Assembly: GCA_937872175.1 (NCBI GenBank)
Contig: CALMPI010000003.1
Coordinates: 1 to 64,000, forward strand
DNA: 64,000 nucleotides
Reading direction: 5' to 3'
Source: an uncultured Flavobacteriales bacterium
Lineage (GTDB): Bacteria > Bacteroidota > Bacteroidia > Flavobacteriales_F > PHOS-HE28
Every line of letters starts with the position of its first letter. The first letter of the stretch is position 1. A model generated the notes under the pieces. It was given only the letters and a program-made list of their open reading frames with translations, made no database searches and was not told the origin of the DNA. The position numbers and the translations under genes were made by a program. This document shows, one piece after another, positions 1 to 64,000 of the stretch.

Positions 1-169
1 ATGCCTTCGCCGAAGGCTTCGGCAGGCGAAGCAGGGGCAGGAGCAGGAGCAGGGGCAGGAGCAGGAGCAGGAGCAGGGGCAGGAGCAGGGGCAGGGGCAG
101 GGGCGGGAGCAGGAGCAGCTGGAGGCTGTTGGCCCAGGTCCGGATCGCGGGATCCCCGATCTTCGCTCC
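1..169. repeat. GC-rich hexanucleotide repeat and palindrome
   Basis: Positions 31-116 are an imperfect run of GCAGGA/GCAGGG hexamers. Positions 3-17 are a short palindrome (GCCTTCGCCGAAGGC). One frame reads as Gly-Ala repeats, but this follows from the hexamer and there is no conserved protein. The element lies directly upstream of the membrane-protein gene at 170 and may be intergenic repeat or low-complexity DNA. The window starts inside it, so its left limit is unknown. Confidence 0.7.
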
Positions 170-850
170 ATGCCCACCGTCGCGTTCGTCCTGTTCACCG
201 CTGCCGTGCTCTGGTGCCTGGTCTGGTGCTATAAGGCCACGCGCAGCATCACCTTCCTGGCCGTCGTGGTGCTGCTGGGCACGGTCCACACCGTGCTCGC
301 CGCACGCGGTGTCTACACCAACACCACCGCCTTCCCCCCACCGCAGGTCGCGCTGCTGCTTCCCGTGCTGCTGGCCCTGGCCCTGTGCATCGCGCTTCCC
401 GCAGGACGGCGCTGGATCCACGGGCTGCCGCTCTTCGCCCTCACCGCCATCCACGTGCTGCGCATCCCTGTGGAGCTGGTGCTGCACCAGGGCTATGTGG
501 CCGGCCTGCTTCCCCGCGACATGACCTACAGCGGCTTCAACTTCGACATCCTCAGCGGCATCAGTGCGGTGGTCATGCTCCTGTGGCTGCGCAGCAACAG
601 ACCGCCGTCACGCGCCGTGCTCATCGGCTGGAACCTCGTCTGCCTGGTGCTGCTCGCCATCGTGGTCACCACCGCCGTGCTCAGCATCCCCAGCAGCATC
701 CAGCGCATCAACTTCGATCAACCCAACGTGCTGGTGACCGCTCCGCCCTGGGTGCTGCTGCCCGCCGTCCTCGTGCCGGCCGTGCTCTGGGCCCATGTGG
801 CGGCCTTGGTCGGCTTGATCGGGCAGGGCGCGCCGAAGAGTTCCGCATAG
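170..850 (+). CDS. Multi-pass membrane protein of unknown function
   Basis: A 226-residue protein with about six or seven hydrophobic segments (roughly residues 2-20, 27-44, 60-80, 84-105, 127-142, 150-173, 190-215) and no recognisable catalytic motif. It begins with MPTVAFVLFTAA, so the N-terminus is itself a membrane segment. The start at 170 follows a GATCTTCG box by four bases, the arrangement seen before many starts here. No neighbour suggests a role; downstream lies only repeat DNA. I do not recognise the family. Confidence 0.7.
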   Translation: MPTVAFVLFTAAVLWCLVWCYKATRSITFLAVVVLLGTVHTVLAARGVYTNTTAFPPPQVALLLPVLLALALCIALPAGRRWIHGLPLFALTAIHVLRIPVELVLHQGYVAGLLPRDMTYSGFNFDILSGISAVVMLLWLRSNRPPSRAVLIGWNLVCLVLLAIVVTTAVLSIPSSIQRINFDQPNVLVTAPPWVLLPAVLVPAVLWAHVAALVGLIGQGAPKSSA

Positions 851-1618
851 TGCCCGTACCGGTCCTTTCCCCACCGTCATCGCCACTTGTCCTGCACGCA
901 TTGAACTCCCCTCCTGCGCGTGGATCCCTACCACGCGCCGGTCAAGGAGGGGCTGGGGGTGGTAGCGGCTCAGGTACGCCCGGCCCTTCTGCGGTTCGAA
1001 ACCTCCCCGTTCCCCTCCTTGCTCGGAGCAGCGAGCGTTCGCTGCTCAGGAGGGGGCTTGTTCGCGTCTTGTACCCGTCCGGATCCGGGAGACCGCCACG
1101 GCGCCCCACCCACCCGTCCATCGCAGCGCCTCGCAGTGACGGTGAGGAAATGCTCCGCGCTATACCCCAACACGTCATCGCGAGCCCGGCTCTGCGGGCG
1201 AAGCGATCTCCCCGGAAGTGCCCCAGCCTACCTCCGGGGAGACTGCCACGGCGCCCCACCCACCAGCCCATCGCAGCGCCTCGCAGTGACGGTCAGGAAA
1301 TGCTCCGCACTCTACCCCACACGTCATCGCGAGCCCGGCTCTGCGGGCGAAGCGATCTCCCCTCCCAGAACGTCATCCCGAGGCGGTCCGGTTCGGCAGC
1401 TGGAAGCTTGAGGCTAGTGGCCGGTGGCCGGAAGCTTGAGGCTTCGGGCTTGAGGCGAACTCCAGCGAGCATCCGTGTCCATCGGTGTCCATCAGTGGTT
1501 CAGCTCATTCAGCTGGAGGCCTGTGGCCGGAAGCTTGCGGCTGGAGGCCGAGCCCACTATCGCCGTCAGGTCGTCTCTTCTTTCAGCTTTCAACTTTCAG
1601 CTTTCCGCTTTTCCTCCA
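851..1618. repeat. Gene-free stretch packed with interspersed repeats
   Basis: No credible gene. In order it holds: a palindromic module at about 901-970 and another at about 1009-1081, both recurring at 3293-3475; two tandem 127-bp units at 1087-1362; a block of AGCTTGAGGC/GTGGCCGGAAGC-type repeats at about 1399-1548; a CCGTGTCCATCGGTGTCCAT run at 1471-1490; and a TTTCAGCTTTCAACTTTCAG run at about 1581-1605. The long ORFs crossing it are products of GC-rich repeat sequence. Confidence 0.75.
1087..1362. repeat. Two tandem copies of a CGTCATCGCGAG...CGCAGTGACG-type repeat
   Basis: Unit 1 runs 1087-1213 and unit 2 runs 1237-1362, a 150-bp period. Each starts with GGGAGACYGCCACGGCGCC, passes TCGCAGTGACGGT and GAAATGCTCCGC, and ends with CGTCATCGCGAGCCC and GCGAAGCGATCTCCCC. 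The last part of one unit and the first part of the next are inverted relatives (GCGATCTCCC versus GGGAGACTGCC; CGTCATCGCGAG versus CGCAGTGACG), so a transcript could fold into long hairpins. They resemble the dispersed CGTCATTGCGAGC-type intergenic repeats known from many bacterial genomes. Confidence 0.75.
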
Positions 1619-3157
1619 TCACTCCACCACCATCCTCCCCCCGCTCACCCACCGCCCATCCACCACCAGGTGCACATGATAGAGCCCGGCCGGATAGCCC
1701 GACACATCCAGGGTGCAGCGCTTCTCGGCCAGCGTCACCGGCACCGTCCCCACCAAATGCCCCGCCGCACTCACCACGGACACCTGTGCACCGCCAGCCA
1801 GTCCCTCCGGCAGTTCCCACGCCAGCCGTGCCACGTCGCGGGCCGGGTTCGGCGCCACCGTCAGCGCACCGCGCCAGGTGGTCACCTGGCTCTGCAGGCC
1901 CGTGATCAGGTGGCAGCCCGGCTCCAGGCAACCCAGGCTGTCCACCTTCACCACCCACGTGTCCTGCCCGTAGATCGGCGGATCGTTCGGGTTGTTGCTG
2001 CTCGGATAGGCCGTGCCCACGGCAATGAAGCCGCCGTCCGGGGTGGGCATCACGTCGCGCAAGGTCCCTTTCCCCAGCGTCCACAAGCTGTCCGCGTAGT
2101 GGTAGTACCGCAACCACAGGCTGTCGCCCTGCGCCGTTGTGCGTAGCAACACACCGTTCAACGGATCGGGCAGGGAGCTCTGGCCCACCGCGATGAGGTC
2201 CCCACCGGGGCTCACCTCCTTCACGGCGAAAAGCGCATTGTTGAATTGGGCCCCGTCATACGTCTTGTTCCACAGCGTCGTCCCATCCGGATCGACCTTC
2301 ACCAGCGCCAGCACTTGATCTTCGTCCACGTTCAACGTGAAGCTGGTCGCAAAAACCGTCGCGCCGTCGGCGGTGCTGGTCACATGAGCATTGGGGAAAT
2401 CGTTGTGCACGGTACCATAGGTCTCCTGCCAATCCTCCATCCCCAGGCTATCCACCCGGATCAGCCACGGATCGTAGTTCCCTCCTCCCGCATCCAACTG
2501 GCCGCCCAGGTAGTAGCCGTTCCCAGGCGCCAGGTCCACCGTCGTCAAATACTCTGTACGGTTCGGTAGCCCGTAGGTCTGCACCCACTCCAGGTTCCCC
2601 AGGCTGTCCACCTTCAGCAGAAAGCCGTCCAAGCTGGTTCCGCTGGCGCTGGTCTCCCCCGTGATCACGTACCCGCCGTCAGGGGTCTGCATGCCCGTTC
2701 GCCCTGCCCAATCTTCTGGCAGCTGGGTGTAGCTGTACATGGTATCCAGCGCACCTGTAGCGTTGAACAAATACAGCACAGGACTTAGACGTCCCAACGA
2801 GTCCAACTGTCCACCACCCATTCCAATGCCACCCCCGCTGCGCTGAAAACTCGAGTTGGCCCATCCAGAGGATGTCGCGCAGCATGGGGTAACCACCAAC
2901 TCGGCATCAGTCAGGTGTCCATCAAGCCCCAAGCGGAGTACGTAGGCCACCGAGCTGTACACCACCTGTCCATTGGACCATTTCGTGCCGCCGATGGCGA
3001 AGTAGCCGCTATCACCTTGCAGTTCCACTGAGAACCCATTCTCAGCGCGGGCCTGGCCACTGGCATCATATCGGCCCATGAACTCCTGTGCGGTACTCTC
3101 GGTAATGGGCAGCAGGACCCCTGCGAACGCGGTGCTCAGTGTTACAACGAGCTTCAT
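1619..3157 (-). CDS. Secreted beta-propeller-like protein with T9SS type A sorting domain
   Basis: 512 residues with an N-terminal signal peptide (MKLVVTLSTAFAGVLLPI, cleavage near AQ). The body repeats a pattern of 'WSNGQVVYS', 'TPDGGYVITGETS' and 'TPDGGFIAVGTAY', with VDSLG motifs at about 50-residue spacing, as in delta-60/Kelch-like propellers of Bacteroidota surface proteins. The last 80 residues start with LTVAPNPARD and form a T9SS type A sorting domain. The protein is predicted to be exported by T9SS; no enzymatic motif is visible. Its ATG overlaps the stop of a decayed upstream gene (ATGA at 3157-3154), showing that it was once second in a co-directional pair. Confidence 0.85.
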   Translation of the reverse strand: MKLVVTLSTAFAGVLLPITESTAQEFMGRYDASGQARAENGFSVELQGDSGYFAIGGTKWSNGQVVYSSVAYVLRLGLDGHLTDAELVVTPCCATSSGWANSSFQRSGGGIGMGGGQLDSLGRLSPVLYLFNATGALDTMYSYTQLPEDWAGRTGMQTPDGGYVITGETSASGTSLDGFLLKVDSLGNLEWVQTYGLPNRTEYLTTVDLAPGNGYYLGGQLDAGGGNYDPWLIRVDSLGMEDWQETYGTVHNDFPNAHVTSTADGATVFATSFTLNVDEDQVLALVKVDPDGTTLWNKTYDGAQFNNALFAVKEVSPGGDLIAVGQSSLPDPLNGVLLRTTAQGDSLWLRYYHYADSLWTLGKGTLRDVMPTPDGGFIAVGTAYPSSNNPNDPPIYGQDTWVVKVDSLGCLEPGCHLITGLQSQVTTWRGALTVAPNPARDVARLAWELPEGLAGGAQVSVVSAAGHLVGTVPVTLAEKRCTLDVSGYPAGLYHVHLVVDGRWVSGGRMVVE

Positions 3158-3264
3158 TGCACCAATTCGAACTTGGTCACCCCGATGCGGATGCCATCCG
3201 CCTCAAGCACGGCGGTGTAGACACCGGTAGCCAAGTTACGCGTGTCCAGGTGCTCCCGTCCGCT
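3154..3264 (-). pseudogene. Remnant C-terminus of a T9SS cargo gene
   Basis: Reading the minus strand from about 3264 gives SGREHLDTRNLATGVY, then TAVLEADGIRIGVTKFELVQ and a TGA at 3156-3154. This is a typical last 35 residues of a T9SS type A sorting domain (GR..LDTRNLATGVY..L......VTKFELVQ). Upstream the frame passes directly into the repeat module GGGAGACTGCCACG at about 3268. No start codon or body remains in the window. It is best read as the tail of a gene whose 5' part was lost or replaced by repeat DNA. Confidence 0.7.
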
Positions 3265-3538
3265 CAAGGGAGACTGCCACGCCGGCTATCCGGTGAACTC
3301 CCCTCCTGCGCGTGGAACACTCCACGCGCCGGGCAAGGAGGGGTTGGGGGAGGTTTCGACTCAGCCAAGCCGCATGCTTCATGAACGCGGGAACCACCCC
3401 GTGCCCCTCCTTGTGCGGAGCAGCGAGCCTTCGCTGCTCAGGAGCGGGCTTGATCCGAGCGTGTACCCGTCCACCTCAGGGAGATCGCCACGCATCCCTC
3501 CGGGCTGCTCGTGATGACGGTTCGGCAGAGCCTCGCGC
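3265..3538. repeat. Interspersed palindromic repeat modules
   Basis: No gene. Contains a GGGAGACTGCCACG segment (3268-3281), a module at 3293-3365 (CTCCCCTCCTGCGCGTGGA ... CCACGCGCCGGGCAAGGAGGG) and a module at 3401-3475 (CCCCTCCTTGTGCGGAGCAG ... CTGCTCAGGAGCGGGCTTG). The last two match modules at 901-970 and 1009-1081. A final GGGAGATCGCCACG ... GTGATGACGG segment lies at 3480-3521. Each module is an internal inverted repeat. Confidence 0.7.
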
Positions 3539-5758
3539 CTACAGGTTCTCCAACAACCAGTTCGTCATCTGCTCATACAGGAACAGCCGCGTGTTGCCGC
3601 CGTAGATCCCGTGGTTCCGATCGGGGTAGGCGAACTGGTCGAAGGGCTTGTTGGCCTTGATCAGCGCCAGCGTCATCTCCGCGGCGTTCTGGAAGTGCAC
3701 GTTGTCATCGCCCATGCCGTGGATCAGCAGGTACTTGCCCTTGAGCTTCTCCACGTGGTTGATGGGGCTGTTGTCGTCGTAGCCCGAGGCATTGGTCTGC
3801 GGCAGGCCCATGTAGCGTTCCGTGTAGATGGTGTCGTAGTAGCGCCAGTTGGTCACCGGGGCCACGGCGATGGCGGCCTTGAACACGTCGGCGCCCTTGG
3901 TGATGCACAGGCTGCTCATGTAGCCGCCGTAGCTCCAGCCCTGGATGCCGATGCGCGTGCCGTCCACATAGGGCTGCTGCGCCAGCCACTGCGCGGCCGC
4001 GATCTGGTCCTCCGTTTCGTATTTGCCCAACTGGCCATAGGTGATGTGGCGGAAGGCCTTGCCCCGGCGGCCGGTGCCGCGCGGATCCACGCAGGCCACC
4101 ACATAGCCCTGCTGCGCCAGCAGCTGGTGCCACAGCCCGCCGCGGCCCTCCCACTGGTCCAGCACCTCGTTGCTGTTGGGGCCGCTGTACTGCGTCATGA
4201 ACACGGGATACTTCTTCGCCGCATCGAAGCCCGGCGGCTTGATCATCCAGCCGTTCAGCGTCACCCCGCCCGGCGTGGTGAACTGGAAGAACTCCCGCGG
4301 CTGCAAGGCGAAGGGCGCCATCCGCTCGCGCAGGGCCGCGTTGTCCTTCAGCGTCTTCACCAGCTTGCCGTCGGCGTTCAGCAGGGTGATCACCGGCGGT
4401 TCGTTGGCCGTGCTGCGCGTGTTGATGAAGTAGCGGAAGCCCTCGCTCCATTCCGCATCGTTGTAGCCGCCCGGCGGGCTCAGCTGCGCCAGCCCCTTGC
4501 CGCCCAGCCCCACGGCATACACCTCCTGTTCGCGCGGGCTGCGCTTGCTGGCGGTGAAGAGCACCCGCTTGCGCGCCGCGTCCACCCCCTGCACGGCCAG
4601 CACGTCCCATTCGCCCTGCGTCAGCGCGCGCTGCACCTTGCCGTCCATGCTGCACCATTGGATGTGGTTCCACCCGTCCTTCTCGCTGGTGAGGATGAAG
4701 CCGCTGCCGTCCTCCAGGAAGTGCAGGTCGTCCGTCACTTCCACGTAGGTGTTGCTCTTCTCCCGGTAGATCTCCTTGGTGATCACGCCGATCTGCGGCG
4801 GGGGCGGGTAGGCCATCCACGCGGTGAACAGCACCTTCGTCTGCTGCAGGCGGTCCATCAGCATGTACCATAGCACGTCGTCCTTGGTGGTCCACCCGAA
4901 GCGGGGGATGTAGGTCTCGCTGAAGGTCTCGCCCAGGCCCACCGCGCGGGTGACGCCGTTGCGGGTGTCGTACACGTACAGGGACACCGTGCTGTTCTGC
5001 TCGCCGGCCTTGGGGTACTTGAAGCGGTACTCGCGCGGGTAGAGGCGGTTCTCGTAGTAGGTGAGGTCGAACTCCGGCACGGCCGTCTCATCGGTGCGCA
5101 GGAAGAGGAGTTGCGTGCCGCCGGGGCTCCACTTGTAGCCCTGCACCAGGGCGAATTCCTCCTCGTACACCCAATCGGTGGCGCCGTTGATCACGCGGTT
5201 CAGCGCACCGTCGCTGGTCACACGCGTCTCGGTCATCGTGGCCAGGTCCACCACGTACAGGTCATTGTCGCGCACGAAGGCGGCCTTGCTGCCGTCCGGG
5301 CTGAAGGTGGCCAGCCGCTGCTTGCCCTTCGCAGGGTCGCTCAACGGGCGCAGGGTGCGCGTGCCCCGGTCCAGGATGTGGTGCTCGGCGAAATAGCTGT
5401 AGCGGTACAGCGGCTCGGTGCCCGTGCGCAGCATCACCTTCTTCTCGTCGGCGCTGAAGCTGTAGCCGTCCACGTCGATGGGCGTGCTGGCGCCGGCGGG
5501 CACCAGGTCCTGGCCCGCCACCAGGGTGGCCACCTTCTCGCCGGTGCGGTAGGCGTACTGCACGATGGCCGGCGCGCCGTTCTCCTCCTCCAGCGCCGTG
5601 TAGTGCTCGCCGTCGCGCATGCCCTCCAGCCCGCCCACGAACTCGGTGCTGAAGGTGGGCGAGGCCCAGATCTCGCGGTTGGTGAGGGGCTTCTGCGCAA
5701 GGGCCAGAAGGCCCATCGACGAAAGAAGCAGCGCGGCGGGGAGGCGGTGGTGCAGCAT
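3539..5758 (-). CDS. Dipeptidyl peptidase IV-type S9 serine peptidase
   Basis: Cleaves dipeptides (usually after Pro/Ala) from peptide N-termini in the periplasm or at the surface. 739 residues. The start at 5758 is chosen over the upstream 5818 because it begins the signal peptide MLHHRLPAALLLSSMGLLALAQ. The N-terminal eight-bladed propeller (about 30-480) carries the DPP4 marker DWVYEEE. The C-terminal alpha/beta hydrolase has the nucleophile in GWSYGGYMS, the Asp in HGMGDDNVH and the His in RNHGIYGG, so the triad is complete. Length and motifs match bacterial DPP IV. Divergent to the gene at 5860. With the S9 and M42 peptidases further on, it indicates peptide use. Confidence 0.93.
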   Translation of the reverse strand: MLHHRLPAALLLSSMGLLALAQKPLTNREIWASPTFSTEFVGGLEGMRDGEHYTALEEENGAPAIVQYAYRTGEKVATLVAGQDLVPAGASTPIDVDGYSFSADEKKVMLRTGTEPLYRYSYFAEHHILDRGTRTLRPLSDPAKGKQRLATFSPDGSKAAFVRDNDLYVVDLATMTETRVTSDGALNRVINGATDWVYEEEFALVQGYKWSPGGTQLLFLRTDETAVPEFDLTYYENRLYPREYRFKYPKAGEQNSTVSLYVYDTRNGVTRAVGLGETFSETYIPRFGWTTKDDVLWYMLMDRLQQTKVLFTAWMAYPPPPQIGVITKEIYREKSNTYVEVTDDLHFLEDGSGFILTSEKDGWNHIQWCSMDGKVQRALTQGEWDVLAVQGVDAARKRVLFTASKRSPREQEVYAVGLGGKGLAQLSPPGGYNDAEWSEGFRYFINTRSTANEPPVITLLNADGKLVKTLKDNAALRERMAPFALQPREFFQFTTPGGVTLNGWMIKPPGFDAAKKYPVFMTQYSGPNSNEVLDQWEGRGGLWHQLLAQQGYVVACVDPRGTGRRGKAFRHITYGQLGKYETEDQIAAAQWLAQQPYVDGTRIGIQGWSYGGYMSSLCITKGADVFKAAIAVAPVTNWRYYDTIYTERYMGLPQTNASGYDDNSPINHVEKLKGKYLLIHGMGDDNVHFQNAAEMTLALIKANKPFDQFAYPDRNHGIYGGNTRLFLYEQMTNWLLENL

Positions 5759-5844
5759 GGCGGTCAACAAGGGCGGGCAAGATACTTCGCCCGGTCCGCG
5801 TGCCCGTGGCAGCGTCAACCGCCGGTCACCGCATCACGGCACGC

Positions 5845-5852
5845 TACTTTTG
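5845..5852 (+). promoter_or_regulatory. TACTTTTG -7-type box seven bases before a GTG start
   Basis: The sequence TACTTTTG fits the Bacteroidota -7 element TAnnTTTG. It ends seven bases before the proposed GTG at 5860, so the mRNA would have little or no leader. Confidence 0.5.
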
Positions 5853-5859
5853 CAGCGCC

Positions 5860-6435
5860 GTGCACACCCTCGAACCCTTCTGGAACTGGCGCCACCGCTA
5901 CATCAGCGAGGAGGACGAACGTTCGCCCTTCTTCGGCCGCGAGCACAGCGAGTTCGAGTTCACGCATGCCGTGTACGACCACGCCATCCATCCGCAGTGG
6001 GACGAGTTCGGCTCGGCCACGCTCTACCTCAAGGTGCTCTTCGCCGACTACGACGCAGGCTGGGCCGTGCTGGAGCTCATCGGCGAGTGGAACGACCTGC
6101 TCGGCAACGACGTCATGTTCCTCAAGCGCGACATCGTGGAACCCCTGATGGACCAGGGCATCGAGCGCTTCATCCTCATCGGCGAGAACGTGCTCAACTT
6201 CCACGCCAGCGACGAGAGCTACTACGAGGAGTGGTTCGAGGAGGTGAGCGATCGCGACGGCTGGATCGCGCTGCTCAACTTCAGGGAGCATGTGCGCGAC
6301 GACCTCAAGGCGGCCAACATCGACCAGTACTTCCTGCTCGGCGGCACCCTGGACCAGGTGGACTGGCGCACCTTCGAGCCCGAGGACCTCTACGACAAGG
6401 TGAGCGCCTTCGTGCAGCGGCGCATCGGGGCCTAG
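5860..6435 (+). CDS. Conserved acidic protein of unknown function
   Basis: 191 residues from the GTG at 5860; the start is chosen because a TACTTTTG box ends seven bases upstream, and the upstream in-frame ATG at 5800 would place that box inside the gene. No signal peptide and no membrane segment, so cytoplasmic. Rich in Trp, Asp and Glu (EPFWNWRHRYISEEDERSPF, then ESYYEEWFEE). The alternating hydrophobic pattern around FILIGENVLNFH and DQYFLLGG suggests an alpha/beta fold. I do not recognise a named domain. Convergent with the esterase gene, one base from its stop. Confidence 0.75.
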   Translation: MHTLEPFWNWRHRYISEEDERSPFFGREHSEFEFTHAVYDHAIHPQWDEFGSATLYLKVLFADYDAGWAVLELIGEWNDLLGNDVMFLKRDIVEPLMDQGIERFILIGENVLNFHASDESYYEEWFEEVSDRDGWIALLNFREHVRDDLKAANIDQYFLLGGTLDQVDWRTFEPEDLYDKVSAFVQRRIGA

Positions 6436-6436
6436 C

Positions 6437-7582
6437 TCATCCCACGGTGAAGGGGATGCGCAGCTCGGGCCTGTTCCCGTCGCGCACCAGCAGCACGTAC
6501 TGCCCTGCACGCAGGCCGGGCAGCGGCAGCACAACGGCGCCGGTGGACCGTTCCTGCAGCAGCACGCGCCCGGTGAGGTCCACGATGGTGAGCAGGGCGC
6601 CGGCGGCCGGTGGATGTCGGAAGGTGAGCGCATCGCGCGCCGGCACCGGGTGCACCAGCAGCACCGCCGGGTCCTCCGCTTCCGCCACGCTGGTGGCGCA
6701 GGCCGCCCCGGGCAGTTGCCGCACCGAGCAGAAGCCCGCGATGCTCATCGCCGTGTTGAACCCCGGGTCGTTCGGCCAGGCATGGCCCACCCCCTGGATG
6801 CGGATCAGGTTCACCGGCTCGCCCACGCTGCCGTCGCAGAACACCAGCTGGTCCACCGTCGGCGAGATGGGGTAGGGGAGGTAGGCATCTTCGCCGCAGG
6901 TGGCGCTGCCGAAGGAGCTCAACGGCCAGTTCCAGGTGGCGGGGTCATGGTCGGTGTCCGGGTATTCCACCACCGGATCGGGATCACCGTGCACGTGGAA
7001 CAGCGGCACCGGCACGAAGCCGGCCCCGAAGGCGGACATCAGGTAGCTGTTGTCCCCCCACAGGCTGCCGGCCACCGGCGCAAAGGAGGCGATGCGGTCC
7101 GCCAGGTGCAGGGCCAGGTTGTATACCATGAAGCCGCCGTTGCTGTGGCCGGTCACATACACGCGTGTCGCGTCAATGCTGTGCGCGGCGCAGAACCAGT
7201 CGATCAGCTCGCTGATGAACTGCACGTCGTCCGTGGCGCCGAGGTCGCCCACGCCGCCGTGGCCCGGCTGATCGTCGGCGTACACGTTCCATTGCAGGTC
7301 GCCGCCGATGGTGGTGCTGTTGGGGTACACCACGGTGAGGTCGTACGCGTCCGCGGCGGCGTCCAACCCGCTCGCAGCGCGCAGGCCCGCCCCCGTGCCG
7401 CCCGTGCCGTGCAGCGCGATCAACAACGGGCGCCCGGGGGCCACCGCTGCGCCCGGTGCGTGGTAGATGAAGCTGCGGGTGAGGCCCTGCGACAGCAGGG
7501 TGCCGTTGCCATCGAAGGCGCCGGCCATGGTGGGCAGCAGTGCGAGCAGCAGGAGCGGTAGGTTCAGCGCAGGAGCACGCAT
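6437..7582 (-). CDS. PHB depolymerase/LpqC-type esterase with T9SS sorting domain
   Basis: 381 residues; signal peptide MRAPALNLPLLLLALLPTMAGA. The alpha/beta hydrolase resembles the secreted polyhydroxybutyrate depolymerase/feruloyl esterase (CE1) group: oxyanion-side HGTGGTG, nucleophile in GHSNGGFM, acid in HVHGDPDPVV, histidine in GVGHAWPND. The final 75 residues begin VHPVPARDALTF and form a T9SS type A sorting domain, so the enzyme is expected outside the cell or on its surface. The substrate is probably an ester polymer or acylated polysaccharide; which one cannot be read from sequence. Confidence 0.88.
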   Translation of the reverse strand: MRAPALNLPLLLLALLPTMAGAFDGNGTLLSQGLTRSFIYHAPGAAVAPGRPLLIALHGTGGTGAGLRAASGLDAAADAYDLTVVYPNSTTIGGDLQWNVYADDQPGHGGVGDLGATDDVQFISELIDWFCAAHSIDATRVYVTGHSNGGFMVYNLALHLADRIASFAPVAGSLWGDNSYLMSAFGAGFVPVPLFHVHGDPDPVVEYPDTDHDPATWNWPLSSFGSATCGEDAYLPYPISPTVDQLVFCDGSVGEPVNLIRIQGVGHAWPNDPGFNTAMSIAGFCSVRQLPGAACATSVAEAEDPAVLLVHPVPARDALTFRHPPAAGALLTIVDLTGRVLLQERSTGAVVLPLPGLRAGQYVLLVRDGNRPELRIPFTVG

Positions 7583-7617
7583 GGCGTCGGTGGGCGATGG
7601 GACGGCCCAGCGTGAAG

Positions 7618-8085
7618 CTACACGTTCCGCGCTTCGCCCCGGTGCACGGTGGCGAGCAGCTGGCCCAGCACCACCCGGTCGATCGGCAGGCTCACGTCCT
7701 CGATCCGCGCGTTATCCAGGGCCAGCCAGCGGAACACCTCCTGGTCCGCGCCCTCCCCGATGCCCGCGAACGGCTCGGTCACCACGCGAAGACCGGCCGG
7801 GTCCGGGGTGCGAAAGGTGTAGTACACGCTCACCACCTGCATCGGCGTGCTGTTGAAGACGCTCTGCTGGAAGAAGTCGGTGGTGTAGACGTGCTCCAGG
7901 TCGAAGGCGTCCACACCGAGCTCCTCGCGGATCTCGCGCACCAGGCATTCCTTCAACCCCTCGCCGTACTCCAGCCCGCCGCCGGGGAACTTCGTGATGC
8001 GCTGCCCGCGGATCAGTTCGTCGGCCACGAGCACATGCCCATCATGCACCAGCAAGCCGTAAACGCGCAGGGTGAATTGTGGCAT
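7618..8085 (-). CDS. NUDIX hydrolase
   Basis: 155 residues. The Nudix box is at about 37-59: a GGGLEYGEG start, then REIREELGV, giving the GX5EX7REUXEEXGU pattern with all metal-binding acids. It hydrolyses a nucleoside diphosphate linked to some moiety; the substrate is not predictable. It follows the MnmD gene by three bases on the same strand, so the two are probably co-transcribed. Cytoplasmic; no signal peptide. Confidence 0.9.
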   Translation of the reverse strand: MPQFTLRVYGLLVHDGHVLVADELIRGQRITKFPGGGLEYGEGLKECLVREIREELGVDAFDLEHVYTTDFFQQSVFNSTPMQVVSVYYTFRTPDPAGLRVVTEPFAGIGEGADQEVFRWLALDNARIEDVSLPIDRVVLGQLLATVHRGEARNV

Positions 8086-8088
8086 GGA

Positions 8089-8775
8089 TCAGTCCGGTTT
8101 GCGACCGCGCAGCATCTCCCGCTTGCCCGGCGGGCCGGTGAGCTTCTCCACCCGGAAACCGACGGCCTCCAGGGTGCGGCGCACCTCGCCCTTGGCGCTG
8201 TAGGTCACCAGCACACCTCCGGGGCGCAGCGCCCGGTACAGCCGGGTGAACACCTCGGCCGTCCACAGCGCAGGTTGTTTGCTCGGGGCGAACGCATCGA
8301 AGTACACCATGTCGAAGGCCGCTTCATCCGCGAGCCCTTCCACGCCGACCTGCCGCCAGCTGAACTGGAAGCCTCCGAGGCCCTCGGTGGTGGTGCCGGG
8401 CGCTGCGGTCATCGCGTCCAGCCAGGCGTCGGTGAGCGTGGGCACCCCGCATTGGGTGCAGTGCTCCACCGCCTCCAGCAGGGGGCGGGGCAGGGGATGT
8501 GGTTCCAACGCCGTGTACCGCACGCGGCACTTGCCCTCCACGCATTGCAACCAGGTGAGCAGCATGTTGAGGCCGGTGCCCAGGCCCACCTCCAGCACAT
8601 CCACGTCGGCCTTGTCCACCGCGCGCAGCCCATGCACGATGAACACATGCCACGACTCCTGCAGCGCGCCATGCAGGCTGTGGTACGGCTCGTCCATCGA
8701 CGGGTCCAACAGCGTGTTGGAGCCATCCGCCGTGCGCACCACCTGCAACGGGGACCGGTCGTGGAGCTCGCTCAT
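8089..8775 (-). CDS. mnmD: tRNA 5-methylaminomethyl-2-thiouridine methyltransferase (MnmD-type)
   Basis: 228 residues of the DUF752/MnmC N-domain family, which makes the final SAM-dependent methylation of the wobble uridine (nm5s2U to mnm5s2U) in some tRNAs. Markers: EPYHSLHGALQESWHVFI at about 29-46, SAM-binding VLEVGLGTGLNMLL, and the DMVYFDAFAPSKQPALW motif. There is no C-terminal oxidase domain as in the fused MnmC, so it is the stand-alone form usual in Bacteroidota. Its start is only 20 bp from the divergent gene at 8796. Confidence 0.9.
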   Translation of the reverse strand: MSELHDRSPLQVVRTADGSNTLLDPSMDEPYHSLHGALQESWHVFIVHGLRAVDKADVDVLEVGLGTGLNMLLTWLQCVEGKCRVRYTALEPHPLPRPLLEAVEHCTQCGVPTLTDAWLDAMTAAPGTTTEGLGGFQFSWRQVGVEGLADEAAFDMVYFDAFAPSKQPALWTAEVFTRLYRALRPGGVLVTYSAKGEVRRTLEAVGFRVEKLTGPPGKREMLRGRKPD

Positions 8776-8782
8776 CCGGCGG

Positions 8783-8790
8783 TAAATTTG
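8783..8790 (+). promoter_or_regulatory. TAAATTTG -7-type box five bases before ATG
   Basis: TAAATTTG matches TAnnTTTG exactly and ends five bases before the ATG at 8796. It lies within the 20-bp gap to the divergent mnmD, so it also occupies the leader of that gene. Confidence 0.6.
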
Positions 8791-8795
8791 GGCAC

Positions 8796-11700
8796 ATGCG
8801 CACGATCCCCGCCGTCCCCTTCATCCTCGCCTCCTTGATGCCCTTGCCGTCCGTGGGGCAGGACTGGGTGCGGATGTACCACGACCCCGCGGTGCCGCTC
8901 CATGAGGTGGAGCAGGCCCACGCCGACCACTTCACCGGCCGCGCGCCCGAACGCGGCAAAGGCCGCAATGTCTTCGCCCGCGAGGCCTGGTTCTGGTCGC
9001 AGCGCCTGTATCCCGAAGGGGTGCGGCCCGATCCCGGCGCCTACGCCCGCGCTTGGAAGCAGATGAAGGATATGCCGGTGCCCGCTGCGCCCAAGAGCGC
9101 CGCCTGGCAACCGATCGGTCCCGCGGCATGGGACTCGTGGAGCTACAACCCCGGCAATGGCCGCGTGCACACCGCCGCCGTGTCGCCGCTGGACCCCAAC
9201 ACCATCTACGTGGGCACACCGGCCGGAGGCCTGTGGCGCACCACCGACGGCGGTGTCAATTGGAACGCGCTGGGCCAGGACCTGCCCTCGCTCGGCATCA
9301 CAGGCATCGCACTGCACCCCACGGATGCCAACATGCTGTACATCGCCACGGGCGACGGCTACTCGCGCGACACGTATGCCTTGGGTGTGCTGAAGAGCAC
9401 CGATGGTGGTGCCACCTGGAACAGCACCGGCCTGGATTGGGACGTGCATCAGGTGCGCACCACGCGCCGTCTGCTGATGCATCCCACCGATCCGGACGTG
9501 CTCTTCTGCGCGGCCAACATCGGTCTCTATCGCACCACGGATGCCGGATCCTCCTGGCAGCGCGTCGCGTTGGGCAACTTCTTCGACGTGGCCTTCAAGC
9601 CCGGTGACCCATCGGTGGTGTACGCCACCAGCGATCAGGTGCACCGCAGCACCGATGGCGGGGCCACCTTCACCACGGTCACGAGCGGCCTGCCAGCGGC
9701 GGGCCTCGTGGTGCGCATGGCCCTGGCGGTGACCCCGGCCGATCCACAGCTGGTGTATGTGCTGGCCGGTCGCGAGGACGACGGCGGCTTCCAGGGGCTT
9801 TACCGCAGCACCGACGGCGGCAGCACCTTCACCACGCGCAGCACCACGCCCAACATCATGGGCTATTCGGAAAGCGGCAACGACAGCGGCGGCCAGGCGT
9901 GGTACGACCTGGCCCTCACTGCCGACCCGGTGAACGCGGGCACGATCTACGCCGGCGGCATCAACGTGTGGAAGAGCGTCAACGGCGGCACCACGTGGAC
10001 GAACATGAGCCACTGGACCTGGCCCAGCACCGTGGGCTACACCCATGCCGACATCCATCATCTGCAGTTCGCCAACGGCCAGCTCTATTGTGGCAGCGAC
10101 GGCGGCTTCTTCCGCAGCCCCAACGGCGGTGCCGACTGGTTCGACCTGAGCGCCGGCCTGGAGGTGTCGCAGGTCTACCGCATCGGGGTATCGTCCGCCC
10201 AGACCGGTCTGGTGGTGAGCGGCCTGCAGGACAACGGCAGCATGCAGTGGGAGAACAGTGTGTGGACGCACGTGCAGGGCGGCGACGGCATGGAAGGGCT
10301 GGTGGACAAGGACGATCCGCTGGTACGCTTCTGCAGCGCGCAATACGGGTCCATCTACCGCTCCTTCGATGGCGGGCAGAGCTTCGGAAGCGTCAGCTTC
10401 GACATCCCCGAGGAGGGCGCGTGGGTGACGCCCTACATCCAGGACCCCACCGTGCCGGGGCGGCTCTATGCCGGCTACAACAACCTGTGGCGCAGCAACG
10501 ACCTGGGCGACTCGTGGACCAACATCAGCAACATCACCACCGGCCGCAAGGTGCGCGCCATCGCCGTGGCCCCCAGCGACCCCGATGTCATCTACTTCAG
10601 CAACGATGGCGCTCTGCGGCGCAGCACCAACGGCGGCGCCACCTGGGACATCCTCACCGGCCTTCCGGCCCAGGCGCTCACGGCCATCGCCGTCGACCCC
10701 ACGGATGCCGACCGGGTGACGGTGACCTGCTCCGGCTTCCGCGAAGGCGTGAAGGTGTTCCGCAGCGTGGACGGCGGCGACACGTGGACCGACCACAGCG
10801 GCAACCTGCCCAACGTGCCGGTGAACACCGTGGTGCTCACCGGCGCGAACGACGGCCTGTACGTGGGCACCGACCTCGGTGTGTTCTACCGCGATGCCAC
10901 GCTGGGCAACTGGCAGCCCTTCGGCCAGGGCCTGCCCGCCGTGGTGGTGATGGAGCTGGAGCTGGACGGCACGGGACAGTGGCTTTACGCCGCCACCTAC
11001 GGCCGCGGCGTGTGGCGCACTCCGGTGTACAGCCCCAGCGGCGATCCCCCGGTGGCCGACCTCCGCGCGGTGAACGACGTGGTGTGCGGCGGTGCGCCCG
11101 TGCGCTTCGTCGACCAGGCCCTGGAGGCCGCGCCCGGCTGGAGCTGGCAGTTCCCCGGCGGCAACCCGTCCAGCAGTACCGACGCCACGCCCGCAGTGAC
11201 CTATCCCGCGAGCGGGTCCTACACCGTGAGCCTCACGGTGAGCAACGCGTTCGGCAGCGATACGGAGACGCGCACGGTGGATGTGGAGGTGAGGCCCGAG
11301 GAGATCCAGGTGGAGCTCGTGTTCGACCAATACGCCGGCGAGAGCGCCTGGAGCATCGTGGACGACAACGGCCTGGTGGTGGCCACGGGCGGGCCCTACA
11401 ACGGGCAGATCAACACGGCCACGCTGACGGCCACGGCCTGCCTCGACGCGGGCTGCTACACCTTCATCATGCACGACGCTTACGGTGACGGCATGTGCTG
11501 CGACGCGGGCAACGGCAGCTACACGGTGACGGGCGCGTTCACGGGCTTCATCGCGGACGGCGCCAGCTTCGGCATGGAGGAGAGCACGCCCTTCTGCGTG
11601 GACGCCTCGGTGGGCCTTCCCCCGCGACCCGCCACCTTGCTTCGGTTGCGCAGCGAGGGTGACGGCGTGTACACGTTGCTCGGCGCTCCGGCGGGCGAGC

Positions 11701-11858
11701 GCTGGTGGGTGCTGGACGGGCTGGGGCGCGTGGTGCGCGACGGCCTGCTGGCACCTGAGGGCGGTGAGCTGCGCGTGGACCTGCGCGACGCTGCGTCAGG
11801 CACGTACACCCTGCGCGGTGCGGGCGGTGCGGGCGTGAAGCTCGTGCGCGGCTACTGA
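8796..11858 (+). CDS. Secreted Asp-box (sortilin/BNR-like) propeller with PKD domain and T9SS tail
   Basis: 1020 residues; signal peptide to about residue 22 (MPLPSVGQ). I count 11 Asp-box motifs of the S/T-x-D/N-G-G-x-T-W type (for example STDGGATWNS, STDGGSTFTT, SVDGGDTWTD) from about 145 to 670, which should form large beta-propellers as in VPS10/BNR proteins. A PKD domain follows (about 760-830, FPGGNP ... YTVSLTVSN), then a Cys-containing domain (CLDAGCYTF, DGMCCDAGNG), then a T9SS-like end (GTYTLRG ... VKLVRGY). A surface or secreted protein; no catalytic residues can be assigned. It overlaps the end of the convergent gene by seven bases. Confidence 0.88.
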   Translation: MRTIPAVPFILASLMPLPSVGQDWVRMYHDPAVPLHEVEQAHADHFTGRAPERGKGRNVFAREAWFWSQRLYPEGVRPDPGAYARAWKQMKDMPVPAAPKSAAWQPIGPAAWDSWSYNPGNGRVHTAAVSPLDPNTIYVGTPAGGLWRTTDGGVNWNALGQDLPSLGITGIALHPTDANMLYIATGDGYSRDTYALGVLKSTDGGATWNSTGLDWDVHQVRTTRRLLMHPTDPDVLFCAANIGLYRTTDAGSSWQRVALGNFFDVAFKPGDPSVVYATSDQVHRSTDGGATFTTVTSGLPAAGLVVRMALAVTPADPQLVYVLAGREDDGGFQGLYRSTDGGSTFTTRSTTPNIMGYSESGNDSGGQAWYDLALTADPVNAGTIYAGGINVWKSVNGGTTWTNMSHWTWPSTVGYTHADIHHLQFANGQLYCGSDGGFFRSPNGGADWFDLSAGLEVSQVYRIGVSSAQTGLVVSGLQDNGSMQWENSVWTHVQGGDGMEGLVDKDDPLVRFCSAQYGSIYRSFDGGQSFGSVSFDIPEEGAWVTPYIQDPTVPGRLYAGYNNLWRSNDLGDSWTNISNITTGRKVRAIAVAPSDPDVIYFSNDGALRRSTNGGATWDILTGLPAQALTAIAVDPTDADRVTVTCSGFREGVKVFRSVDGGDTWTDHSGNLPNVPVNTVVLTGANDGLYVGTDLGVFYRDATLGNWQPFGQGLPAVVVMELELDGTGQWLYAATYGRGVWRTPVYSPSGDPPVADLRAVNDVVCGGAPVRFVDQALEAAPGWSWQFPGGNPSSSTDATPAVTYPASGSYTVSLTVSNAFGSDTETRTVDVEVRPEEIQVELVFDQYAGESAWSIVDDNGLVVATGGPYNGQINTATLTATACLDAGCYTFIMHDAYGDGMCCDAGNGSYTVTGAFTGFIADGASFGMEESTPFCVDASVGLPPRPATLLRLRSEGDGVYTLLGAPAGERWWVLDGLGRVVRDGLLAPEGGELRVDLRDAASGTYTLRGAGGAGVKLVRGY

Positions 11859-13870
11859 CCGAGGATGCGGATCTCCGTGCGGCGGTTGCGCGCCTTGTTG
11901 GCGGCGCTGTCGTTCGGCGCCACCGGTTGCGTGGGCCCGTAGCCCTTCACCTCCAGCCGGTCGGCCGCGATGCCCTGCGCGGTGAGGTGGTCCACCACGG
12001 CCTGCGCCCTGGCCTGCGAGAGCTTCAGGTTGTGCTCGGCGCTGCCGTCACCATCCGTGTGGCCGCCCACCTCCAGCCTTAGTCCCGGATTCTCTGTGAG
12101 CATCTGCCTGAGCTGGGCCAATTCGGCGTGCGAACCCGGTTGCAGGTCGGCCTTGTCGCGATCGAAGAACAGGTTGCGCATCACTTCCACACCGCCCACC
12201 TCCAGCGGCTTCATGCCCACCTCCAGTGCCAGCTCCACCGTGCCTTCCGCGCCCACCTCGATGTGCTGGCTGTGGAAGAGGTAGCCGTTGGCGCGCACGT
12301 GCAGGGCGTAGGCGCGGCCCGCCGGCACCGTGGCCATGAACTCGCCCGTCTCCCGGTCGCTCTGGAACCGCGCCACCAGGCTGGCGTCGGCGAGGTCCAA
12401 CAGGTCGATGTCGGCCTCCAGGCCCTTGAGAGCGCGCAGGTCCTTCACCCAGCCCTTCACCAGCACGGTGGCCATCGTGGGCGCCGGGGTCGCATCCACG
12501 GCGGTGGCGGCGGTGGCCGTCTCCTGCGTGGCCGGATCGGGCATGAACTCCACTTGGTAGACGTCGTCCTCGCCCAGGCCTCCCGGCCGCAGCGAGCTGA
12601 AGTAGCCCGTGCTGCCGCTGGCGTTCATCACGAAGAACAGGTCGTCGTCGGCACCGTTCACCGGCCAGCCCAGGTTCTCGGGCTTCGACCACTGGCCGCC
12701 TTCCAGCGCGCTTCGGAAGATGTCGTAGCCCCCCATGCTGTTGTGGCCCTTGCTGCTGAAGTAGATCGTACGCCCATCGGGATGCACGAAGATGCCGTCC
12801 TCGTCGAAGCGCGTGTTGATCGTGGGCCCCAGGTTCTCGGCCGGTCCCCAGTCCTGCGCGGCGGCGTCCCACTTGCTGCGGTAGATGTCCTGTCCGCCAA
12901 GGCCCTCCTCCGGACGGTCGCTCACGAAGTAGAGCCACTGCCGGTCGAAGCTGTACCAGGCGCTGCTCTCGTGGTAGCGCGTGTTCACGTTCAAACCCAG
13001 CGGACGGGGCTCGCTCCAGGTCTTGCCGGTGCGCTTGGTCTCGAAGAGGTCGCCCGTGCCTTTCACATCGCGGTAGATCAGCATGGTGCGCCCATCATTG
13101 AACAGCCCCACCGAGGCGTCGTTGATCGGCGTGTTCACCGGCTCGGGCAGCGGCGCAGGGTCGCTCCAGCCCTGATCGCCGTGCGTGCTCACGTACACAT
13201 CCTCGAAGTACTCGTTGGTGGCCTTGTTGATCTTGCCCCCGGTGGTGTTGGACCGGCGCGAGGTGTAGAAGAGGGTGCCACCATCGGCGGTGAGCAGCAC
13301 GCCGTAATCGCTCTCCGGACTGTTGATGCGCGCACCCAGGTTGGTCACGCGCACGTTCGCCGGCCTGGCGGCCAGGGCTTTGCCGTTGCGGCATTCGGCC
13401 AGGTGCTTGTCGGCCATGTTGTAGGCCGGCTCGGGATCGGGGTTGCGCGCCTTGCGCACCTTGTGGTCCTCGTACTCCGCGATGGCCTCGTCCCACCGGC
13501 CGTTGAGCTGCAGCGCATAGCCGCACAGGAAGTGCACGCGCGGCATGGCCGGATCGAGCGCCGCCGCCCGCAGGAACCAGTCGGCCGCCTCGTGGCGCTG
13601 CTCGCCGTTGAGGTGGCAGAGCCCGATGCGCACGTTCAGCTCGGCGTTGTCGGGGTTCACGGCATGGGCCTGCAGGTACAGCGGTAGCGCCTGCGCATAG
13701 GCCGCACCTCCGACCTCGGCCAGCTTATCCGCCTGCTGCATCGCCCGAAGCGCGTTGTCCAGGGCGGCCTTGTCCGCGATGTGGTCGCGGTCGAAGGGGA
13801 TGTTGCCCTGCGCCCGCACCAGCACGGCGCAGAGCAACAGCAGCAGGAGGGGGAGGGCACGCAGGGTCAT
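11852..13870 (-). CDS. PorE-like OmpA family protein (TPR, PD40 propeller, CRD, OmpA)
   Basis: 672 residues. Order: signal peptide (to about 20, VRAQ), TPR helices (about 35-150), PD40/WD40-like propeller (about 185-430, motifs such as IYFSSKGHNSMGGYDIF), a carboxypeptidase-regulatory-like domain (about 455-540) and an OmpA peptidoglycan-binding domain (about 555-672, GGHTDGDGSAEHNLKLSQAR). This is the architecture of PorE, which ties the T9SS to the cell wall, and the length is close to that family. Unlike classical PorE there is no clear lipobox cysteine after the signal peptide. It could be a T9SS part or another envelope anchor. Confidence 0.85.
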   Translation of the reverse strand: MTLRALPLLLLLLCAVLVRAQGNIPFDRDHIADKAALDNALRAMQQADKLAEVGGAAYAQALPLYLQAHAVNPDNAELNVRIGLCHLNGEQRHEAADWFLRAAALDPAMPRVHFLCGYALQLNGRWDEAIAEYEDHKVRKARNPDPEPAYNMADKHLAECRNGKALAARPANVRVTNLGARINSPESDYGVLLTADGGTLFYTSRRSNTTGGKINKATNEYFEDVYVSTHGDQGWSDPAPLPEPVNTPINDASVGLFNDGRTMLIYRDVKGTGDLFETKRTGKTWSEPRPLGLNVNTRYHESSAWYSFDRQWLYFVSDRPEEGLGGQDIYRSKWDAAAQDWGPAENLGPTINTRFDEDGIFVHPDGRTIYFSSKGHNSMGGYDIFRSALEGGQWSKPENLGWPVNGADDDLFFVMNASGSTGYFSSLRPGGLGEDDVYQVEFMPDPATQETATAATAVDATPAPTMATVLVKGWVKDLRALKGLEADIDLLDLADASLVARFQSDRETGEFMATVPAGRAYALHVRANGYLFHSQHIEVGAEGTVELALEVGMKPLEVGGVEVMRNLFFDRDKADLQPGSHAELAQLRQMLTENPGLRLEVGGHTDGDGSAEHNLKLSQARAQAVVDHLTAQGIAADRLEVKGYGPTQPVAPNDSAANKARNRRTEIRILGQ

Positions 13871-13942
13871 GGCCGGTGGTTTTCGCCGAAGCGCTGTTCA
13901 TACGAAGGTCGCCCGCGAATGTTCAACCGCCAAGCGTGCGGC

Positions 13943-13950
13943 TACTTTCG
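13943..13950 (+). promoter_or_regulatory. TACTTTCG -7-type box
   Basis: TACTTTCG lies 34 bases before the ATG of the M42 peptidase at 13985; a near match to TAnnTTTG and the likely promoter of that gene. Confidence 0.4.
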
Positions 13951-13984
13951 CCCCGCCGCGCCAGATGCGGCTTCCTTACTTCCC

Positions 13985-15106
13985 ATGGCCAAGCGCACCG
14001 CACGCCCCTCCCGACCGTCCAAACCCGCCAGCATCCTCGGGCCTGCCTCGATGGAGTTCCTGGAGACCTACCTCAACAACGCCAGCCCCACGGGCTTCGA
14101 GACCAGCGGCCAACGCCTGTGGCTCGACTACCTGCGGCCCTATGTGGACGACCACTTCACCGATGCCTATGGCACCGCCGTGGGCGTGGTGAACCCCGAC
14201 GCGAAGTTCAAGGTGGTGATCGAGGCCCACGCCGACGAGATCAGCTGGTTCGTCCACTACATCACCAAGGAGGGCTTCATCTACGTGCGCCGCAACGGCG
14301 GCAGCGATCACCTCATCGCCCCCAGCAAGCGCGTCAACATCCACACCGAGAAGGGCATCGTGAAGGCCGTGTTCGGCTGGCCCGCCATCCATGTGCGCAA
14401 CGGCAAGAACGACCCGGTGCCCGCGCTGGACAACATCTTCCTGGACTGCGGCTGCAGCAGCAAGGAGGAGGTGGAGAAGCTGGGTGTGCACGTGGGCTGC
14501 GTGATCACCTACGAGGACGAGTTCATGGTGCTGAACGGGCGACACTTCGTGGGCCGGGCCCTGGACAACCGCATCGGCGGCTTCATGATCGCCGAGGTGG
14601 CCCGCCTGCTGCATGCCGAGCGCAAGCGTCTGCCCTTCGGACTGTACATAACCAACAGCGTGCAGGAGGAGGTGGGCCTGCGCGGTGCCGAGATGATCGT
14701 GGAGCGCATCCGTCCGAACGTGGCCATCGTGACCGATGTGACGCACGACACGCAGACGCCGCTGATGAACAAGGTGCAGAACGGTGACATCGCCTGCGGG
14801 CAGGGTCCCGTGCTGAGCTACGCGCCCGCCGTGCACAACAACCTGCTGAAGCTGATCGTGGATACCGCGACGCGCAACAAGATCCCCTTCCAGCGCATGG
14901 CCGCCAGCCGCGCCACGGGCACGGACACCGATGCCTTCGCCTATGGCGCCGCCGGTGTGCCCAGTGCGCTCATCAGCCTGCCGCTGCGCTACATGCACAC
15001 CACGGTGGAGAGCGTGCACCGCAATGATGTGGAGCAGGTGATCAAGCTGATCCACGCCAGCCTGCGCGCCCTGCGCAACGACCACGACCTGCGCTACATC
15101 CGCTGA
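13985..15106 (+). CDS. M42 family metallo-aminopeptidase (cellulase M-like)
   Basis: 373 residues from ATG 13985; longer in-frame starts run into the divergent gene. Cytoplasmic dinuclear metal aminopeptidase of the TET/glutamyl aminopeptidase type, degrading short peptides. Ligand motifs visible: EAHADEISW (His, Asp), RALDNRIGG (Asp), VQEEVGLRGAE (Glu-Glu), VTDVTHDTQTP (Asp) and RYMHTTVESVH (His). The chain length is normal for the family. It probably finishes breakdown of peptides released by the two S9 peptidases encoded nearby. Confidence 0.92.
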   Translation: MAKRTARPSRPSKPASILGPASMEFLETYLNNASPTGFETSGQRLWLDYLRPYVDDHFTDAYGTAVGVVNPDAKFKVVIEAHADEISWFVHYITKEGFIYVRRNGGSDHLIAPSKRVNIHTEKGIVKAVFGWPAIHVRNGKNDPVPALDNIFLDCGCSSKEEVEKLGVHVGCVITYEDEFMVLNGRHFVGRALDNRIGGFMIAEVARLLHAERKRLPFGLYITNSVQEEVGLRGAEMIVERIRPNVAIVTDVTHDTQTPLMNKVQNGDIACGQGPVLSYAPAVHNNLLKLIVDTATRNKIPFQRMAASRATGTDTDAFAYGAAGVPSALISLPLRYMHTTVESVHRNDVEQVIKLIHASLRALRNDHDLRYIR

Positions 15107-15119
15107 TCACACCGCGTGC

Positions 15120-15764
15120 ATGAGGCCCTCGCTGGACGAGAACACGCGTTCGGCGCTGCACTTCACGCTGCTGGGGCTGGGCCTGGTGGGCGGCGCCCGG
15201 CTGGCCTACTGGTGGGTGGGGAAGCTGCTGCTGGACGGGCATCCGGGTGCGGCCTTCCTGCTGCCCTGGCGTGCGGGCTATCTGCTCGCCGATCCGTACA
15301 CCGTGGTGCATGCGGCGCCGACCCTGCCCTTGCGGCTGGCCGTGGCGGTGGGCTACGCCTTGTTGTCCGGTTCGTTGGCCGCGGTGATCGCATCCGCGTT
15401 CCGCATCCCGGCCTGGGTGGCCGTCGGCCGTGTGGTCGGGCTGGTGGTCCTCCCGATGGCCCTGGCCTCGGCGCTCGTGTTCCCGCCTCGCAGCGCCACC
15501 CCCGATCCGACGACAGGCTCCTGGCGGGTGTGCGAGCGGACCGCACTGCCGGGCGGCCTCACCCTGCCCGGCACGGCCCGCTGCACCACCGTCGAAGTGG
15601 ACACGATGCATGTCCATCTGGCGACCGACGCGGCGCAGCTCATGCTCGGCGGCCGCGTGATCGGCGAGGCGCCGCACACCGGTGTGGGGCTGATCGACAG
15701 CACGCGCGCCGCGTTGGCGGTGGAGGTGTTGGACGAGCGCTTGGCAACCCGGCGGCCGCGTTGA
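15120..15764 (+). CDS. Small membrane protein of unknown function
   Basis: 214 residues with four likely membrane segments in the first 120 residues, then a soluble tail of about 90 residues with two cysteines (RVCERTALPG, GTARCTTVE). The ATG at 15120 lies 13 bases after the M42 stop, so it is probably co-transcribed with it. I do not recognise the family. Confidence 0.7.
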   Translation: MRPSLDENTRSALHFTLLGLGLVGGARLAYWWVGKLLLDGHPGAAFLLPWRAGYLLADPYTVVHAAPTLPLRLAVAVGYALLSGSLAAVIASAFRIPAWVAVGRVVGLVVLPMALASALVFPPRSATPDPTTGSWRVCERTALPGGLTLPGTARCTTVEVDTMHVHLATDAAQLMLGGRVIGEAPHTGVGLIDSTRAALAVEVLDERLATRRPR

Positions 15765-15787
15765 GCCACGCGACCTATTTTGCACGC

Positions 15788-16222
15788 ATGCGCACCACCC
15801 GGATCCCCGCCCGGGCCACCTGGCCGCTGCGCCAGCTGGTGCTGCGGCCCGGCCGGCCGGTGGAGGACTGCGACTTTCCGCACGACACCGATGCGAGCAC
15901 CATCCACCTGGGCGCCTGGTCGGAGGATGCGCTGGTGGGCATCGCATCGGTGTATGCCGAAGCCTGTGCCCAGCTTCCGGCGGCGAAGCCGTTCCGGCTG
16001 CGTGGCATGGCCGTGCATCCCGACAGGCAGGGGCAGGGGGTGGGCGCCCTGCTCGTGCATGAAGCGCTGGAGGCCGTGCGCGCCGAAGGGGGCGACCTGC
16101 TGTGGTGCAACGCCCGCACCTCCGCCAGCGGGTTCTACTCCGGTCTCGGGTTCGCCGTGGAAGGAGAGGCCTTCGAGCTGCCGGGCATCGGTCCGCACCA
16201 CCTGATGCACCGGCGACCATGA
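15788..16222 (+). CDS. GNAT family N-acetyltransferase
   Basis: 144 residues from the ATG at 15788, chosen because a CTATTTTG box ends five bases upstream and the remaining chain is a complete GNAT fold. The acetyl-CoA loop is seen in RGMAVHPDRQGQGVG followed by LLVHEALEAV. The C-terminal strand NARTSASGFYSGLGF is also typical. It transfers an acetyl group to an unknown amine. Its stop overlaps the next start (ATGA at 16219-16222), indicating translational coupling with the glycosyltransferase-like gene. Confidence 0.85.
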   Translation: MRTTRIPARATWPLRQLVLRPGRPVEDCDFPHDTDASTIHLGAWSEDALVGIASVYAEACAQLPAAKPFRLRGMAVHPDRQGQGVGALLVHEALEAVRAEGGDLLWCNARTSASGFYSGLGFAVEGEAFELPGIGPHHLMHRRP

Positions 16223-17628
16223 AGCGGCTGCCTGCGGACGCCCTGGCGATGGTCGCCCTGGTGGCGCTGGCGCTGGTGGTGCGCAGCCTCTTCGTGGGCC
16301 TGCTGGGCCTGGCGCACGACGAACCCTTCACCGTGTACTGGGCGCACCGTCCGCTGGCCGAGCTCTTCGCGCAGCTGCGCCAGGAGAACAACCCGCCGCT
16401 CCATTTCCTGCTGGTGAAGGCCGTGCTGCCGTTCGCCGGTCACGATGTGGCCTGGCTTCGGATGCCCAGCGTGGTGGCTTCCGGCCTCACCGCCTGGCCG
16501 CTCTTCCTGATCGGTCGCGCGCTCGGTGGGCGGGTGACCGGGTTCGCGGCCGTCCTGCTCTTCATCTGCAGCAGCTACCAGCAGGGGTTCGCCCATGAAG
16601 TGCGGGCCTATCCGCTGTTCCAGCTCCTCGCTGTGGCCGGTGTGTGGCAGCTGGTGCGGGTGGCGCAGGCCGCTCCGCAGCCTCCACGTGCCGCCCTGCC
16701 CGTGCTCGCCCTGCTCAACGTGGCCATGGTGTACACCCACTTCTTCGGCTGGCTGATGCTGGGCGTGCAGGCCCTGCTGGTGCTGCTGGTGCCCGCGCTG
16801 CGGCCGGCCCGTCGCACCCTGGCCCTTGCCGCCGGTGTGGCGCTGCTCGCGTACATCCCCTATGCCGCCGTGCTGTTCGAGCGCTTCAGCCGGTCCGTGG
16901 GACAGGGCACCTGGCTCACCGTGCCGCCGCCCGAGGAGGTGTACAACATGCTCTGGCGGTGGAGCAACGCCCCGGTGCTGGTGCTGCTCTTCCTCGCGGC
17001 CGTTGCGGTGGCCTCCCTTCGGCGCGAAGGGCGTGGTCCCCTGTGGTCCGTGGGCCTGCTGTGGGCGCTGCTCCCGCTCCTGGGCCTCTTCGTGCTGAGC
17101 CAGCGCGTGCCCGTGTTCCTGGACCGCTACCTGCTGTTCGCGGCGCCGGGCTGGTGCCTGCTGGTGGCCCACGCGCTGTTGAACGCGGCATCCCGCAGGG
17201 AGGTGGGCTGGACCCTGGCGGCCGTGGGTGTGGGCGGCATGGCCCTCACCTTCGAGCCGGGTCGCGGTCCCGAGGGGCGGCCCGAGCGTGTGGTGGCGGT
17301 GGCCCGGGCCATGGGCAAGGACCGCGCCCCGGTGCTGCTGATCCCCGCTTGGTACGCCCACACCTATGCCTGGCACATGGACCCCGCCCTCTTCGCCCAC
17401 ACCGGCACCTGGACCGAAGCCCTCGCGGCCCGCGGCATCCATCCGGTCGATGACCCCGTGCAGCCGCCCGCTGTGGCCGCCATGGAGGACACCCTGGTGC
17501 TGGTGGACGCCGGTGCGCGGCTTGTGGATCCCGAGCTAACGCTGGAGCACGCCCTGCGGCAACGTCTGGGCGAGCCTGATGCCGTGGAGGCGGACCGGGG
17601 TGTGCGTGTGCTCCGCTATCGGCGCTGA
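16219..17628 (+). CDS. GT39/ArnT-like integral membrane glycosyltransferase
   Basis: 469 residues with about nine to eleven membrane helices and a soluble C-terminal part after about residue 360. The first periplasmic loop has the acidic motif AHDEPFTVYWAHRPLAE and then NNPPLHFLLVKAV, the signature region of the dolichyl/undecaprenyl-phosphate sugar-using PMT/ArnT superfamily. It probably transfers a sugar from a lipid-phosphate donor to lipid or protein on the outer face of the inner membrane; donor and acceptor are unknown. Coupled to the GNAT gene by a four-base overlap. Confidence 0.8.
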   Translation: MKRLPADALAMVALVALALVVRSLFVGLLGLAHDEPFTVYWAHRPLAELFAQLRQENNPPLHFLLVKAVLPFAGHDVAWLRMPSVVASGLTAWPLFLIGRALGGRVTGFAAVLLFICSSYQQGFAHEVRAYPLFQLLAVAGVWQLVRVAQAAPQPPRAALPVLALLNVAMVYTHFFGWLMLGVQALLVLLVPALRPARRTLALAAGVALLAYIPYAAVLFERFSRSVGQGTWLTVPPPEEVYNMLWRWSNAPVLVLLFLAAVAVASLRREGRGPLWSVGLLWALLPLLGLFVLSQRVPVFLDRYLLFAAPGWCLLVAHALLNAASRREVGWTLAAVGVGGMALTFEPGRGPEGRPERVVAVARAMGKDRAPVLLIPAWYAHTYAWHMDPALFAHTGTWTEALAARGIHPVDDPVQPPAVAAMEDTLVLVDAGARLVDPELTLEHALRQRLGEPDAVEADRGVRVLRYRR

Positions 17629-17711
17629 CCGCCGTTCATCCACCGGGCCAACGGTCCATCCCACCGGACAACGTTCCATGGATCATGCGGCGGGGATGGG
17701 GTGCGGGCGAA

Positions 17712-17719
17712 GACCTTTG
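17712..17719 (+). promoter_or_regulatory. GACCTTTG -7-type box
   Basis: GACCTTTG, a variant also used before 26979 and 57011, ends 18 bases before the ATG at 17738. Confidence 0.4.
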
Positions 17720-17737
17720 CTCCCCACCAAACCCCCG

Positions 17738-19687
17738 ATGATGCGCAACCTCCTTCCCCTCGGTCTGTTCGCCGGCCTGCTGCTGGCCTCGTGCGGCGGT
17801 GCCGAACAGCCCACCGGCCGGTCCGCTGCGGCCGTGCAACCGCCGCCCGTGATCGACATGAAGCTCTTCTTCAAGAACCCCGAGAAGGCCGGATTCCAGA
17901 TCAGCCCTGACGGCAGCCACTTCAGCTACCGCGCGCCGTGGAAGAACCGCATGAACCTGTTCGTGCAACGCATCGGCGACAGCGTGGCCACCCAGGTGAC
18001 CCACGACACGGTGCGCGACATCGGCGGCTACTTCTGGAAGGGCGATCGCCTGGTGTACAGCCGCGACATCAATGGCGATGAGAACTTCATCGTGTTCAGC
18101 GCCAGCATCGATGGCAAGGATGCCAAGGCCCTGACCCCGCTCTCCGGTGTGCGGGCCGGCACCCTCGACCGCCTGCACAACGTGCCGGGCATGGAGACCA
18201 AGGTGATGCTGCAGATGAACCAGCGCAATCCCCAGGTCTTCGACCCCTACCTGTGCGACATCGCCACCGGCGAGCTGAAGCCCCTCTACGACAACAGCAA
18301 GGAGAATTTCGAAGGCTGGATCACCGACCACAATGGCGTGATCCGCATGGCCACCAAGACCGACGGCACCGACCAGGTGGTGTACTACCGCGCGACGGAC
18401 AAGGAGCCCTTCACCGAGTACATGCGCACCGGGTTCAAGGACAGCTGGAACCCGCTGTTCTTCACCTTCGACAACGCCAACCTGTACGTGAGCCACAACC
18501 TCAACGGCCGCGACAAGACCGCCGTGGTGGAGTGGGACCTGGCCGGGAAGAAGGAAACGCGCCTCATCCACGAGGAGAAGGACTACGACGTGTCCAGCCT
18601 GGACTACAGCGACAAGCGCAAGGTGCTCACCATGGTGACCTGGACCGGCTGGAAGGAGGAACGCCGCATCCTGGACCCACAGACCCAGGCGCTGTACGAC
18701 AAGCTGGCCCCCAAGTTCGAGGGCTACGACCACTGGATCTATGGGGAGAACGACGACGAGACCAAGTTCATGGTATGGGCCGGCAGCGACCGCCAGCCGG
18801 GCCGCTACTACTTCTATGATGTCACGGCCGACAAGCTGGAGCTGATGGCCGAGCAGCGCCCATGGATCGACGAGGACCAGATGGCCGAGATGAAGCCCAT
18901 CAGCTACACCACCCGCGACGGCCTTACGGTGCACGGCTACCTCACCCTGCCGGTGGGGCGCGAGGCGAAGGGCCTGCCCGTGGTGATCAACCCGCACGGC
19001 GGTCCCTGGGCCCGCGACGAGTGGGGCTTCAACCCCGAGGTGCAGATGCTCGCCAACCGCGGCTACGCCGTGCTGCAGATGAACTTCCGCGGCAGCACCG
19101 GCTATGGTCGCGCCTTCTGGGAGAAGAGCTTCAAACAGTGGGGCAAGACCATGCAGGACGACATCACGGACGGGGTGGAATGGCTCAAGGACCAGGGCAT
19201 CGCCGACAGCACCCGCATCGCCATTTACGGTGGCAGCTACGGCGGCTATGCCACCCTGGCGGGCATCACCTACACCCCCGACCTGTATGCCTGCGCGGTG
19301 GACTATGTGGGCGTGAGCAACATGTTCACCTTCATGAACACCGTGCCGCCCTACTGGGAGCCCTTCAAGAAGATGATGTACGAGATGGTGGGCGACCCCC
19401 AGGCGGACAGCCTGCTGCTGCGCGAGGCCAGCCCGGTCTTCTTCGTGGACCGGATCAAGGTGCCGCTCTTCATCGCGCAGGGCGCCACCGACCCGCGCGT
19501 GAACAAGGCCGAGAGCGACCAGGTGGTGGAGGCCCTGAAGGCCCGCGGCGTGGAGGTGCAGTACATGGTGAAGGACAACGAGGGCCACGGCTTCCGCAAC
19601 GAGGAGAACCGCTTCGAGTTCTACGGCGCCATGGAGAAGTTCCTCGAGCAGCACATCGGCACCAAGCCCACGCCCGTGAAGGGCTGA
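17738..19687 (+). CDS. S9 family (prolyl oligopeptidase-like) lipoprotein peptidase
   Basis: 649 residues from ATG 17738 (17741 equally possible). The lipoprotein signal MMRNLLPLGLFAGLLLASC has its lipobox cysteine at residue 19. A propeller (about 45-370) is followed by an alpha/beta hydrolase with the nucleophile in YGGSYGGYATL, the Asp in GATDPRVNKAE and the His in NEGHGFRNEE. The enzyme should trim oligopeptides in the periplasm or outer membrane. It resembles acyl-aminoacyl-peptidase/S9C more than DPP IV, because the DWVYEEE motif is absent. A strong terminator follows. Confidence 0.92.
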   Translation: MMRNLLPLGLFAGLLLASCGGAEQPTGRSAAAVQPPPVIDMKLFFKNPEKAGFQISPDGSHFSYRAPWKNRMNLFVQRIGDSVATQVTHDTVRDIGGYFWKGDRLVYSRDINGDENFIVFSASIDGKDAKALTPLSGVRAGTLDRLHNVPGMETKVMLQMNQRNPQVFDPYLCDIATGELKPLYDNSKENFEGWITDHNGVIRMATKTDGTDQVVYYRATDKEPFTEYMRTGFKDSWNPLFFTFDNANLYVSHNLNGRDKTAVVEWDLAGKKETRLIHEEKDYDVSSLDYSDKRKVLTMVTWTGWKEERRILDPQTQALYDKLAPKFEGYDHWIYGENDDETKFMVWAGSDRQPGRYYFYDVTADKLELMAEQRPWIDEDQMAEMKPISYTTRDGLTVHGYLTLPVGREAKGLPVVINPHGGPWARDEWGFNPEVQMLANRGYAVLQMNFRGSTGYGRAFWEKSFKQWGKTMQDDITDGVEWLKDQGIADSTRIAIYGGSYGGYATLAGITYTPDLYACAVDYVGVSNMFTFMNTVPPYWEPFKKMMYEMVGDPQADSLLLREASPVFFVDRIKVPLFIAQGATDPRVNKAESDQVVEALKARGVEVQYMVKDNEGHGFRNEENRFEFYGAMEKFLEQHIGTKPTPVKG

Positions 19688-19705
19688 GGCCTGCGGCCTG
19701 AGCAT

Positions 19706-19750
19706 GCCGCCCCGGCCTCCCATGCGTGGGGGCCGGGGCGGTGCTTTTTT
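19706..19750 (+). terminator. Rho-independent terminator after the S9 peptidase
   Basis: A 14-base GC stem (CCGCCCCGGCCTCC with GGGGGCCGGGGCGG) around a short loop is followed by GTGC and six T residues at 19745-19750. Position just after the stop at 19687 supports the call. Confidence 0.85.
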
Positions 19751-19897
19751 CACCTCCCGGGCGCCGCATTACGGGGATGTTGCGTCATGCCTCCAAGAGG
19801 CATGCGGCAGGCCTCCGCGGATCCCCCGAACCTTGTGCCGCTCAGCATGTTCCATGCAGTAACGTTCGCTTAACTTGGTCGTCCCTGACCGAACCCC

Positions 19898-22660
19898 ATG
19901 GCCCAGACGCCGTTCCACCGCATCCTCCCGCTCCTGCTCCTCTGCGCCACCCCCTTCGGCGCCCGCGCCCAGGTGGTGCTCAACGAGGTGAGCGCCAGCA
20001 ACCTCTCCAGCTTCGCCGACAACAACGGTGAGTTCGAGGACTGGGTGGAGCTCTACAACACCACCGGTGCACCGGTGGACATCAGCGGCTGGCACCTCAG
20101 CGACAACCCCAACAACCCCACCAAGTGGGCCTTCCCCGTGGGCACCCAGGTGCCGGCGAACGGTCGCCTGATGGTGTTCTGCTCGAGCCGCGACATGTTC
20201 ACCCTGCCGCTGATCTTCCATACCAACTTCAAGCTCAGCCAGGGCCAGAACGAGTGGATCCTCCTGGCCGATGCGGGCGGCAACGTCATGGACGACTTCC
20301 AGCTGTCGGCCCGTTGCAAGGAGAACCACAGCCGGGGCCGCACCACCGACGGTGCCGCGACCTGGTCGCTCTTCCAGACCCCCACGCCCAATGCGGCCAA
20401 TGCCGGTGCCTCCGCGGACTATGAGCCCAAGCCCCAGTTCAGCCTGCCGGCCGGTGTGTACGCCGGTCCCCAGAGCGTGGCGTTGAGCTCCCCGTCGGGC
20501 GCCACCATCCGCTACACGCTGGACGGCACCACGCCCACCGCCACGAGCACCCCCTACGCGGCCCCGCTCAACATCGCCGCCACCACCGTGGTGCGCGCCG
20601 CCTGCTTCAGCACCACCCCGGGCGTGCCGCCCAGCTTCATCGAGACCAACACCTACTTCATCGGTGTGAACCACACGGTGCCCATCCTCAGCGTGTCCGG
20701 GGATGAGGTGGATGACCTGCTGCTGGGCAATGGTGGCCTCGAGCCCGTGTCCTCCCTCGAGTATTTCGGGCCCAATGGCGTGCTCCGCGACGAGGCGGTG
20801 GGCACCTGCGATGAACACGGCCAGGACTCGTGGGCGTATGATCAGCGCGGCTTTGACTGGGTCACGCGCGACCAGTACGGCTACAACGACGCCATCCACT
20901 ATCCGGTGTTCCGTACCAAGGACCGCGATGAGTACCAGCGGCTGATCATCAAGGCGGCCGCAGGCGACAACTACGAGTTCGGTCCAGGTCAACCGGCGCA
21001 CATCCGCGATGCGTATGTGCAAGCCCTCAGCCAAGTGGGCAACCTGCGTGTGGATGAACGCAGCTACGAGCCCTGCGTGGTGTACATCAACGGGCAGTAC
21101 TGGGGGGTGTACGACATGCGGGAGAAGGTCGACGATTCCGATTTCACCCGCTATTACTACGACCAGGGCGAGTACGACATCCAGTTCATCAAGACCTGGG
21201 GCGGTACCTGGAGCGAGTACGGCGGCGCGCAGGCCCAGGCCGACTGGGACGCCATGCGCACCTTCATCGCCACCAACAACATGGGCGATCCCACGGCCTT
21301 CGCTTATGTGGACAGCCTCTTCAACTGGAAGAGCCTGGTGGACTACTTCTGCCTGAACAGCTATACGGTATGCGCCGACTGGTTGAACTGGAACACCGGC
21401 TGGTGGCGTGGGATGAACCCCAACGGGGACCACAAGAAGTGGGGCTACATCCTGTGGGACATGGACGCCACCTTCGGCCACTACGCCAACTTCACGGGCA
21501 TCCCGGACCAGAGCCCGAACGCCGATCCCTGCACCGTGGAGGACCTGCCCGATCCCGGCGGCCAGGGCCACACGGAGATCATCGAGAAGCTGATCCAGGA
21601 GAACCCCATGGTGCACGACTACTACGTGAACCGCTACATCGATCTGGGCAACACGCTCTTCAGCTGCGACTTCATGATCCCCTTCCTGGACAGCCTTGTC
21701 GGCAACATCGCCCCCGAGATGCCTGCGCAGATCGCGCGTTGGGGCGGCAGCATGGCCGACTGGCAGAACAATGTGCAGGTGCTGCGCGACTACATCGAAA
21801 CGCGCTGTGTCACCATCCAGGATGGCTTGATCGATTGCTACGACCTCAGCGGTCCCTACGACGTGCAGTTCGATGTGGACCCGCCCTTGAGCGGCAGCAT
21901 CCAGGTGAACTCGCAGGTGCTGCCCACCTATCCCTTCACGGGCACCTACTACGGCGGCATCACCACCACGCTGGCCCCGATCCCCGAGCCGGGCTGGGCC
22001 TTCAGCCATTGGACGATCCAGAACGATACCATCTGGCCCAGCCTGAACGACAGCCTGGTCACCCTCACCACCGATACCACGGACCGCATCGTGGCGCACT
22101 TCATCCCGCCCATCGCCTACAGTGTGATGCTGGACGTGGAACCCCGCAACAGTGCCCGCATCGAGTTCGACGGGGTCATCTACGACGCGCTCCCCACGGT
22201 GGTGCAGGTGCCCGAAGGTGTGGCCAAGCCCATCAAGGTGCTGCCCGCGCTCTATTACGACTTCCTGAACTGGAGCATCAAGAACAACTATCCCAGCCCG
22301 GCGGACACCACCCTGCCCGAGCTGAGCATCACCTTCTTCAGCCCGGACACGGTGGTGGCCCACCTTCAGCCGCAGGACTACGCCTACTGGATCCCCAACT
22401 CCTTCACCCCCAACAACGACGGCATCAATGACGTGTGGCAGCCCTGGGGCAACGTGATCGATCTGGAGTCCTTCGACCTGAAGATCTTCGACCGCTGGGG
22501 GCAGCTCATGTTCCAAAGCAACGACCCCAACCTCCCGTGGGACGGCACGGGCAGCGGTGGCCAGATCGGGGTGGGGGTCTACGCCTACCGTGCGTTCGTG
22601 ATCGAGGGCATCACCAAGGAGCGCCATGAGCTCTTCGGCCATGTGACCGTGGTGCGCTGA
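19898..22660 (+). CDS. CotH kinase-like protein with lamin-tail, chitobiase-C and gliding-type (T9SS type B) tail
   Basis: 920 residues; signal peptide to about 24 (PFGARAQ). Domains in order: lamin-tail (about 25-130, VVLNEVSASNLSSFADNNGE), chitobiase/hexosaminidase C-terminal-like domain (about 185-245, IRYTLDGTTPTATSTPY), a CotH-like protein kinase region (about 330-640, with WGYILWDMDATFGHY), a repeat-like stretch around GWAFSHWTIQN, and a gliding motility-associated end (about 825-920, SFTPNNDGINDVWQPWG ... FDRWGQLMF). The tail marks type B T9SS secretion. CotH family proteins can phosphorylate spore-coat proteins; the partner here is unknown. Confidence 0.9.
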   Translation: MAQTPFHRILPLLLLCATPFGARAQVVLNEVSASNLSSFADNNGEFEDWVELYNTTGAPVDISGWHLSDNPNNPTKWAFPVGTQVPANGRLMVFCSSRDMFTLPLIFHTNFKLSQGQNEWILLADAGGNVMDDFQLSARCKENHSRGRTTDGAATWSLFQTPTPNAANAGASADYEPKPQFSLPAGVYAGPQSVALSSPSGATIRYTLDGTTPTATSTPYAAPLNIAATTVVRAACFSTTPGVPPSFIETNTYFIGVNHTVPILSVSGDEVDDLLLGNGGLEPVSSLEYFGPNGVLRDEAVGTCDEHGQDSWAYDQRGFDWVTRDQYGYNDAIHYPVFRTKDRDEYQRLIIKAAAGDNYEFGPGQPAHIRDAYVQALSQVGNLRVDERSYEPCVVYINGQYWGVYDMREKVDDSDFTRYYYDQGEYDIQFIKTWGGTWSEYGGAQAQADWDAMRTFIATNNMGDPTAFAYVDSLFNWKSLVDYFCLNSYTVCADWLNWNTGWWRGMNPNGDHKKWGYILWDMDATFGHYANFTGIPDQSPNADPCTVEDLPDPGGQGHTEIIEKLIQENPMVHDYYVNRYIDLGNTLFSCDFMIPFLDSLVGNIAPEMPAQIARWGGSMADWQNNVQVLRDYIETRCVTIQDGLIDCYDLSGPYDVQFDVDPPLSGSIQVNSQVLPTYPFTGTYYGGITTTLAPIPEPGWAFSHWTIQNDTIWPSLNDSLVTLTTDTTDRIVAHFIPPIAYSVMLDVEPRNSARIEFDGVIYDALPTVVQVPEGVAKPIKVLPALYYDFLNWSIKNNYPSPADTTLPELSITFFSPDTVVAHLQPQDYAYWIPNSFTPNNDGINDVWQPWGNVIDLESFDLKIFDRWGQLMFQSNDPNLPWDGTGSGGQIGVGVYAYRAFVIEGITKERHELFGHVTVVR

Positions 22661-22678
22661 CCGCATTCCTTCCGTCGA

Positions 22679-22712
22679 GCGAAGCCCTTCCACCGGAGGG
22701 CTTCGCCTTTTT
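22679..22712 (+). terminator. Rho-independent terminator after the CotH-like gene
   Basis: Stem GCGAAGCCCT / AGGGCTTCGC with an eight-base loop, followed by C and five T at 22708-22712, 19 bases after the stop. Confidence 0.88.
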
Positions 22713-22799
22713 GTCATGGAATGTTCAGGTGTTTTGACGGATCAATGAACAAAAGCAGGACCTTCGTGTTCCCCTTCCCGTACGACAAAACCCATCGTC

Positions 22800-25700
22800 A
22801 TGCTGACAAGAACAACCCTGATCGGAGCCGCTCTCGCGGCCGGGATCCCCGCAACGGCCCAGGTGGCGCGATTGCAGGTGATCCACAACAGTGCTGACGC
22901 GGCCGCCTCCGTGGTGGACGTGTACGTGAACGGCAGCCTCCTCATCGACGACTTCGCCTTCCGCACCGCGTGGGGCTATAATGATGTGCCCGCCGGTGTG
23001 GACCTGCAGGTCGGCATCGCCCCCGGCACCAGCACCAGTGCGGCGGACACCATCCCCGGCCTGGGCTCCACCTACAACCTGCCTGATGGCGGCACCTTCG
23101 TGCTGGTCGCCAACGGCATCGTGAGCGGCTCGGGCTACAACCCGTCCCCCGCCTTCGACCTCTACGCCAATGGCGGCGAGGAGACCACCACCGCCGGCAA
23201 CACCGGTGTGCTGGTGTTCCATGGGGCCACCGACGCCCCGGCCGTGGATGTGTACGAGAGCGCCGTGCTCGGTGCCAACGCCGTGAGCAACCTCGCGTAT
23301 GGCGGGTTCGCCGGTTACCTGAACCTGCCGACGGACGACTATGTGCTGGAGGTGCGCGCCGCCGGCGACCCCAACACCCTGGTCGCCTATAGCGCTCCGC
23401 TGCAGACCCTGGGCCTGGACGGCCTCAGCCTGGCCGTGGTGGCCAGCGGCTTCCTGGACCCCGCGCAGAACAGCAATGGCCCGGCCTTCGGCCTGTTCGC
23501 AGCGCCCCCCTTCACCGGTCCGCTCGTGGAGCTGCCGGTGTTCACCGCCCCCACGGCGCGCCTGCAGGTGATCCACAACAGCGCTGACGCTGCGGCCAGC
23601 GTGGTGGACGTGTATGTGAACGGCGCCCTCCTCATCGACGACTTCGGCTTCCGCACCGCCTGGGGTTACAACGACGTGCCCGCCGGCGTGGACCTGCAGG
23701 TCGGCATCGCCCCGGGCACCAGCACCAGCGCTGCGGACACCCTCCCCGGACTGGGCGCCACCTACAACCTGCCTGATGGCGGCACCTTCATCCTGGTCGC
23801 CAACGGCATCGTGAGCGGCTCGGGGTACAACCCGGCGCCCGCCTTCCAGCTGTACGCCAACGGCGGCACGGAGACCAGCACCGCCGGAAGCACCAACGTG
23901 CTCGTGTTCCATGGGGCCACGGACGCCCCGGCCGTGGACGTGTTCGAGAGCGCCGTGCTCGGCGCCAACGCGGTGAGCAACCTGGCCTACGGACAGTTCG
24001 CCGGCTACCTGAACCTGCCCACCGACGACTACGTGCTGGAGGTGCGCGCCGCCGGCGACCCCAACACCCTGGTGGCCTACAGCGCTCCCCTTCAGACCCT
24101 GGGTCTCGATGGCCTGGGCCTGGCCGTGGTGGCCAGTGGCTTCCTGGACCCCTCCCAGAACAGCAATGGTCCCGGCTTCGGTCTCTGGGCTGCGCTGCCT
24201 GCTGGCGGCGCCTTGGTGGAGCTGCCGGTGTTCACCGCGCCCACCGCGCGCCTGCAGGTGATCCACAACAGCGCTGATGCCGCCGCCGCTTCGGTGGACG
24301 TGTACGTCAACGGCGCCCTGCTGATCGACGACTTCGGCTTCCGCACGGCCTGGGGCTTCGAGGATGTGCCCGCCGGAGCGGCCCTGCAGATCGGTGTCGC
24401 CCCCGGCACCAGCACCAGCGCGGCGGATACGATCCCCGGGCTGGGTGCCACCTTCGTGCTGGCCGACGGCGAGCGCTACGTGCTGATCGCCAACGGCATC
24501 GTGAGCGGCACGGGCTACAACCCCTCACCGGCCTTCACGCTGAACGCCTTCGCTCCCGCCCGTGAGGCCGCCGCCACCGCCGGCAACACCGACATCCTGG
24601 TGTTCCACGGCAGCACCGACGCGCCCGTGGTCGACGTGTACGAGAGCGCCGTCCTGGAGGCCACGGCCGTGGACGACCTGGCCTACGGTTCCTTCGCCGG
24701 CTACCTGGCCCTGCCCACCGCCGACTACACCATCCAGGTGCGCACTGCGGACAACAGCGCCATCGCCGCCGCCTTCAGCGCGCCGTTGCAGACCCTCTCC
24801 CTGCAGGACCTGGCGCTCACCGTGGTGGCCAGCGGCTTCCTCGATCCCGCGCAGAACAGCAACGGTGCGGCCTTCGGCCTCTGGGTGGCCCTGCCCACCG
24901 GCGGTGCCCTGGTGCAACTGCCCGCCGCGCCGATCCCGACCGCCCGTGTGCAGGTGATCCACAACAGCGCTGACGCCGCCGCCTCCACCGTGGATGTGTG
25001 GCTGAACGACAGCCCGCTGATCGACGACTTCGCCTTCCGCACCGCCAGCCCCTTCGTGGACCTGCAGGCCGGCGTGGACCTGAACGTGGGTGTGGCCCCG
25101 GCCAACAGCACCGATCCGGCCGATGCCATCGCCAACTTCAGCTACAACCTGGAGGAGGGCGGCACCTACATCCTGGTGGCCAATGGCATCGTGAGCGGCA
25201 CGGGCTACAACCCCGCCACGCCCTTCAACATCTACGTGTACACCCCGGCCCGGGAGACGGCCACCTCGGGTGCCGGCAACACCGACATCCTGGTGTTCCA
25301 TGGCAGCACGGATGCGCCCACGGTGAACGTGAACGAGACCGCCGTGCTCGGTGGTGCCACGCTGATCAACGGTCTGTCCTATGGCGAGTTCAGCAACTAC
25401 CTGGAGCCGCCCACCGACGACTACGTGCTGGAGATCACTGCCGGCGGCACGCCCGTGGTGAGCTACCAGGCCCCCCTGGCCAGCCTTGGCCTGCAGGGTG
25501 ATGCCATCACCGTGGTGGCCAGCGGCTTCCTCGACCCTGCCCAGAACAGCAATGGACCGGCCTTCGGCCTTTGGGTGGCCCAGGCCGCCGGCGGTGCGCT
25601 CGTCGAACTGCCCATCTTCACGGGTGTGAACGAGAACGCCGGCATCCTCGCGGCCACCACCCTGTGGCCCAACCCCGCGAACGACCTGCTCAACATCCAG

Positions 25701-25904
25701 GTGCCCGCCCTCGGCGACCGCAGCCTCGACGCCGAACTGCTGGATGCCAGCGGCCGCATCGTGCGCGCCCTCGGCACCGGCGCCATGGTGCGCAGCAATG
25801 ACCGTGTGACGCTCGCGACCGGCGACCTCGCCGCCGGCACCTACGTGCTGCGCCTGCGCAGCCAGGACAACAGTGTGGCCCTGCCCGTGAGCATCGCCCG
25901 CTAA
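22800..25904 (+). CDS. Secreted protein of four DUF4397 units with T9SS tail
   Basis: 1034 residues; signal peptide MLTRTTLIGAALAAGIPATAQ. The body is four consecutive units of about 230 residues, each starting with (L/V)QVIHNSADAAA and containing DVYVNG, AWGYNDVPAG, GIAPGTSTSAAD and later LVFHG(A/S)TDAP, ASGFLDP(A/S)QNSNG. This corresponds to DUF4397, with two half-domains per unit. The end (LWPNPANDLLNIQVP ... AGTYVLRLRSQDN) is a T9SS type A domain. A surface protein of unknown binding role. Units 1 and 2 are nearly identical in DNA, so the repeat number may change by recombination. Terminator follows. Confidence 0.9.
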   Translation: MLTRTTLIGAALAAGIPATAQVARLQVIHNSADAAASVVDVYVNGSLLIDDFAFRTAWGYNDVPAGVDLQVGIAPGTSTSAADTIPGLGSTYNLPDGGTFVLVANGIVSGSGYNPSPAFDLYANGGEETTTAGNTGVLVFHGATDAPAVDVYESAVLGANAVSNLAYGGFAGYLNLPTDDYVLEVRAAGDPNTLVAYSAPLQTLGLDGLSLAVVASGFLDPAQNSNGPAFGLFAAPPFTGPLVELPVFTAPTARLQVIHNSADAAASVVDVYVNGALLIDDFGFRTAWGYNDVPAGVDLQVGIAPGTSTSAADTLPGLGATYNLPDGGTFILVANGIVSGSGYNPAPAFQLYANGGTETSTAGSTNVLVFHGATDAPAVDVFESAVLGANAVSNLAYGQFAGYLNLPTDDYVLEVRAAGDPNTLVAYSAPLQTLGLDGLGLAVVASGFLDPSQNSNGPGFGLWAALPAGGALVELPVFTAPTARLQVIHNSADAAAASVDVYVNGALLIDDFGFRTAWGFEDVPAGAALQIGVAPGTSTSAADTIPGLGATFVLADGERYVLIANGIVSGTGYNPSPAFTLNAFAPAREAAATAGNTDILVFHGSTDAPVVDVYESAVLEATAVDDLAYGSFAGYLALPTADYTIQVRTADNSAIAAAFSAPLQTLSLQDLALTVVASGFLDPAQNSNGAAFGLWVALPTGGALVQLPAAPIPTARVQVIHNSADAAASTVDVWLNDSPLIDDFAFRTASPFVDLQAGVDLNVGVAPANSTDPADAIANFSYNLEEGGTYILVANGIVSGTGYNPATPFNIYVYTPARETATSGAGNTDILVFHGSTDAPTVNVNETAVLGGATLINGLSYGEFSNYLEPPTDDYVLEITAGGTPVVSYQAPLASLGLQGDAITVVASGFLDPAQNSNGPAFGLWVAQAAGGALVELPIFTGVNENAGILAATTLWPNPANDLLNIQVPALGDRSLDAELLDASGRIVRALGTGAMVRSNDRVTLATGDLAAGTYVLRLRSQDNSVALPVSIAR
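22866..25620 (+). repeat. Four in-gene tandem repeats of 690-695 bp
   Basis: Equivalent positions (the codons before QVIHNSADA) fall at about 22866, 23556, 24246 and 24941, giving periods of 690, 690 and 695 bp. The first two units share long identical stretches; the third and fourth have diverged. Confidence 0.9.
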
Positions 25905-25926
25905 GGTCCCGGCCTCTTTGGAACGG

Positions 25927-25960
25927 AAGGCCCCTGCCACCCGGCAGGGGCCTTTCTGTT
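25927..25960 (+). terminator. Rho-independent terminator after the DUF4397 gene
   Basis: Perfect 12-base stem AAGGCCCCTGCC / GGCAGGGGCCTT with loop ACCC, followed by TCTGTT; 22 bases after the stop at 25904. Confidence 0.8.
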
Positions 25961-26023
25961 CCCGGACCGAACCACTTCGCCCCGCTCGTGTTGTTCAACA
26001 TCCTCCCATGCACGCTGAACAGC

Positions 26024-26031
26024 TAGTTTCG
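26024..26031 (+). promoter_or_regulatory. TAGTTTCG -7-type box nine bases before ATG
   Basis: TAGTTTCG ends nine bases before the ATG at 26041 and decides between this start and the longer in-frame ORF beginning at 25918. Confidence 0.5.
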
Positions 26032-26040
26032 CCCGCGCCC

Positions 26041-26958
26041 ATGTCCTCCAGCCCTTACCAATGGCGGTTCCAGATCCGCGACCTGGAGGAGTTCTCCGGG
26101 GTGAAGGCGCACACCATCCGCATCTGGGAGAAGCGCTACGGACTTCTCCGCCCGGACCGCACGGACACCAACATCCGCACCTACGGGCTGGAGGAACTGA
26201 AGGCCCTGTTGAACGTCGCCTACCTCAACCAGCACGGGAAGAAGATCTCCGCCATCGCCAAGTTGAGCCTGACCGAGCGCGAACAGCTGGTGCGGGAGAT
26301 GAGCGCGGTGCAAAAGGACCTGGACGGGGCCTTGAACACCCTGAAGATGGCGATGCTCTCCTTTGACGAGGCCCTCTTCGACGGCACCTGCGCCCGGTTC
26401 CGGGCCAAGGAGGGCTTCCGTGCGTTGGTGGAGAAGCTCTTTCTGCCGCTGCTGGAGCACATCGGCATGCTGTGGCAGACCAACTCGATCTGCCCGAGCC
26501 ACGAACATTTCGTGAGCAATCTGGTGCGGCAGAAGCTCTGCGCCGAGGTGGATGCGATCCCGCCTCCGGCCATCGGGCAGGGACCCCTCACCGTGCTCTA
26601 CCTGCCGGAGAGCGAGATCCACGAGCTGGGATTGTTGTATGTGCTCTACCTGCTGCGGGCCTCCGGAAAGCCCACCGTCTATCTGGGACAGAGCGTGCCG
26701 ATGGACGACCTGGCCCAGCTGGCGGCCCTCACCAACGGCCCGTTGCGCTACATCAGCTTCATCACGGCCTTTCCCAGTGCGGAGCACCTTCCGGTGTACG
26801 CCAAAGGGCTGACCAACCTGCTGCCGATGGACCGCGCCACCATCTGGTTCTGCGGTTCGCAGGTGGGTCGCGCCGGCGACGTGCGGTGGCCCTCCGGTGT
26901 GCATGCCTTCCGCCACGTGCGCGACCTGCTCGCCGAACTGGACCGCATCACGGCCTGA
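26041..26958 (+). CDS. MerR family regulator with B12-binding domain (CarH/LitR-like)
   Basis: 305 residues. An N-terminal MerR helix-turn-helix (about 9-75; EEFSGVKAHTIRIWEKRYGL) is followed by a B12-binding cap and fold. The cap holds W-x9-E-H in MLWQTNSICPSHEHFVSN, the motif that contacts adenosylcobalamin in CarH, and the core has PESEIHELG, equivalent to the E-x-H-x-L-G loop whose His binds cobalt. Such proteins repress carotenoid or stress genes in the dark and release DNA when light breaks the cobalt-carbon bond. No carotenoid gene lies in the window. The start at 26041 is supported by the box at 26024. Confidence 0.88.
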   Translation: MSSSPYQWRFQIRDLEEFSGVKAHTIRIWEKRYGLLRPDRTDTNIRTYGLEELKALLNVAYLNQHGKKISAIAKLSLTEREQLVREMSAVQKDLDGALNTLKMAMLSFDEALFDGTCARFRAKEGFRALVEKLFLPLLEHIGMLWQTNSICPSHEHFVSNLVRQKLCAEVDAIPPPAIGQGPLTVLYLPESEIHELGLLYVLYLLRASGKPTVYLGQSVPMDDLAQLAALTNGPLRYISFITAFPSAEHLPVYAKGLTNLLPMDRATIWFCGSQVGRAGDVRWPSGVHAFRHVRDLLAELDRITA

Positions 26959-26966
26959 TCCCGCGC

Positions 26967-26974
26967 GACCTTTG
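26967..26974 (+). promoter_or_regulatory. GACCTTTG -7-type box four bases before ATG
   Basis: GACCTTTG ends four bases before the ATG at 26979, implying a leaderless message for the MORN-like protein. Confidence 0.5.
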
Positions 26975-26978
26975 CGCG

Positions 26979-27671
26979 ATGCGCATCGCGACCGCCCGGG
27001 TCATCCCGTGCCTCCTCTGCATGCTGCAGTGCGCCTGCGGCACTGGCGGGCCGGACCGTGATCCGGGTGCGGCCACCCCCCATCGGCCGTCCGCTCCCCC
27101 GGCCGAGGTGTCCTTCGTGGAAGGCACCAAGCACGGTGTGGCCCGCATTCGCAACGCGCAAGGCCGGTTGCGCAAGGAGGGCCGCTACGAGCACGACCGG
27201 AAGACGGGGCCCTGGACCGCCTTCGACGACCGGGGTGATACGCTTGAGGTGGTGAACTACCGCGATGGTCTGCTCGACGGTGAAAGCAGGTCCTATGGTC
27301 CGGGTGGTGTGCTGCTCCGGAAGGTCACCTACCGCCGCGGTCGCATGCACGGCCCGTATGCCGATCACTTCCCGGACGGTGCGTTGCATGAGCAGGTGGG
27401 TTACCGCGACGGGTTGAGGGAAGGACCCTACCTGCGCTTCACACGGACGGACACCTTGGGGAACGGACCCCGGTTGGAAGGGCAGTACCACAAGGGACGA
27501 CGCACCGGCATCTGGCGGCGCTATTACGGGAACGGGGTGCAGAGCGAGGAAGGCCCGCTGGTGGACGACGTCTTCGACGGTCGGTGGACCTACTGGGACC
27601 GACAAGGACGTCCCATCCTGGAGCGGGTGTACCTGCGCGGTGCGCTGGTGTACGAAGGGCCGCCGCGTTAG
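26979..27671 (+). CDS. MORN/YwqK-repeat secreted protein
   Basis: 230 residues from ATG 26979, placed by the box just upstream. The N-terminus (MRIATARVIPCLLCMLQCAC) looks like a signal peptide, possibly a lipoprotein with weak lipobox. Residues 50-225 contain about seven MORN-like units of the G-x-W/Y-x-x-Y/F-x-x-x-G type (KTGPWTAFDDRG, LDGESRSYGPGG, MHGPYADHFPDG, RTGIWRRYYGNG, FDGRWTYWDRQG). These are often annotated as YwqK antitoxin-like in Bacteroidota, but no toxin is adjacent. Role unknown, probably binding. Its stop overlaps the convergent oxidase gene by four bases. Confidence 0.8.
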   Translation: MRIATARVIPCLLCMLQCACGTGGPDRDPGAATPHRPSAPPAEVSFVEGTKHGVARIRNAQGRLRKEGRYEHDRKTGPWTAFDDRGDTLEVVNYRDGLLDGESRSYGPGGVLLRKVTYRRGRMHGPYADHFPDGALHEQVGYRDGLREGPYLRFTRTDTLGNGPRLEGQYHKGRRTGIWRRYYGNGVQSEEGPLVDDVFDGRWTYWDRQGRPILERVYLRGALVYEGPPR

Positions 27672-29056
27672 GGCAGCACCTTGCCGGGGTTCAGGATCCC
27701 CTTGGGGTCGAAGAGGCGCTTCAGCCCGCGCATGAGGTCCAGTTGCGCAGCGTTGAACGCGATGTCCATGTACGGTCGTTGCACGAGCCCGATGCCGTGC
27801 TCACCGCTCAGGGTTCCGCCGAGGGAGACGGTGAGCTCGAAGATCTCGCGGATGGCCTTGGGCAGCTCGTGCTCCCAGAAGGTGTCGCTGAGATCGCCCT
27901 TGATGATGTTGACGTGGAGGTTGCCGTCGCCGGCGTGCCCGTAGCACACGCTGCTGAACCCGTGGCGCTCACCGATCGCCTTGACGCCCGCCAGGAGCCG
28001 CGGCAGGGCGAAGCGTGGCACCACCGTGTCCTCCTCCTTGTACACACTGTGCGCCTTCACGCTCACCGGCACGCTGCGGCGCATATGCCACAGGGCGGCC
28101 TTCTCCGAGGGGTGCTCGGCGAACAGCACCTCGCCGCATCCGTGCCCCTCCATCACGCCCAGGATCGTCTCGCAGTCGCGCATGAGCGCATCCTCGTGGT
28201 CGCCGTCCACCTCGATGAGCAGGTAGGCGCCCGGTCCGGTGGAGAGCTGCGCGGGAAGGCCATCGGTGTGCTTCATCGTCCACGCGATGGCATCGCGTTC
28301 GATGAACTCCAGCGCACTGGGTGTGACGCCCGCGCGGAAGGTGGCGCTGACAGCGGTGCATGCGTCCTCGGCGTCGTTGAACGGTACCAACATCAGGCGG
28401 GTCGCCCGCGGCATGGGCACGAGCTTTAGCACGGCCCTGGTGATCACCGCAAGGGTGCCCTCGCTGCCCACGATGAGGCGGGTGAGGTCGTATCCCGTGG
28501 CGTTCTTCAGGGTGTTGGCGCCGGTCCACATCACCGTGCCGTCGGCCAGCACCACCTCCAGGTTCAGCACGAAGTCGCGGGTGACGCCGTACTTCACCGC
28601 ACGCGGCCCACCGGCGTTCTCGGCCAGGTTGCCGCCGATGGTGCAGCTGCCGCGGCTGCTCGGATCCGGCGGGTAATAGAGCCCTTTCGCGGCCACGGCC
28701 TCCTGCAGCACCTGGGTGATCACGCCCGCCTCCACGGTCACCTGCAGGTTGCCCTCATCGATCGCCACGATCCGGTCCATGCGGTCGAGGGCCAGGCCCA
28801 CGCCACCCTGCACGCAGAGGGCGCCGCCGCTCAGCCCGGTCCTTCCGCCGATGGGGGTCACCGGAACCTCGAGGGCATGGCAGATGCGCAGCACGGCGGC
28901 CACCTCCTCCGTGGTGCGCGGCCTGACCACCACCTCGGGAGGGTGGCTGAGATCCTCCGTCTCATCGTGCCCGTATGCCCGGCGCTGCTCTTCATCGGCG
29001 AACACGGCATCGGCGGGCAGGGCGTTGCGCAGGGCGTTGAGCAGGGCTGTGGACAT
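27668..29056 (-). CDS. FAD-linked oxidase, GlcD/D-lactate dehydrogenase-like
   Basis: 462 residues. A PCMH-type FAD domain (about 35-215) is shown by VTPIGGRTGLSGGAL, the PPDPSSRGSCTIGGNLAENAG region and TGYDLTRLIVGSEGTLAVI. A C-terminal cap ends with YGHAGDGNLHVNI and GEHGIGLVQRPYM, typical of 2-hydroxy-acid oxidases (glycolate oxidase GlcD, D-lactate dehydrogenase). It probably oxidises D-lactate, glycolate or D-2-hydroxyglutarate; the substrate cannot be told from sequence. No iron-sulfur subunit gene is next to it. Cytoplasmic or membrane-associated. Confidence 0.9.
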   Translation of the reverse strand: MSTALLNALRNALPADAVFADEEQRRAYGHDETEDLSHPPEVVVRPRTTEEVAAVLRICHALEVPVTPIGGRTGLSGGALCVQGGVGLALDRMDRIVAIDEGNLQVTVEAGVITQVLQEAVAAKGLYYPPDPSSRGSCTIGGNLAENAGGPRAVKYGVTRDFVLNLEVVLADGTVMWTGANTLKNATGYDLTRLIVGSEGTLAVITRAVLKLVPMPRATRLMLVPFNDAEDACTAVSATFRAGVTPSALEFIERDAIAWTMKHTDGLPAQLSTGPGAYLLIEVDGDHEDALMRDCETILGVMEGHGCGEVLFAEHPSEKAALWHMRRSVPVSVKAHSVYKEEDTVVPRFALPRLLAGVKAIGERHGFSSVCYGHAGDGNLHVNIIKGDLSDTFWEHELPKAIREIFELTVSLGGTLSGEHGIGLVQRPYMDIAFNAAQLDLMRGLKRLFDPKGILNPGKVLP

Positions 29057-29140
29057 GGGCGTTCGGCTGTCGAAAGATCGGCTAACTTTCCAAGGCCACC
29101 ATCAGGGATGGCAGTACGTCATCCTGTAAATCCCATCTGC

Positions 29141-30595
29141 ATGCGCGGTCCATCGCTCTTAGTGATCGGCCTCATCGCCGGCCCCACCTTCGGCCAGAAC
29201 ATCGGGATCAACGCGAGCGGTGCGGTGCCGGATGCGAGCGCTTTGCTCGATCTTGATGTGACAGCGCATCCCGCGAACGACAAGAAGGGTCTGCTCGTCC
29301 CGCGCATCGCGCTGACGGCGACGAACGTGGCGGCACCTGTCGTCGCGCCGGCCCTGTCCCTCCTTGTGTTCAACACGGCGACCGCTGGCGTGGCCCCGAA
29401 CAATGTGACCCCCGGCTACTACTACTGGAGCGGTGCCGCCTGGACCCGGCTCTTTGTGGGGACGGATGCCTGGACACTTGTCGGGAACACGATCGCTGGT
29501 ACCGAGCGCATGGGGTCGATCAATGCACAGCCTGTGCGGTTCATCAGTTCCAACCTGGAACGCATGCGCATCCATGCGAACGGACAGATCACGGTGAACA
29601 GTGCCGTAGCGCAGGCAGGAGATGTGTTCGCGGGATTCGCCGGTGCGAACAACTTCGCGGTGAACGGCTACAGCACGGCGGCGGGCGGAACAGGTACTTA
29701 CGGGTTCGCACAGAACAACAACAGCTTCGGCATGTGGGCCGAGAACATCGTTGGCACAGGCACCGGGATCGTGGCCAATGGTCAGGCGGTGGGCGGCTTG
29801 ATCCTGGTGAACGGGAGCGGGGGCGCCTTCACCGGTGGGGGGGTCGGTCTTTTCAGTGCAGGTACCACGGTGGCAAGTGGCACAGGTGTGCTGGGCGTGG
29901 GCAACAACGTAGCCGGTGGCACGCTGCTCGCAGGGTCGGGACTGGCCGGTTCCGGTCTGAACTTCGGTGTGTACGGAGTGGCCACCAGCAATGCCACGGG
30001 CACGGCTCTGGCCCCTGTGCGCGCGGGTGGGTACTTCGTCAGTGGCACGGGTGGCACACAGGTGCTGGCCTACGTCGCATCCTATGATGGTGTCGGTTCA
30101 CCGAGGAAGATCGTGGGTACCGGTACGGTCAACACCGTGGTCGAGAACGGTGCCGGTGAACTGGTCCTTTTATCGGCTCCTGAGGCACCTGAGAACCTGT
30201 TCCAGGATCATGGTACCGGCTCGCTGGTGAACGGTCACGCTCACATCACCCTGGATCCCACTTTTACACGGAACATCGAAGTGAACGAGAAGCACCCTCT
30301 ACGGGTCTTCGTCCAGTTGCGCGGTGATTGCAGGGGGGTGTACGTGTCGAATGAGACCGCCACTGGATTTGAGGTGACGGAGCTGCAAGGTGGCACATCG
30401 AACGCTCCCTTCTTCTGGACCGTGGTGGCGAATCGCGCGAACGTGCACCATGCGGATGGTACGATCTGGCCATACGCCGAGGAACGCTTCGCAAAGGCCC
30501 ATGGCGCGCAGCCTGTCGCTCCGCAGATGACCGTAGCGGCCGGACACCACCAGGAACGTACGATCCCAGGCAGCGTGCCCATAGCACGACCATGA
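29141..30595 (+). CDS. Secreted tail-fibre-like surface protein
   Basis: 484 residues from ATG 29141, chosen because it starts the signal peptide MRGPSLLVIGLIAGPTFGQ. The N-terminal segment NIGINASGAVPDASALLDLD ... KKGLLVPRIALT is a hallmark of a large Bacteroidota family of exported proteins related in sequence to phage tail-fibre heads. A Gly/Ala-rich middle (about 170-330, GTGIVANGQAVGGL, TGVLGVGNNVAGG) looks like beta-helix. The last 140 residues carry a mixed domain with NIEVNEKHPLRVFVQL. No T9SS tail is evident, so secretion beyond the periplasm is unproven. Function unknown. Confidence 0.75.
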   Translation: MRGPSLLVIGLIAGPTFGQNIGINASGAVPDASALLDLDVTAHPANDKKGLLVPRIALTATNVAAPVVAPALSLLVFNTATAGVAPNNVTPGYYYWSGAAWTRLFVGTDAWTLVGNTIAGTERMGSINAQPVRFISSNLERMRIHANGQITVNSAVAQAGDVFAGFAGANNFAVNGYSTAAGGTGTYGFAQNNNSFGMWAENIVGTGTGIVANGQAVGGLILVNGSGGAFTGGGVGLFSAGTTVASGTGVLGVGNNVAGGTLLAGSGLAGSGLNFGVYGVATSNATGTALAPVRAGGYFVSGTGGTQVLAYVASYDGVGSPRKIVGTGTVNTVVENGAGELVLLSAPEAPENLFQDHGTGSLVNGHAHITLDPTFTRNIEVNEKHPLRVFVQLRGDCRGVYVSNETATGFEVTELQGGTSNAPFFWTVVANRANVHHADGTIWPYAEERFAKAHGAQPVAPQMTVAAGHHQERTIPGSVPIARP

Positions 30596-30661
30596 ACGGC
30601 GTCCGGTGGTCCAGGTCACTGCGCTGCACAAGCGTGCCATGCGCTTTCTTCGTGGACCCGC

Positions 30662-31540
30662 ATGATCGCCCACGACCCTCGCGACTGGTTCAGGCCGGTC
30701 TTCCATTTTCACCGCAGCGACACCTTTCGCAAGCTGCTCCCCTTGATCCTGCTCATGGGCGTGATCACGGCGGCCGTGGCCTGGCTGGAGAACTCGTGGC
30801 TGCACCTGGCCCAGGACCACAGCGTGAGGAACATCACCCTGATGCACAGCCTGCTGGGTTTCGCCATCAGCATGCTCCTGGTCTTTCGCACCAACACGGC
30901 CTACGACCGGTGGTGGGAGGGACGCAAGCTTTGGGGTGCACTGGTGAACGTGAGCCGCAACCTGGCGGTGAAGGTGGGTTCGTGGCTCCGTCCCGAGGAC
31001 ATCGAGGACCGCGTGCACTTTGCCCGTCTGATCGCCTCGTTCGCCGTGGAGCTGGGCCGGCACCTTCTGCGCGAGGAAACGCGCCTGGGCCTTGATGAGG
31101 AACCCCACCCCGAACTGAGCATCGACCGGCGCCGTCACGTGCCCTCGCAGGTGGTGGGGCTGATGCATGCGCGAACAGCCCGCCTCGTGCGTGAGGGCCG
31201 GATCACCCAGGAACAGCTCATCGTGCTGTCCGCGGACATCAACGCCTTCCTCGACATCTGCGGGGCGTGCGAGCGGATCAAGAACACACCGATCCCCTTC
31301 TCCTACAGCACCTTCATCAAGAAGTTCATCGTCGTCTACACCGTCACCCTGCCGTTCGGATTCGCCCTGGTGATGGGTTGGATGGCCGTGCCGGTGGTCA
31401 TGTTCATCTTTTATGTGCTCGCCAGCCTGGAGCTCATCGCCGAGGAGATCGAGGATCCCTTCGGGCGTGACACGAACGACCTGCCGATGGACCGACTAGC
31501 GGACACCATCGGCGACAATGTGCGCGAGATCCTCGCCTGA
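30662..31540 (+). CDS. Bestrophin-like anion channel
   Basis: 292 residues, matching the UPF0187/bestrophin family of pentameric chloride-type channels in the inner membrane. Markers: the N-terminal DPRDWFRPVF and SDTFRKLLPL, membrane segment 1 (LILLMGVITAAVAWL), then FRTNTAYDRWWEGRKLWG at about 79-96, and the C-terminal EEIEDPFGRDTNDLPMD. Length is normal. The stop and the next start overlap (TGATG at 31538-31542), so the anion channel and the potassium-type channel are translationally coupled. Confidence 0.9.
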   Translation: MIAHDPRDWFRPVFHFHRSDTFRKLLPLILLMGVITAAVAWLENSWLHLAQDHSVRNITLMHSLLGFAISMLLVFRTNTAYDRWWEGRKLWGALVNVSRNLAVKVGSWLRPEDIEDRVHFARLIASFAVELGRHLLREETRLGLDEEPHPELSIDRRRHVPSQVVGLMHARTARLVREGRITQEQLIVLSADINAFLDICGACERIKNTPIPFSYSTFIKKFIVVYTVTLPFGFALVMGWMAVPVVMFIFYVLASLELIAEEIEDPFGRDTNDLPMDRLADTIGDNVREILA

Positions 31541-32355
31541 TGATGGAACGAAGCCGCCTGCAACAACGTTTGGAACGCATCGTGTTCGGCACGGACACCC
31601 GCGCGGGGCGCTTGTTCGATGTGGTGCTGCTCTGGACCATCCTGCTGAGCGTGGCGCTGGTGCTGCTCGAGAGCGTGCACGAGGTCCAGGTCCGGTATGG
31701 TCGCTGGCTGCTGATGGCCGAGTGGGCGTTGACCGTCCTGTTCACCATCGAGTACGTGGTGCGGGTGTGGGTGAGCCGCGACCGCCGGAGGTACGTGCTG
31801 AGCTTTTATGGTCTGGTGGACCTCCTGGCCGCGCTGCCCACCTACATCAGCCTTTTCGTGCCCGGCACGCAGGCGCTGACCATCATCCGCGCCATCCGTC
31901 TCACCAGGGTGTTCCGCATCCTCCGTCTCACCACGTACACGCGGGAGGCCTCGCATCTGCTCCTGGCCCTGTACGCAAGCCGTCACCGGATCATCGTATT
32001 CTCCATGGCGGTGCTGGCGCTGGTCACCGTGTTCGGTACGGTGATGTACCTGGTGGAGGGTCCGGCGCACGGGTTCACCAGCATCCCACGCAGCATCTAC
32101 TGGGCCATCGTCACCTTGACCACGGTGGGTTACGGTGACATCGCCCCGCGTACGGCGTTCGGTCAGGCCCTGGCCTCGGCGATCATGATCCTGGGCTACG
32201 CCATCATCGCGATCCCCACCGGCATCGTGAGCGCGGAGATCGCCCGACGGGAACACCAGCGCCAGGCGTCCACCTGCCCGACCTGTGGGGCCGGTGTTGC
32301 CCAGCCGGATGCGCGCTTCTGCCCGCATTGCGGTGCATCGATGAAGCCGGACTGA
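31540..32355 (+). CDS. Six-helix voltage-gated K+ channel with C-terminal zinc ribbon
   Basis: 271 residues (31543 is an equally good start). S1-S3 are hydrophobic; S4 has regularly spaced arginines (RAIRLTRVFRILRL, about 110-123); the pore helix and filter read TLTTVGYGDIAP (about 187-198), the K+ signature; S6 follows. The last 30 residues contain CPTC-x11-CPHC, a zinc ribbon, which is not a usual part of Kv channels. It probably conducts K+ in the inner membrane and, being coupled to the bestrophin gene, may balance charge with anion flow. Confidence 0.9.
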   Translation: MMERSRLQQRLERIVFGTDTRAGRLFDVVLLWTILLSVALVLLESVHEVQVRYGRWLLMAEWALTVLFTIEYVVRVWVSRDRRRYVLSFYGLVDLLAALPTYISLFVPGTQALTIIRAIRLTRVFRILRLTTYTREASHLLLALYASRHRIIVFSMAVLALVTVFGTVMYLVEGPAHGFTSIPRSIYWAIVTLTTVGYGDIAPRTAFGQALASAIMILGYAIIAIPTGIVSAEIARREHQRQASTCPTCGAGVAQPDARFCPHCGASMKPD

Positions 32356-32357
32356 AC

Positions 32358-33242
32358 CTACTCCCGGGCCCGCAACGGGTAGCGCGCGATCACCGGGGTT
32401 CGTCCCTTGCCCTCGCTGCTGAGCACGAGCTCGCCATCGGGCAGAAAGGTGATGCCCTCCGGCTTGGGGAGCACGCCGGCGTCCAGCACGGCGAGGTCGA
32501 TGAGCCGACCCTTCCTGTCCACCACCGTCAGCGTGCGGTCGACCGCGCTGAGCAGGTAGAAATGACCGGTGCGGGGATGTGTGGCCACCGAGGAGAAGCG
32601 CATCTTGAGCGCCGGTACGGTGCGGCCGTTCTCCGTGGTCCGCTCGGGGAGGCGCAGCCCCATGGCCCTGGCTTCACTCAATAACGCTTCCACGGAAAGC
32701 CGCAGCATGGGCACACAGCGATGTTCCGGATCGTCCGGGTCGAAGGCGTGCACCACGCGGGCATCACGCACCTCCGGCCCGCCCTTGGTGATGTCCTTCG
32801 GTGCCACGAGCACCATGCCGGTGCTGTCGTCGAAGCCGAGGCCTTCGATGTTGCGGTGCGGAAGGTCCAGTCGGAAGGTGTCCACGCTGGTCCAGCGCCC
32901 ATCCAGCAGGCGAAGGCGGTGGATGAGCCCGTCGCTGCGCAGGACCAGGTACGTGTCATGTACGCGTGTCAGCCCTTCCATGTCGCCGGGCCCTCCGAAG
33001 GCTTCGGTCCGCAGTACGCGGCCTTCCTTCAGCCCGATGAAATAGAGGGTCGCCGCCTCATCCTGCACGCAGGCCACGGTGCCCTGGTCCACATCCGTCA
33101 GCGCGCTCACTTCCACCAGCTGGTCGGGCAGGGTGATCACCTGGTCCGGGTGCCGCAGGTCATAGGGCATGGACGATGCGGGCCGTTGCGCCGCCATCGT
33201 GATGGTGAGGAGGCTGGCCGGCAGGAGGAGGGCGGAGCGCAT
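32358..33242 (-). CDS. SdiA-regulated/phytase-like beta-propeller protein
   Basis: 294 residues from ATG 33242; this start gives the signal peptide MRSALLLPASLLTITMAAQ, and a GATCTTCG box ends three bases upstream, while the longer ORF runs into the divergent gene. The chain (EVSALTDVDQGTVACVQDEAATLYFI, then NIEGLGFDDSTGMVLVAPKD and PEGITFLPDGELVLSSEGKG) follows the SdiA-regulated propeller pattern, with the PEGI/EGL motifs of that family. Exported, function unknown. It converges with the K+ channel gene, leaving a two-base gap. Confidence 0.75.
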   Translation of the reverse strand: MRSALLLPASLLTITMAAQRPASSMPYDLRHPDQVITLPDQLVEVSALTDVDQGTVACVQDEAATLYFIGLKEGRVLRTEAFGGPGDMEGLTRVHDTYLVLRSDGLIHRLRLLDGRWTSVDTFRLDLPHRNIEGLGFDDSTGMVLVAPKDITKGGPEVRDARVVHAFDPDDPEHRCVPMLRLSVEALLSEARAMGLRLPERTTENGRTVPALKMRFSSVATHPRTGHFYLLSAVDRTLTVVDRKGRLIDLAVLDAGVLPKPEGITFLPDGELVLSSEGKGRTPVIARYPLRARE

Positions 33243-33309
33243 GCGCGAAGATCGCTCCAGGTGTGCGGTTTGCACCGTGGCCGCTGTTGCGTTTCCTTCG
33301 CCACGGCAC

Positions 33310-34611
33310 ATGAAGCACATCTTCCCCGGTCGTTCCCTGTTGCTCGTGGTGGTGGCCGCGCTGGGCTATTTCGTGGACATCTACGACCTGGTGCTCTTCA
33401 ACGTGGTGAAGCGGGAGAGCCTGGAGTTCATCCTGGGCGCCGGTGATCCCCGGATCAAGGATGTGGGCATCGACCTGTTCAACTGGCAGATGCTGGGCAT
33501 GCTGGTGGGCGGCATCCTCTGGGGCGTATGGGGTGACCGCAAGGGCCGGATCACCGTGCTCTTCGGCAGCATCCTGCTCTACAGTGCGGCGAACATCGCC
33601 AACGCCTTCACCTACGACCTCACGATGTACGCCATCGTGCGGTTCATCGCCGGTGTCGGCCTGGCGGGTGAGCTGGGCGCGGGCATCACATTGATCACCG
33701 AGACCATGCCGCGGGACAAGCGTGGCTACGGCACCCTCATCGTGGTGACCTTCGGCGCGCTCGGGGCCGTGTTCGCAGCGGAGGTGGCCGACAAGGGCGC
33801 CTGGTTCGGGCGGCTGTGGTCGTCGATGACCGGGCGGGAGCTGATGAGCTGGCAGGTCACCTACCTCGTGGGCGGCCTGATGGGTCTTGTGCTGCTGGTG
33901 ATGCGCGTGGGCACCTTCGAGAGCGGCCTCTTCCAGGAGGTCCGCGGTCGTGCGGTGCGCAAGGGCGATCTGCGGATGCTGTTCAACGATCGCGGTCGAT
34001 TCCTGCGGTACGTGGGATGCATCCTCATCGGGGTGCCTGTATGGTATGTCATCGGCGTCCTTGTCAGCCTCAGCCAGGATGTCTTCGTGCCGGAGCTGGG
34101 CATCGACACCAGTGCCCTTGACGCCGAAGGACTGAAGCGCATCAACGGGGAGGCGATCAAGTACGCGTACATCGGGCTCAGCATCGGCGACCTGTTGAGC
34201 GGGCTGCTGAGCCAGTTGTTCCGGAGCCGGCGCAAGGTGATCCTGATCTATCTGGCCGCCAACCTGGTGCTCACGTTGATCTTCCTCTTCGGCATGCGGG
34301 GCGCATCGATCGCGACCTACAACTGGATGTGCCTGGCCCTCGGCACGGCCACCGGCTACTGGGTCATCTTCGTCACCGTGGCCGGCGAACAGTTCGGCAC
34401 GAATATCCGCAGCACGGTGGCCACCACCACGCCGAACTTCGTGCGCGGGGCCGTGCTGCCGGTCACCAACGCCTTCAAGTACCTGGCCCTGCCGCTGGGC
34501 AACGTCACGGGTGCGCTGGTCGTGGGCCTGGTGTGCATCGGCGCGGCCTTCTGGGCCACGTTCCGTGTGCGCGAGACCTTCCACACGGACATGGACTTCG
34601 TGGAGGAGTAG
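33310..34611 (+). CDS. MFS transporter (sugar/organic acid:H+ symporter type)
   Basis: 433 residues with 12 likely membrane helices. The start at 33310 gives MKHIFPGRSLLLVVVAALGYFVDIYDL, with helix 1 near the N-terminus; longer ORF starts lie in the divergent gene. The loop 2-3 signature is WGVWGDRKGRIT, and helix 4-5 has GVGLAGELGAGITLITE, as in the metabolite:H+ symporter branch (SP/AAHS/SHS). The cytoplasmic loop between helices 6 and 7 is extended. Convergent with murQ, two bases apart; it might import the amino sugar that MurQ processes, but that is inference from position alone. Confidence 0.88.
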   Translation: MKHIFPGRSLLLVVVAALGYFVDIYDLVLFNVVKRESLEFILGAGDPRIKDVGIDLFNWQMLGMLVGGILWGVWGDRKGRITVLFGSILLYSAANIANAFTYDLTMYAIVRFIAGVGLAGELGAGITLITETMPRDKRGYGTLIVVTFGALGAVFAAEVADKGAWFGRLWSSMTGRELMSWQVTYLVGGLMGLVLLVMRVGTFESGLFQEVRGRAVRKGDLRMLFNDRGRFLRYVGCILIGVPVWYVIGVLVSLSQDVFVPELGIDTSALDAEGLKRINGEAIKYAYIGLSIGDLLSGLLSQLFRSRRKVILIYLAANLVLTLIFLFGMRGASIATYNWMCLALGTATGYWVIFVTVAGEQFGTNIRSTVATTTPNFVRGAVLPVTNAFKYLALPLGNVTGALVVGLVCIGAAFWATFRVRETFHTDMDFVEE

Positions 34612-34613
34612 CG

Positions 34614-35420
34614 TCAGCTCCGTCCGGCCTCGATGGCGCGACGCACGCTGCCGTGCTGCTTGAGCAGGGCGTTCGCCTCGTCGTGATCGATGCCCAGGCC
34701 CTCCATGACCATGCGGGTGCCCCGGTCGATCAGCTTCATGTTGCTGAGCTGCATGTCCACCATACGATTGCCCTTCACCCGTCCCAACCGGATCATCACA
34801 CCCGTGCTGATCATGTTCAGCACCAGTTTCTGTGCGGTGCCGCTCTTCATGCGCGTGCTGCCGGTGACGAACTCGGGCCCCACCACCACCACGATCGGGT
34901 GGTCGCTGACAGTGGTGACGGGAGCGCCCGGGTTGCAGGTGATGCACGCCGTGAGGATGCCATGCCGCCGGCAGGCCTCCAGCGCTCCCACCACATAGGG
35001 CGTACCACCGCTGGCGGCGATACCCACCACCGTGTCGTCCGCGCCGATGGCGTGCTCCTGTAGGTCCTTCCAGCATTGCTCGCGGTCGTCCTCGGCGAAC
35101 TCCACGGCCTTGCGTATCGCGCGGTCGCCACCGGCGATGAGGCCCACGACGAGGCCGTGCGGCACACCGAAGGTGGGCGGGCATTCGCTGGCGTCCACGA
35201 TGCCGAGCCGGCCGCTGGTGCCGGCGCCGATGTAGAACAGCCGACCACCGCGGTGCATGCGCTCGGCGATGGCGTCCACCAAAGCGGCGATCCCGGGCAA
35301 CACACGGCCCACGGCCTCGGGCACGCGTCGGTCCTCCGTATTGATGTGGCCGAGCAGTTCGGCGGTGGTCATGCGTTCCAGCCCGTCGTAGAGGGAGGGG
35401 CTCTCGGTGATCTTCTTCAT
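34614..35420 (-). CDS. murQ: N-acetylmuramic acid 6-phosphate etherase
   Basis: 268 residues from ATG 35420; CACCTTTG at 35429-35436 sits eight bases upstream and rules out the ATG at 35429, which would overlap the box. MurQ cleaves the lactyl ether of MurNAc-6-phosphate to GlcNAc-6-phosphate and D-lactate during cell-wall recycling. The SIS domain carries FYIGAGTSGRLGIVDASE, then PPTFG, GIAASGGTPYV, and GSTRMKSGTAQK, all family signatures. The length is slightly shorter than the common 300 residues. Neither kinase (AnmK/MurK) nor PTS is adjacent. Confidence 0.95.
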   Translation of the reverse strand: MKKITESPSLYDGLERMTTAELLGHINTEDRRVPEAVGRVLPGIAALVDAIAERMHRGGRLFYIGAGTSGRLGIVDASECPPTFGVPHGLVVGLIAGGDRAIRKAVEFAEDDREQCWKDLQEHAIGADDTVVGIAASGGTPYVVGALEACRRHGILTACITCNPGAPVTTVSDHPIVVVVGPEFVTGSTRMKSGTAQKLVLNMISTGVMIRLGRVKGNRMVDMQLSNMKLIDRGTRMVMEGLGIDHDEANALLKQHGSVRRAIEAGRS

Positions 35421-35464
35421 GCGTGGCACAAAGGTGTGCGATGTGCCGGCATGCCCGGAACGCA

Positions 35465-35490
35465 GCGGGCCGCCCCGAAGGACGGCCCGC
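35465..35490 (-). terminator. GC hairpin downstream of the pseudo-hydrolase gene
   Basis: On the minus strand GCGGGCCG pairs with CGGCCCGC around a ten-base loop, 20 bases after the stop at 35510. There is no T tract, so termination is uncertain. Confidence 0.4.
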
Positions 35491-35509
35491 CACAGAAAAG
35501 TGGATCGTG

Positions 35510-37282
35510 TCAGTTGAAGGCGATCCGCCGCACGGCACGGCCGTCAGCGAATTCCAGGGTGATGAAGTAGGCACCGCCATCCAGGGTTCCGCGCTCCAGC
35601 AGGATCGCGTCGGCGTTCACCGTGCTGTTGCGCACCAAGCGACCATCGGGCGTGTGCAGCGTGTAGCTCAGCACACGACCTGCCGGGCTGCTGATGCGCA
35701 CGGCATCGATCGCGGGGTTCGGTGCGATCACGAGCGCCGATGCGGCGGCAGGCTCTGCGATGCCGACCGGCTGGCCCACGCAGTCGCAATTGACCGTCCA
35801 CGTGTCGTTGATGGTGTTGGCATCGCCATCATCACAGGGTTGACCAGGCTGGTCCGGACCGTCGATGACGCCGAGGCAGTCGGGCGTGCCCAACGCACAG
35901 GGTCCCAACTGCAGGGCGCAGACGATGCGCGGGGTCATGTAGCCCATCACCGTATCGAGGTAGGCGCGGCCCTTGGCGCCGCTCATGTCCGGATTGCTGG
36001 CCAGGCTCGCTTGGTGCGTGGTGATGCCCAGGCCGGGGATCACCGCAGTGGCCGCAGGGCTGTTTGGATCCCACCATTGCCAGGGGCTGGCCTCATCACC
36101 GGCGGGGGGCTGCCATCGCGGACGCAGCACAGGGAAGAGCCCCTCGGCACCGGTCGCGATGGTGACGCCGTCGATGGTCTGGCCGTAGAGCGAACGCGCC
36201 CGCGCCGTGAAGGGGTCGTTCGAGAGGTTCTCGAAGCTGGCCTGGTTGCCCAGGTCCTTCACCCAGGGGATGAAGTAATTGCTGCCGGGAACATCCACCA
36301 CAGGACCACCCGTGGTGGGCACGATCACGATGCCGTAGGTGAACGGGGCGAACGGATCGAACACGGTGTGGAAAGCCACCATCGGGGCGTCACCCGCTTC
36401 GGCCCAGGTGGTGTCGGCGAGCGCACCGCCCATGTTCACGCAGAAATGCGTGGCATGGTCGAACCCGTTGGGGCGGTAGAGGGTGAGCTGGCCATTGAAT
36501 CCGGCCAGGTCGCCTACCGTGTTCGTGTCCACGTAGCTCACGTTCGGGTTGAAGGGATCGGGTCGGAACTTCTCGACGAAAAGCTCGCTGCCCTTGTCCA
36601 AGGTGGTGTGGGCCAGCGCGATGTAGCCGCCGGTGCCCTCACCGAGCACCACGATCTTGTCCGGGTCGATCCCGTAGCTGTTGGCGCCCGCGGCCTCGGC
36701 CTTGTGGGTGCGGACGCACTGGCGCACGTCGTGGATGGCCCGGTAGATGGCGTTGAGCAACTGCCCGCGGCGTTCCTCTTCGGTGGCGGCCAGCGGGTTC
36801 CAGCCCAGACGGTAGCTCATGCTCACGGCCACATAGCCGCGGCGCGCCATGCGCTTGCAGGTCTCCACGGCACAGCTGTCCGTCCGCGTTCCGACAGGAC
36901 TGCCGTTCTGCGGCGGCGGCAACGCATTCCCCGTGTGGATGTAGAGCACCATCGGACGTTCGGTCACCGCGTCCACGTTCTGGTCGGGTTCGTAGATGTC
37001 CATCCGCAGTTCGCGCACTTTCACCGCGGTGCTTCCGTCGGTGGGGTCGAAGAAGGGGGCCGGGATGGGCTGCTGGGTGCTCACCAGGGTCTGTAGCTGC
37101 GTGACCTCCGCAGGCACGTTCGGGCTGGCGAGGTTGCTGGTGAGGAAGTCGATGTTGGTACCGAAGGGCACGCTGGGGGTGATCACGATCTGGGCATCGG
37201 TGAACACCTCGTCGATATAGCGCTGCTGGGCGGCGACCATCATGGGCAGACCGAGCAACAGCAAGGGTAGGCTTCGTTTCAT
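35510..37282 (-). CDS. Secreted alpha/beta-hydrolase-like protein lacking the serine nucleophile, with T9SS tail
   Basis: 590 residues from ATG 37282 (signal peptide MKRSLPLLLLGLPMMVAAQ); upstream in-frame codons come from the palindrome region. Residues 90-230 follow the esterase/lipase pattern (PMVLYIHTGN, RRGYVAVSMSYRLGWNP, DVRQCVRTHK). At the nucleophile elbow the sequence is VLGEGTGGYIAL, with Gly in place of the usual Ser of G-x-S-x-G. The last 75 residues (LVIAPNPAIDAVRI ... GAYFITLEFADG) are a T9SS type A domain. Probably a surface binding protein or an enzyme of altered chemistry. Confidence 0.82.
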   Translation of the reverse strand: MKRSLPLLLLGLPMMVAAQQRYIDEVFTDAQIVITPSVPFGTNIDFLTSNLASPNVPAEVTQLQTLVSTQQPIPAPFFDPTDGSTAVKVRELRMDIYEPDQNVDAVTERPMVLYIHTGNALPPPQNGSPVGTRTDSCAVETCKRMARRGYVAVSMSYRLGWNPLAATEEERRGQLLNAIYRAIHDVRQCVRTHKAEAAGANSYGIDPDKIVVLGEGTGGYIALAHTTLDKGSELFVEKFRPDPFNPNVSYVDTNTVGDLAGFNGQLTLYRPNGFDHATHFCVNMGGALADTTWAEAGDAPMVAFHTVFDPFAPFTYGIVIVPTTGGPVVDVPGSNYFIPWVKDLGNQASFENLSNDPFTARARSLYGQTIDGVTIATGAEGLFPVLRPRWQPPAGDEASPWQWWDPNSPAATAVIPGLGITTHQASLASNPDMSGAKGRAYLDTVMGYMTPRIVCALQLGPCALGTPDCLGVIDGPDQPGQPCDDGDANTINDTWTVNCDCVGQPVGIAEPAAASALVIAPNPAIDAVRISSPAGRVLSYTLHTPDGRLVRNSTVNADAILLERGTLDGGAYFITLEFADGRAVRRIAFN

Positions 37283-37306
37283 GGGTCCTGATTTGTGGAA
37301 CAGGTT

Positions 37307-37314
37307 CCGAATAT
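37307..37314 (-). promoter_or_regulatory. TATATTCG -7-type box
   Basis: On the minus strand TATATTCG ends 24 bases before the ATG at 37282. It lies between the palindrome array and the gene, so the array is upstream of this likely promoter. Confidence 0.4.
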
Positions 37315-37914
37315 AGGGGTAGGGGAGGGCTCCTGCCGTTGCAGGTCGGGAAGTATGTATGGCCATACAAGTATTGAGGCCGAGCACTGATCGTTGCGGT
37401 CATCGTGCTTTGGTTCCCGCGGGTCGTGGCGGGAGGGCCTGTTACCCGACCGAGGAAGGGCGCCACAGGTGGATTGTGGCGGTACTACGGGGGCTTCGAC
37501 GGATCTGCCGCTCCATAGGCCTTCTTATGCAACTGGCGGGTTATGGATGTGTTGGCGGCACTGAGGACGGGCATTTTGAAGTATGTATGGTCATACATAC
37601 GTTGAACAACGCGGCGACCCGACCCAACATCGTTCGGGAAACCTTGCTGGTCGCGCCCGGGGGCGGTTGTTGGTCGAGCGCTATCAGCCATGAACACATG
37701 TATGGCCATACATGCGTCATGAAGCTGGGACAGATGCTGATGTTCGATGGAGCCAGCAGGAATGGTGCGCACCGCAGACGGGAATAATCACAGTGAATGT
37801 CACTTTACGACGTATGTATGGCCATGCATATATCGGCCTCCGCGGATCCATCGTGCAACGTCGATCGATCACCTCTAGCGCAGTTGTGGACCCCCTACCG
37901 ACCTCTGCGGTCCG

Positions 37915-37954
37915 CGTCCACAACATATGTATGGCCATGCATATGTTGTGGACG
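37915..37954. repeat. 40-bp near-perfect palindrome ending the array
   Basis: Left arm CGTCCACAACATATGTATGG and the reverse complement of the right arm differ at one of 20 positions. It is the most extended of the five copies and starts 23 bases from the TonB receptor stop. On RNA it could act as a bidirectional terminator, but there is no T tract. Confidence 0.8.
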
Positions 37955-37976
37955 GTCTCGGCCCCTTTCACCGGCC

Positions 37977-40892
37977 TTATCGCCGGTCCAGCTCGTAGAT
38001 CAGCTGCAGGTAGCCCAGTCGTCCCACGGCCGGGCCGCCATAGACCAGGTACACATTGTTGTTCCACATCCGGTCGAGCCGCTCGCTCTCGGGTACGCGT
38101 TCGTCGAATAGCGGAACGATCCCGAACAGGTTGCTGCAGCCCACTTTCACCGTCAGCCCGGGCTTGGGGAACTTCACGTTCACCTGGGCGTCCACCATGT
38201 CGTAGCTCGGGATGGCGCCGGTGAACTGGGGCGAGCCCTCGAACGTGAAGCCCTCCACGAACTTGTAGTTGATGCCGAAGCCCACATCACGCCGGTCCGT
38301 CCAAGGGATCCGCAGGTCGTGACCCGTGAAGCCCACGTTGAACTTGTTCAGCGGCGTGTTGAAGGCCGGGATGATGGGGTCGTCCTCTCCTGTGATCAAC
38401 CGGTTGTAGCTGTAGTTCACGCTGTAGGTCATCCGCTTCCGGTAGTAGTTCAGGCCCACGTTGGCTCCCATGGTCCGCACCGTGCTGGTGCTGTTCGCCG
38501 CCACGCGGTAGACCTGCAGTTCCTCCGGGAAGCCGGTCACCTCGTCGAAGCTGCCGTCAATGCCGATGAGGTAGCCGATGAAATCGGTGTACCAGCTCGT
38601 GTAGGCACTGGCGTCCACATAGAACTTCTCCTTCAGGGTGCCGCGGTAGCCCGCCTCCACGGTGAGCACCTTTTCCGGTCTGATCCGGTCAACATTGAAA
38701 TACTCCAGCTGGTCCAGGCCTTCCAGCAGGGTGGGCGAGCTCCGGTAGGCGTTGAAGCTCTCGATCGTGATCAGGCTGTCGCGGCCCTCCTCGAACTGGC
38801 CCTCGATGTTGCCCAGCAGGATGGCACGCCCCACGTTGTAGTAGAGGTACTGGTCGGCCAGGGTCGGATTGCGCACGCCGCGGCTCACGCTCACCCGCAG
38901 CACATGGTCGGCGTTCGGCGTGTACACGGCGCTCAGGGCGGGCGACACCTGCGGCTCGAAGTTCTGGTTCTTGTCCACCCGCACCGTCAGTGCCAGCCGC
39001 AGCTTGTCCTGCGCGAGCTTCTTCTCCAGGCCCGCATAGCCGCCAACCTCCCAGTTGGTGATCACCACGTCCGCCGTGTCCTTGAAGATGGTGCCCGCGC
39101 TGTTGGGCCGGTACAGCCTGCCGTTGCCGCCCACGGTGATCTCGGCGAACCGCGGTTTGAACCGGTACTCCCCCATGGCGTGGTAGAGCGCTGACCGGTC
39201 GAAGAACAGCGAGCCGCCATCCGTGAAACGACGCGACCGGATCTCGTCGAGCTTCGCCTCGAAGCGATCGGTGCCGACCACATACGCCGGATCAAGTTCC
39301 GTGTTGTCCGTGCGACCGATGCTGTCGGCCACCAGCTGGTGGTAACCGCTGAAGAGCGCCGCATTGTCCGCCACGAACTGGGTCAGGTAGGCATCATAGG
39401 CCTCCTGCGTGGTGATGCCTTGTGCGATCGCTTCGCTCGGCGTGAGATATCCCGGTTGTGTCGTGTTCAGCAGGGGCTTGATCCATGTTTCCCACAGGGT
39501 GAAATAGCGGATGTTCCACTCCGTGGTGACGCTGCTGGCCTCCTGCAGGCGCAGCCCGGTGGTGTAGATGTCGTACGTGTCCCCGGCATCCTCATGCGTC
39601 ACGTAGCTCCGGAAGAACCAGCGTCCTTCCTGGCGAAGCTCGAGCCGATGCTGAAAGAACTGCACCCCTTCCAGTCGGTACCGGTTGTCGCCTTGATACA
39701 CCGTGCTCCCGCGGCTGTAGTTGGTGGCCAGCTGGACCTCCACGCTGTCGGAGATCCTGTAATGCAGGCTCAAGCCCGCCTTCACGTTGTTGGTGCCGTA
39801 GTCCACCAGGTCCACCTCGCGGTAGCCTGGCCGTAGGAACAGCCCCAGGCCGGGGTACTGCCGCCGGCTGAAGAGGGATACGCTGAAATCGTTGTTCGCC
39901 GTCACCCACTCATCACCGTAGCTGTTCACCGCGTCGTACCGCCCCGGGTTGTCCACGCCGGTGGGACTGTTGCTCGTGGGGTCGTAGTTCTCGGCGTACC
40001 AGTCCTCGGCGCGCATGGCGAACAGGTTCAGTTTGTACGCGAAGCGTTCGCGACCCTCCTTGTTCTTGAACACCTGGGCCCAGCGCACGGCCCCTTCCAG
40101 CAGTTCGCGCTCGCCGGCCTTTGCGCTCACGCTCAGTCCCGGGAAGGCCCACGGGCTTTTGGTGGTCATGTTGATCACTCCGTTGAAGGCGCCCGGGCCA
40201 TAGAAGGCGCTGCTCGCCCCCGCGATCACGTCCACCTTCATCACGTCCAGGTCGCTCGCCCCCAGGAAGTTGCCCAGGCTGAAGTTGAGGCCCGGGCTCT
40301 GGTTGTCCACACCGTCGATGAGCTGCAGGCTGCGCACCGGACTGGTGCTGTTGAACCCGCGCGTGTTGATCACCTTGAAGCCGAAGCTCGCGGCCGTCAT
40401 GTCCACGCCTTTCAGGGTGCCCAGGCTCTCGTAGAAATCGCCGCTCGGGGCCTCGCGGATGGCGATGATGTCCATGCTCTCCACCGTGAGGGGTGCCTGC
40501 TTCTGCTTCTCGCTGATGCGGCTGCCCACCACCTCGGCCTCCTGCAGCAGCACCTGGTCCGTGCTCAGCTTGAACTTGAGCTCCTGGTCGGGGCTCTTCA
40601 CCTCCACCTCAAGGTCGGTGTAGCCCACGTAGCTGATCACCAGCACGTACGGCGGCAATTCGTTCACCAGCAGTTCGAACCGTCCTTCGAGGTCGGTCTG
40701 CGTCACGGCCTTCGTGCCCTTCACCGCCACGGTGGCACCGATCAGGGTCTCGCCGTTCCCCGCATCGCTCACCACCCCGCGCAGCTTGTACTGCTGGGCC
40801 ATGGTGTTCAGCGACAGCAGAAGCAGCACTATCGGAAGCAGTGCCTTCGCCGCGGACCGCGGCGTGTGGGGCAGGGGCTTGGGCGGGTGCAT
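37977..40892 (-). CDS. TonB-dependent receptor with carboxypeptidase-like N-domain
   Basis: 971 residues from ATG 40892 (a TATCTTG-type box lies 15 bases upstream; the longer start would be TTG). Signal peptide ending LNTMAQ, then a CarboxypepD_reg-like domain (about 32-110; GETLIGATVAVKGTKAVTQT), plug (about 125-240; IINTRGFNSTSP-like VINTRGFNSTSP, QLIDGVDNQSPG, FNGVINMTTKS), then a 22-strand barrel to the C-terminus. It imports a large or scarce nutrient across the outer membrane with TonB energy. No SusD partner is adjacent, so a siderophore, cobalamin or peptide substrate is as likely as a glycan. Confidence 0.92.
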   Translation of the reverse strand: MHPPKPLPHTPRSAAKALLPIVLLLLSLNTMAQQYKLRGVVSDAGNGETLIGATVAVKGTKAVTQTDLEGRFELLVNELPPYVLVISYVGYTDLEVEVKSPDQELKFKLSTDQVLLQEAEVVGSRISEKQKQAPLTVESMDIIAIREAPSGDFYESLGTLKGVDMTAASFGFKVINTRGFNSTSPVRSLQLIDGVDNQSPGLNFSLGNFLGASDLDVMKVDVIAGASSAFYGPGAFNGVINMTTKSPWAFPGLSVSAKAGERELLEGAVRWAQVFKNKEGRERFAYKLNLFAMRAEDWYAENYDPTSNSPTGVDNPGRYDAVNSYGDEWVTANNDFSVSLFSRRQYPGLGLFLRPGYREVDLVDYGTNNVKAGLSLHYRISDSVEVQLATNYSRGSTVYQGDNRYRLEGVQFFQHRLELRQEGRWFFRSYVTHEDAGDTYDIYTTGLRLQEASSVTTEWNIRYFTLWETWIKPLLNTTQPGYLTPSEAIAQGITTQEAYDAYLTQFVADNAALFSGYHQLVADSIGRTDNTELDPAYVVGTDRFEAKLDEIRSRRFTDGGSLFFDRSALYHAMGEYRFKPRFAEITVGGNGRLYRPNSAGTIFKDTADVVITNWEVGGYAGLEKKLAQDKLRLALTVRVDKNQNFEPQVSPALSAVYTPNADHVLRVSVSRGVRNPTLADQYLYYNVGRAILLGNIEGQFEEGRDSLITIESFNAYRSSPTLLEGLDQLEYFNVDRIRPEKVLTVEAGYRGTLKEKFYVDASAYTSWYTDFIGYLIGIDGSFDEVTGFPEELQVYRVAANSTSTVRTMGANVGLNYYRKRMTYSVNYSYNRLITGEDDPIIPAFNTPLNKFNVGFTGHDLRIPWTDRRDVGFGINYKFVEGFTFEGSPQFTGAIPSYDMVDAQVNVKFPKPGLTVKVGCSNLFGIVPLFDERVPESERLDRMWNNNVYLVYGGPAVGRLGYLQLIYELDRR

Positions 40893-40999
40893 GGGATGGT
40901 GTGCGCACAAGATAGGAGGCGCTGCCTGTCACCATCGGGGGGGCATCCGCTTGAACCGCGGACGCCGCCTATGCGTTCCTTCGCACCTTCACCCATCTC

Positions 41000-42100
41000 A
41001 TGCGCCGACTCCCTCTTCTGATGGCCGCCTGGTCGGTCCATACGCTCTGCACCGCCCAGCTCCGGCCCGGGTTCGACAGGACCGAGTACACCGAGCTGCT
41101 CCGCGTCTTCGCCGCTCAGGCCGACACCACCATGGAAGGGTTCAACCTCCCGAAGCCGGAACGGTTCAGCCTTGCTTGGAAAAGCCCGGTGGTGGGGCTG
41201 GATAACCGGTGGGACCTCTATACGGACAGCGCAGGGACCGCCGTGGTCGTGGTGCGCGGCACCACCGCCCAGCTGGCCAGCTGGCTCGAGAACTTCCACT
41301 CGGTGCTCGTTCCCGCACAGGGCGAACTGGACCTGGACGGAGGAGAGCCCTTCCGCTACACCCTGAGCGACGATCCCGCCGCCCGCGTCCACCTGGGCTG
41401 GCTCATCGGCCTGGGTCATCTGCAGCGGACCATCCTGCCCGCCATCGATTCGCTCTACGCCGCAGGCACGCGTCAGGTCATCCTCGCCGGACACAGCCAG
41501 GGCGGCGCCATCACCTATCTGCTCACCGCCCATCTGTGGCAGTTGCGCGCCAGCGGCCGCCTGCCGACCGACCTGGTGATGAAGACCTACTGCAGCGCCG
41601 CACCCAAGCCCGGCAACCTGCCCTTCGCCTATGGGTACGAGGCCACCCACCGTGAAGGCTGGGCCATGAACGTGGTGAACAGCGCCGATTGGGTGCCGGA
41701 GGTGCCCGTCACCGTGCAGACGGTGGACGATTTCAACCCGGTGAACCCCTTCCGCAATGCCCGCAAGGCCATCCGCGCGCTGCCCTTCCCGCAGGACATC
41801 GGCCTGCGCATCCTCTTCAACCGCCTCGACCGGCCCACGCGCAAGGCCCGCCGCAACTACCAACGTGTGCTGGGCCGCACCATCGGCCGCTTGGCCGCGA
41901 AGAACCTGCCCGGCTACACGGCCCCCGAACTGCCGGAAGGCACGCACTTCGTGCGCACAGGCCCCTTTGTGGTGTTGCGCCCCGACGCGACCTACCGGGC
42001 GCGTTTCGTGGACGATCCGAAAAAGGTGTTCATGCACCATCTCATGGAGCCGTACCATGACCTGATGATGCGCTTCCCGGACCGCGTGTGCATGCCCTGA
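41000..42100 (+). CDS. Class 3-type lipase with signal peptide
   Basis: 366 residues; signal peptide MRRLPLLMAAWSVHTLCTAQ. The lipase pattern is seen in AVVVVRGTTAQLASWLENFH (strand before the lid) and in the nucleophile ILAGHSQGGAITYLL at about 166-180. Asp and His candidates are in NSADWVPEVP and KVFMHHLMEPYHD. It probably hydrolyses lipids or esters in the periplasm or outside; no T9SS tail is present. Divergent from the TonB receptor gene and followed 44 bp later by the beta-CASP nuclease. Confidence 0.85.
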   Translation: MRRLPLLMAAWSVHTLCTAQLRPGFDRTEYTELLRVFAAQADTTMEGFNLPKPERFSLAWKSPVVGLDNRWDLYTDSAGTAVVVVRGTTAQLASWLENFHSVLVPAQGELDLDGGEPFRYTLSDDPAARVHLGWLIGLGHLQRTILPAIDSLYAAGTRQVILAGHSQGGAITYLLTAHLWQLRASGRLPTDLVMKTYCSAAPKPGNLPFAYGYEATHREGWAMNVVNSADWVPEVPVTVQTVDDFNPVNPFRNARKAIRALPFPQDIGLRILFNRLDRPTRKARRNYQRVLGRTIGRLAAKNLPGYTAPELPEGTHFVRTGPFVVLRPDATYRARFVDDPKKVFMHHLMEPYHDLMMRFPDRVCMP

Positions 42101-42144
42101 CACCCGGGCCTGGTATGCACCGGTGCACTGTGTAGCTTGCACCC

Positions 42145-43575
42145 ATGGCCATCGCGATCACCTTCCACGGGGCTGCCGGCACCGTCACCGGCAGCAAACA
42201 CCTGCTCGAGGTCCGGCATGCGGATGGTGCCGTGCACCGCGTGCTGCTCGATTGCGGCATGTTCCAGGGCGAGGCGGTGGCCCGCTCCAAGGGTGACCCC
42301 AACCGCCACTTCGGCTTCGATCCCGCCGCGGTGGACGCCGTGGTGCTCAGCCACGCGCACATCGACCACAGCGGGCTGCTGCCGCGGCTGGTGGCCGAAG
42401 GCTTCGGCGGGCCCATCCACAGCACCCCGGCCACGCGCGACCTCTGCGCCATCATGTTGGAGGACAGCGCACGCATCCAGGAGGCGGATCATGCCTACGA
42501 CCTCAAACGCGCCAAACGGCAGGGCCGCACCCTCGACGAGCCCGGGCCGCTCTACACCGTGGATGAGGTGCGTCCCGCGCTGGAGCGCTTCGAGGCCCAC
42601 GACCTGAACGCTCCGTTCCCGGTGGTGCCCGGGATCTCCTGCACCTTCACCGAGGCGGGCCACATCCTCGGCAGCGCGGCGGTGCATCTCAACATCGATG
42701 ACGGTGAACGGACCCTTCGGCTCACCTTCACCGGTGACGTGGGCCGCTACGTCGATCGGCTGCTCCCGGAACCGGCCCCCTTTCCACAGGCCGACGTCAT
42801 CATCTGTGAGAGCACCTACGGTGATCGCGACCATCCCGGCATCGCCGAGGCCGAGGAGGAACTGCTCCGCCACGTCACCGAGGCCTGTGTGGAGCGCCGT
42901 GGCAAGCTGCTCATCCCGGCCTTCAGCATCGGCAAGACGCAGGAGATCCTTTACACCCTCAACAGCCTCAGCAACCAGGGGCGCCTGCCCCGCATCCCCG
43001 TCTTCGTGGACAGCCCGCTGGCGATCAGCGCTACGGGCATCGTGCGCCAGTACAGCACTTCATTCCGACCGGAGGTCCGGGCCGAACTGGAGCACGATGC
43101 CGACCTGTTCAGCTTCCCGGGGGTGGAGTTCGTGCGCAACCCCGAACGCAGCAAACAGCTCAACGCGCGGCAGGAGCCCTGCATCGTCATCGCGGCCAGT
43201 GGCATGATGGAGGCCGGGCGCATCCGCCACCACCTGCGCCACAGCCTGTCCAACCCCCGCAACACCGTGCTGGCGGTGGGGTTCTGTGCGCCCGGCACGC
43301 TGGGGCACGACATCCTCAGCGGTCAGCAGGTGGTGCACATCTTCGGGGAGCCCGTGCCGGTGAAGGCCGCCGTCCTCCGCATGGAGTTCTACAGCGCCCA
43401 TGCCGATCGCGGTGAACTGGTGCGCTACCTCGCCTGTCAGGAGCCTGCCCGTGTTCGCCAGCTGTTCCTGGTGCATGGCATCACCGCCGGCTTGAACGGC
43501 CTGCAGGATCGGCTCGCCTCCGCAGGGCATCACAACATCGCCATCCCGCAGAAGGGACAGCGCTTCGTGCTCTGA
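42145..43575 (+). CDS. Metallo-beta-lactamase/beta-CASP ribonuclease
   Basis: 476 residues, cytoplasmic. MBL motif SHAHIDHSGLLPRL at about 67-80 gives the zinc ligands; further ligands are in EAGHILGSAA and TGDVG. The beta-CASP insert starts at CESTYGDRDH and contains IPAFSIGKTQEIL, VIAASGMMEAGRIRHHL, and FYSAHADRGEL. These are the features of the CPSF73/YSH1-like bacterial group, which cut or trim RNA. Start ATG at 42145 follows TAGCTTG by five bases. No RNA-processing neighbours. Confidence 0.92.
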   Translation: MAIAITFHGAAGTVTGSKHLLEVRHADGAVHRVLLDCGMFQGEAVARSKGDPNRHFGFDPAAVDAVVLSHAHIDHSGLLPRLVAEGFGGPIHSTPATRDLCAIMLEDSARIQEADHAYDLKRAKRQGRTLDEPGPLYTVDEVRPALERFEAHDLNAPFPVVPGISCTFTEAGHILGSAAVHLNIDDGERTLRLTFTGDVGRYVDRLLPEPAPFPQADVIICESTYGDRDHPGIAEAEEELLRHVTEACVERRGKLLIPAFSIGKTQEILYTLNSLSNQGRLPRIPVFVDSPLAISATGIVRQYSTSFRPEVRAELEHDADLFSFPGVEFVRNPERSKQLNARQEPCIVIAASGMMEAGRIRHHLRHSLSNPRNTVLAVGFCAPGTLGHDILSGQQVVHIFGEPVPVKAAVLRMEFYSAHADRGELVRYLACQEPARVRQLFLVHGITAGLNGLQDRLASAGHHNIAIPQKGQRFVL

Positions 43576-43577
43576 GC

Positions 43578-44210
43578 TCAGCGTGTGCTGCGGCCCAGCA
43601 CGATACCGGCCGTGGCGTACCACGTCAGGTTGCGCGGATCGTCGTAGGCGTTGTTGAGCCCATCGTCGTCGAGCACCTTGTTCAGCCCGACGCTCACTCC
43701 GCCCTCCACGGTCACGAACCAGATGTCCAGACCGACCCCCGCATCGAGGTTGAAGGACCCTGCCGTCAGGTCATCGCGGTTCCACGCGATGTCGTCGTTG
43801 CTGTTGTCCACGCTCAGCAGCAGGTCGTAGCTGGGCCCCGCGTTCAGCCTCAGTTTGAAGCCGTCCTTATGCACCAGGTTGAAGCCCACGAGCGCCCTGG
43901 CCTTCAGCACGGTGCGCACCAGGTCGTTCTCCACCAGGAAGGTGTCCAGCAGCAGCGGTACCTGGACCTGCACGACGGTGGCCTGACGGCCGATGTGAAC
44001 GCCCGGTTGGAAGTACACGCGCCTGCCCAGCCGGATGTCCACCCCCGCCTGCCAGCCCATGTTGCCCCGGTAGTCGCCGTTGTCGGGGTCGCCCTGCAGG
44101 GTCTGGGCCAGCAGGCCCACCTGCGGGTTCACCTGGATCTGGGCGTGTGCGCTGTTCGTGGCGTTCAGCAGGGCGAAGGCCGGTAGAAGGAGGCTGTGGA
44201 TGCGGCGCAT
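43578..44210 (-). CDS. Small outer-membrane beta-barrel protein
   Basis: 210 residues with a signal peptide (MRRIHSLLLPAFALLNATNSAHAQ). The rest alternates hydrophobic and polar residues in strands typical of an eight-stranded PorT/OmpW-like barrel (YFQPGVHIGRQA, LRLNAGPSYDLLLSV, SFNLDAGVGLDIWFVTVEGGVSVGL), and ends in strand YATAGIVLG. Bacteroidota genomes have many such proteins; function unknown. Convergent with the beta-CASP gene, two bases apart. Confidence 0.78.
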   Translation of the reverse strand: MRRIHSLLLPAFALLNATNSAHAQIQVNPQVGLLAQTLQGDPDNGDYRGNMGWQAGVDIRLGRRVYFQPGVHIGRQATVVQVQVPLLLDTFLVENDLVRTVLKARALVGFNLVHKDGFKLRLNAGPSYDLLLSVDNSNDDIAWNRDDLTAGSFNLDAGVGLDIWFVTVEGGVSVGLNKVLDDDGLNNAYDDPRNLTWYATAGIVLGRSTR

Positions 44211-44253
44211 GGCGGTTCGGATGGTGTGAAGCTACCATCGCGCCGCCGCTTCA

Positions 44254-44261
44254 CACCTTTG
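44254..44261 (+). promoter_or_regulatory. CACCTTTG -7-type box four bases before ATG
   Basis: CACCTTTG ends four bases before the ATG at 44266; the same octamer precedes murQ. Confidence 0.5.
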
Positions 44262-44265
44262 CCCC

Positions 44266-44769
44266 ATGCCCGCCGTCACCGTCCGCGACCTGCGCCGCCG
44301 CCGCACCACCGTGGCCACGGTCGTGTTCCTGCTGGTGGCCTTCGGCATCCTGTGGTGGGGCCAGGTGATGGGCGACCTCGATGGCACCATCGCGCTGGGC
44401 ATGATCGGGGCCTGCGCCACGGTCTACATCGGCCTGCTGAACTACTGGCTGCAGCGGGACAAGGTCATGCAGGACCTGTTCACGGCCTTCAACGCGCGCT
44501 ACGATCGGCTGAACGGTGACCTGCTCGCCATCCAGAAGGGCGTGTACATGGACGGCGACCCCGATCGCGTGATCCTGGACTACCTGAACCTGTGTGCCGA
44601 GGAGTACTTCTGGTATACGCGCGGTCGCATCGACACCGCCATCTGGCTCGCCTGGCGCAACGGCATGGAGAACTGGTTGCAGGTGCCCGCCGTGCGGGAA
44701 GTGGCCCGTCGTGAAGCCGCCCAGCGCGACAGCTACTACGGCCTGTTCGACACCGTGCCGGTGGATTGA
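44266..44769 (+). CDS. Two-helix membrane protein with soluble C-terminal domain
   Basis: 167 residues. Two membrane segments (about 15-33 and 41-60) are followed by a helical cytoplasmic domain with FNARYDRLNGDLLAI and LNLCAEEYFWYTRGRID, reminiscent of uncharacterised DUF4760-like proteins that carry an E-E-x-F/Y motif. Not confidently assigned. Convergent with the tryptophan dioxygenase gene with no gap. Confidence 0.72.
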   Translation: MPAVTVRDLRRRRTTVATVVFLLVAFGILWWGQVMGDLDGTIALGMIGACATVYIGLLNYWLQRDKVMQDLFTAFNARYDRLNGDLLAIQKGVYMDGDPDRVILDYLNLCAEEYFWYTRGRIDTAIWLAWRNGMENWLQVPAVREVARREAAQRDSYYGLFDTVPVD

Positions 44770-45774
44770 TCAGGCGTTGAACCGCAGCGCCTCCTTCACC
44801 TGCGACGGCAGGGGCGGAAGCTTGCGGCGCTCGAACAGGAAGCTGCTCAGGTCCGCCACTTCATTGAAGATGTAGTGGCTGTCCATGGCGCCGCGCAGAT
44901 AGGCCTTGCCCGTGCTGCCGCCCGTGCCCACCCGCAGGCCGATCATCCGGTGCACCATGTTCAGGTGACGCCCTCGCCACGCCGCCATCGCCTCGTCGAT
45001 GTCCAACAGCGCCTCCAGGAACCGGAAGGGCTGCTGAAAGATGGGCTCATCGCGATAGAGCATGATGAAGAGCGCACTGCGACAGGCCTTGGGGCTCAGC
45101 TTCCGATCAGCCGAACCCTCCACGAAGATCTTGCGCCACAACGCGGCGTTGGCCTCTTCGCCTTGGACCAGGCTGGCGTTGTAGATGCGCTCCAGTTGCT
45201 CGAAGAACGTGGCCTGGCCCTCGGGCCAATAGCGGGACTCGAGGAACGGCATGCGTTCCAACCACGCGTTCACCAGTTCCAGCAGGGTCGGCAGCTGCTC
45301 CAGCGCCTCGATCTCCGCCTTGTGCTGGGGTTTCAGCTGGCTGGTGTAGTACTGCTTTCCGAAGCGGGCCTCCATCCGCAGCCCCAGCCGCGCCTCCAGC
45401 ACTTTGAACTGCATGCTCTGGAAGCCGCTCGCCGGTCGCAGCATGTCCCGGAAATCCAGGAAGTCCAGCGGCGTCATCGTCTCCATGATGTCCATCTGAT
45501 GGACCAGCACGTCCAATATGGTCTTCACCCGCTGCAGCCGGTGCACCGCGATGTTCAGCTCGCCATTGTTGTCATCCACATGGTGGTCGGCGAACATCGC
45601 GATGACGCTGCCCGCTTCATGCAGGATCTGTTTGAACCAAAGCTCATAGGCCTGGTGGATCACGATGAAGAGCATCTCGTCGTGCGCGTGCTGGCCGCGC
45701 TTGTCGCTCTCCAAGGCCTGCGCGCCCAGGATCTTGTCGAGCTGCAGGTAGTCGGGGTAGTAGACGTTGGACAT
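44770..45774 (-). CDS. kynA: Tryptophan 2,3-dioxygenase
   Basis: 334 residues from ATG 45774; the longer ORF would translate the leader palindrome. The haem enzyme opens the indole ring of L-tryptophan to N-formylkynurenine, first step of the kynurenine pathway. Family signatures: YLQLDKIL, HDEMLFIVIHQAYELWFKQIL (haem pocket and substrate His) and PASGFQSMQFK. Length is somewhat longer than the 280-residue proteobacterial form and fits the Bacteroidota branch. No other kyn gene is in the window. Its promoter is back to back with that of the TonB-domain gene and its leader has a large palindrome. Confidence 0.95.
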   Translation of the reverse strand: MSNVYYPDYLQLDKILGAQALESDKRGQHAHDEMLFIVIHQAYELWFKQILHEAGSVIAMFADHHVDDNNGELNIAVHRLQRVKTILDVLVHQMDIMETMTPLDFLDFRDMLRPASGFQSMQFKVLEARLGLRMEARFGKQYYTSQLKPQHKAEIEALEQLPTLLELVNAWLERMPFLESRYWPEGQATFFEQLERIYNASLVQGEEANAALWRKIFVEGSADRKLSPKACRSALFIMLYRDEPIFQQPFRFLEALLDIDEAMAAWRGRHLNMVHRMIGLRVGTGGSTGKAYLRGAMDSHYIFNEVADLSSFLFERRKLPPLPSQVKEALRFNA

Positions 45775-45799
45775 GGTGATGCGCCCGCGTATCCATGTG

Positions 45800-45831
45800 T
45801 TCATGTGCACATGGGCCCATGTGAACATGAG
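45800..45831. promoter_or_regulatory. 32-bp palindrome in the leader of tryptophan dioxygenase
   Basis: An imperfect inverted repeat centred on GGGCCC; CACATGGGCCCATGTG (45808-45823) is perfect, with outer CATGT/ACATG pairs. It lies between the TACATTCG box (45859-45866, minus strand) and the ATG at 45774, so just downstream of the expected transcript start. It could be an operator for a dimeric repressor or a leader hairpin. Confidence 0.65.
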
Positions 45832-45858
45832 CTCAGGTGCACGTGGCCCGGGCCGTGG

Positions 45859-45866
45859 CGAATGTA
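45859..45866 (-). promoter_or_regulatory. TACATTCG -7-type box for tryptophan dioxygenase
   Basis: On the minus strand TACATTCG, identical to boxes before 50860 and 60722, lies 84 bases before the ATG at 45774. Confidence 0.4.
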
Positions 45867-45888
45867 GGCGGCTCCGGCCGCGGCCGGC

Positions 45889-45896
45889 TAACTTTG
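45889..45896 (+). promoter_or_regulatory. TAACTTTG -7-type box seven bases before ATG
   Basis: TAACTTTG fits TAnnTTTG exactly and ends seven bases before the ATG at 45904; it is 22 bases from the opposing box of the tryptophan dioxygenase gene. Confidence 0.55.
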
Positions 45897-45903
45897 GTCA
45901 ACC

Positions 45904-46398
45904 ATGCGCGGTCCGCTTCTCGTGCTCGTCCTGCTTATCCCTGCTACCCTGGCTGCGCAGCAAGGCAGCGCACCGGTGCGCACCGACGCGGATGCGGGTC
46001 AGGCGCTCTTCGAACGGGGCTTCGGGAAGGATGGCGCCGCCAGGTCCGTCGTGGAGGTGATGCCCGCCTTTCCTGGAGGGGAACCGGAACTATACCGCAG
46101 GATCAAGGAGGAGACCCGCTATCCGAAGGAGGCGCTCAGGAACGGGATCACCGGCCGGGTGATGGTGCACTTCATGGTGGAGAAGGATGGCCGTGTGGAC
46201 AGCGTGTGGGTGCCACGTCCCGTGGATCCGCTGCTTGACGCGGAGGCCGTACGGGTGGTGCGTGGCCTTTCGGGATGGTCTCCCGGCACGATGGACGGGC
46301 GGCCGGTCCGTGTGCTGTTCCGCCTGCCGATCGCCTTCACCATGGACCCTGCCGCCGCGAAGAAGCGCCGCAGGAAGGCCACCCGTCGACGCGGGTAG
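45904..46398 (+). CDS. Periplasmic TonB C-terminal domain protein
   Basis: 164 residues. A cleavable signal peptide (MRGPLLVLVLLIPATLAAQ) replaces the membrane anchor of classical TonB. Residues 60-150 form a TonB_C domain (YRRIKEETRYPKEALRNGITG, VMVHFMVEKDGRVDSVWV). A basic tail (KKRRRKATRRRG) ends the protein. It may act as an accessory energy-transducing or receptor-binding domain; without an anchor it cannot work alone as TonB. Confidence 0.8.
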   Translation: MRGPLLVLVLLIPATLAAQQGSAPVRTDADAGQALFERGFGKDGAARSVVEVMPAFPGGEPELYRRIKEETRYPKEALRNGITGRVMVHFMVEKDGRVDSVWVPRPVDPLLDAEAVRVVRGLSGWSPGTMDGRPVRVLFRLPIAFTMDPAAAKKRRRKATRRRG

Positions 46399-46408
46399 CG
46401 CGAACCCC

Positions 46409-46852
46409 TCAGGCCACCATCACCTTCAGCACGTCGCCGGCCACCTCCACCGGGTAGGTCTTCAGCCCTTGCTGCGAAGGACCTTTGGTCACCTGGCCGT
46501 CCATGTCGAAGGCACTGCCATGCCAGCCGCACACCAGCTTGTCACCGTCGGGCTTCACCGGTCCGCCCTTGTGCGGGCAGTTCAATACCAGGGCCTTGTA
46601 GGTGCCGTCAGCGCCCTTGCTGATGTACAGTTTGTCGCCCAAGCCTTTGGCGCTCACGAGGCCCACGCCGTTGGACAGGCTGGACATCGGAATGCTGAGC
46701 ACGCCGTTCTCCACGGCCAGGGCCGCCGACGCGGAGGAGCCCGCTGCGGCGGTCTTGCCGGAGGAACAGCTTTCGAGGGAGGCCAGGGCGGGCACGGCGG
46801 CCAGCGCGGCGCAGGCCTTGCAGCCTGCGAGGAGGAAGTTGCGGCGGTCCAT
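46409..46852 (-). CDS. Small Rieske [2Fe-2S] protein
   Basis: 147 residues from ATG 46852, chosen because it begins the export signal MDRRNFLLAGCKACAAL (Tat-like RRNF, possible lipoprotein at ESCSSG). The Rieske cluster site is CPHKGG at about 103-108 and CGWHGS at about 119-124, giving two Cys and two His. The extra disulfide cysteines of cytochrome bc1 Rieske proteins are missing, so it is closer to the ferredoxin/dioxygenase type. An electron carrier on the outer side of the inner membrane; the partner is unknown. Confidence 0.88.
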   Translation of the reverse strand: MDRRNFLLAGCKACAALAAVPALASLESCSSGKTAAAGSSASAALAVENGVLSIPMSSLSNGVGLVSAKGLGDKLYISKGADGTYKALVLNCPHKGGPVKPDGDKLVCGWHGSAFDMDGQVTKGPSQQGLKTYPVEVAGDVLKVMVA

Positions 46853-46992
46853 GGGGGCTTGTTGGTCGAGCGGAAAGATAGACGCTCGCTGTGGAACAGC
46901 GGCGCAGGGCCTGAGGTTCACAACCCTTAACAGGTCCGCGCACCTTCCGGCACGCGAATGGCTTACCTTGCGTTCAAATCAGACCCCATTCC

Positions 46993-47415
46993 ATGCGCAT
47001 CCTTCTGAGCATCGCTGCCTCCCTGGCCTTCCTGGCCACGGCCTCCGCACAAAGCACCACCACCGACAAGGTGGCCACCGACAAGGCCACTGCCGTCGCC
47101 CCGGCCAGCCCCGAGAAGGCGACCGCCGTGGCGCCTGCGACCGCCATCGCCCCCTCCGCTGAGACCAAGGCACCGTCCTGTGCCGGTGGTGCCAAGACCG
47201 CGGGCGCGGGCTGCTGCGCCGGCAAAGCGGGCGCCGATGCCAAGGCCGCCTGTGCCGGTCATGACCACAAGGCCCACGGGCATGCTCACGCCGAGCATGG
47301 AGCCCATGGCGATGCCAAGGCCGCCGGTTGCGCCGGTGGTGGTGCCAAGGCCGCGTGCTGTGCCGGAAAGGCCGGCGCGAAGTCCGATGCCACGCCCGCT
47401 CCGGAGACCAAGTAA
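46993..47415 (+). CDS. Exported Ala-rich Cys/His protein, possible metal binder
   Basis: 140 residues; signal peptide MRILLSIAASLAFLATASAQ. The mature part is low-complexity: TDKVATDKATAVAP, then CAGGAKTAGAGCCAGKAGAD, HDHKAHGHAHAEHGAHG, CAGGGAKAACCAGKAG. The double CCAGKAG motif and the His cluster suggest binding of copper, zinc or nickel in the periplasm. Biased composition makes homology uncertain, but a full ORF with a signal peptide, a TTACCTTG box 22 bases upstream and a hairpin downstream support a real gene. Confidence 0.7.
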   Translation: MRILLSIAASLAFLATASAQSTTTDKVATDKATAVAPASPEKATAVAPATAIAPSAETKAPSCAGGAKTAGAGCCAGKAGADAKAACAGHDHKAHGHAHAEHGAHGDAKAAGCAGGGAKAACCAGKAGAKSDATPAPETK

Positions 47416-47432
47416 GCTCCGACCCTGTTCAT

Positions 47433-47463
47433 GAAGCCCTCCGACCCGTGGTCGGGGGGCTTC
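47433..47463 (+). terminator. Terminator-like hairpin after the Cys/His protein
   Basis: GAAGCCCTCCGACC pairs with GGTCGGGGGGCTTC around CGT, 17 bases after the stop. The following GTGCTTC is a weak T tract. It may serve both converging genes. Confidence 0.6.
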
Positions 47464-47469
47464 GTGCTT

Positions 47470-47862
47470 CTACCCCAGGAACACCACCTCCATCCGCTCT
47501 TCCGGGCCCAGCCGCAGGTCGCGCAACCGCAGCTCCAGCAGCCAGCCCATCACCGGTGGGGCATCCGCGCGGAGCTCCACGGGCGCGTAGGTCCAGTTGC
47601 GGATGTTCCGGAACAGCGGGTCCGGCCAGGTGGGATTGAACAGCACGCTGAAGCGGAACACCTGATGGTCGGCCACCATTTCGCGCCCGCGGTCGTCGTA
47701 GGCCCGGGTGGTGACGATCAGCGCGGCGCGGTTCAGCCGCCGCTGCCAGTCGGCGTCCGCCGTGACGAAGAAGGCCTGGCGCAGGTCGATGCGCGGGCGT
47801 TCCGTGGCGCTGAAGCGTGCTTCGGGATGCCCGGGGTCCAGGGTGATGTGCCGCGTTGCCAT
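47470..47862 (-). CDS. Small conserved-looking soluble protein
   Basis: 130 residues from ATG 47862, five bases after the stop of the preceding barrel gene; the longer ORF overlaps that gene in another frame and is discarded. No signal peptide. Contains FFVTADADWQRRLNRAALIVTT-like strands (ADWQRRLNRAALIVTTRAYD) and ends RDLRLGPEERMEVVFLG. I do not recognise the fold. Third gene of a likely operon with the two outer-membrane proteins upstream. Confidence 0.6.
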   Translation of the reverse strand: MATRHITLDPGHPEARFSATERPRIDLRQAFFVTADADWQRRLNRAALIVTTRAYDDRGREMVADHQVFRFSVLFNPTWPDPLFRNIRNWTYAPVELRADAPPVMGWLLELRLRDLRLGPEERMEVVFLG

Positions 47863-47867
47863 CGGGT

Positions 47868-50051
47868 TCAGAACCGCACCCGCACCTGCACCTTCACGTC
47901 GCTGCGCGTGTTGCCCGCGATCTCCTGCAGGCCCGAACTGATGCGGTCGGTGTCCTGGAAGATGAAGGCGCCGTAGCGCAGCCACACATCCACCCGGCGC
48001 AGCGGCGTGAGGCGCAGCATGGCGTACCACCGCATGCCGCGACCGTAGTAAGGCGGGATGCTGAACACGCCGATGAGGTCGTTCTCGTAGGCGTACAGCC
48101 GGGCGTCGTAGCCGTCCGTGTCGAAGAGTGCGAAGCGCAACGAGAGCTCCCACCAGCTCCGCAGGGGCCGGTGCACCAGGTCCTGATACACGAGGAAGCC
48201 GTGCTCCACCGGGCTGTCGCCGCGCTGCACGTCCACCAGTTCCACCCGGGTGCGCAGGCTCACCGACGGGGTCACCTTGTAGGTGGCGTTGACGCGCCAT
48301 TGCGTCTGCCTGCGGCGCACCAGCGGATCGATCCCGTCCACCGGAGCCTCGCTGTTGTAGCCCTTCTGCTCGTGCCGGCCGCGCAGGTACACCTCCACCT
48401 GCTTGCTGGGCCGCCAGGTCACCTGCGCCAGCACGTCGTGGCCGTCGCTGGGGCCGTTCACCTGGTAGCGCAACCACGGGAACCGGTACTGGTCTAAGTA
48501 GGCGTTGATGGTCCACCTGCGGTCAGGCCGGATCTCGAGACCGGTGTACAGCCCGCGTTCGTTCCACGGATTGCCGCCTTCCGCGAAGCCCACGCTGTAC
48601 AGCCCGTGGAAGTCCCGCTGGTAGTCGCGGTACAGCAGGGCCAGTGTGACGCGACGGTCCAGCGCCACCAGGGTGCCGAGGTTCAGGGCCCAGCCCATGT
48701 TGCCATCGGCCTGCGGCAGGCTCGCCGCCACTTCGCCGAAGAAGCTGGCGTTGCGGAACAGCCAGCTGAAGTCGCTGCCCACGGTGGTGTTCTCCTGCCC
48801 GTTGAACTCGAACCGGTTGTACGGCCGCAGCGTGCGCGTCAACGGCACATTGTAGCCTACGTGCGCCCCGGTGAGCCCCCAACTGAAGGTGCGTCGGCGA
48901 TAGCGGAGATGCCCACCGTAGGCTTGTTCCAGGATGGCGTCCTTCTTCTCCAGCTCGTTGAAGGTGCGATGGTAGCCGTCCTCCTGAAAGCTGCTGAAGC
49001 TCACCTGCGCATCGTCCACATCGCTGGTGTCCACCTCCTGCTGCACGCTCGCATCGAGTTGCTTTCGGCTGTAGAACACGGTGAGGTCGAGGTCGCGGTG
49101 CAACTCCACCGTGGCCGCCACGCCGCGGTTGAAGAGGTTCTCGTTGACGCTGGTGTACGGTGCGAGCCCGGCCGCATTGCGCTTCACGTTGAGGCTGAAG
49201 GATGACTTGCTGGCGAAGGCGAGGCCCGTCCAGTAGGTGAGCCCCAGCCCGAACTGCGCCTGGTAGTCGCCCACGGCCAGCGCCTTCAGCCGTCCGAAAT
49301 GCCGCAGGAAGAGGTGCGCGCTGTAGAAGTCGAAGCCCTGTTGCTGCGTGCCGCGGAAGAATTCCTCGCCCTCGTCCTTCTCGGCGGTGATGCCCAGGCT
49401 GATGTTGTTCCGGTAGCGGAAGCGGTAGCGGGCGTAGAGCTTGTACGGGTCGCCGAGGTAGAGCCGGCTCTCCCGCCGAAGGCTGTCGCGCACCGCCTCG
49501 TTCCCCGTGTCCGGCAGCTCGTCGCCGTCCGGATCGGTGTAGCGGCCGCCGAACAGGCCGTTGCGGTCCAGGCCGCCGCGCCGTGCCTCCACGTTCATGA
49601 TGGTACGAAGCATCACCTCGTGCTCGCCATTGCGTAGGATCTCCTTGAGCCCGGCCCGCGAGCGCAGCGGGTCCTCGCGCACGGTGATGAAGGGCTGCAC
49701 CAGGGCCAGCGTGCGCGCGTCCCACGCATCGATCGTCTGCACCTCATAAAGGCTCAGCAGCTTGCCGTTCTTCCGGATGTGCGCGAACAGGGCGCCGATC
49801 TGGACGTCGGTGAGCAGCGCCAGGCTGTTGAGCTCCTCGGCATCGGTGTGGTTGAGGTCGATGGGGTCGCGGTAGCGGTCCGTGAGCACATCGAACAGGT
49901 TGGTGAGGTCCAGGTCGCTGTCGTCACCCAGCTGTTCGGTGGCGGCCTCGATGCGCTGCTCGATGAGGTCGCGTGGCACCCCCTGGTCCTCCTGGGCCCA
50001 TGCCGGTGCCCCGGTCGCCGCCAGGACGAGCACTGCGGCGCACCTTTTCAT
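47868..50051 (-). CDS. Helix-hairpin-helix plus outer-membrane barrel protein
   Basis: 727 residues; signal peptide MKRCAAVLVLAATGAPAWAQ. Residues 45-125 contain ComEA-like helix-hairpin-helix elements (DLNHTDAEELNSLALLTDVQI, then LLSLYEVQTIDAWDARTL). From about 140 on the chain is a long series of amphipathic strands (LYARYRFRYRNNISLGITAE, VEVYLRGRHEQKGY) ending in VQVRVRF, the terminal Phe typical of outer-membrane barrels. The family is common in Bacteroidota but uncharacterised. The HhH part should face the periplasm, where DNA or protein binding is conceivable. Start overlaps the stop of the upstream barrel gene (ATGA). Confidence 0.82.
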   Translation of the reverse strand: MKRCAAVLVLAATGAPAWAQEDQGVPRDLIEQRIEAATEQLGDDSDLDLTNLFDVLTDRYRDPIDLNHTDAEELNSLALLTDVQIGALFAHIRKNGKLLSLYEVQTIDAWDARTLALVQPFITVREDPLRSRAGLKEILRNGEHEVMLRTIMNVEARRGGLDRNGLFGGRYTDPDGDELPDTGNEAVRDSLRRESRLYLGDPYKLYARYRFRYRNNISLGITAEKDEGEEFFRGTQQQGFDFYSAHLFLRHFGRLKALAVGDYQAQFGLGLTYWTGLAFASKSSFSLNVKRNAAGLAPYTSVNENLFNRGVAATVELHRDLDLTVFYSRKQLDASVQQEVDTSDVDDAQVSFSSFQEDGYHRTFNELEKKDAILEQAYGGHLRYRRRTFSWGLTGAHVGYNVPLTRTLRPYNRFEFNGQENTTVGSDFSWLFRNASFFGEVAASLPQADGNMGWALNLGTLVALDRRVTLALLYRDYQRDFHGLYSVGFAEGGNPWNERGLYTGLEIRPDRRWTINAYLDQYRFPWLRYQVNGPSDGHDVLAQVTWRPSKQVEVYLRGRHEQKGYNSEAPVDGIDPLVRRRQTQWRVNATYKVTPSVSLRTRVELVDVQRGDSPVEHGFLVYQDLVHRPLRSWWELSLRFALFDTDGYDARLYAYENDLIGVFSIPPYYGRGMRWYAMLRLTPLRRVDVWLRYGAFIFQDTDRISSGLQEIAGNTRSDVKVQVRVRF

Positions 50052-50860
50052 GGGAAGCGGTAGCTGAGCCCCAGCTGGGGCGTGGGACCGAGCAGGCTGC
50101 GGAAGGCCACGGCCAGGTCCAGGTCGAAGCCCTTCAGCCGCACGCCCACGCCGAAGTGGCCCTGTGTGGGGCCGGTGCTTACGCCCGTGCGCAGGAACAA
50201 GGCGTTCACCGGGTGGTACTCCAGGCCCGCATGGAAGCGTTCGGCCTCGTCGATGTCCTTCACCACCTCGCCCGTCACCACCAGCTTGTCGCTGAACGTG
50301 TAGCCCAGGCCCGCCTTCAGCACGGTGGGCACCCGCTCCTCATAGGGGCCGCCAAGCTCGGTGCGCGAAGGGTTGTACAGGTGCGCGCCGGCCCACAGCC
50401 GTTCGGTGAGGCGGGCCTGCACGCCCACCTCGCCGGTGACCATCCCCCGGCTGCCGTAGCCCTCGCCAAGGCGCACGCCGAGATAATCCAGCTGAACGCC
50501 CACACGCAGCCCGTCGCCGAAGCGCATGGCATAGGCCACGCCCACTTTCGTTTCGCGGTACAGGTCGTAGCCCAGGGTATTGGCGTTCACGGCGATGGTG
50601 CCACGGCCCAACGGAAGGGCCACCGCCAGGGCTTGATGGTCCAGCGACTCGCTCAACCAGTGCCGCTGCATGAACACGCCCACGGCGGGCCGGGTAAGAC
50701 CGGCCAGCCCGGCCTGGTTGTGCTGTGCGCTCCACAGGTCGATGAGCGTAAGCCCCGCCTGGCCCATGCCCGCGATCCGGGCACCCACGGGATGGTTGTC
50801 GCCGCCCGCTTGTGCGGTGACGACCACGGCCAGGGCGAAGGCGGACAGCACGCGGCGCAT
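50048..50860 (-). CDS. PorV/FadL-like outer-membrane beta-barrel protein
   Basis: 270 residues from ATG 50860, which follows a TACATTCG box by five bases; signal peptide MRRVLSAFALAVVVTAQAGG. The mature start VGARIAGMGQAGLTLIDLWSAQHNQAGLA is the hallmark of the PorV/PorQ/FadL-like group in Bacteroidota. Strands continue to the final LGLSYRFP. It may be a T9SS accessory barrel or a transporter. Translationally coupled to the HhH-barrel protein. Confidence 0.8.
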   Translation of the reverse strand: MRRVLSAFALAVVVTAQAGGDNHPVGARIAGMGQAGLTLIDLWSAQHNQAGLAGLTRPAVGVFMQRHWLSESLDHQALAVALPLGRGTIAVNANTLGYDLYRETKVGVAYAMRFGDGLRVGVQLDYLGVRLGEGYGSRGMVTGEVGVQARLTERLWAGAHLYNPSRTELGGPYEERVPTVLKAGLGYTFSDKLVVTGEVVKDIDEAERFHAGLEYHPVNALFLRTGVSTGPTQGHFGVGVRLKGFDLDLAVAFRSLLGPTPQLGLSYRFP

Positions 50861-50865
50861 GGCGC

Positions 50866-50873
50866 CGAATGTA
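50866..50873 (-). promoter_or_regulatory. TACATTCG -7-type box five bases before ATG
   Basis: On the minus strand TACATTCG then GCGCC then the ATG at 50860. The 13 bases TACATTCGGCGCC occur again before the GTG at 60722. Confidence 0.55.
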
Positions 50874-50944
50874 GGCGGAAAGGGGATGAGCGCGCCCGAT
50901 CCCCGCGCCGGCACCGTTGCCTACCTTCGCATCCCTTTCCCCGC

Positions 50945-51508
50945 ATGCCCGAGCCTGCCACCGCCGCCCGCGTCCGCCTGCACGACAAGGATTTCGTACC
51001 GTACATCCCGGCGGCCGACCTGGATGCCGCCATCGACCGCGTGGCCGCTGAGCTTCAGGCACGCTACGCCGGCATGCGACCGCTCTTCCTCGGTGTGTTG
51101 AACGGTGCCTTCTTCTTCGCCGCCGAGCTCATGAAGCGGCTGGAGATGGAGTGCGAGATCACCTTCATCAAGGTGGCCAGCTACCACGGCACCAGTAGCA
51201 CCGGCACCGTCACCCAGCTCATCGGCCTCAGCGAGCGGCTGGATGGCCGCCATGTGGTGATCGTGGAGGACATCGTGGACACCGGCGGCACCATCGCCCA
51301 CATCATGGACGCGCTCAACGGTCTGCACCCGGCGAGCATCAGCGTGGCCGCGCTGCTCTTCAAACCGGAGGCCTACTCGCGCCCCTGGCCCATCGAGCAT
51401 GTGGCACTGCGCATCCCCAACGCGTTCGTGGTGGGCTCCGGCCTCGACCACGATGGATTGGGCCGCAACCTGCCAGGCATCTGGCGCATCACCGAACCCA
51501 CCCCATGA
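50945..51508 (+). CDS. hpt: Hypoxanthine phosphoribosyltransferase
   Basis: 187 residues from ATG 50945; TACCTTCG lies 15 bases upstream. It salvages hypoxanthine and guanine to IMP and GMP using PRPP. The PRPP loop reads HVVIVEDIVDTGGTI at about 99-113; FLGVLNGAFFFAAELMKRL and SYHGTSSTGTV are also family motifs. Its stop overlaps the adk start (ATGA at 51505-51508), a gene pair common in Bacteroidota. Confidence 0.95.
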   Translation: MPEPATAARVRLHDKDFVPYIPAADLDAAIDRVAAELQARYAGMRPLFLGVLNGAFFFAAELMKRLEMECEITFIKVASYHGTSSTGTVTQLIGLSERLDGRHVVIVEDIVDTGGTIAHIMDALNGLHPASISVAALLFKPEAYSRPWPIEHVALRIPNAFVVGSGLDHDGLGRNLPGIWRITEPTP

Positions 51509-52077
51509 GCAAGCTGAACCTTGTGCTCTTCGGCCCCCCGGGCGCCGGCAAAGGCACCCAGAGCACCTTCCTCATCGAACGTTACAAGCTGGTCCACCTC
51601 AGCACCGGCGACCTGCTCCGTGCGGAGATCAAGGCCGAGAGCGAACTGGGCGTGCAGGCCAAGGAGCTCATGGACCGCGGCGAGCTGGTGGCCGACCACA
51701 TCGTCATCGGCATGATCCGCAACGCCATGGAGGCCAACCTCGAGGCCCGCGGCTTCATCTTCGACGGCTTCCCCCGCACCAAGGCCCAGGCCGTGGCGCT
51801 GGACGAGATGCTCGCCTCCAAGAACGAGCCCATCACCCACATGCTCGCCCTCGAAGTGCCCGAGGCCGAGCTCGTGCAGCGGCTTCTGGGGCGTGGTGCC
51901 ACCAGCGGACGCACCGACGACCGCGACGAAGCCGTCATCCGCAACCGCATCCGCGAGTACGAGCAGAAGACCGCGCCGCTCAAGGACCACTACGCCGCCC
52001 AAGGGAAGTTCACCGCCATCGACGGCGTGGGCAGCGTGTCCGACATCACCGCCCGGCTGGTGAAGGCGATCGGCTAA
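51505..52077 (+). CDS. adk: Adenylate kinase (short form)
   Basis: 190 residues. Interconverts ATP + AMP and 2 ADP. P-loop GPPGAGKGTQS at the N-terminus, AMP-binding LSTGDLLRAEI, the FDGFPRTKAQA motif, and a short LID (GRGATSGRTDDRDE) without the zinc-binding insert of long forms. Coupled to hpt. In many Bacteroidota obgE follows adk directly; here two oppositely oriented T9SS genes separate them. Confidence 0.96.
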   Translation: MSKLNLVLFGPPGAGKGTQSTFLIERYKLVHLSTGDLLRAEIKAESELGVQAKELMDRGELVADHIVIGMIRNAMEANLEARGFIFDGFPRTKAQAVALDEMLASKNEPITHMLALEVPEAELVQRLLGRGATSGRTDDRDEAVIRNRIREYEQKTAPLKDHYAAQGKFTAIDGVGSVSDITARLVKAIG

Positions 52078-52137
52078 GGACGGAAGCCCATGGGTGCTCC
52101 ATACCCTGGATCCGGTTCACCTCCTGGCGCCGCGCCT

Positions 52138-54459
52138 TCACTCCTTCACGAAGCGCACGGCCTGTATGCGATCCGGCGTACGCAGCTCCAGTAGATAGGT
52201 GCCGGGCAGCAGGTCGGCCACGTTGAGCAGGGTGGGTGCAGAGCCGTGCGCGCTGCGCAACTGGCGGCCGCTGAGGTCCAGCACGCGCAGCGCGGCGGTG
52301 CCCGCAAAGCCACCGATCAACAGGCGGTCGCGCGTGGGGTTGGGCATCACCGTGAGGGTGCTCACCGCCTGTTCCTGCAGGCCGGTGCTCAGGTCCACGC
52401 GGAAGGTGGCCGGCGGGGTGACGATGGGCGTGTTGAAGTCGAAGACGATGTGTGCGATGTTGTCCACCTGGTCGCCGTTGGTGAGCTGTGTGGAGGGCCG
52501 CATGCGGAAGCGCACGAAACCGTGGCTGGCGGGCTCGTTGCTGCCGCTGTCGGGCAGCAGGATGGGGTCGAAGATGAAGTGGAGCACACCGTCCAGCATG
52601 TACCACTGGCAGGGATGGCTGCTGGAGAGGAACTCGAAGCTGTTCCACTGCAGGTCGTCGCTCAGGGTGTCCAGGATCACCACGCGCTCGGCGGGATAGG
52701 TGCCGGTGTTCTGGAAGCGGATGGTGTAGGTGAGGGTGACGGCGTCGTTCTGCACCTCGGCGGGTGTGGCGGCGGGGATGTCCAGCAACTTGTCGTTGGG
52801 GTCGTAGGCGCCCACCACGGTGTCGGTCCACAAGGTGGTGTTGTTGGAGGGCACCGTGTCACCGGCCACCGGATCGATCACCGCAGTGTGCTGCACCGCT
52901 GTGCCCAAGGGGACGGTGGCGTCAGTGTGCAGGGTGACCAGCACCTGGCCCTGAGCCCCGATGGGTAGGGTGCCGAGGTCCCAAGTGGCACTGTTGCCCG
53001 AGAGCGTGGTGGGAGCGGTGCTGCTGCCCACGAAGCTCTGGTCGGCGTCCACGGCGAGCTGTAGGGTGGCGGGCAGGGCGGTGGTTCCGTAGTTGCGGTA
53101 GGAGAGGTGGAGCGTGTTGTCGAAGCCGGGGCGCGGCGGCGGGGCGTACGCGTCCACCTGCAGGTCGTTCACCCCGGGCAGCAGGGTGTGTGCGAAGTGG
53201 TTGGTGCTGTCCACTTCGCCCAACGCGACGAAGGTGGCGGTGTGTTGTGCCGGGGCTGAACTGATGATGTAGGGGTAGGTGCTGTTGGGCTCGATGGTGT
53301 AGGTGCCGGGCTGGGCGCCGCGCTCCCACCAGCCGGCGGCGTTGGCGGGCACCACGGCGTTCATGGGCTGGATGAGCACGCGACCCCAAGGGAAGGCAGG
53401 CTCGCCAGCGTCCAATGAACCGTTATTGTTGTCATCCACAGCATGGCGGCCTGCGATGGCCGAGGCCGCACCGGGGCAGTTGGAGTTGAGCACTGTACAG
53501 AAGACCGTGTCGCCGAGCTGCCAAAGGAACGGTCCTGTGAGAGACTGGACCGACCCCGGAATATCTGGTACGCAATTCACTCCATGTTGAACGGTCAGGG
53601 TGAGCAGGCCATTCGGAAGCGCAGGTAGGCAAAGGTCACTAGACACATCAATGATCAGGTGAAGTAGTGTCGGAGGAAGTGCGGGTAGAGGCGAGGACGC
53701 GTTACCGCTGATCGAAAGATGGGTCAACTCGAGCGGCCAGGACTGATGATCATAGCGCCCATAAGTCGTAGCAAGAGCGTTCACAATGGATCCATCGAGG
53801 TCAATACTGATGTTGTGCATGTTCCCATTGATGTAAAGTAAGCCACATTCCCAACCTGGAAGAGATATATTTGTTGTATCAAATAAATTGCTGGATAAAC
53901 CAATGTTCATTGAATTAATATATCCAGTGAATGAATTGTATGATAAACTTCGGAAAGAATTGATTGAGAAATTATCAATTGAATCCGAAATGGAACCAAT
54001 ATTAACATCAATTCGACCGGTAGGTCCACCACCAATGCCAAGGTACTGCAACGAATGATCGATCGATTGAAGGTTGACCGATGCGATGCCATCTCCGCAC
54101 TGAAGGTTCACTTTCTTTATTGATATCGGCATGACAGGTAGATGAAAAAAGGTTGTCTTGTCGGGCGCCAGCACGTGGTAAGAAATAAACAGAACATTAA
54201 GAGAATCAAGATATTGAATACCCTGTAAATCGATGACCAAGGTGTCTGAATTCAGATCAGCTTCAGACCACATCACTGAATCGCACCCCGCGATCCCCGC
54301 ATGCGTGGTGTCCATGATGCCGTTGGCGTCCACGATGCCGGGGATGCTCGTGTTCAGCCAGGCACGCACCAGCGTGTCGGGGATGAAGACCTGGGCGCGC
54401 AGCGCGGCCGTGGTCAGCAGCAGGCTGCTCCACAGGATAAGGCGGCGGATGGTGGTCAT
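52138..54459 (-). CDS. T9SS surface protein with AT-rich LRR-like core (copy 1)
   Basis: 773 residues from ATG 54459 (signal peptide MTTIRRLILWSSLLLTTAALRAQ). Order: conserved head VFIPDTLVRAWLNTSIPG to GIAGCD; a leucine-rich-repeat-like core (about 60-345) with Leu/Ile-rich units such as LQYLGIGGGPTGRIDVNI and LTHLSISGNASSP; a Cys-rich link (NCPGAASAIAGRHAVDDNN, also read as an SdrD/GRVLI segment); DUF11/DUF7619-like stretch with VGAYDPNDKLLDIP; and a T9SS end (LTVMPNPTRDRLLI). The core DNA at 53650-54290 is far more AT-rich than the rest. The C-terminal half and signal region match copy 2, including at synonymous positions. Confidence 0.87.
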   Translation of the reverse strand: MTTIRRLILWSSLLLTTAALRAQVFIPDTLVRAWLNTSIPGIVDANGIMDTTHAGIAGCDSVMWSEADLNSDTLVIDLQGIQYLDSLNVLFISYHVLAPDKTTFFHLPVMPISIKKVNLQCGDGIASVNLQSIDHSLQYLGIGGGPTGRIDVNIGSISDSIDNFSINSFRSLSYNSFTGYINSMNIGLSSNLFDTTNISLPGWECGLLYINGNMHNISIDLDGSIVNALATTYGRYDHQSWPLELTHLSISGNASSPLPALPPTLLHLIIDVSSDLCLPALPNGLLTLTVQHGVNCVPDIPGSVQSLTGPFLWQLGDTVFCTVLNSNCPGAASAIAGRHAVDDNNNGSLDAGEPAFPWGRVLIQPMNAVVPANAAGWWERGAQPGTYTIEPNSTYPYIISSAPAQHTATFVALGEVDSTNHFAHTLLPGVNDLQVDAYAPPPRPGFDNTLHLSYRNYGTTALPATLQLAVDADQSFVGSSTAPTTLSGNSATWDLGTLPIGAQGQVLVTLHTDATVPLGTAVQHTAVIDPVAGDTVPSNNTTLWTDTVVGAYDPNDKLLDIPAATPAEVQNDAVTLTYTIRFQNTGTYPAERVVILDTLSDDLQWNSFEFLSSSHPCQWYMLDGVLHFIFDPILLPDSGSNEPASHGFVRFRMRPSTQLTNGDQVDNIAHIVFDFNTPIVTPPATFRVDLSTGLQEQAVSTLTVMPNPTRDRLLIGGFAGTAALRVLDLSGRQLRSAHGSAPTLLNVADLLPGTYLLELRTPDRIQAVRFVKE

Positions 54460-54564
54460 GGCATCAGGGGTTCGGTGAATGAAGGTACGCGTGCAACGGA
54501 AAGACGACACGACCCGGGAAAGGGCTGCCTGGGGATGGAAGATCGAGCCTGCGGCAGATCCGAT

Positions 54565-56880
54565 CTACTCTTTGACGAAGCGGACGGTCTGGAGGGATCC
54601 CGCTGTACGCACCTCCAGCAGGTAAGTGCCGGGCAGCAGGTCGGCCACGTCCAGCAGGGCGGGTGCAGAACCGCGCGCGCTGCGCAACAGGCGACCGCTG
54701 AGGTCCAGCACGCGCAGCGCGGCGGAGCCCGCGAAGCCACCGATCAACAGGCGGTCGCGCGTGGGGTTGGGCATCACCGTGAGGGTGCTCACCGCCTGTT
54801 CCTGCAGGCCGGTGCTCAGGTCCACGCGGAAGGTGGCCGGCGGGGTGACGATGGGCGTGTTGAAGTCGAAGACGATGTGTGCGATGTTGTCCACCTGGTC
54901 GCCGTTGGTGAGCTGTGTGGAGGGCCGCATGCGGAAGCGCACGAAACCGTGGCTGGCGGGCTCGTTGCTGCCGCTGTCGGGCAGCAGGATGGGGTCGAAG
55001 ATGAAGTGGAGCACACCGTCCAGCATGTACCACTGGCAGGGATGGCTGCTGGAGAGGAACTCGAAGCTGTTCCACTGCAGGTCGTCGCTCAGGGTGTCCA
55101 GGATCACCACGCGCTCGGCGGGATAGGTGCCGGTGTTCTGGAAGCGGATGGTGTAGGTGAGGGTGACGGCGTCGTTCTGCACCTCGGCGGGTGTGGCGGC
55201 GGGGATGTCCAGCAACTTGTCGTTGGGGTCGTAGGCGCCCACCACGGTGTCGGTCCACAAGGTGGTGTTGTTGGAGGGCACCGTGTCACCGGCCACCGGA
55301 TCGATCACCGCAGTGTGCTGCACCGCTGTGCCCAAGGGGACGGTGGCGTCAGTGTGCAGGGTGACCAGCACCTGGCCCTGAGCCCCGATGGGTAGGGTGC
55401 CGAGGTCCCAGGTGGCGCTGTTGCCCACCAGGGTGGTGGGTGCGGGGCTGCTGCCCACGAAGCTCTGGTCCGCGTCCACGGCCAGCTGCAGGGTGGCGGG
55501 GAGGCTGGTCGTTCCGAAGTTGCGGTAGGAGAGGGTCAGGTCGTTGTTGAAGCCGGGGCGCGGGGGGACGGCGTAAGCGCTTACCTGCAGGTCGTTCACC
55601 CCCGGCAACAGGATGTGTGCGAAGTGGTTGGTGCTGTCCACCTCGCCCAACGCCACGAAGGTGGCGGTGTGCTGTGCCGGGGCTGAACTGATGAGGTAGG
55701 GATAGGTGCTGTTGGGCTCGATGGTGTAGGTGCCGGGCTGGGCGCCGCGCTCCCACCATCCACCGGCACCGGCCGGCACCAGCGCGTTCATGGGCTGGAT
55801 GAGCACGCGGCCCCAGGGGAAGGCGGGCTCGCCAGCATCGAACGAACCGTTGTTGTTGTCATCCACGGCGTGGCGGCCTGCGATGGCCGCGGCCGCACCC
55901 GGGCAGTCAGAATTAAGAACGGAGCAGAGGACTGTGTCGTTGGGATACTGCCAGACATGTAAGTATTGGAGTGTTGCGGGAATATTTGGGATACAGTCAA
56001 CTCCATTGTTGATGTACAAGGAGAGCAAACCTTCTGGGAGCATTGGCAGACAGATCGTGGGGAAGACTTCCAGGTTGATGTCCTGGATCGTCGACGGGAA
56101 TGGTGGAATGGTATGGTAAACATACCCGTGGATGGTCAGGTCGTTCAATCCGAGCGGCCAGGAATGAATGATCACATTGCAGTCGGTGATGTACAGGTCA
56201 TTCGCCTCACATTCGTCCAGATCAAATAGGGTTCCGAGCAGGTTCCCATTGACGTATAGCCTGTCACATTTCCAGTTGGAAAGCGAGACCCAGGTGCTGT
56301 CATCGGATAGATCGTTCGCGTATAGGTATAGGTCTTCGATATACCCTGAGAACTGAGCGCAGGAAATGCTGTCGTACGCGTGAACATCGATCCGTGCTAT
56401 GGTATCCTGGATCGCGTCGAAGTGGACGGATATCCTGTTCGTCGGGCTGCCAAGAATGTTGATGTCCTCCATGGGGTGGTCGATCACAGGTAGATCAACA
56501 TGCCCACTGCCAATACCGATGCTGAGGTCAAGCCGGTTCAGGGATGTTGGAAGTTCTGGGAGGCTTAGGGCCATGTATTTGTTTTGATCGAGCGAAGAGT
56601 ATAATACGAACAGGTAGGTCAATGCGTGCAGATACTGAACTCCTTCCAGGTCGATCTGGACCGTATCCGGGTCATTGTCCGATCCATACCACATCGCCGT
56701 ATCGCACCCCGCGATTCCCGCATGCGTGGTGTCCATGATGCCGTTGGCGTCCACGATGCCGGGGATGCTTGTATTGAGCCAGGCGCGCACCAACGTGTCG
56801 GGGATGAAGACCTGGGCGCGCAGCGCGGGCGTGGTCAGCAGCAGGCTGCTCCACAGGATAAGGCGGCGGATGGTGGTCAT
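54565..56880 (-). CDS. T9SS surface protein with AT-rich LRR-like core (copy 2)
   Basis: 771 residues from ATG 56880; the longer ORF extends into obgE DNA and is rejected. Same architecture as its neighbour: signal peptide with TTPALRAQ, head to GIAGCD, LRR-like core (LNRLDLSIGIGSGHVDLPVI, LNDLTIHGYVYH, LQYLHVWQYPN), GRHAVDDNN link, DUF11/DUF7619-like domain, T9SS end (LTVMPNPTRDRLLI). The core has only scattered identity with copy 1, while 54737-55407 appears identical to 52310-52980. Probably a surface adhesin or recognition protein. Tandem duplicate transcribed away from obgE. Confidence 0.87.
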   Translation of the reverse strand: MTTIRRLILWSSLLLTTPALRAQVFIPDTLVRAWLNTSIPGIVDANGIMDTTHAGIAGCDTAMWYGSDNDPDTVQIDLEGVQYLHALTYLFVLYSSLDQNKYMALSLPELPTSLNRLDLSIGIGSGHVDLPVIDHPMEDINILGSPTNRISVHFDAIQDTIARIDVHAYDSISCAQFSGYIEDLYLYANDLSDDSTWVSLSNWKCDRLYVNGNLLGTLFDLDECEANDLYITDCNVIIHSWPLGLNDLTIHGYVYHTIPPFPSTIQDINLEVFPTICLPMLPEGLLSLYINNGVDCIPNIPATLQYLHVWQYPNDTVLCSVLNSDCPGAAAAIAGRHAVDDNNNGSFDAGEPAFPWGRVLIQPMNALVPAGAGGWWERGAQPGTYTIEPNSTYPYLISSAPAQHTATFVALGEVDSTNHFAHILLPGVNDLQVSAYAVPPRPGFNNDLTLSYRNFGTTSLPATLQLAVDADQSFVGSSPAPTTLVGNSATWDLGTLPIGAQGQVLVTLHTDATVPLGTAVQHTAVIDPVAGDTVPSNNTTLWTDTVVGAYDPNDKLLDIPAATPAEVQNDAVTLTYTIRFQNTGTYPAERVVILDTLSDDLQWNSFEFLSSSHPCQWYMLDGVLHFIFDPILLPDSGSNEPASHGFVRFRMRPSTQLTNGDQVDNIAHIVFDFNTPIVTPPATFRVDLSTGLQEQAVSTLTVMPNPTRDRLLIGGFAGSAALRVLDLSGRLLRSARGSAPALLDVADLLPGTYLLEVRTAGSLQTVRFVKE

Positions 56881-56995
56881 GGCATCAGGGGTTCGGTGAA
56901 TGAAGGTACGCGTGCAACGGAAAGACGACACGACCTGGGAAAGGGCTGCCTGGGGGAGGACCGGCTGGTCCCGCGACCCTTCCTCCGCCAATGCC

Positions 56996-57003
56996 GACCT
57001 TTG
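56996..57003 (+). promoter_or_regulatory. GACCTTTG -7-type box seven bases before GTG
   Basis: GACCTTTG ends seven bases before the obgE GTG at 57011, giving obgE its own promoter despite the loss of contiguity with adk. Confidence 0.5.
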
Positions 57004-57010
57004 CGCCGCT

Positions 57011-58033
57011 GTGAACTTCATCGACCACATCCGCATCGAGTGCCGCAGCGGCAAGGGCGGTGCCGGCTCGCGCCACCTGCGCCGCGAGAAGTACATCCCC
57101 AAGGGCGGTCCCGATGGCGGCGACGGCGGCCGCGGTGGGCACGTGATCCTGCGCGGCAACGCCCAGCTGTGGACCCTGCTGCACCTGCGCTATACCAAGC
57201 ACGTGATCGCCGGCGACGGCGAGAGCGGCGGCGCCAACCAGTGCAGCGGCAAGGCCGGCCGCGATGTGGTGATCGAAGTGCCCCTGGGCACCGTGGTGCG
57301 CAACAGCGACACCGAGGAGGTGATGGCCGAGGTGATGAAGGACGGGGAGGAGGTGGTGCTGCTGTCCGGCGGCCGCGGCGGCCTGGGCAACCAACACTTC
57401 AAGACCAGCACGAACCAGACCCCGCGCTTCGCGCAACCCGGTGAACCCGGCATCAGCCAGTGGGTGGCCATGGAGCTGAAGGTGCTGGCCGATGTGGGCC
57501 TGGTGGGCTTCCCCAACGCCGGCAAGAGCACCCTGCTGGCCGCCATCACCGCCGCCAAGCCCAAGATCGCCGACTACGCCTTCACCACGCTCACGCCCAA
57601 CCTGGGCATCGTGCCCTACCGCGACCACAAGAGCTTCGTGATGGCCGACATCCCCGGCATCATCGAAGGGGCGCACGAAGGCCGCGGTCTTGGCCTGCGC
57701 TTTCTGCGGCACATCGAACGCAACAGCGTGCTGCTGTTCATGATCCCCGCCGACAGCACCGACATCCGCCACGACTATCAGGTGCTGCTCAACGAGCTGA
57801 AGCAGTACAGCCCCGAATTGCTCGACAAGGACCGCCTGCTGGCCGTCACCAAGTGCGACATGCTGGACGGCGGGATGATGGAGGAGCTGCGCCGCGACCT
57901 GCCCGCCGATGTGGACAGCGTGCTGATCAGCAGTGTGGCGGGCCTGGGTCTGGACGAGCTGAAGGACAAGCTGTGGACGCTGCTGCACCGCCCGGTGGCG
58001 CAGCGCACGGAGTTCCCCGAGTGGAGCGTGTGA
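57011..58033 (+). CDS. obgE: Obg GTPase
   Basis: 340 residues from GTG 57011 ([19 protein letters not shown] is the conserved Obg N-terminus; the preceding frame is upstream repeat DNA). Essential GTPase of 50S ribosome assembly and stress control. The glycine-rich Obg fold covers about 1-157 ([16 protein letters not shown]), the G domain follows with [11 protein letters not shown] (G1), FTTLTPNLG (G2), [10 protein letters not shown] (G3), TKCDM (G4) and SSVAG (G5). It lacks a long C-terminal extension. First gene of an operon with PAP2, crcB and the phosphatase. Confidence 0.96.
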
Positions 58034-58035
58034 TC

Positions 58036-58626
58036 ATGGTCCAGCGCCTCGACGAACTCGACCGCGCGGCCTTCCTGGCGATCAACGGGGCGCACGCCCC
58101 CTGGGCCGACGAGGTGATGGTGCTGGCCTCGGCCATGCCCACCTGGTTCCCGGTGTACGCCCTGCTGCTGGTGCTGCTGCAGCGCCGCTACGGTTGGACC
58201 GCCTTCGCCTGGTGCCTTCCTGTGATCGCCCTCATGATCCTCTGCAGCGACAGCGGAAGCGTGGTGCTGTTCAAGAACACCGTGCAGCGGCTGCGTCCCT
58301 GCCATGAACCCGCCCTCCAGGAGCTTGTGCAGCTGGTGGACGGCCACTGCGGCGGCCGCTTCGGCTTCGTGTCGTCGCACGCCAGCAACCACTTCGCGAT
58401 CGCGGTCTTCGTGGCGCGCGCACTGCAGGGAAAGCCCGCCTGGGCCACCGGTGCGCTGCTGGGCTGGGCCGCCTTCGTGGCGTACAGCCGCATCTACCTC
58501 GGTGTGCACTACCCCGGTGATGTGCTGGTGGGCGGGCTCTATGGCGCGGCGGTCGGAGCGCTCTTCTTCGCGATCTTTCGGGGCGTGCTGCGGTGGCGCG
58601 CATCGGCACAACGAAGCACGGCATGA
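58036..58626 (+). CDS. PAP2-family membrane phosphatase
   Basis: 196 residues, five or six membrane helices. The PAP2 active-site motifs are present: KNTVQRLRP (K-x6-R-P), SSHASNH (variant of PSGH) and SRIYLGVHYPGDV (S-R-x5-H-x3-D). It dephosphorylates a lipid phosphate such as undecaprenyl pyrophosphate or phosphatidylglycerophosphate at the outer face of the inner membrane. It begins two bases after obgE and its stop overlaps the crcB start. Confidence 0.9.
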   Translation: MVQRLDELDRAAFLAINGAHAPWADEVMVLASAMPTWFPVYALLLVLLQRRYGWTAFAWCLPVIALMILCSDSGSVVLFKNTVQRLRPCHEPALQELVQLVDGHCGGRFGFVSSHASNHFAIAVFVARALQGKPAWATGALLGWAAFVAYSRIYLGVHYPGDVLVGGLYGAAVGALFFAIFRGVLRWRASAQRSTA

Positions 58627-58991
58627 ACCTCTGGCTGGCGGTCTTCCTCGGCGGCGGGCTGGGCAGCGTGGCCCGTTTCGGCGTCAGCCGTGCGGTGCTC
58701 GCCCTGGGCCTGCGCGGCGCCTTCCCCTGGGCCACCCTGGCCGCCAACCTGCTCGCCACGGCCCTGCTGGCGTGGCTGGTGCTGCGCCTTCAACCCCAGC
58801 TCGAGGGCCGCGATGCGCTGAAGGCTTTCCTCGCTGCCGGCTTCTGCGGCGGCTTCAGCACCTTCAGCACCTTCAGCTACGAGAACTTCCTCCTGCTTCG
58901 CGAAGGCCAGCACCTGCTGGTGGCGGCCAACATCGTCATCAGCGTCCTGGCCGGCATCGCCCTCTTCCATCTCATCGCCCGCTCCGCATGA
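58623..58991 (+). CDS. crcB: Fluoride channel CrcB/FluC
   Basis: 122 residues from ATG 58623 (four-base overlap with the PAP2 stop). Four membrane helices; signature FLGGGLGSVARFGVSRAV at the N-terminus and AGFCGGFSTFSTFSYE in helix 3, including the Phe box and Na+ site residues. Works as a dual-topology dimer exporting F-. No fluoride riboswitch was recognised upstream. Overlaps the next gene by four bases. Confidence 0.93.
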   Translation: MNLWLAVFLGGGLGSVARFGVSRAVLALGLRGAFPWATLAANLLATALLAWLVLRLQPQLEGRDALKAFLAAGFCGGFSTFSTFSYENFLLLREGQHLLVAANIVISVLAGIALFHLIARSA

Positions 58992-60643
58992 TCCGCGACC
59001 TCCTCCCCGGCATCGCCCTGGCCCTGACAGCCTCCGTTGCCGCGCAGCCACCCGCCTGGCAGGCACCGCCCAAGCTGGTGGTGGGCATCGTGGTGGACCA
59101 GATGCGCACCGACTTCATCTACCGCTACTGGGCCAACTTCGGTGAGGGTGGCTTCAAACGCCTGGTGGGTGAAGGGGCTTTCCTGCGGGATGCACACTAT
59201 CCATACGCTTCCACCCATACCGGACCGGGCCACGCCTCCATTTACACGGGCACCACACCGAGCCTCCATGGCATCGTCGCCAATGACATGTTCCTGCCGG
59301 CAACAGGTCGGGACATCAACTGCGTGCAGGACGATGCCGTGACGGGTGTGGGTGGTACGGGACCGAAGGGCGCCCGATCGCCGGTGAACCTGCTCTGCGG
59401 TACGCTGACGGATGAGATGGAACGTCGCTTCGACGGTCGCTCGATCACGGTGGGCGTCTCCATGAAGGACCGCGGCGCCATCCTGCCGATCGGGCGCACC
59501 GGGGATGCGGCCTACTGGTTCATGGAAGATGCGGATGGTCGGTTCGGCACCAGTACATGGTATGCGAAGGAACTGCCGGAATGGATGCGCGCGTTCAATG
59601 CACGCGATCTGGTGCAGGAGCATCTGAAGGAGCGATGGGAACCCCTGCTTCCTCTCGACCGCTACCACGTGGCCCTCCCCGATGAGAACCCTTACGAATA
59701 CCCGATCCCCGGTGCGCAGGTGGCCCGCCTGCCGGTGGATCTGGGGCAGGCGTTCATCGCCAGCGGCAACAGCATGGAGGTGGTGAAGCACGCACCGGCG
59801 GCCTTGGAACTCACCACCGCGCTCGCGCTGGCGGCCTTGGAAGGGGAGGGGATGGGCACCGATGCGGTGCCTGACCTGCTCGCCATCAGCTACAGCGCCA
59901 CGGACGAGCTCGGCCATGCCATGGGCCCTCGGGCGCTCGAGCTGGAGGACATGTACCTGCGGCTGGACCGGGAACTGGAGCGTTTGCTCAAGGCCTTGGA
60001 TACCCGCCTCGGCCGCAGCGGATACACGCTCTTCCTCACCGCGGATCACGGTGTGGTGGATGTGCCCGCGCTGCTGGAGGCGGAGGGTTCGAACGCGGGC
60101 TATGTGCCAACGACCGCGATCGCTGGGAGGATGGAGACCGCGCTGTCCGAACGCTTCGGACCGGGTCAGTGGATCCGCCGCCGGATCAAGGGCCAGTTCT
60201 ACCTGAACGACTCCTTGCTCCAAGCGCGCACCGTGGATCGGACCGAGGCCCAGCACGTGGCGGTGGCCGCTGCGCGGGGCCTTTCCGGGGTCGCCGACGC
60301 GTTCGCCGCTGCGGACATCCTTTCCTGGCCGAACGCCGAAGGTCTGGCCGGCATGGTCCAGCGCACGTTCCTCCCGGAACGCTGCGGCGATATTTACGTG
60401 GTGCTGCGCCCGGGCCATCTGCTCGCGTGGCAGGGCATGCAGCCCAAGGGCACCGAGCACGGAAGCCCCTGGACCTATGATACCCACGTGCCCATCCTCT
60501 TCTATGGACAGGGCATCCGACCCGGCGAGATCGTCCGTCGCACGTCCATCACTGACATCGCACCCACCCTGGCCGTGCTGTTGGGTACGGCTTTCCCCGA
60601 TGCCTGCTCCGGCCACCCCGTGCATGAGGTCCTGGCCCCCTGA
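58988..60643 (+). CDS. PafA-like alkaline phosphatase
   Basis: 551 residues; signal peptide MIRDLLPGIALALTASVAAQ. Alkaline phosphatase superfamily: first metal Asp in VVGIVVDQMRTDFI, nucleophile Thr in STHTGPGHASIYTGT, metal ligands in SATDELGHAMGP and LTADHGVVDVP, and the final His in YDTHVPILFYG. These match the PafA group, periplasmic monoesterases that release phosphate or act on phosphodiesters in Bacteroidota. Last gene of the obgE-PAP2-crcB-phosphatase operon, with ATGA overlap to crcB. Confidence 0.92.
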   Translation: MIRDLLPGIALALTASVAAQPPAWQAPPKLVVGIVVDQMRTDFIYRYWANFGEGGFKRLVGEGAFLRDAHYPYASTHTGPGHASIYTGTTPSLHGIVANDMFLPATGRDINCVQDDAVTGVGGTGPKGARSPVNLLCGTLTDEMERRFDGRSITVGVSMKDRGAILPIGRTGDAAYWFMEDADGRFGTSTWYAKELPEWMRAFNARDLVQEHLKERWEPLLPLDRYHVALPDENPYEYPIPGAQVARLPVDLGQAFIASGNSMEVVKHAPAALELTTALALAALEGEGMGTDAVPDLLAISYSATDELGHAMGPRALELEDMYLRLDRELERLLKALDTRLGRSGYTLFLTADHGVVDVPALLEAEGSNAGYVPTTAIAGRMETALSERFGPGQWIRRRIKGQFYLNDSLLQARTVDRTEAQHVAVAAARGLSGVADAFAAADILSWPNAEGLAGMVQRTFLPERCGDIYVVLRPGHLLAWQGMQPKGTEHGSPWTYDTHVPILFYGQGIRPGEIVRRTSITDIAPTLAVLLGTAFPDACSGHPVHEVLAP

Positions 60644-60708
60644 GCTGTCCACAGCGGTCGGGGGATATTGCGAAGGGACCCATCGGTCGCACGGATCCGT
60701 TGGTCGAA

Positions 60709-60716
60709 TACATTCG
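60709..60716 (+). promoter_or_regulatory. TACATTCG -7-type box five bases before GTG
   Basis: TACATTCG plus GCGCC precedes the GTG at 60722, the same 13 bases as before the gene starting at 50860. Confidence 0.55.
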
Positions 60717-60721
60717 GCGCC

Positions 60722-61126
60722 GTGAGCGACGTCTCGATCGCCCTCGAGGTGGCCCCTTATGAGCTGTGGCGGGAGGAAGGTGTGCTGCGCGTGCGCCTGA
60801 AGGCCCGCACCCGGGTGGATCTGCGCGAGATGCGCGACCTGCTGCGCCTGGCACAGGCGGTGGACCCCGGCGGACGCATGCCCCTGGTGGTGGAGCTGCG
60901 CGAGCTGGTGCGCGTGGCGCCCGAGGCCCGCACCCTGCTGGTCAGGTGCAGCCGCCTCCGCGGCCGCCCCGTCGCCTTCCTGGCCGCCGATCGCAGCGAC
61001 CGCCTGCAGGCCGAGTTCTTCCTGCGCTTCAACCGGCCCACCTTCCCCTTCCGCGTGTGTGCCGACCTGGAGGACGCCGCCGACTGGGTGATCCGCTGGG
61101 CCCCCGCCCACGTGCCCGATCGCTGA
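60722..61126 (+). CDS. Small soluble protein, STAS/DUF7793-like
   Basis: 134 residues from GTG 60722, chosen by the box five bases upstream. No signal peptide. Alternating strands and helices (VLRVRLKARTRVDLREMRDL, MPLVVELRELVRVAPEART, GRPVAFLAADRSDRLQAEFF) resemble the STAS-like DUF7793 group found in Bacteroidota; this is a pattern judgment only. Function unknown. Confidence 0.65.
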   Translation: MSDVSIALEVAPYELWREEGVLRVRLKARTRVDLREMRDLLRLAQAVDPGGRMPLVVELRELVRVAPEARTLLVRCSRLRGRPVAFLAADRSDRLQAEFFLRFNRPTFPFRVCADLEDAADWVIRWAPAHVPDR

Positions 61127-61210
61127 TGTGTTGATCGGCTTGTGGGCATCTTGTCCGCAGCGCCTGTGATGGCCGCCTGCGCACGGGGCTATGTTCACGC
61201 CTTCGGAGCG

Positions 61211-62539
61211 ATGCGCGCCTTCATCCTGCCCCTGCTGCTGGTCCCCGCCGTGATGAGCGCCCAGGACCTGGTGCTGCGCGTGCAGGCCGATGCCTCGCTG
61301 GTGGAGGTGCGCGGCGTATCGACCGACAGCCTGGCCCCGGCCCCCGCCTTCCACGCCACCTGGCGGTTCGCCCCCGGCTCGGCTGAACCGGTCTTCGGCT
61401 TCACCCCCACCGACCGCGAGGCCACGGGGCAGCTGCACCTCGACCGGTTGGTGGAGGCCGCCATCGGCGCTTTCCTCGACCAGCACGTGCAGTTCACCCG
61501 CACCGGTGTCAGCACCGACCTGCCCGCCGCAGTGATCGCCGACCGGATCGAGGCCATGGCCCGCTCCGCAGCTGCCGCGTTCCAGGCCGACGACCTCTTC
61601 CCCGGCCTGGGGACCCCCACGCGCGATCAACTGGGTCGCGTGCTCCAGCTCGACTGGAGCCAGGCCATCCTGCCCATCGATGCCAGCGGCGACGGCGACC
61701 GCTACCTGGCCATCTATCGCTTTGTGCGGATGCAACGCGATGAACTGGAACGCCAGTTGCGCGCAGACCTGCTCGATCTGTCCTCGGTGCCCGTGCTGGG
61801 TGCGCACCAGGCCGATCCAGGCACCACGGTGCAGGTGCCCTCCGTCTGCGGCACCGTGTTCGATCAGGAGAACTTCCTGTGTGCGTTGGACCTCACGCTG
61901 GCCGCCGAGGGTGCGGGTTCTGTGGAGCCTTCATTGAGCCTGTCCGCGCTGCCCGGGCCCGCACCGACCGAAGCGGCGGAGCCCACCCTGGAGCAGCCCC
62001 GCATCCGCAAGCGTGACCGCTGGCTGAAGGCCGAGCTCGACGCCATCCACGACCGCATCGACCGCATGGACCAGCGGAGAGAGCTGTGGACCTTGCGCGA
62101 CCGCATGGACGACATCGAGGGTCGCCTCGACGATATGCAGGGGCAGGTGGATGACCTGCGCTCGGGCAAGGAGGCCGAACCCCGTTCGGACAACCCGCTC
62201 GCCAACCTCAGCGACCTCACCGGCGAGGAGCTCACCGTGCGCTTCCCCCGCAACGTCGCCGACCTGGGCGCCGAACAGCGCATCATGCTCAACGAGGTGT
62301 TCGAGCAGCTCGCGCGCTCATCAAGGGACCGTGTGCTGATCACCGGGTACACCGACCGCAGCGGCGATCCCGCCCTCAATCTCGCCTTGAGCGAGCAGCG
62401 TGCGCGGGCCGTACGGGACTACCTGCTGGCCCGGGGCATCGCCCCGGAACGCCTGATGGTGAACTACTACGGGGACAGCCGGAGCCTGGGGCGCGACCCG
62501 AGCGAACGGCGCGTGGAGATCGAGTGGCTCAGTGAGTGA
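61211..62539 (+). CDS. OmpA family protein with coiled coil
   Basis: 442 residues from ATG 61211, which starts the signal peptide MRAFILPLLLVPAVMSAQ. Residues 20-250 form an unassigned domain; 280-335 are a charged coiled coil (IHDRIDRMDQRRELWTLRDR, DDIEGRLDDMQGQVDDLR); 350-442 form an OmpA C-terminal domain (ITGYTDRSGDPALNLALSEQR, GDSRSLGRDPSERRVEIEW). It is predicted to bind peptidoglycan and link it to another envelope part via the N-domain. Convergent with the histidine kinase gene. Confidence 0.88.
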   Translation: MRAFILPLLLVPAVMSAQDLVLRVQADASLVEVRGVSTDSLAPAPAFHATWRFAPGSAEPVFGFTPTDREATGQLHLDRLVEAAIGAFLDQHVQFTRTGVSTDLPAAVIADRIEAMARSAAAAFQADDLFPGLGTPTRDQLGRVLQLDWSQAILPIDASGDGDRYLAIYRFVRMQRDELERQLRADLLDLSSVPVLGAHQADPGTTVQVPSVCGTVFDQENFLCALDLTLAAEGAGSVEPSLSLSALPGPAPTEAAEPTLEQPRIRKRDRWLKAELDAIHDRIDRMDQRRELWTLRDRMDDIEGRLDDMQGQVDDLRSGKEAEPRSDNPLANLSDLTGEELTVRFPRNVADLGAEQRIMLNEVFEQLARSSRDRVLITGYTDRSGDPALNLALSEQRARAVRDYLLARGIAPERLMVNYYGDSRSLGRDPSERRVEIEWLSE

Positions 62540-62554
62540 GCCTCGCCATGTGGT

Positions 62555-64000
62555 TCATTCCTCGCGCAGGGGCACCAGCGTGAACACCACATCGGCGATG
62601 GTGCCATGGTCCGTGGTGATGGAGAAGTGCCCGTCCAGTTTCTCCGCCAGGGCCTCCACCACGTCCAATCCGAGACGGCCCGTGCCGTCCACCACTGCGG
62701 GCATGCCCCGTCCGTTGTCCCGGACGCGCAGCCGCACCAGGCCGTCCGACAGCGGTTCCAGCCGCACATCGATGTGCCCGCCCGTCACCAGCGGGAAGGC
62801 GTGCTGGTAGCAATTGCTCATCAGTTCACACAGCACGATCCCCAGGTCGATCGCCTGGTCCGGATCGCAGCGCAGGCCCGCGGCGTCCACCTCATGGCTC
62901 ACGGACCGGCTCCGGGGATCGTGCAGTTTGGCCATCTGTCCCGCCAGGTCGCTGAAGAAGCGGTCCAGGGGGATGCCGCGCAGGTCCGGCAGTGCGTAGA
63001 GCTTGTTGTGCACCAGCGCCATGATGTCGATGCGCTGCTTGCCCCGGACGAACTCATCGCGCGCGGGTCCTTCCGGCAGGCGCTGGGCCTGCATGTTCAG
63101 CAGGCTGCTCACCACCTGCAGGTTGTTCTTCACCCGATGGTGCACCTCGCGGTCCAGCACGTCCCGCTCTCCGATCACCTTGGCCAGCTTGCGTTCCTGG
63201 GTACGCGACCGCTTGGCCTGGGCGCGCATGCGGCGGCGGTCGCTCTGGCTGCGGATGAAGGTGAGGGTGAGCAGCACCAGCAGCGTCAGCAGCGCGGCCA
63301 GCATGGCCCAGAGGAAGCGCCGTTCGGTGCCCAGCCATGGTTCCAACTGGCCCATGTCCACGATGGCCCCGAGGTGCAGGGTGACCCCGTTCAGCGAAAA
63401 GGGGAGCAGTTGCAGCATGTGCCTGTCCGGGCCAGCTCCGATGCGGACCACACGTCGGTCCATGCGCTCGGCCCAGCGCTCCAGTCCGATGCGGCTGGCC
63501 CGGCCGATCGCTGAGCTGTCGGGTGGCAGGGCCAGCAGCGGCCGTCCGTCCGGCCACAGCACCATGGGGTGGTTGGAGCGACCGGGCCCGGGGGTCAGCG
63601 TTCTGTTCACCAGTGCTGCGGCGTCCACGCGGAAGCCCATCACGCGGAACGGCCGTCCCTGTTTCACCGCGCGGATCAGCTGGCTGACGAGCACCTCATT
63701 GCCGATGGTGTTCGTTCCCGTGGGCCGCTCCGCCGTGCTCCACACCGGTTCGGCTTTCCGTTCGCTCAACGCCCGGCTGAACCAGGCCTCCATCCGGGGG
63801 TCGTATAGCCCACTGTCGATGCGGGCCCGTTCGGGTGCCGCCTCCGGCACCAGCGCCCAGCTCACGGGAAAGCCATGACCGGGACCTTCCAGTTGCCGGC
63901 GTACCCGGATGCCGCTGACCGTGCGCAGCACCGCCACCTCCGCGCCACGTTCGTTGGCCAGGTACACGGCGTTCAGGGATGGCTCGGTCGCCAGCAGCGC
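62555..64000 (-). CDS. Sensor histidine kinase, HisKA_2 type (5' end outside window)
   Basis: At least 481 residues; the frame stays open to the window edge (ALLATEPSLNAVYLANERG), so the true start lies beyond 64000 and the GTG at 63967 is internal. An extracytoplasmic sensor domain (to about residue 225) is followed by one membrane helix (FLWAMLAALLTLLVLLTLTF), a coiled linker, a HisKA_2 dimer domain with the phospho-His in REVHHRVKNNLQVVSSLL and an ATPase domain (LCELMSNCYQHAF, RVRDNGRGMP, GRLGLDVV). Probably passes phosphate to an unseen response regulator. Confidence 0.9.
   Translation of the reverse strand, partial: ALLATEPSLNAVYLANERGAEVAVLRTVSGIRVRRQLEGPGHGFPVSWALVPEAAPERARIDSGLYDPRMEAWFSRALSERKAEPVWSTAERPTGTNTIGNEVLVSQLIRAVKQGRPFRVMGFRVDAAALVNRTLTPGPGRSNHPMVLWPDGRPLLALPPDSSAIGRASRIGLERWAERMDRRVVRIGAGPDRHMLQLLPFSLNGVTLHLGAIVDMGQLEPWLGTERRFLWAMLAALLTLLVLLTLTFIRSQSDRRRMRAQAKRSRTQERKLAKVIGERDVLDREVHHRVKNNLQVVSSLLNMQAQRLPEGPARDEFVRGKQRIDIMALVHNKLYALPDLRGIPLDRFFSDLAGQMAKLHDPRSRSVSHEVDAAGLRCDPDQAIDLGIVLCELMSNCYQHAFPLVTGGHIDVRLEPLSDGLVRLRVRDNGRGMPAVVDGTGRLGLDVVEALAEKLDGHFSITTDHGTIADVVFTLVPLREE

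Follow-up and report, generated by a model that had tools for sequence, protein, structure and literature searches.

Why should five near-identical palindromes stand at similar distances from one another, separated by dissimilar spacers, in a single gap between two bacterial genes? This question is raised by positions 37283-37976 of the window, by which we mean the whole 64,000-nucleotide stretch of DNA that was analysed, and a sequence-only reading of it had left four options: an operator array for a dimeric regulator, a repeat-spacer array of a non-CRISPR kind, an array of cassettes with recombination sites, and small RNAs processed at hairpins. All five palindromes were found where that reading had put them, between 37355 and 37942, and the array is not due to chance, an 18-mer search at up to three mismatches returning 10 matches (5 sites on 2 strands) in the 64 kb, where 100 shuffles averaged 0.00. 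Its parts and flanking genes are as follows.

35510..37282, minus strand: flanking alpha/beta-hydrolase gene (BD-FAE, PF20434), start codon towards the array
37350..37375, no strand: operator-like palindrome 1, core ATGTATGGCCATACAA at 37355-37370
37376..37577, no strand: spacer 1, with no remnant site inside
37578..37603, no strand: operator-like palindrome 2, core ATGTATGGTCATACAT at 37583-37598
37604..37692, no strand: spacer 2
37693..37718, no strand: operator-like palindrome 3, core ATGTATGGCCATACAT at 37698-37713
37719..37808, no strand: spacer 3
37809..37834, no strand: operator-like palindrome 4, core ATGTATGGCCATGCAT at 37814-37829
37835..37921, no strand: spacer 4
37915..37954, no strand: operator-like palindrome 5, core at 37927-37942, extended to a 40-bp near-perfect palindrome
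37977..40910, minus strand: flanking TonB-dependent receptor gene, stop codon towards the array

The steps of 228, 115, 116 and 113 bp given earlier are correct, the last copy is indeed a 40-bp palindrome (95% complementary), and the four spacers are mutually unrelated, with gapped identities of 31-51% where unrelated 100-nt stretches give 48% +- 3%. A missing member had also been proposed near 37469, and here we disagree: within the 228-bp step the best score of a 26-bp matrix is -28 bits (at 37533) as against +34 to +40 for real sites, nor is this step twice a 114-bp period, the orthologous first steps measuring 193 and 198. The neighbours had both been called surface-protein genes, which holds for the TonB-dependent receptor, whereas the other encodes an esterase-like alpha/beta-hydrolase (PF20434); the array lies upstream of the hydrolase gene and stops 34 nt past the receptor gene's 3' end.

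The palindrome recurs well beyond the window. The genome to which the window belongs (G000; 4.30 Mb in 52 contigs) has 38 copies in 14 clusters of 2-5 sites, five of the 38 being those of the window, and the clusters sit in gaps between called genes, with the qualification that an alternative upstream start of some genes would overlap a site. A motif scattered singly across the genome had been named as evidence against an organised system; instead, 36 of 36 exact matches to WTKYATGGCCATRMAW fall within the 14 arrays, alongside one isolated 14-mer copy with 1 mismatch, so that G000 shows no single scattering of the exact motif and the organised system stands. The sites have a symmetric 26-bp consensus, RAMRT-ATGTATGGCCATACAT-AYKTY, with no information further out among the G000 sites, and their cores differ from it at 7 of 608 positions. 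The arms vary nearly independently, a pattern expected of the two half-sites of a dimer, and Watson-Crick pairs number 22/38 at arm pair 10 (17.8 +- 3.0 expected) and 20/38 at arm pair 11 (14.4 +- 2.6 expected). An 18-mer scan of genome contigs found 43 stretches, 35 of them from six Flavobacteriales or Bacteroidetes MAGs (JAEUSW, JADLBK, JAFDZE, JAEUSY, CALMYC and JACTMO) and eight from seven other genomes with one copy each at <=1 mismatch, where about 4 are expected by chance. The array loci are orthologous between genomes, and 13 of the 14 G000 arrays have an orthologous array among these 43 stretches, L014 being the one for which none was found there.

What distinguishes several of these loci is a small gene between or beside the palindromes, whose product belongs to the MarR family (PF01047, above cut-off for three members; for the one member with printed scores, no NCBIfam model reached its cut-off). 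Its AlphaFold2 model is a MarR winged helix (mean pLDDT 86.6), with Foldseek matches that include SlyA, MarR and MosR bound to DNA, and an N-terminal cysteine is invariant in 8 aligned proteins, which may be a likeness to OhrR-type redox sensors. The G000 gene lies outside the window, at contig C16:192317-192742, with palindromes beside it. Among G000 and its first relatives (20 genomes), homologues at >=60% occur in G006 (the source of the query), G000 and G008, and relatives occur in G004 (40%) and G002 (37%), where the gene adjoins a different palindrome, TTGCATGGCCATGCAA. G004 has 8 copies of TTGCATGGCCATGCAA at 99-100 bp on one side of its MarR gene and 3 on the other, and a second locus with 8 further copies.

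In a set of 45 genomes from one genus, with E<=1e-12 as the homologue threshold, 15 have a MarR homologue and 15 have exact matches to WTKYATGGCCATRMAW (1 to 36 per genome; a reversed control pattern gave 0 matches in all 45). Both are present in 13 genomes, the MarR gene only in 2, the palindrome only in 2 and neither in 28, for a Fisher p of 1.3e-7 that takes no account of phylogeny or of some circularity in how the pattern was chosen. The sites beside MarR genes were already in view when the pattern was drawn, and presence there is partly by construction, so that only the absences (28 genomes without the gene) and the distant arrays count as free evidence. G038, with a homologue only, has its own palindrome, TTGCTTGTACAAGCAA, in three pairs of which one brackets its MarR gene, and G030 (73% complete) has homologues and no such palindrome; the pattern-only genomes are G052, with one match, and G024, with one two-site array (L142 / L046). 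This last array is probably a transferred relic, as its stretch is unusually similar to G000 (91% identical, the neighbouring stretch 77%).

The MarR gene is bracketed by palindromes in 9 genomes and has them on one side only in 5 (G000, G042, G026, G002 and G037), and a site adjoins its own regulator gene at 14 of 18 homologue loci, the other four being second or odd paralogues. Two of the second paralogues, at L100 (G030) and L103 (G035), lie near imperfect GGCC-centred palindromes of type TGGCTGGCCAAGCA, which may be a further operator type, and no palindrome was seen near the paralogues at L102 and L104. A separate observation concerns a 4.8-kb viral contig from IMG/VR (L069), which has a single exact palindrome 272 nt from the contig start and no second copy at <=4 mismatches; a search of viral contigs that reaches close relatives confirmed no MarR homologue.

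Site and protein also change together. The site types follow the MarR tree, on which three site groups need 2 changes, the minimum, a value as low being reached in 0 of 200 shuffles (20 labelled and 8 unlabelled rows, and a correlation only); the ATGTATGG group, taken alone, does not form a resolved clade. The recognition helix DQ(S/T)TVTKT pairs with ATGTATGG, STISR with TTGCATGG, QSTITKAV with ATTCATGG and, mostly, PSTxxRxxEK with TTTGTATATACAAA; STISR-like helices are found too in paralogues that lack a clear site. Within a single genus, five operator sequences can be matched to their regulators, which makes protein-site co-evolution testable. Outside the genus, homologues at E<=1e-15 occur in 14 sampled Bacteroidia genomes (18 of 395 in all), with TTTGTATATACAAA-type sites adjoining the gene. 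Eleven of the 14 were scanned for a ATTTGTATATACAAAT-like palindrome at <=2 mismatches, which lies on both sides of the gene in six (G266, G313, G151, G410, G334 and G360) and on one side in G374, G400 and G152; G248 has none at its MarR gene, and the eleventh, G055, is outside the listing. Among the matches listed, every copy at <=1 mismatch is at the gene except one in G313. We read these gene-adjacent sites in other Bacteroidia families as the ancestral, ordinary operator state.

These results lend weight to the first of the original options, the operator array for a dimeric regulator, in that the palindrome and a MarR-family gene occur together and vary together. A MarR regulator specific to this lineage very probably has the repeat as its operator, and we consider it highly likely, from the genomic patterns described above, that the MarR protein binds the palindromes.

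If the palindromes are operators, what of the sequence between them? Orthologous spacers are 35-61% identical at most loci, against 48 +- 3% for random sequence (the low values compare unequal lengths), so that spacer divergence at most loci exceeds that of flanking noncoding DNA: noncoding DNA adjoining the arrays is 75% identical, other intergenic DNA 78% and coding DNA 85% (14 locus pairs with crude gene calls, the pair L045/L042 being poorly aligned on its left side). Spacers are conserved, by exception, at L009/L049, at L013 and its orthologues, at L016/L046 and in the window-array copies of SJ163/MAG-313. No universal motif was found inside spacers beyond 5 nt from the core. The length of the spacers is another matter, as orthologous spacing is mostly kept within 0-2 bp (132/132/132, 131/131/131, 216/217/216, 208/210/208, 183/181/181, and 121/121 for L024/L145), with one unequal family (L017, 224/207/217). 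The 131 and 132 spacers retain 41-56% ungapped identity at zero shift, so that most of their divergence is due to substitution. Across six families of two-site arrays, the median difference in spacing is 0.5 bp, compared with 6.5 bp over all 32 flank distances and 18 bp when only the 14 whose two distances are both >=50 nt are counted; the pairs in this comparison are not independent, and some of the flank differences come close to the length of a unit or spacer. Among loci the spacing varies from about 95 to 250 bp. Helical phasing was considered and rejected, 27 spacings having no common phase at periods of 10.2-10.8.

The way in which arrays come and go can be followed at several loci. The gene pair that flanks the window array is adjacent in G023 and G024, where the gap measures about 105 nt and contains no palindrome, as compared with 694 nt in G000, and the window array is a derived insertion. 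Absence from close relatives with intact flanks had been put forward as a sign against an organised system; the array is indeed absent there, yet those relatives also lack the regulator. In G045, pairs 101 bp apart occur on C16 (twice), C26 and C104, with a degraded partner on C39, and homologous 85-bp spacers (0.61-0.95) are present at four places: L119 twice, 4.6 kb apart, L124 and L121. Between the first L119 copy and L124 the homology ends 11-15 bp outside the palindromes, and more flank is common to L121 and the second L119 copy, which both lie close to contig ends. The same genome has a run of nine sites, one degraded, mostly in 101-bp steps (L120:1486-2345), with units in direct and inverted orientation that are up to 100% identical as reverse complements. 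G004 contains a near-identical tandem array (99-bp unit, 6.2 copies, 92% matches), units are duplicated in L051 and L060 (A-B type) and in L059, and L009/L049 and L013/L058/L043 are paralogous, flanks included. A plausible sequence of events would begin with an operator-spacer-operator module inserting into an intergenic gap (for the window, as suggested by the G045 modules and the empty site); arrays would then gain or lose sites through tandem duplication, and selection would keep the operators while spacers drift at nearly fixed length. Spacer hypermutation is not required, since the birth and death of units (L051, L060) could explain the divergence without a mutator.

Where the arrays lie bears on what they might do. 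Among 32 arrays with both flank genes called, 13 are in convergent, 12 in tandem and 7 in divergent gaps, and convergent gaps are over-represented against other gaps of >=100 nt in the same loci (13/32 vs 2/21, p 0.013), a small background of 21 gaps with crude gene calling and some of the 32 loci orthologous. This count drops 7 of 39 site clusters at contig ends and excludes the regulator loci of other genomes, the G027 loci, L133/L134 and the SJ163/MAG-313 orthologues. The bias stems from the other genomes (10/18), only 3 of 14 G000 arrays being convergent; 19 of the 32 are not convergent, and 11 of the 14 G000 arrays are upstream of at least one gene. Arrays with different operators recur in the same place, as in G004 and G043, where they lie in the convergent gap between genes for glycine dehydrogenase and an ABC-transporter ATPase, and in G000 and G045, where they adjoin shikimate dehydrogenase; arrays with the same operator stand beside a DUF6089 outer-membrane gene in G000 and G035 with other neighbours differing. 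Spacers at array places common to different lineages are not alignable, and the neighbours overall are functionally mixed. The frequent convergent placement outside G000 argues against simple promoter operators.

We think it likely that the palindromes are the operators of one MarR dimer, in arrays spread as modules, with a role for paired sites in a nucleoprotein complex. The recurrence of the palindrome, the co-occurrence and co-variation of the regulator, the empty site and the dispersal of modules are computed results. Around them we propose that the ~26-bp palindromes would serve as operators of one MarR-family dimer encoded elsewhere in G000, that two or more dimers bound at a set distance would form a looped or bridged complex, and that this complex would insulate, block or modulate transcription around the gap, beyond mere promoter repression. 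A bridging or insulating role is for now tentative, and we would put its chances below even. Somewhat more doubtful still is the broadest version, in which MarR and its operator doublets would be a co-diverging, genome-wide architectural system, with length-conserved pairs in often promoter-poor gaps acting as points of DNA bridging or insulation, a REPIN analogue keyed to a transcription factor and not to a transposase. What makes such a role attractive is that operator pairs are dispersed as modules with conserved spacing, often between facing genes, where there is no obvious promoter for a repressor to act on. If the bridging role is true, an ordinary type of regulator would have given rise to a lineage-specific chromosome-organising device.

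The nearest competitor is an ordinary regulon, in which a MarR repressor would act on multi-site operators upstream of its targets with cooperative looping between two sites. It would account for the 11 of 14 G000 arrays that are upstream of a gene, for operators kept while spacers drift, and for arrays that adjoin the same gene in lineages whose operator sequences differ; it does not sit well with the over-representation of convergent gaps, including the glycine dehydrogenase/ABC-transporter gap in G004 and G043, or with the functional mixture of neighbours, and we regard it as possible on odds that are somewhat unfavourable. The convergent bias would fit a second explanation, REPIN-like doublets that replicate as parasites, moved in trans by an unlinked transposase with MarR as passenger or silencer, and so would the doublet as the smallest unit at nearly all loci, the dispersed G045 modules, two of which share homology that ends 11-15 bp outside the palindromes, the empty site in G023/G024 and the parallels with REPINs (PMC3116915). 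Against this, no Y1 transposase match (PF01797) lies within 6 kb of the listed arrays in G000, G026, G004, G039 and G045 (distances that leave out G042, whose array places are not listed), the nearest being about 6 kb away (C104 of G045), and the array-poor G009 and G024 also have Y1 genes. The same loci moreover persist from species to species, their cores near-perfect and their spacers mostly saturated, and the palindrome type tracks the MarR protein, so that we hold such a parasite to be unlikely. Paired-site function, classical promoter control and REPIN-like spread are not mutually exclusive.

Two further explanations are highly improbable in our estimation. Processed small RNAs, or RNA or ssDNA hairpins, had been among the original options, and the palindromes themselves (the 40-bp copy included), the slight excess of paired arms at two positions and some alifold z-scores of -2.5 to -4.6 at the paralogous L009/L013 loci would be in keeping with them; but the arms are nearly independent and covary weakly, wobble-type changes are seen in both senses, sequence conservation is absent from most spacers, the arrays contain no Rfam match, and the alifold windows take in the palindromes. 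Decaying tandem repeats without a current function would fit the fresh tandem arrays, such as the 99-bp unit of G004, and the duplications in L051, L060 and L059, but decay is limited to the spacers, with 7/608 differences in the cores, and orthologous spacing is mostly held within 0-2 bp. A CRISPR-like array finds no support in the scanned neighbour genes or the spacer lengths: repeats here are 16-26-bp symmetric palindromes with spacers of 55-290 bp (regulator-gene spacers aside), and no cas domain was found among 36 neighbouring proteins scanned with Pfam. Nor was an integrase found among these 36, and spacers of ~95 bp are too short for ordinary gene cassettes, so that an integron-like array is not supported either; the suggestion of recombination sites survives in an altered form, as the G045 modules bounded by two palindromes and dispersed among loci.

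It is useful to set the preferred reading, operators of one MarR dimer in module-spread arrays, beside known systems. Known MarR operators generally comprise one or a few sites per promoter. The arrays resemble the autoregulated operators of MarR, SlyA, MexR, OhrR and MosR in having a winged-helix protein and a palindrome adjoining its own gene, and differ in having 2 to about 11 sites per locus, many convergent gaps, dispersal to up to about 14 loci, and module duplication. Bacterial interspersed mosaic elements (BIMEs) are clustered palindromes that act as protein-binding platforms, but repeat and protein differ here and no RAYT link was seen. REPIN/RAYT doublets (PMC3116915) are short palindromic repeats, mostly paired and extragenic, that form tandem clusters and flank a partner gene. 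Our arrays share with them the paired extragenic palindromes, the spacers less conserved than the repeats, the clusters and the flanked partner gene; unlike them, they have a MarR regulator and not a tyrosine transposase as partner, tens of sites at most and not hundreds, near-perfect symmetry in each repeat, and loci kept between species. Correia/NEMIS elements (PMC2229807) are likewise intergenic, ~100-155 bp long and, in one class, equipped with an internal IHF site, but their whole sequence is common, where ours, the G045 modules and the L009/L013 pair apart, have only the bounding operators in common. Dispersal as paired modules, kept spacing and frequent convergent placement are what is unusual here, and in the open-access literature (subscription journals being outside its scope) our search found no description of such a system.

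The odds that we give to the main reading never rested on bending-site or flank figures. The motif WATCARNNNNTTR, which we take to be the IHF consensus, was noticed by eye before it was counted; exact matches number 8 in 66 non-redundant discovery-set spacers, where dinucleotide shuffles give 0.2 and flanks 0, and matches at one mismatch number 33 against 6.5 +- 2.4. In truly held-out genomes (G027 removed; a wider held-out set contained L143, the same locus as L039 of the discovery set) there is 1 exact match against 0.2, and 9 at one mismatch against 4.3 +- 2.1 (10 of 200 shuffles as high), making the case for IHF-like bending sites there marginal. IHF-like sites recur 11.5, 23.5 and 44.5 nt from the palindrome edge (L020, L034, L057, L053, L042, L045, L018, L015, L036 and L029), and each of 4/4 genomes tested has two HU/IHF genes. 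Two convergent loci, L009:2640-3400 and L013:2880-3620, with their orthologues L049, L058 and L043, hold a paralogous noncoding element of several hundred nt with conserved spacer and flanks; its alifold z of -2.5 to -4.6 comes from printed windows, palindromes included, and it is possibly a novel RNA or element. The arrays searched for tRNA or Rfam genes contained none, the sole Rfam match being a Bacteroidales small SRP RNA (RF04183) at L018:476-582, 2.4 kb from the array.
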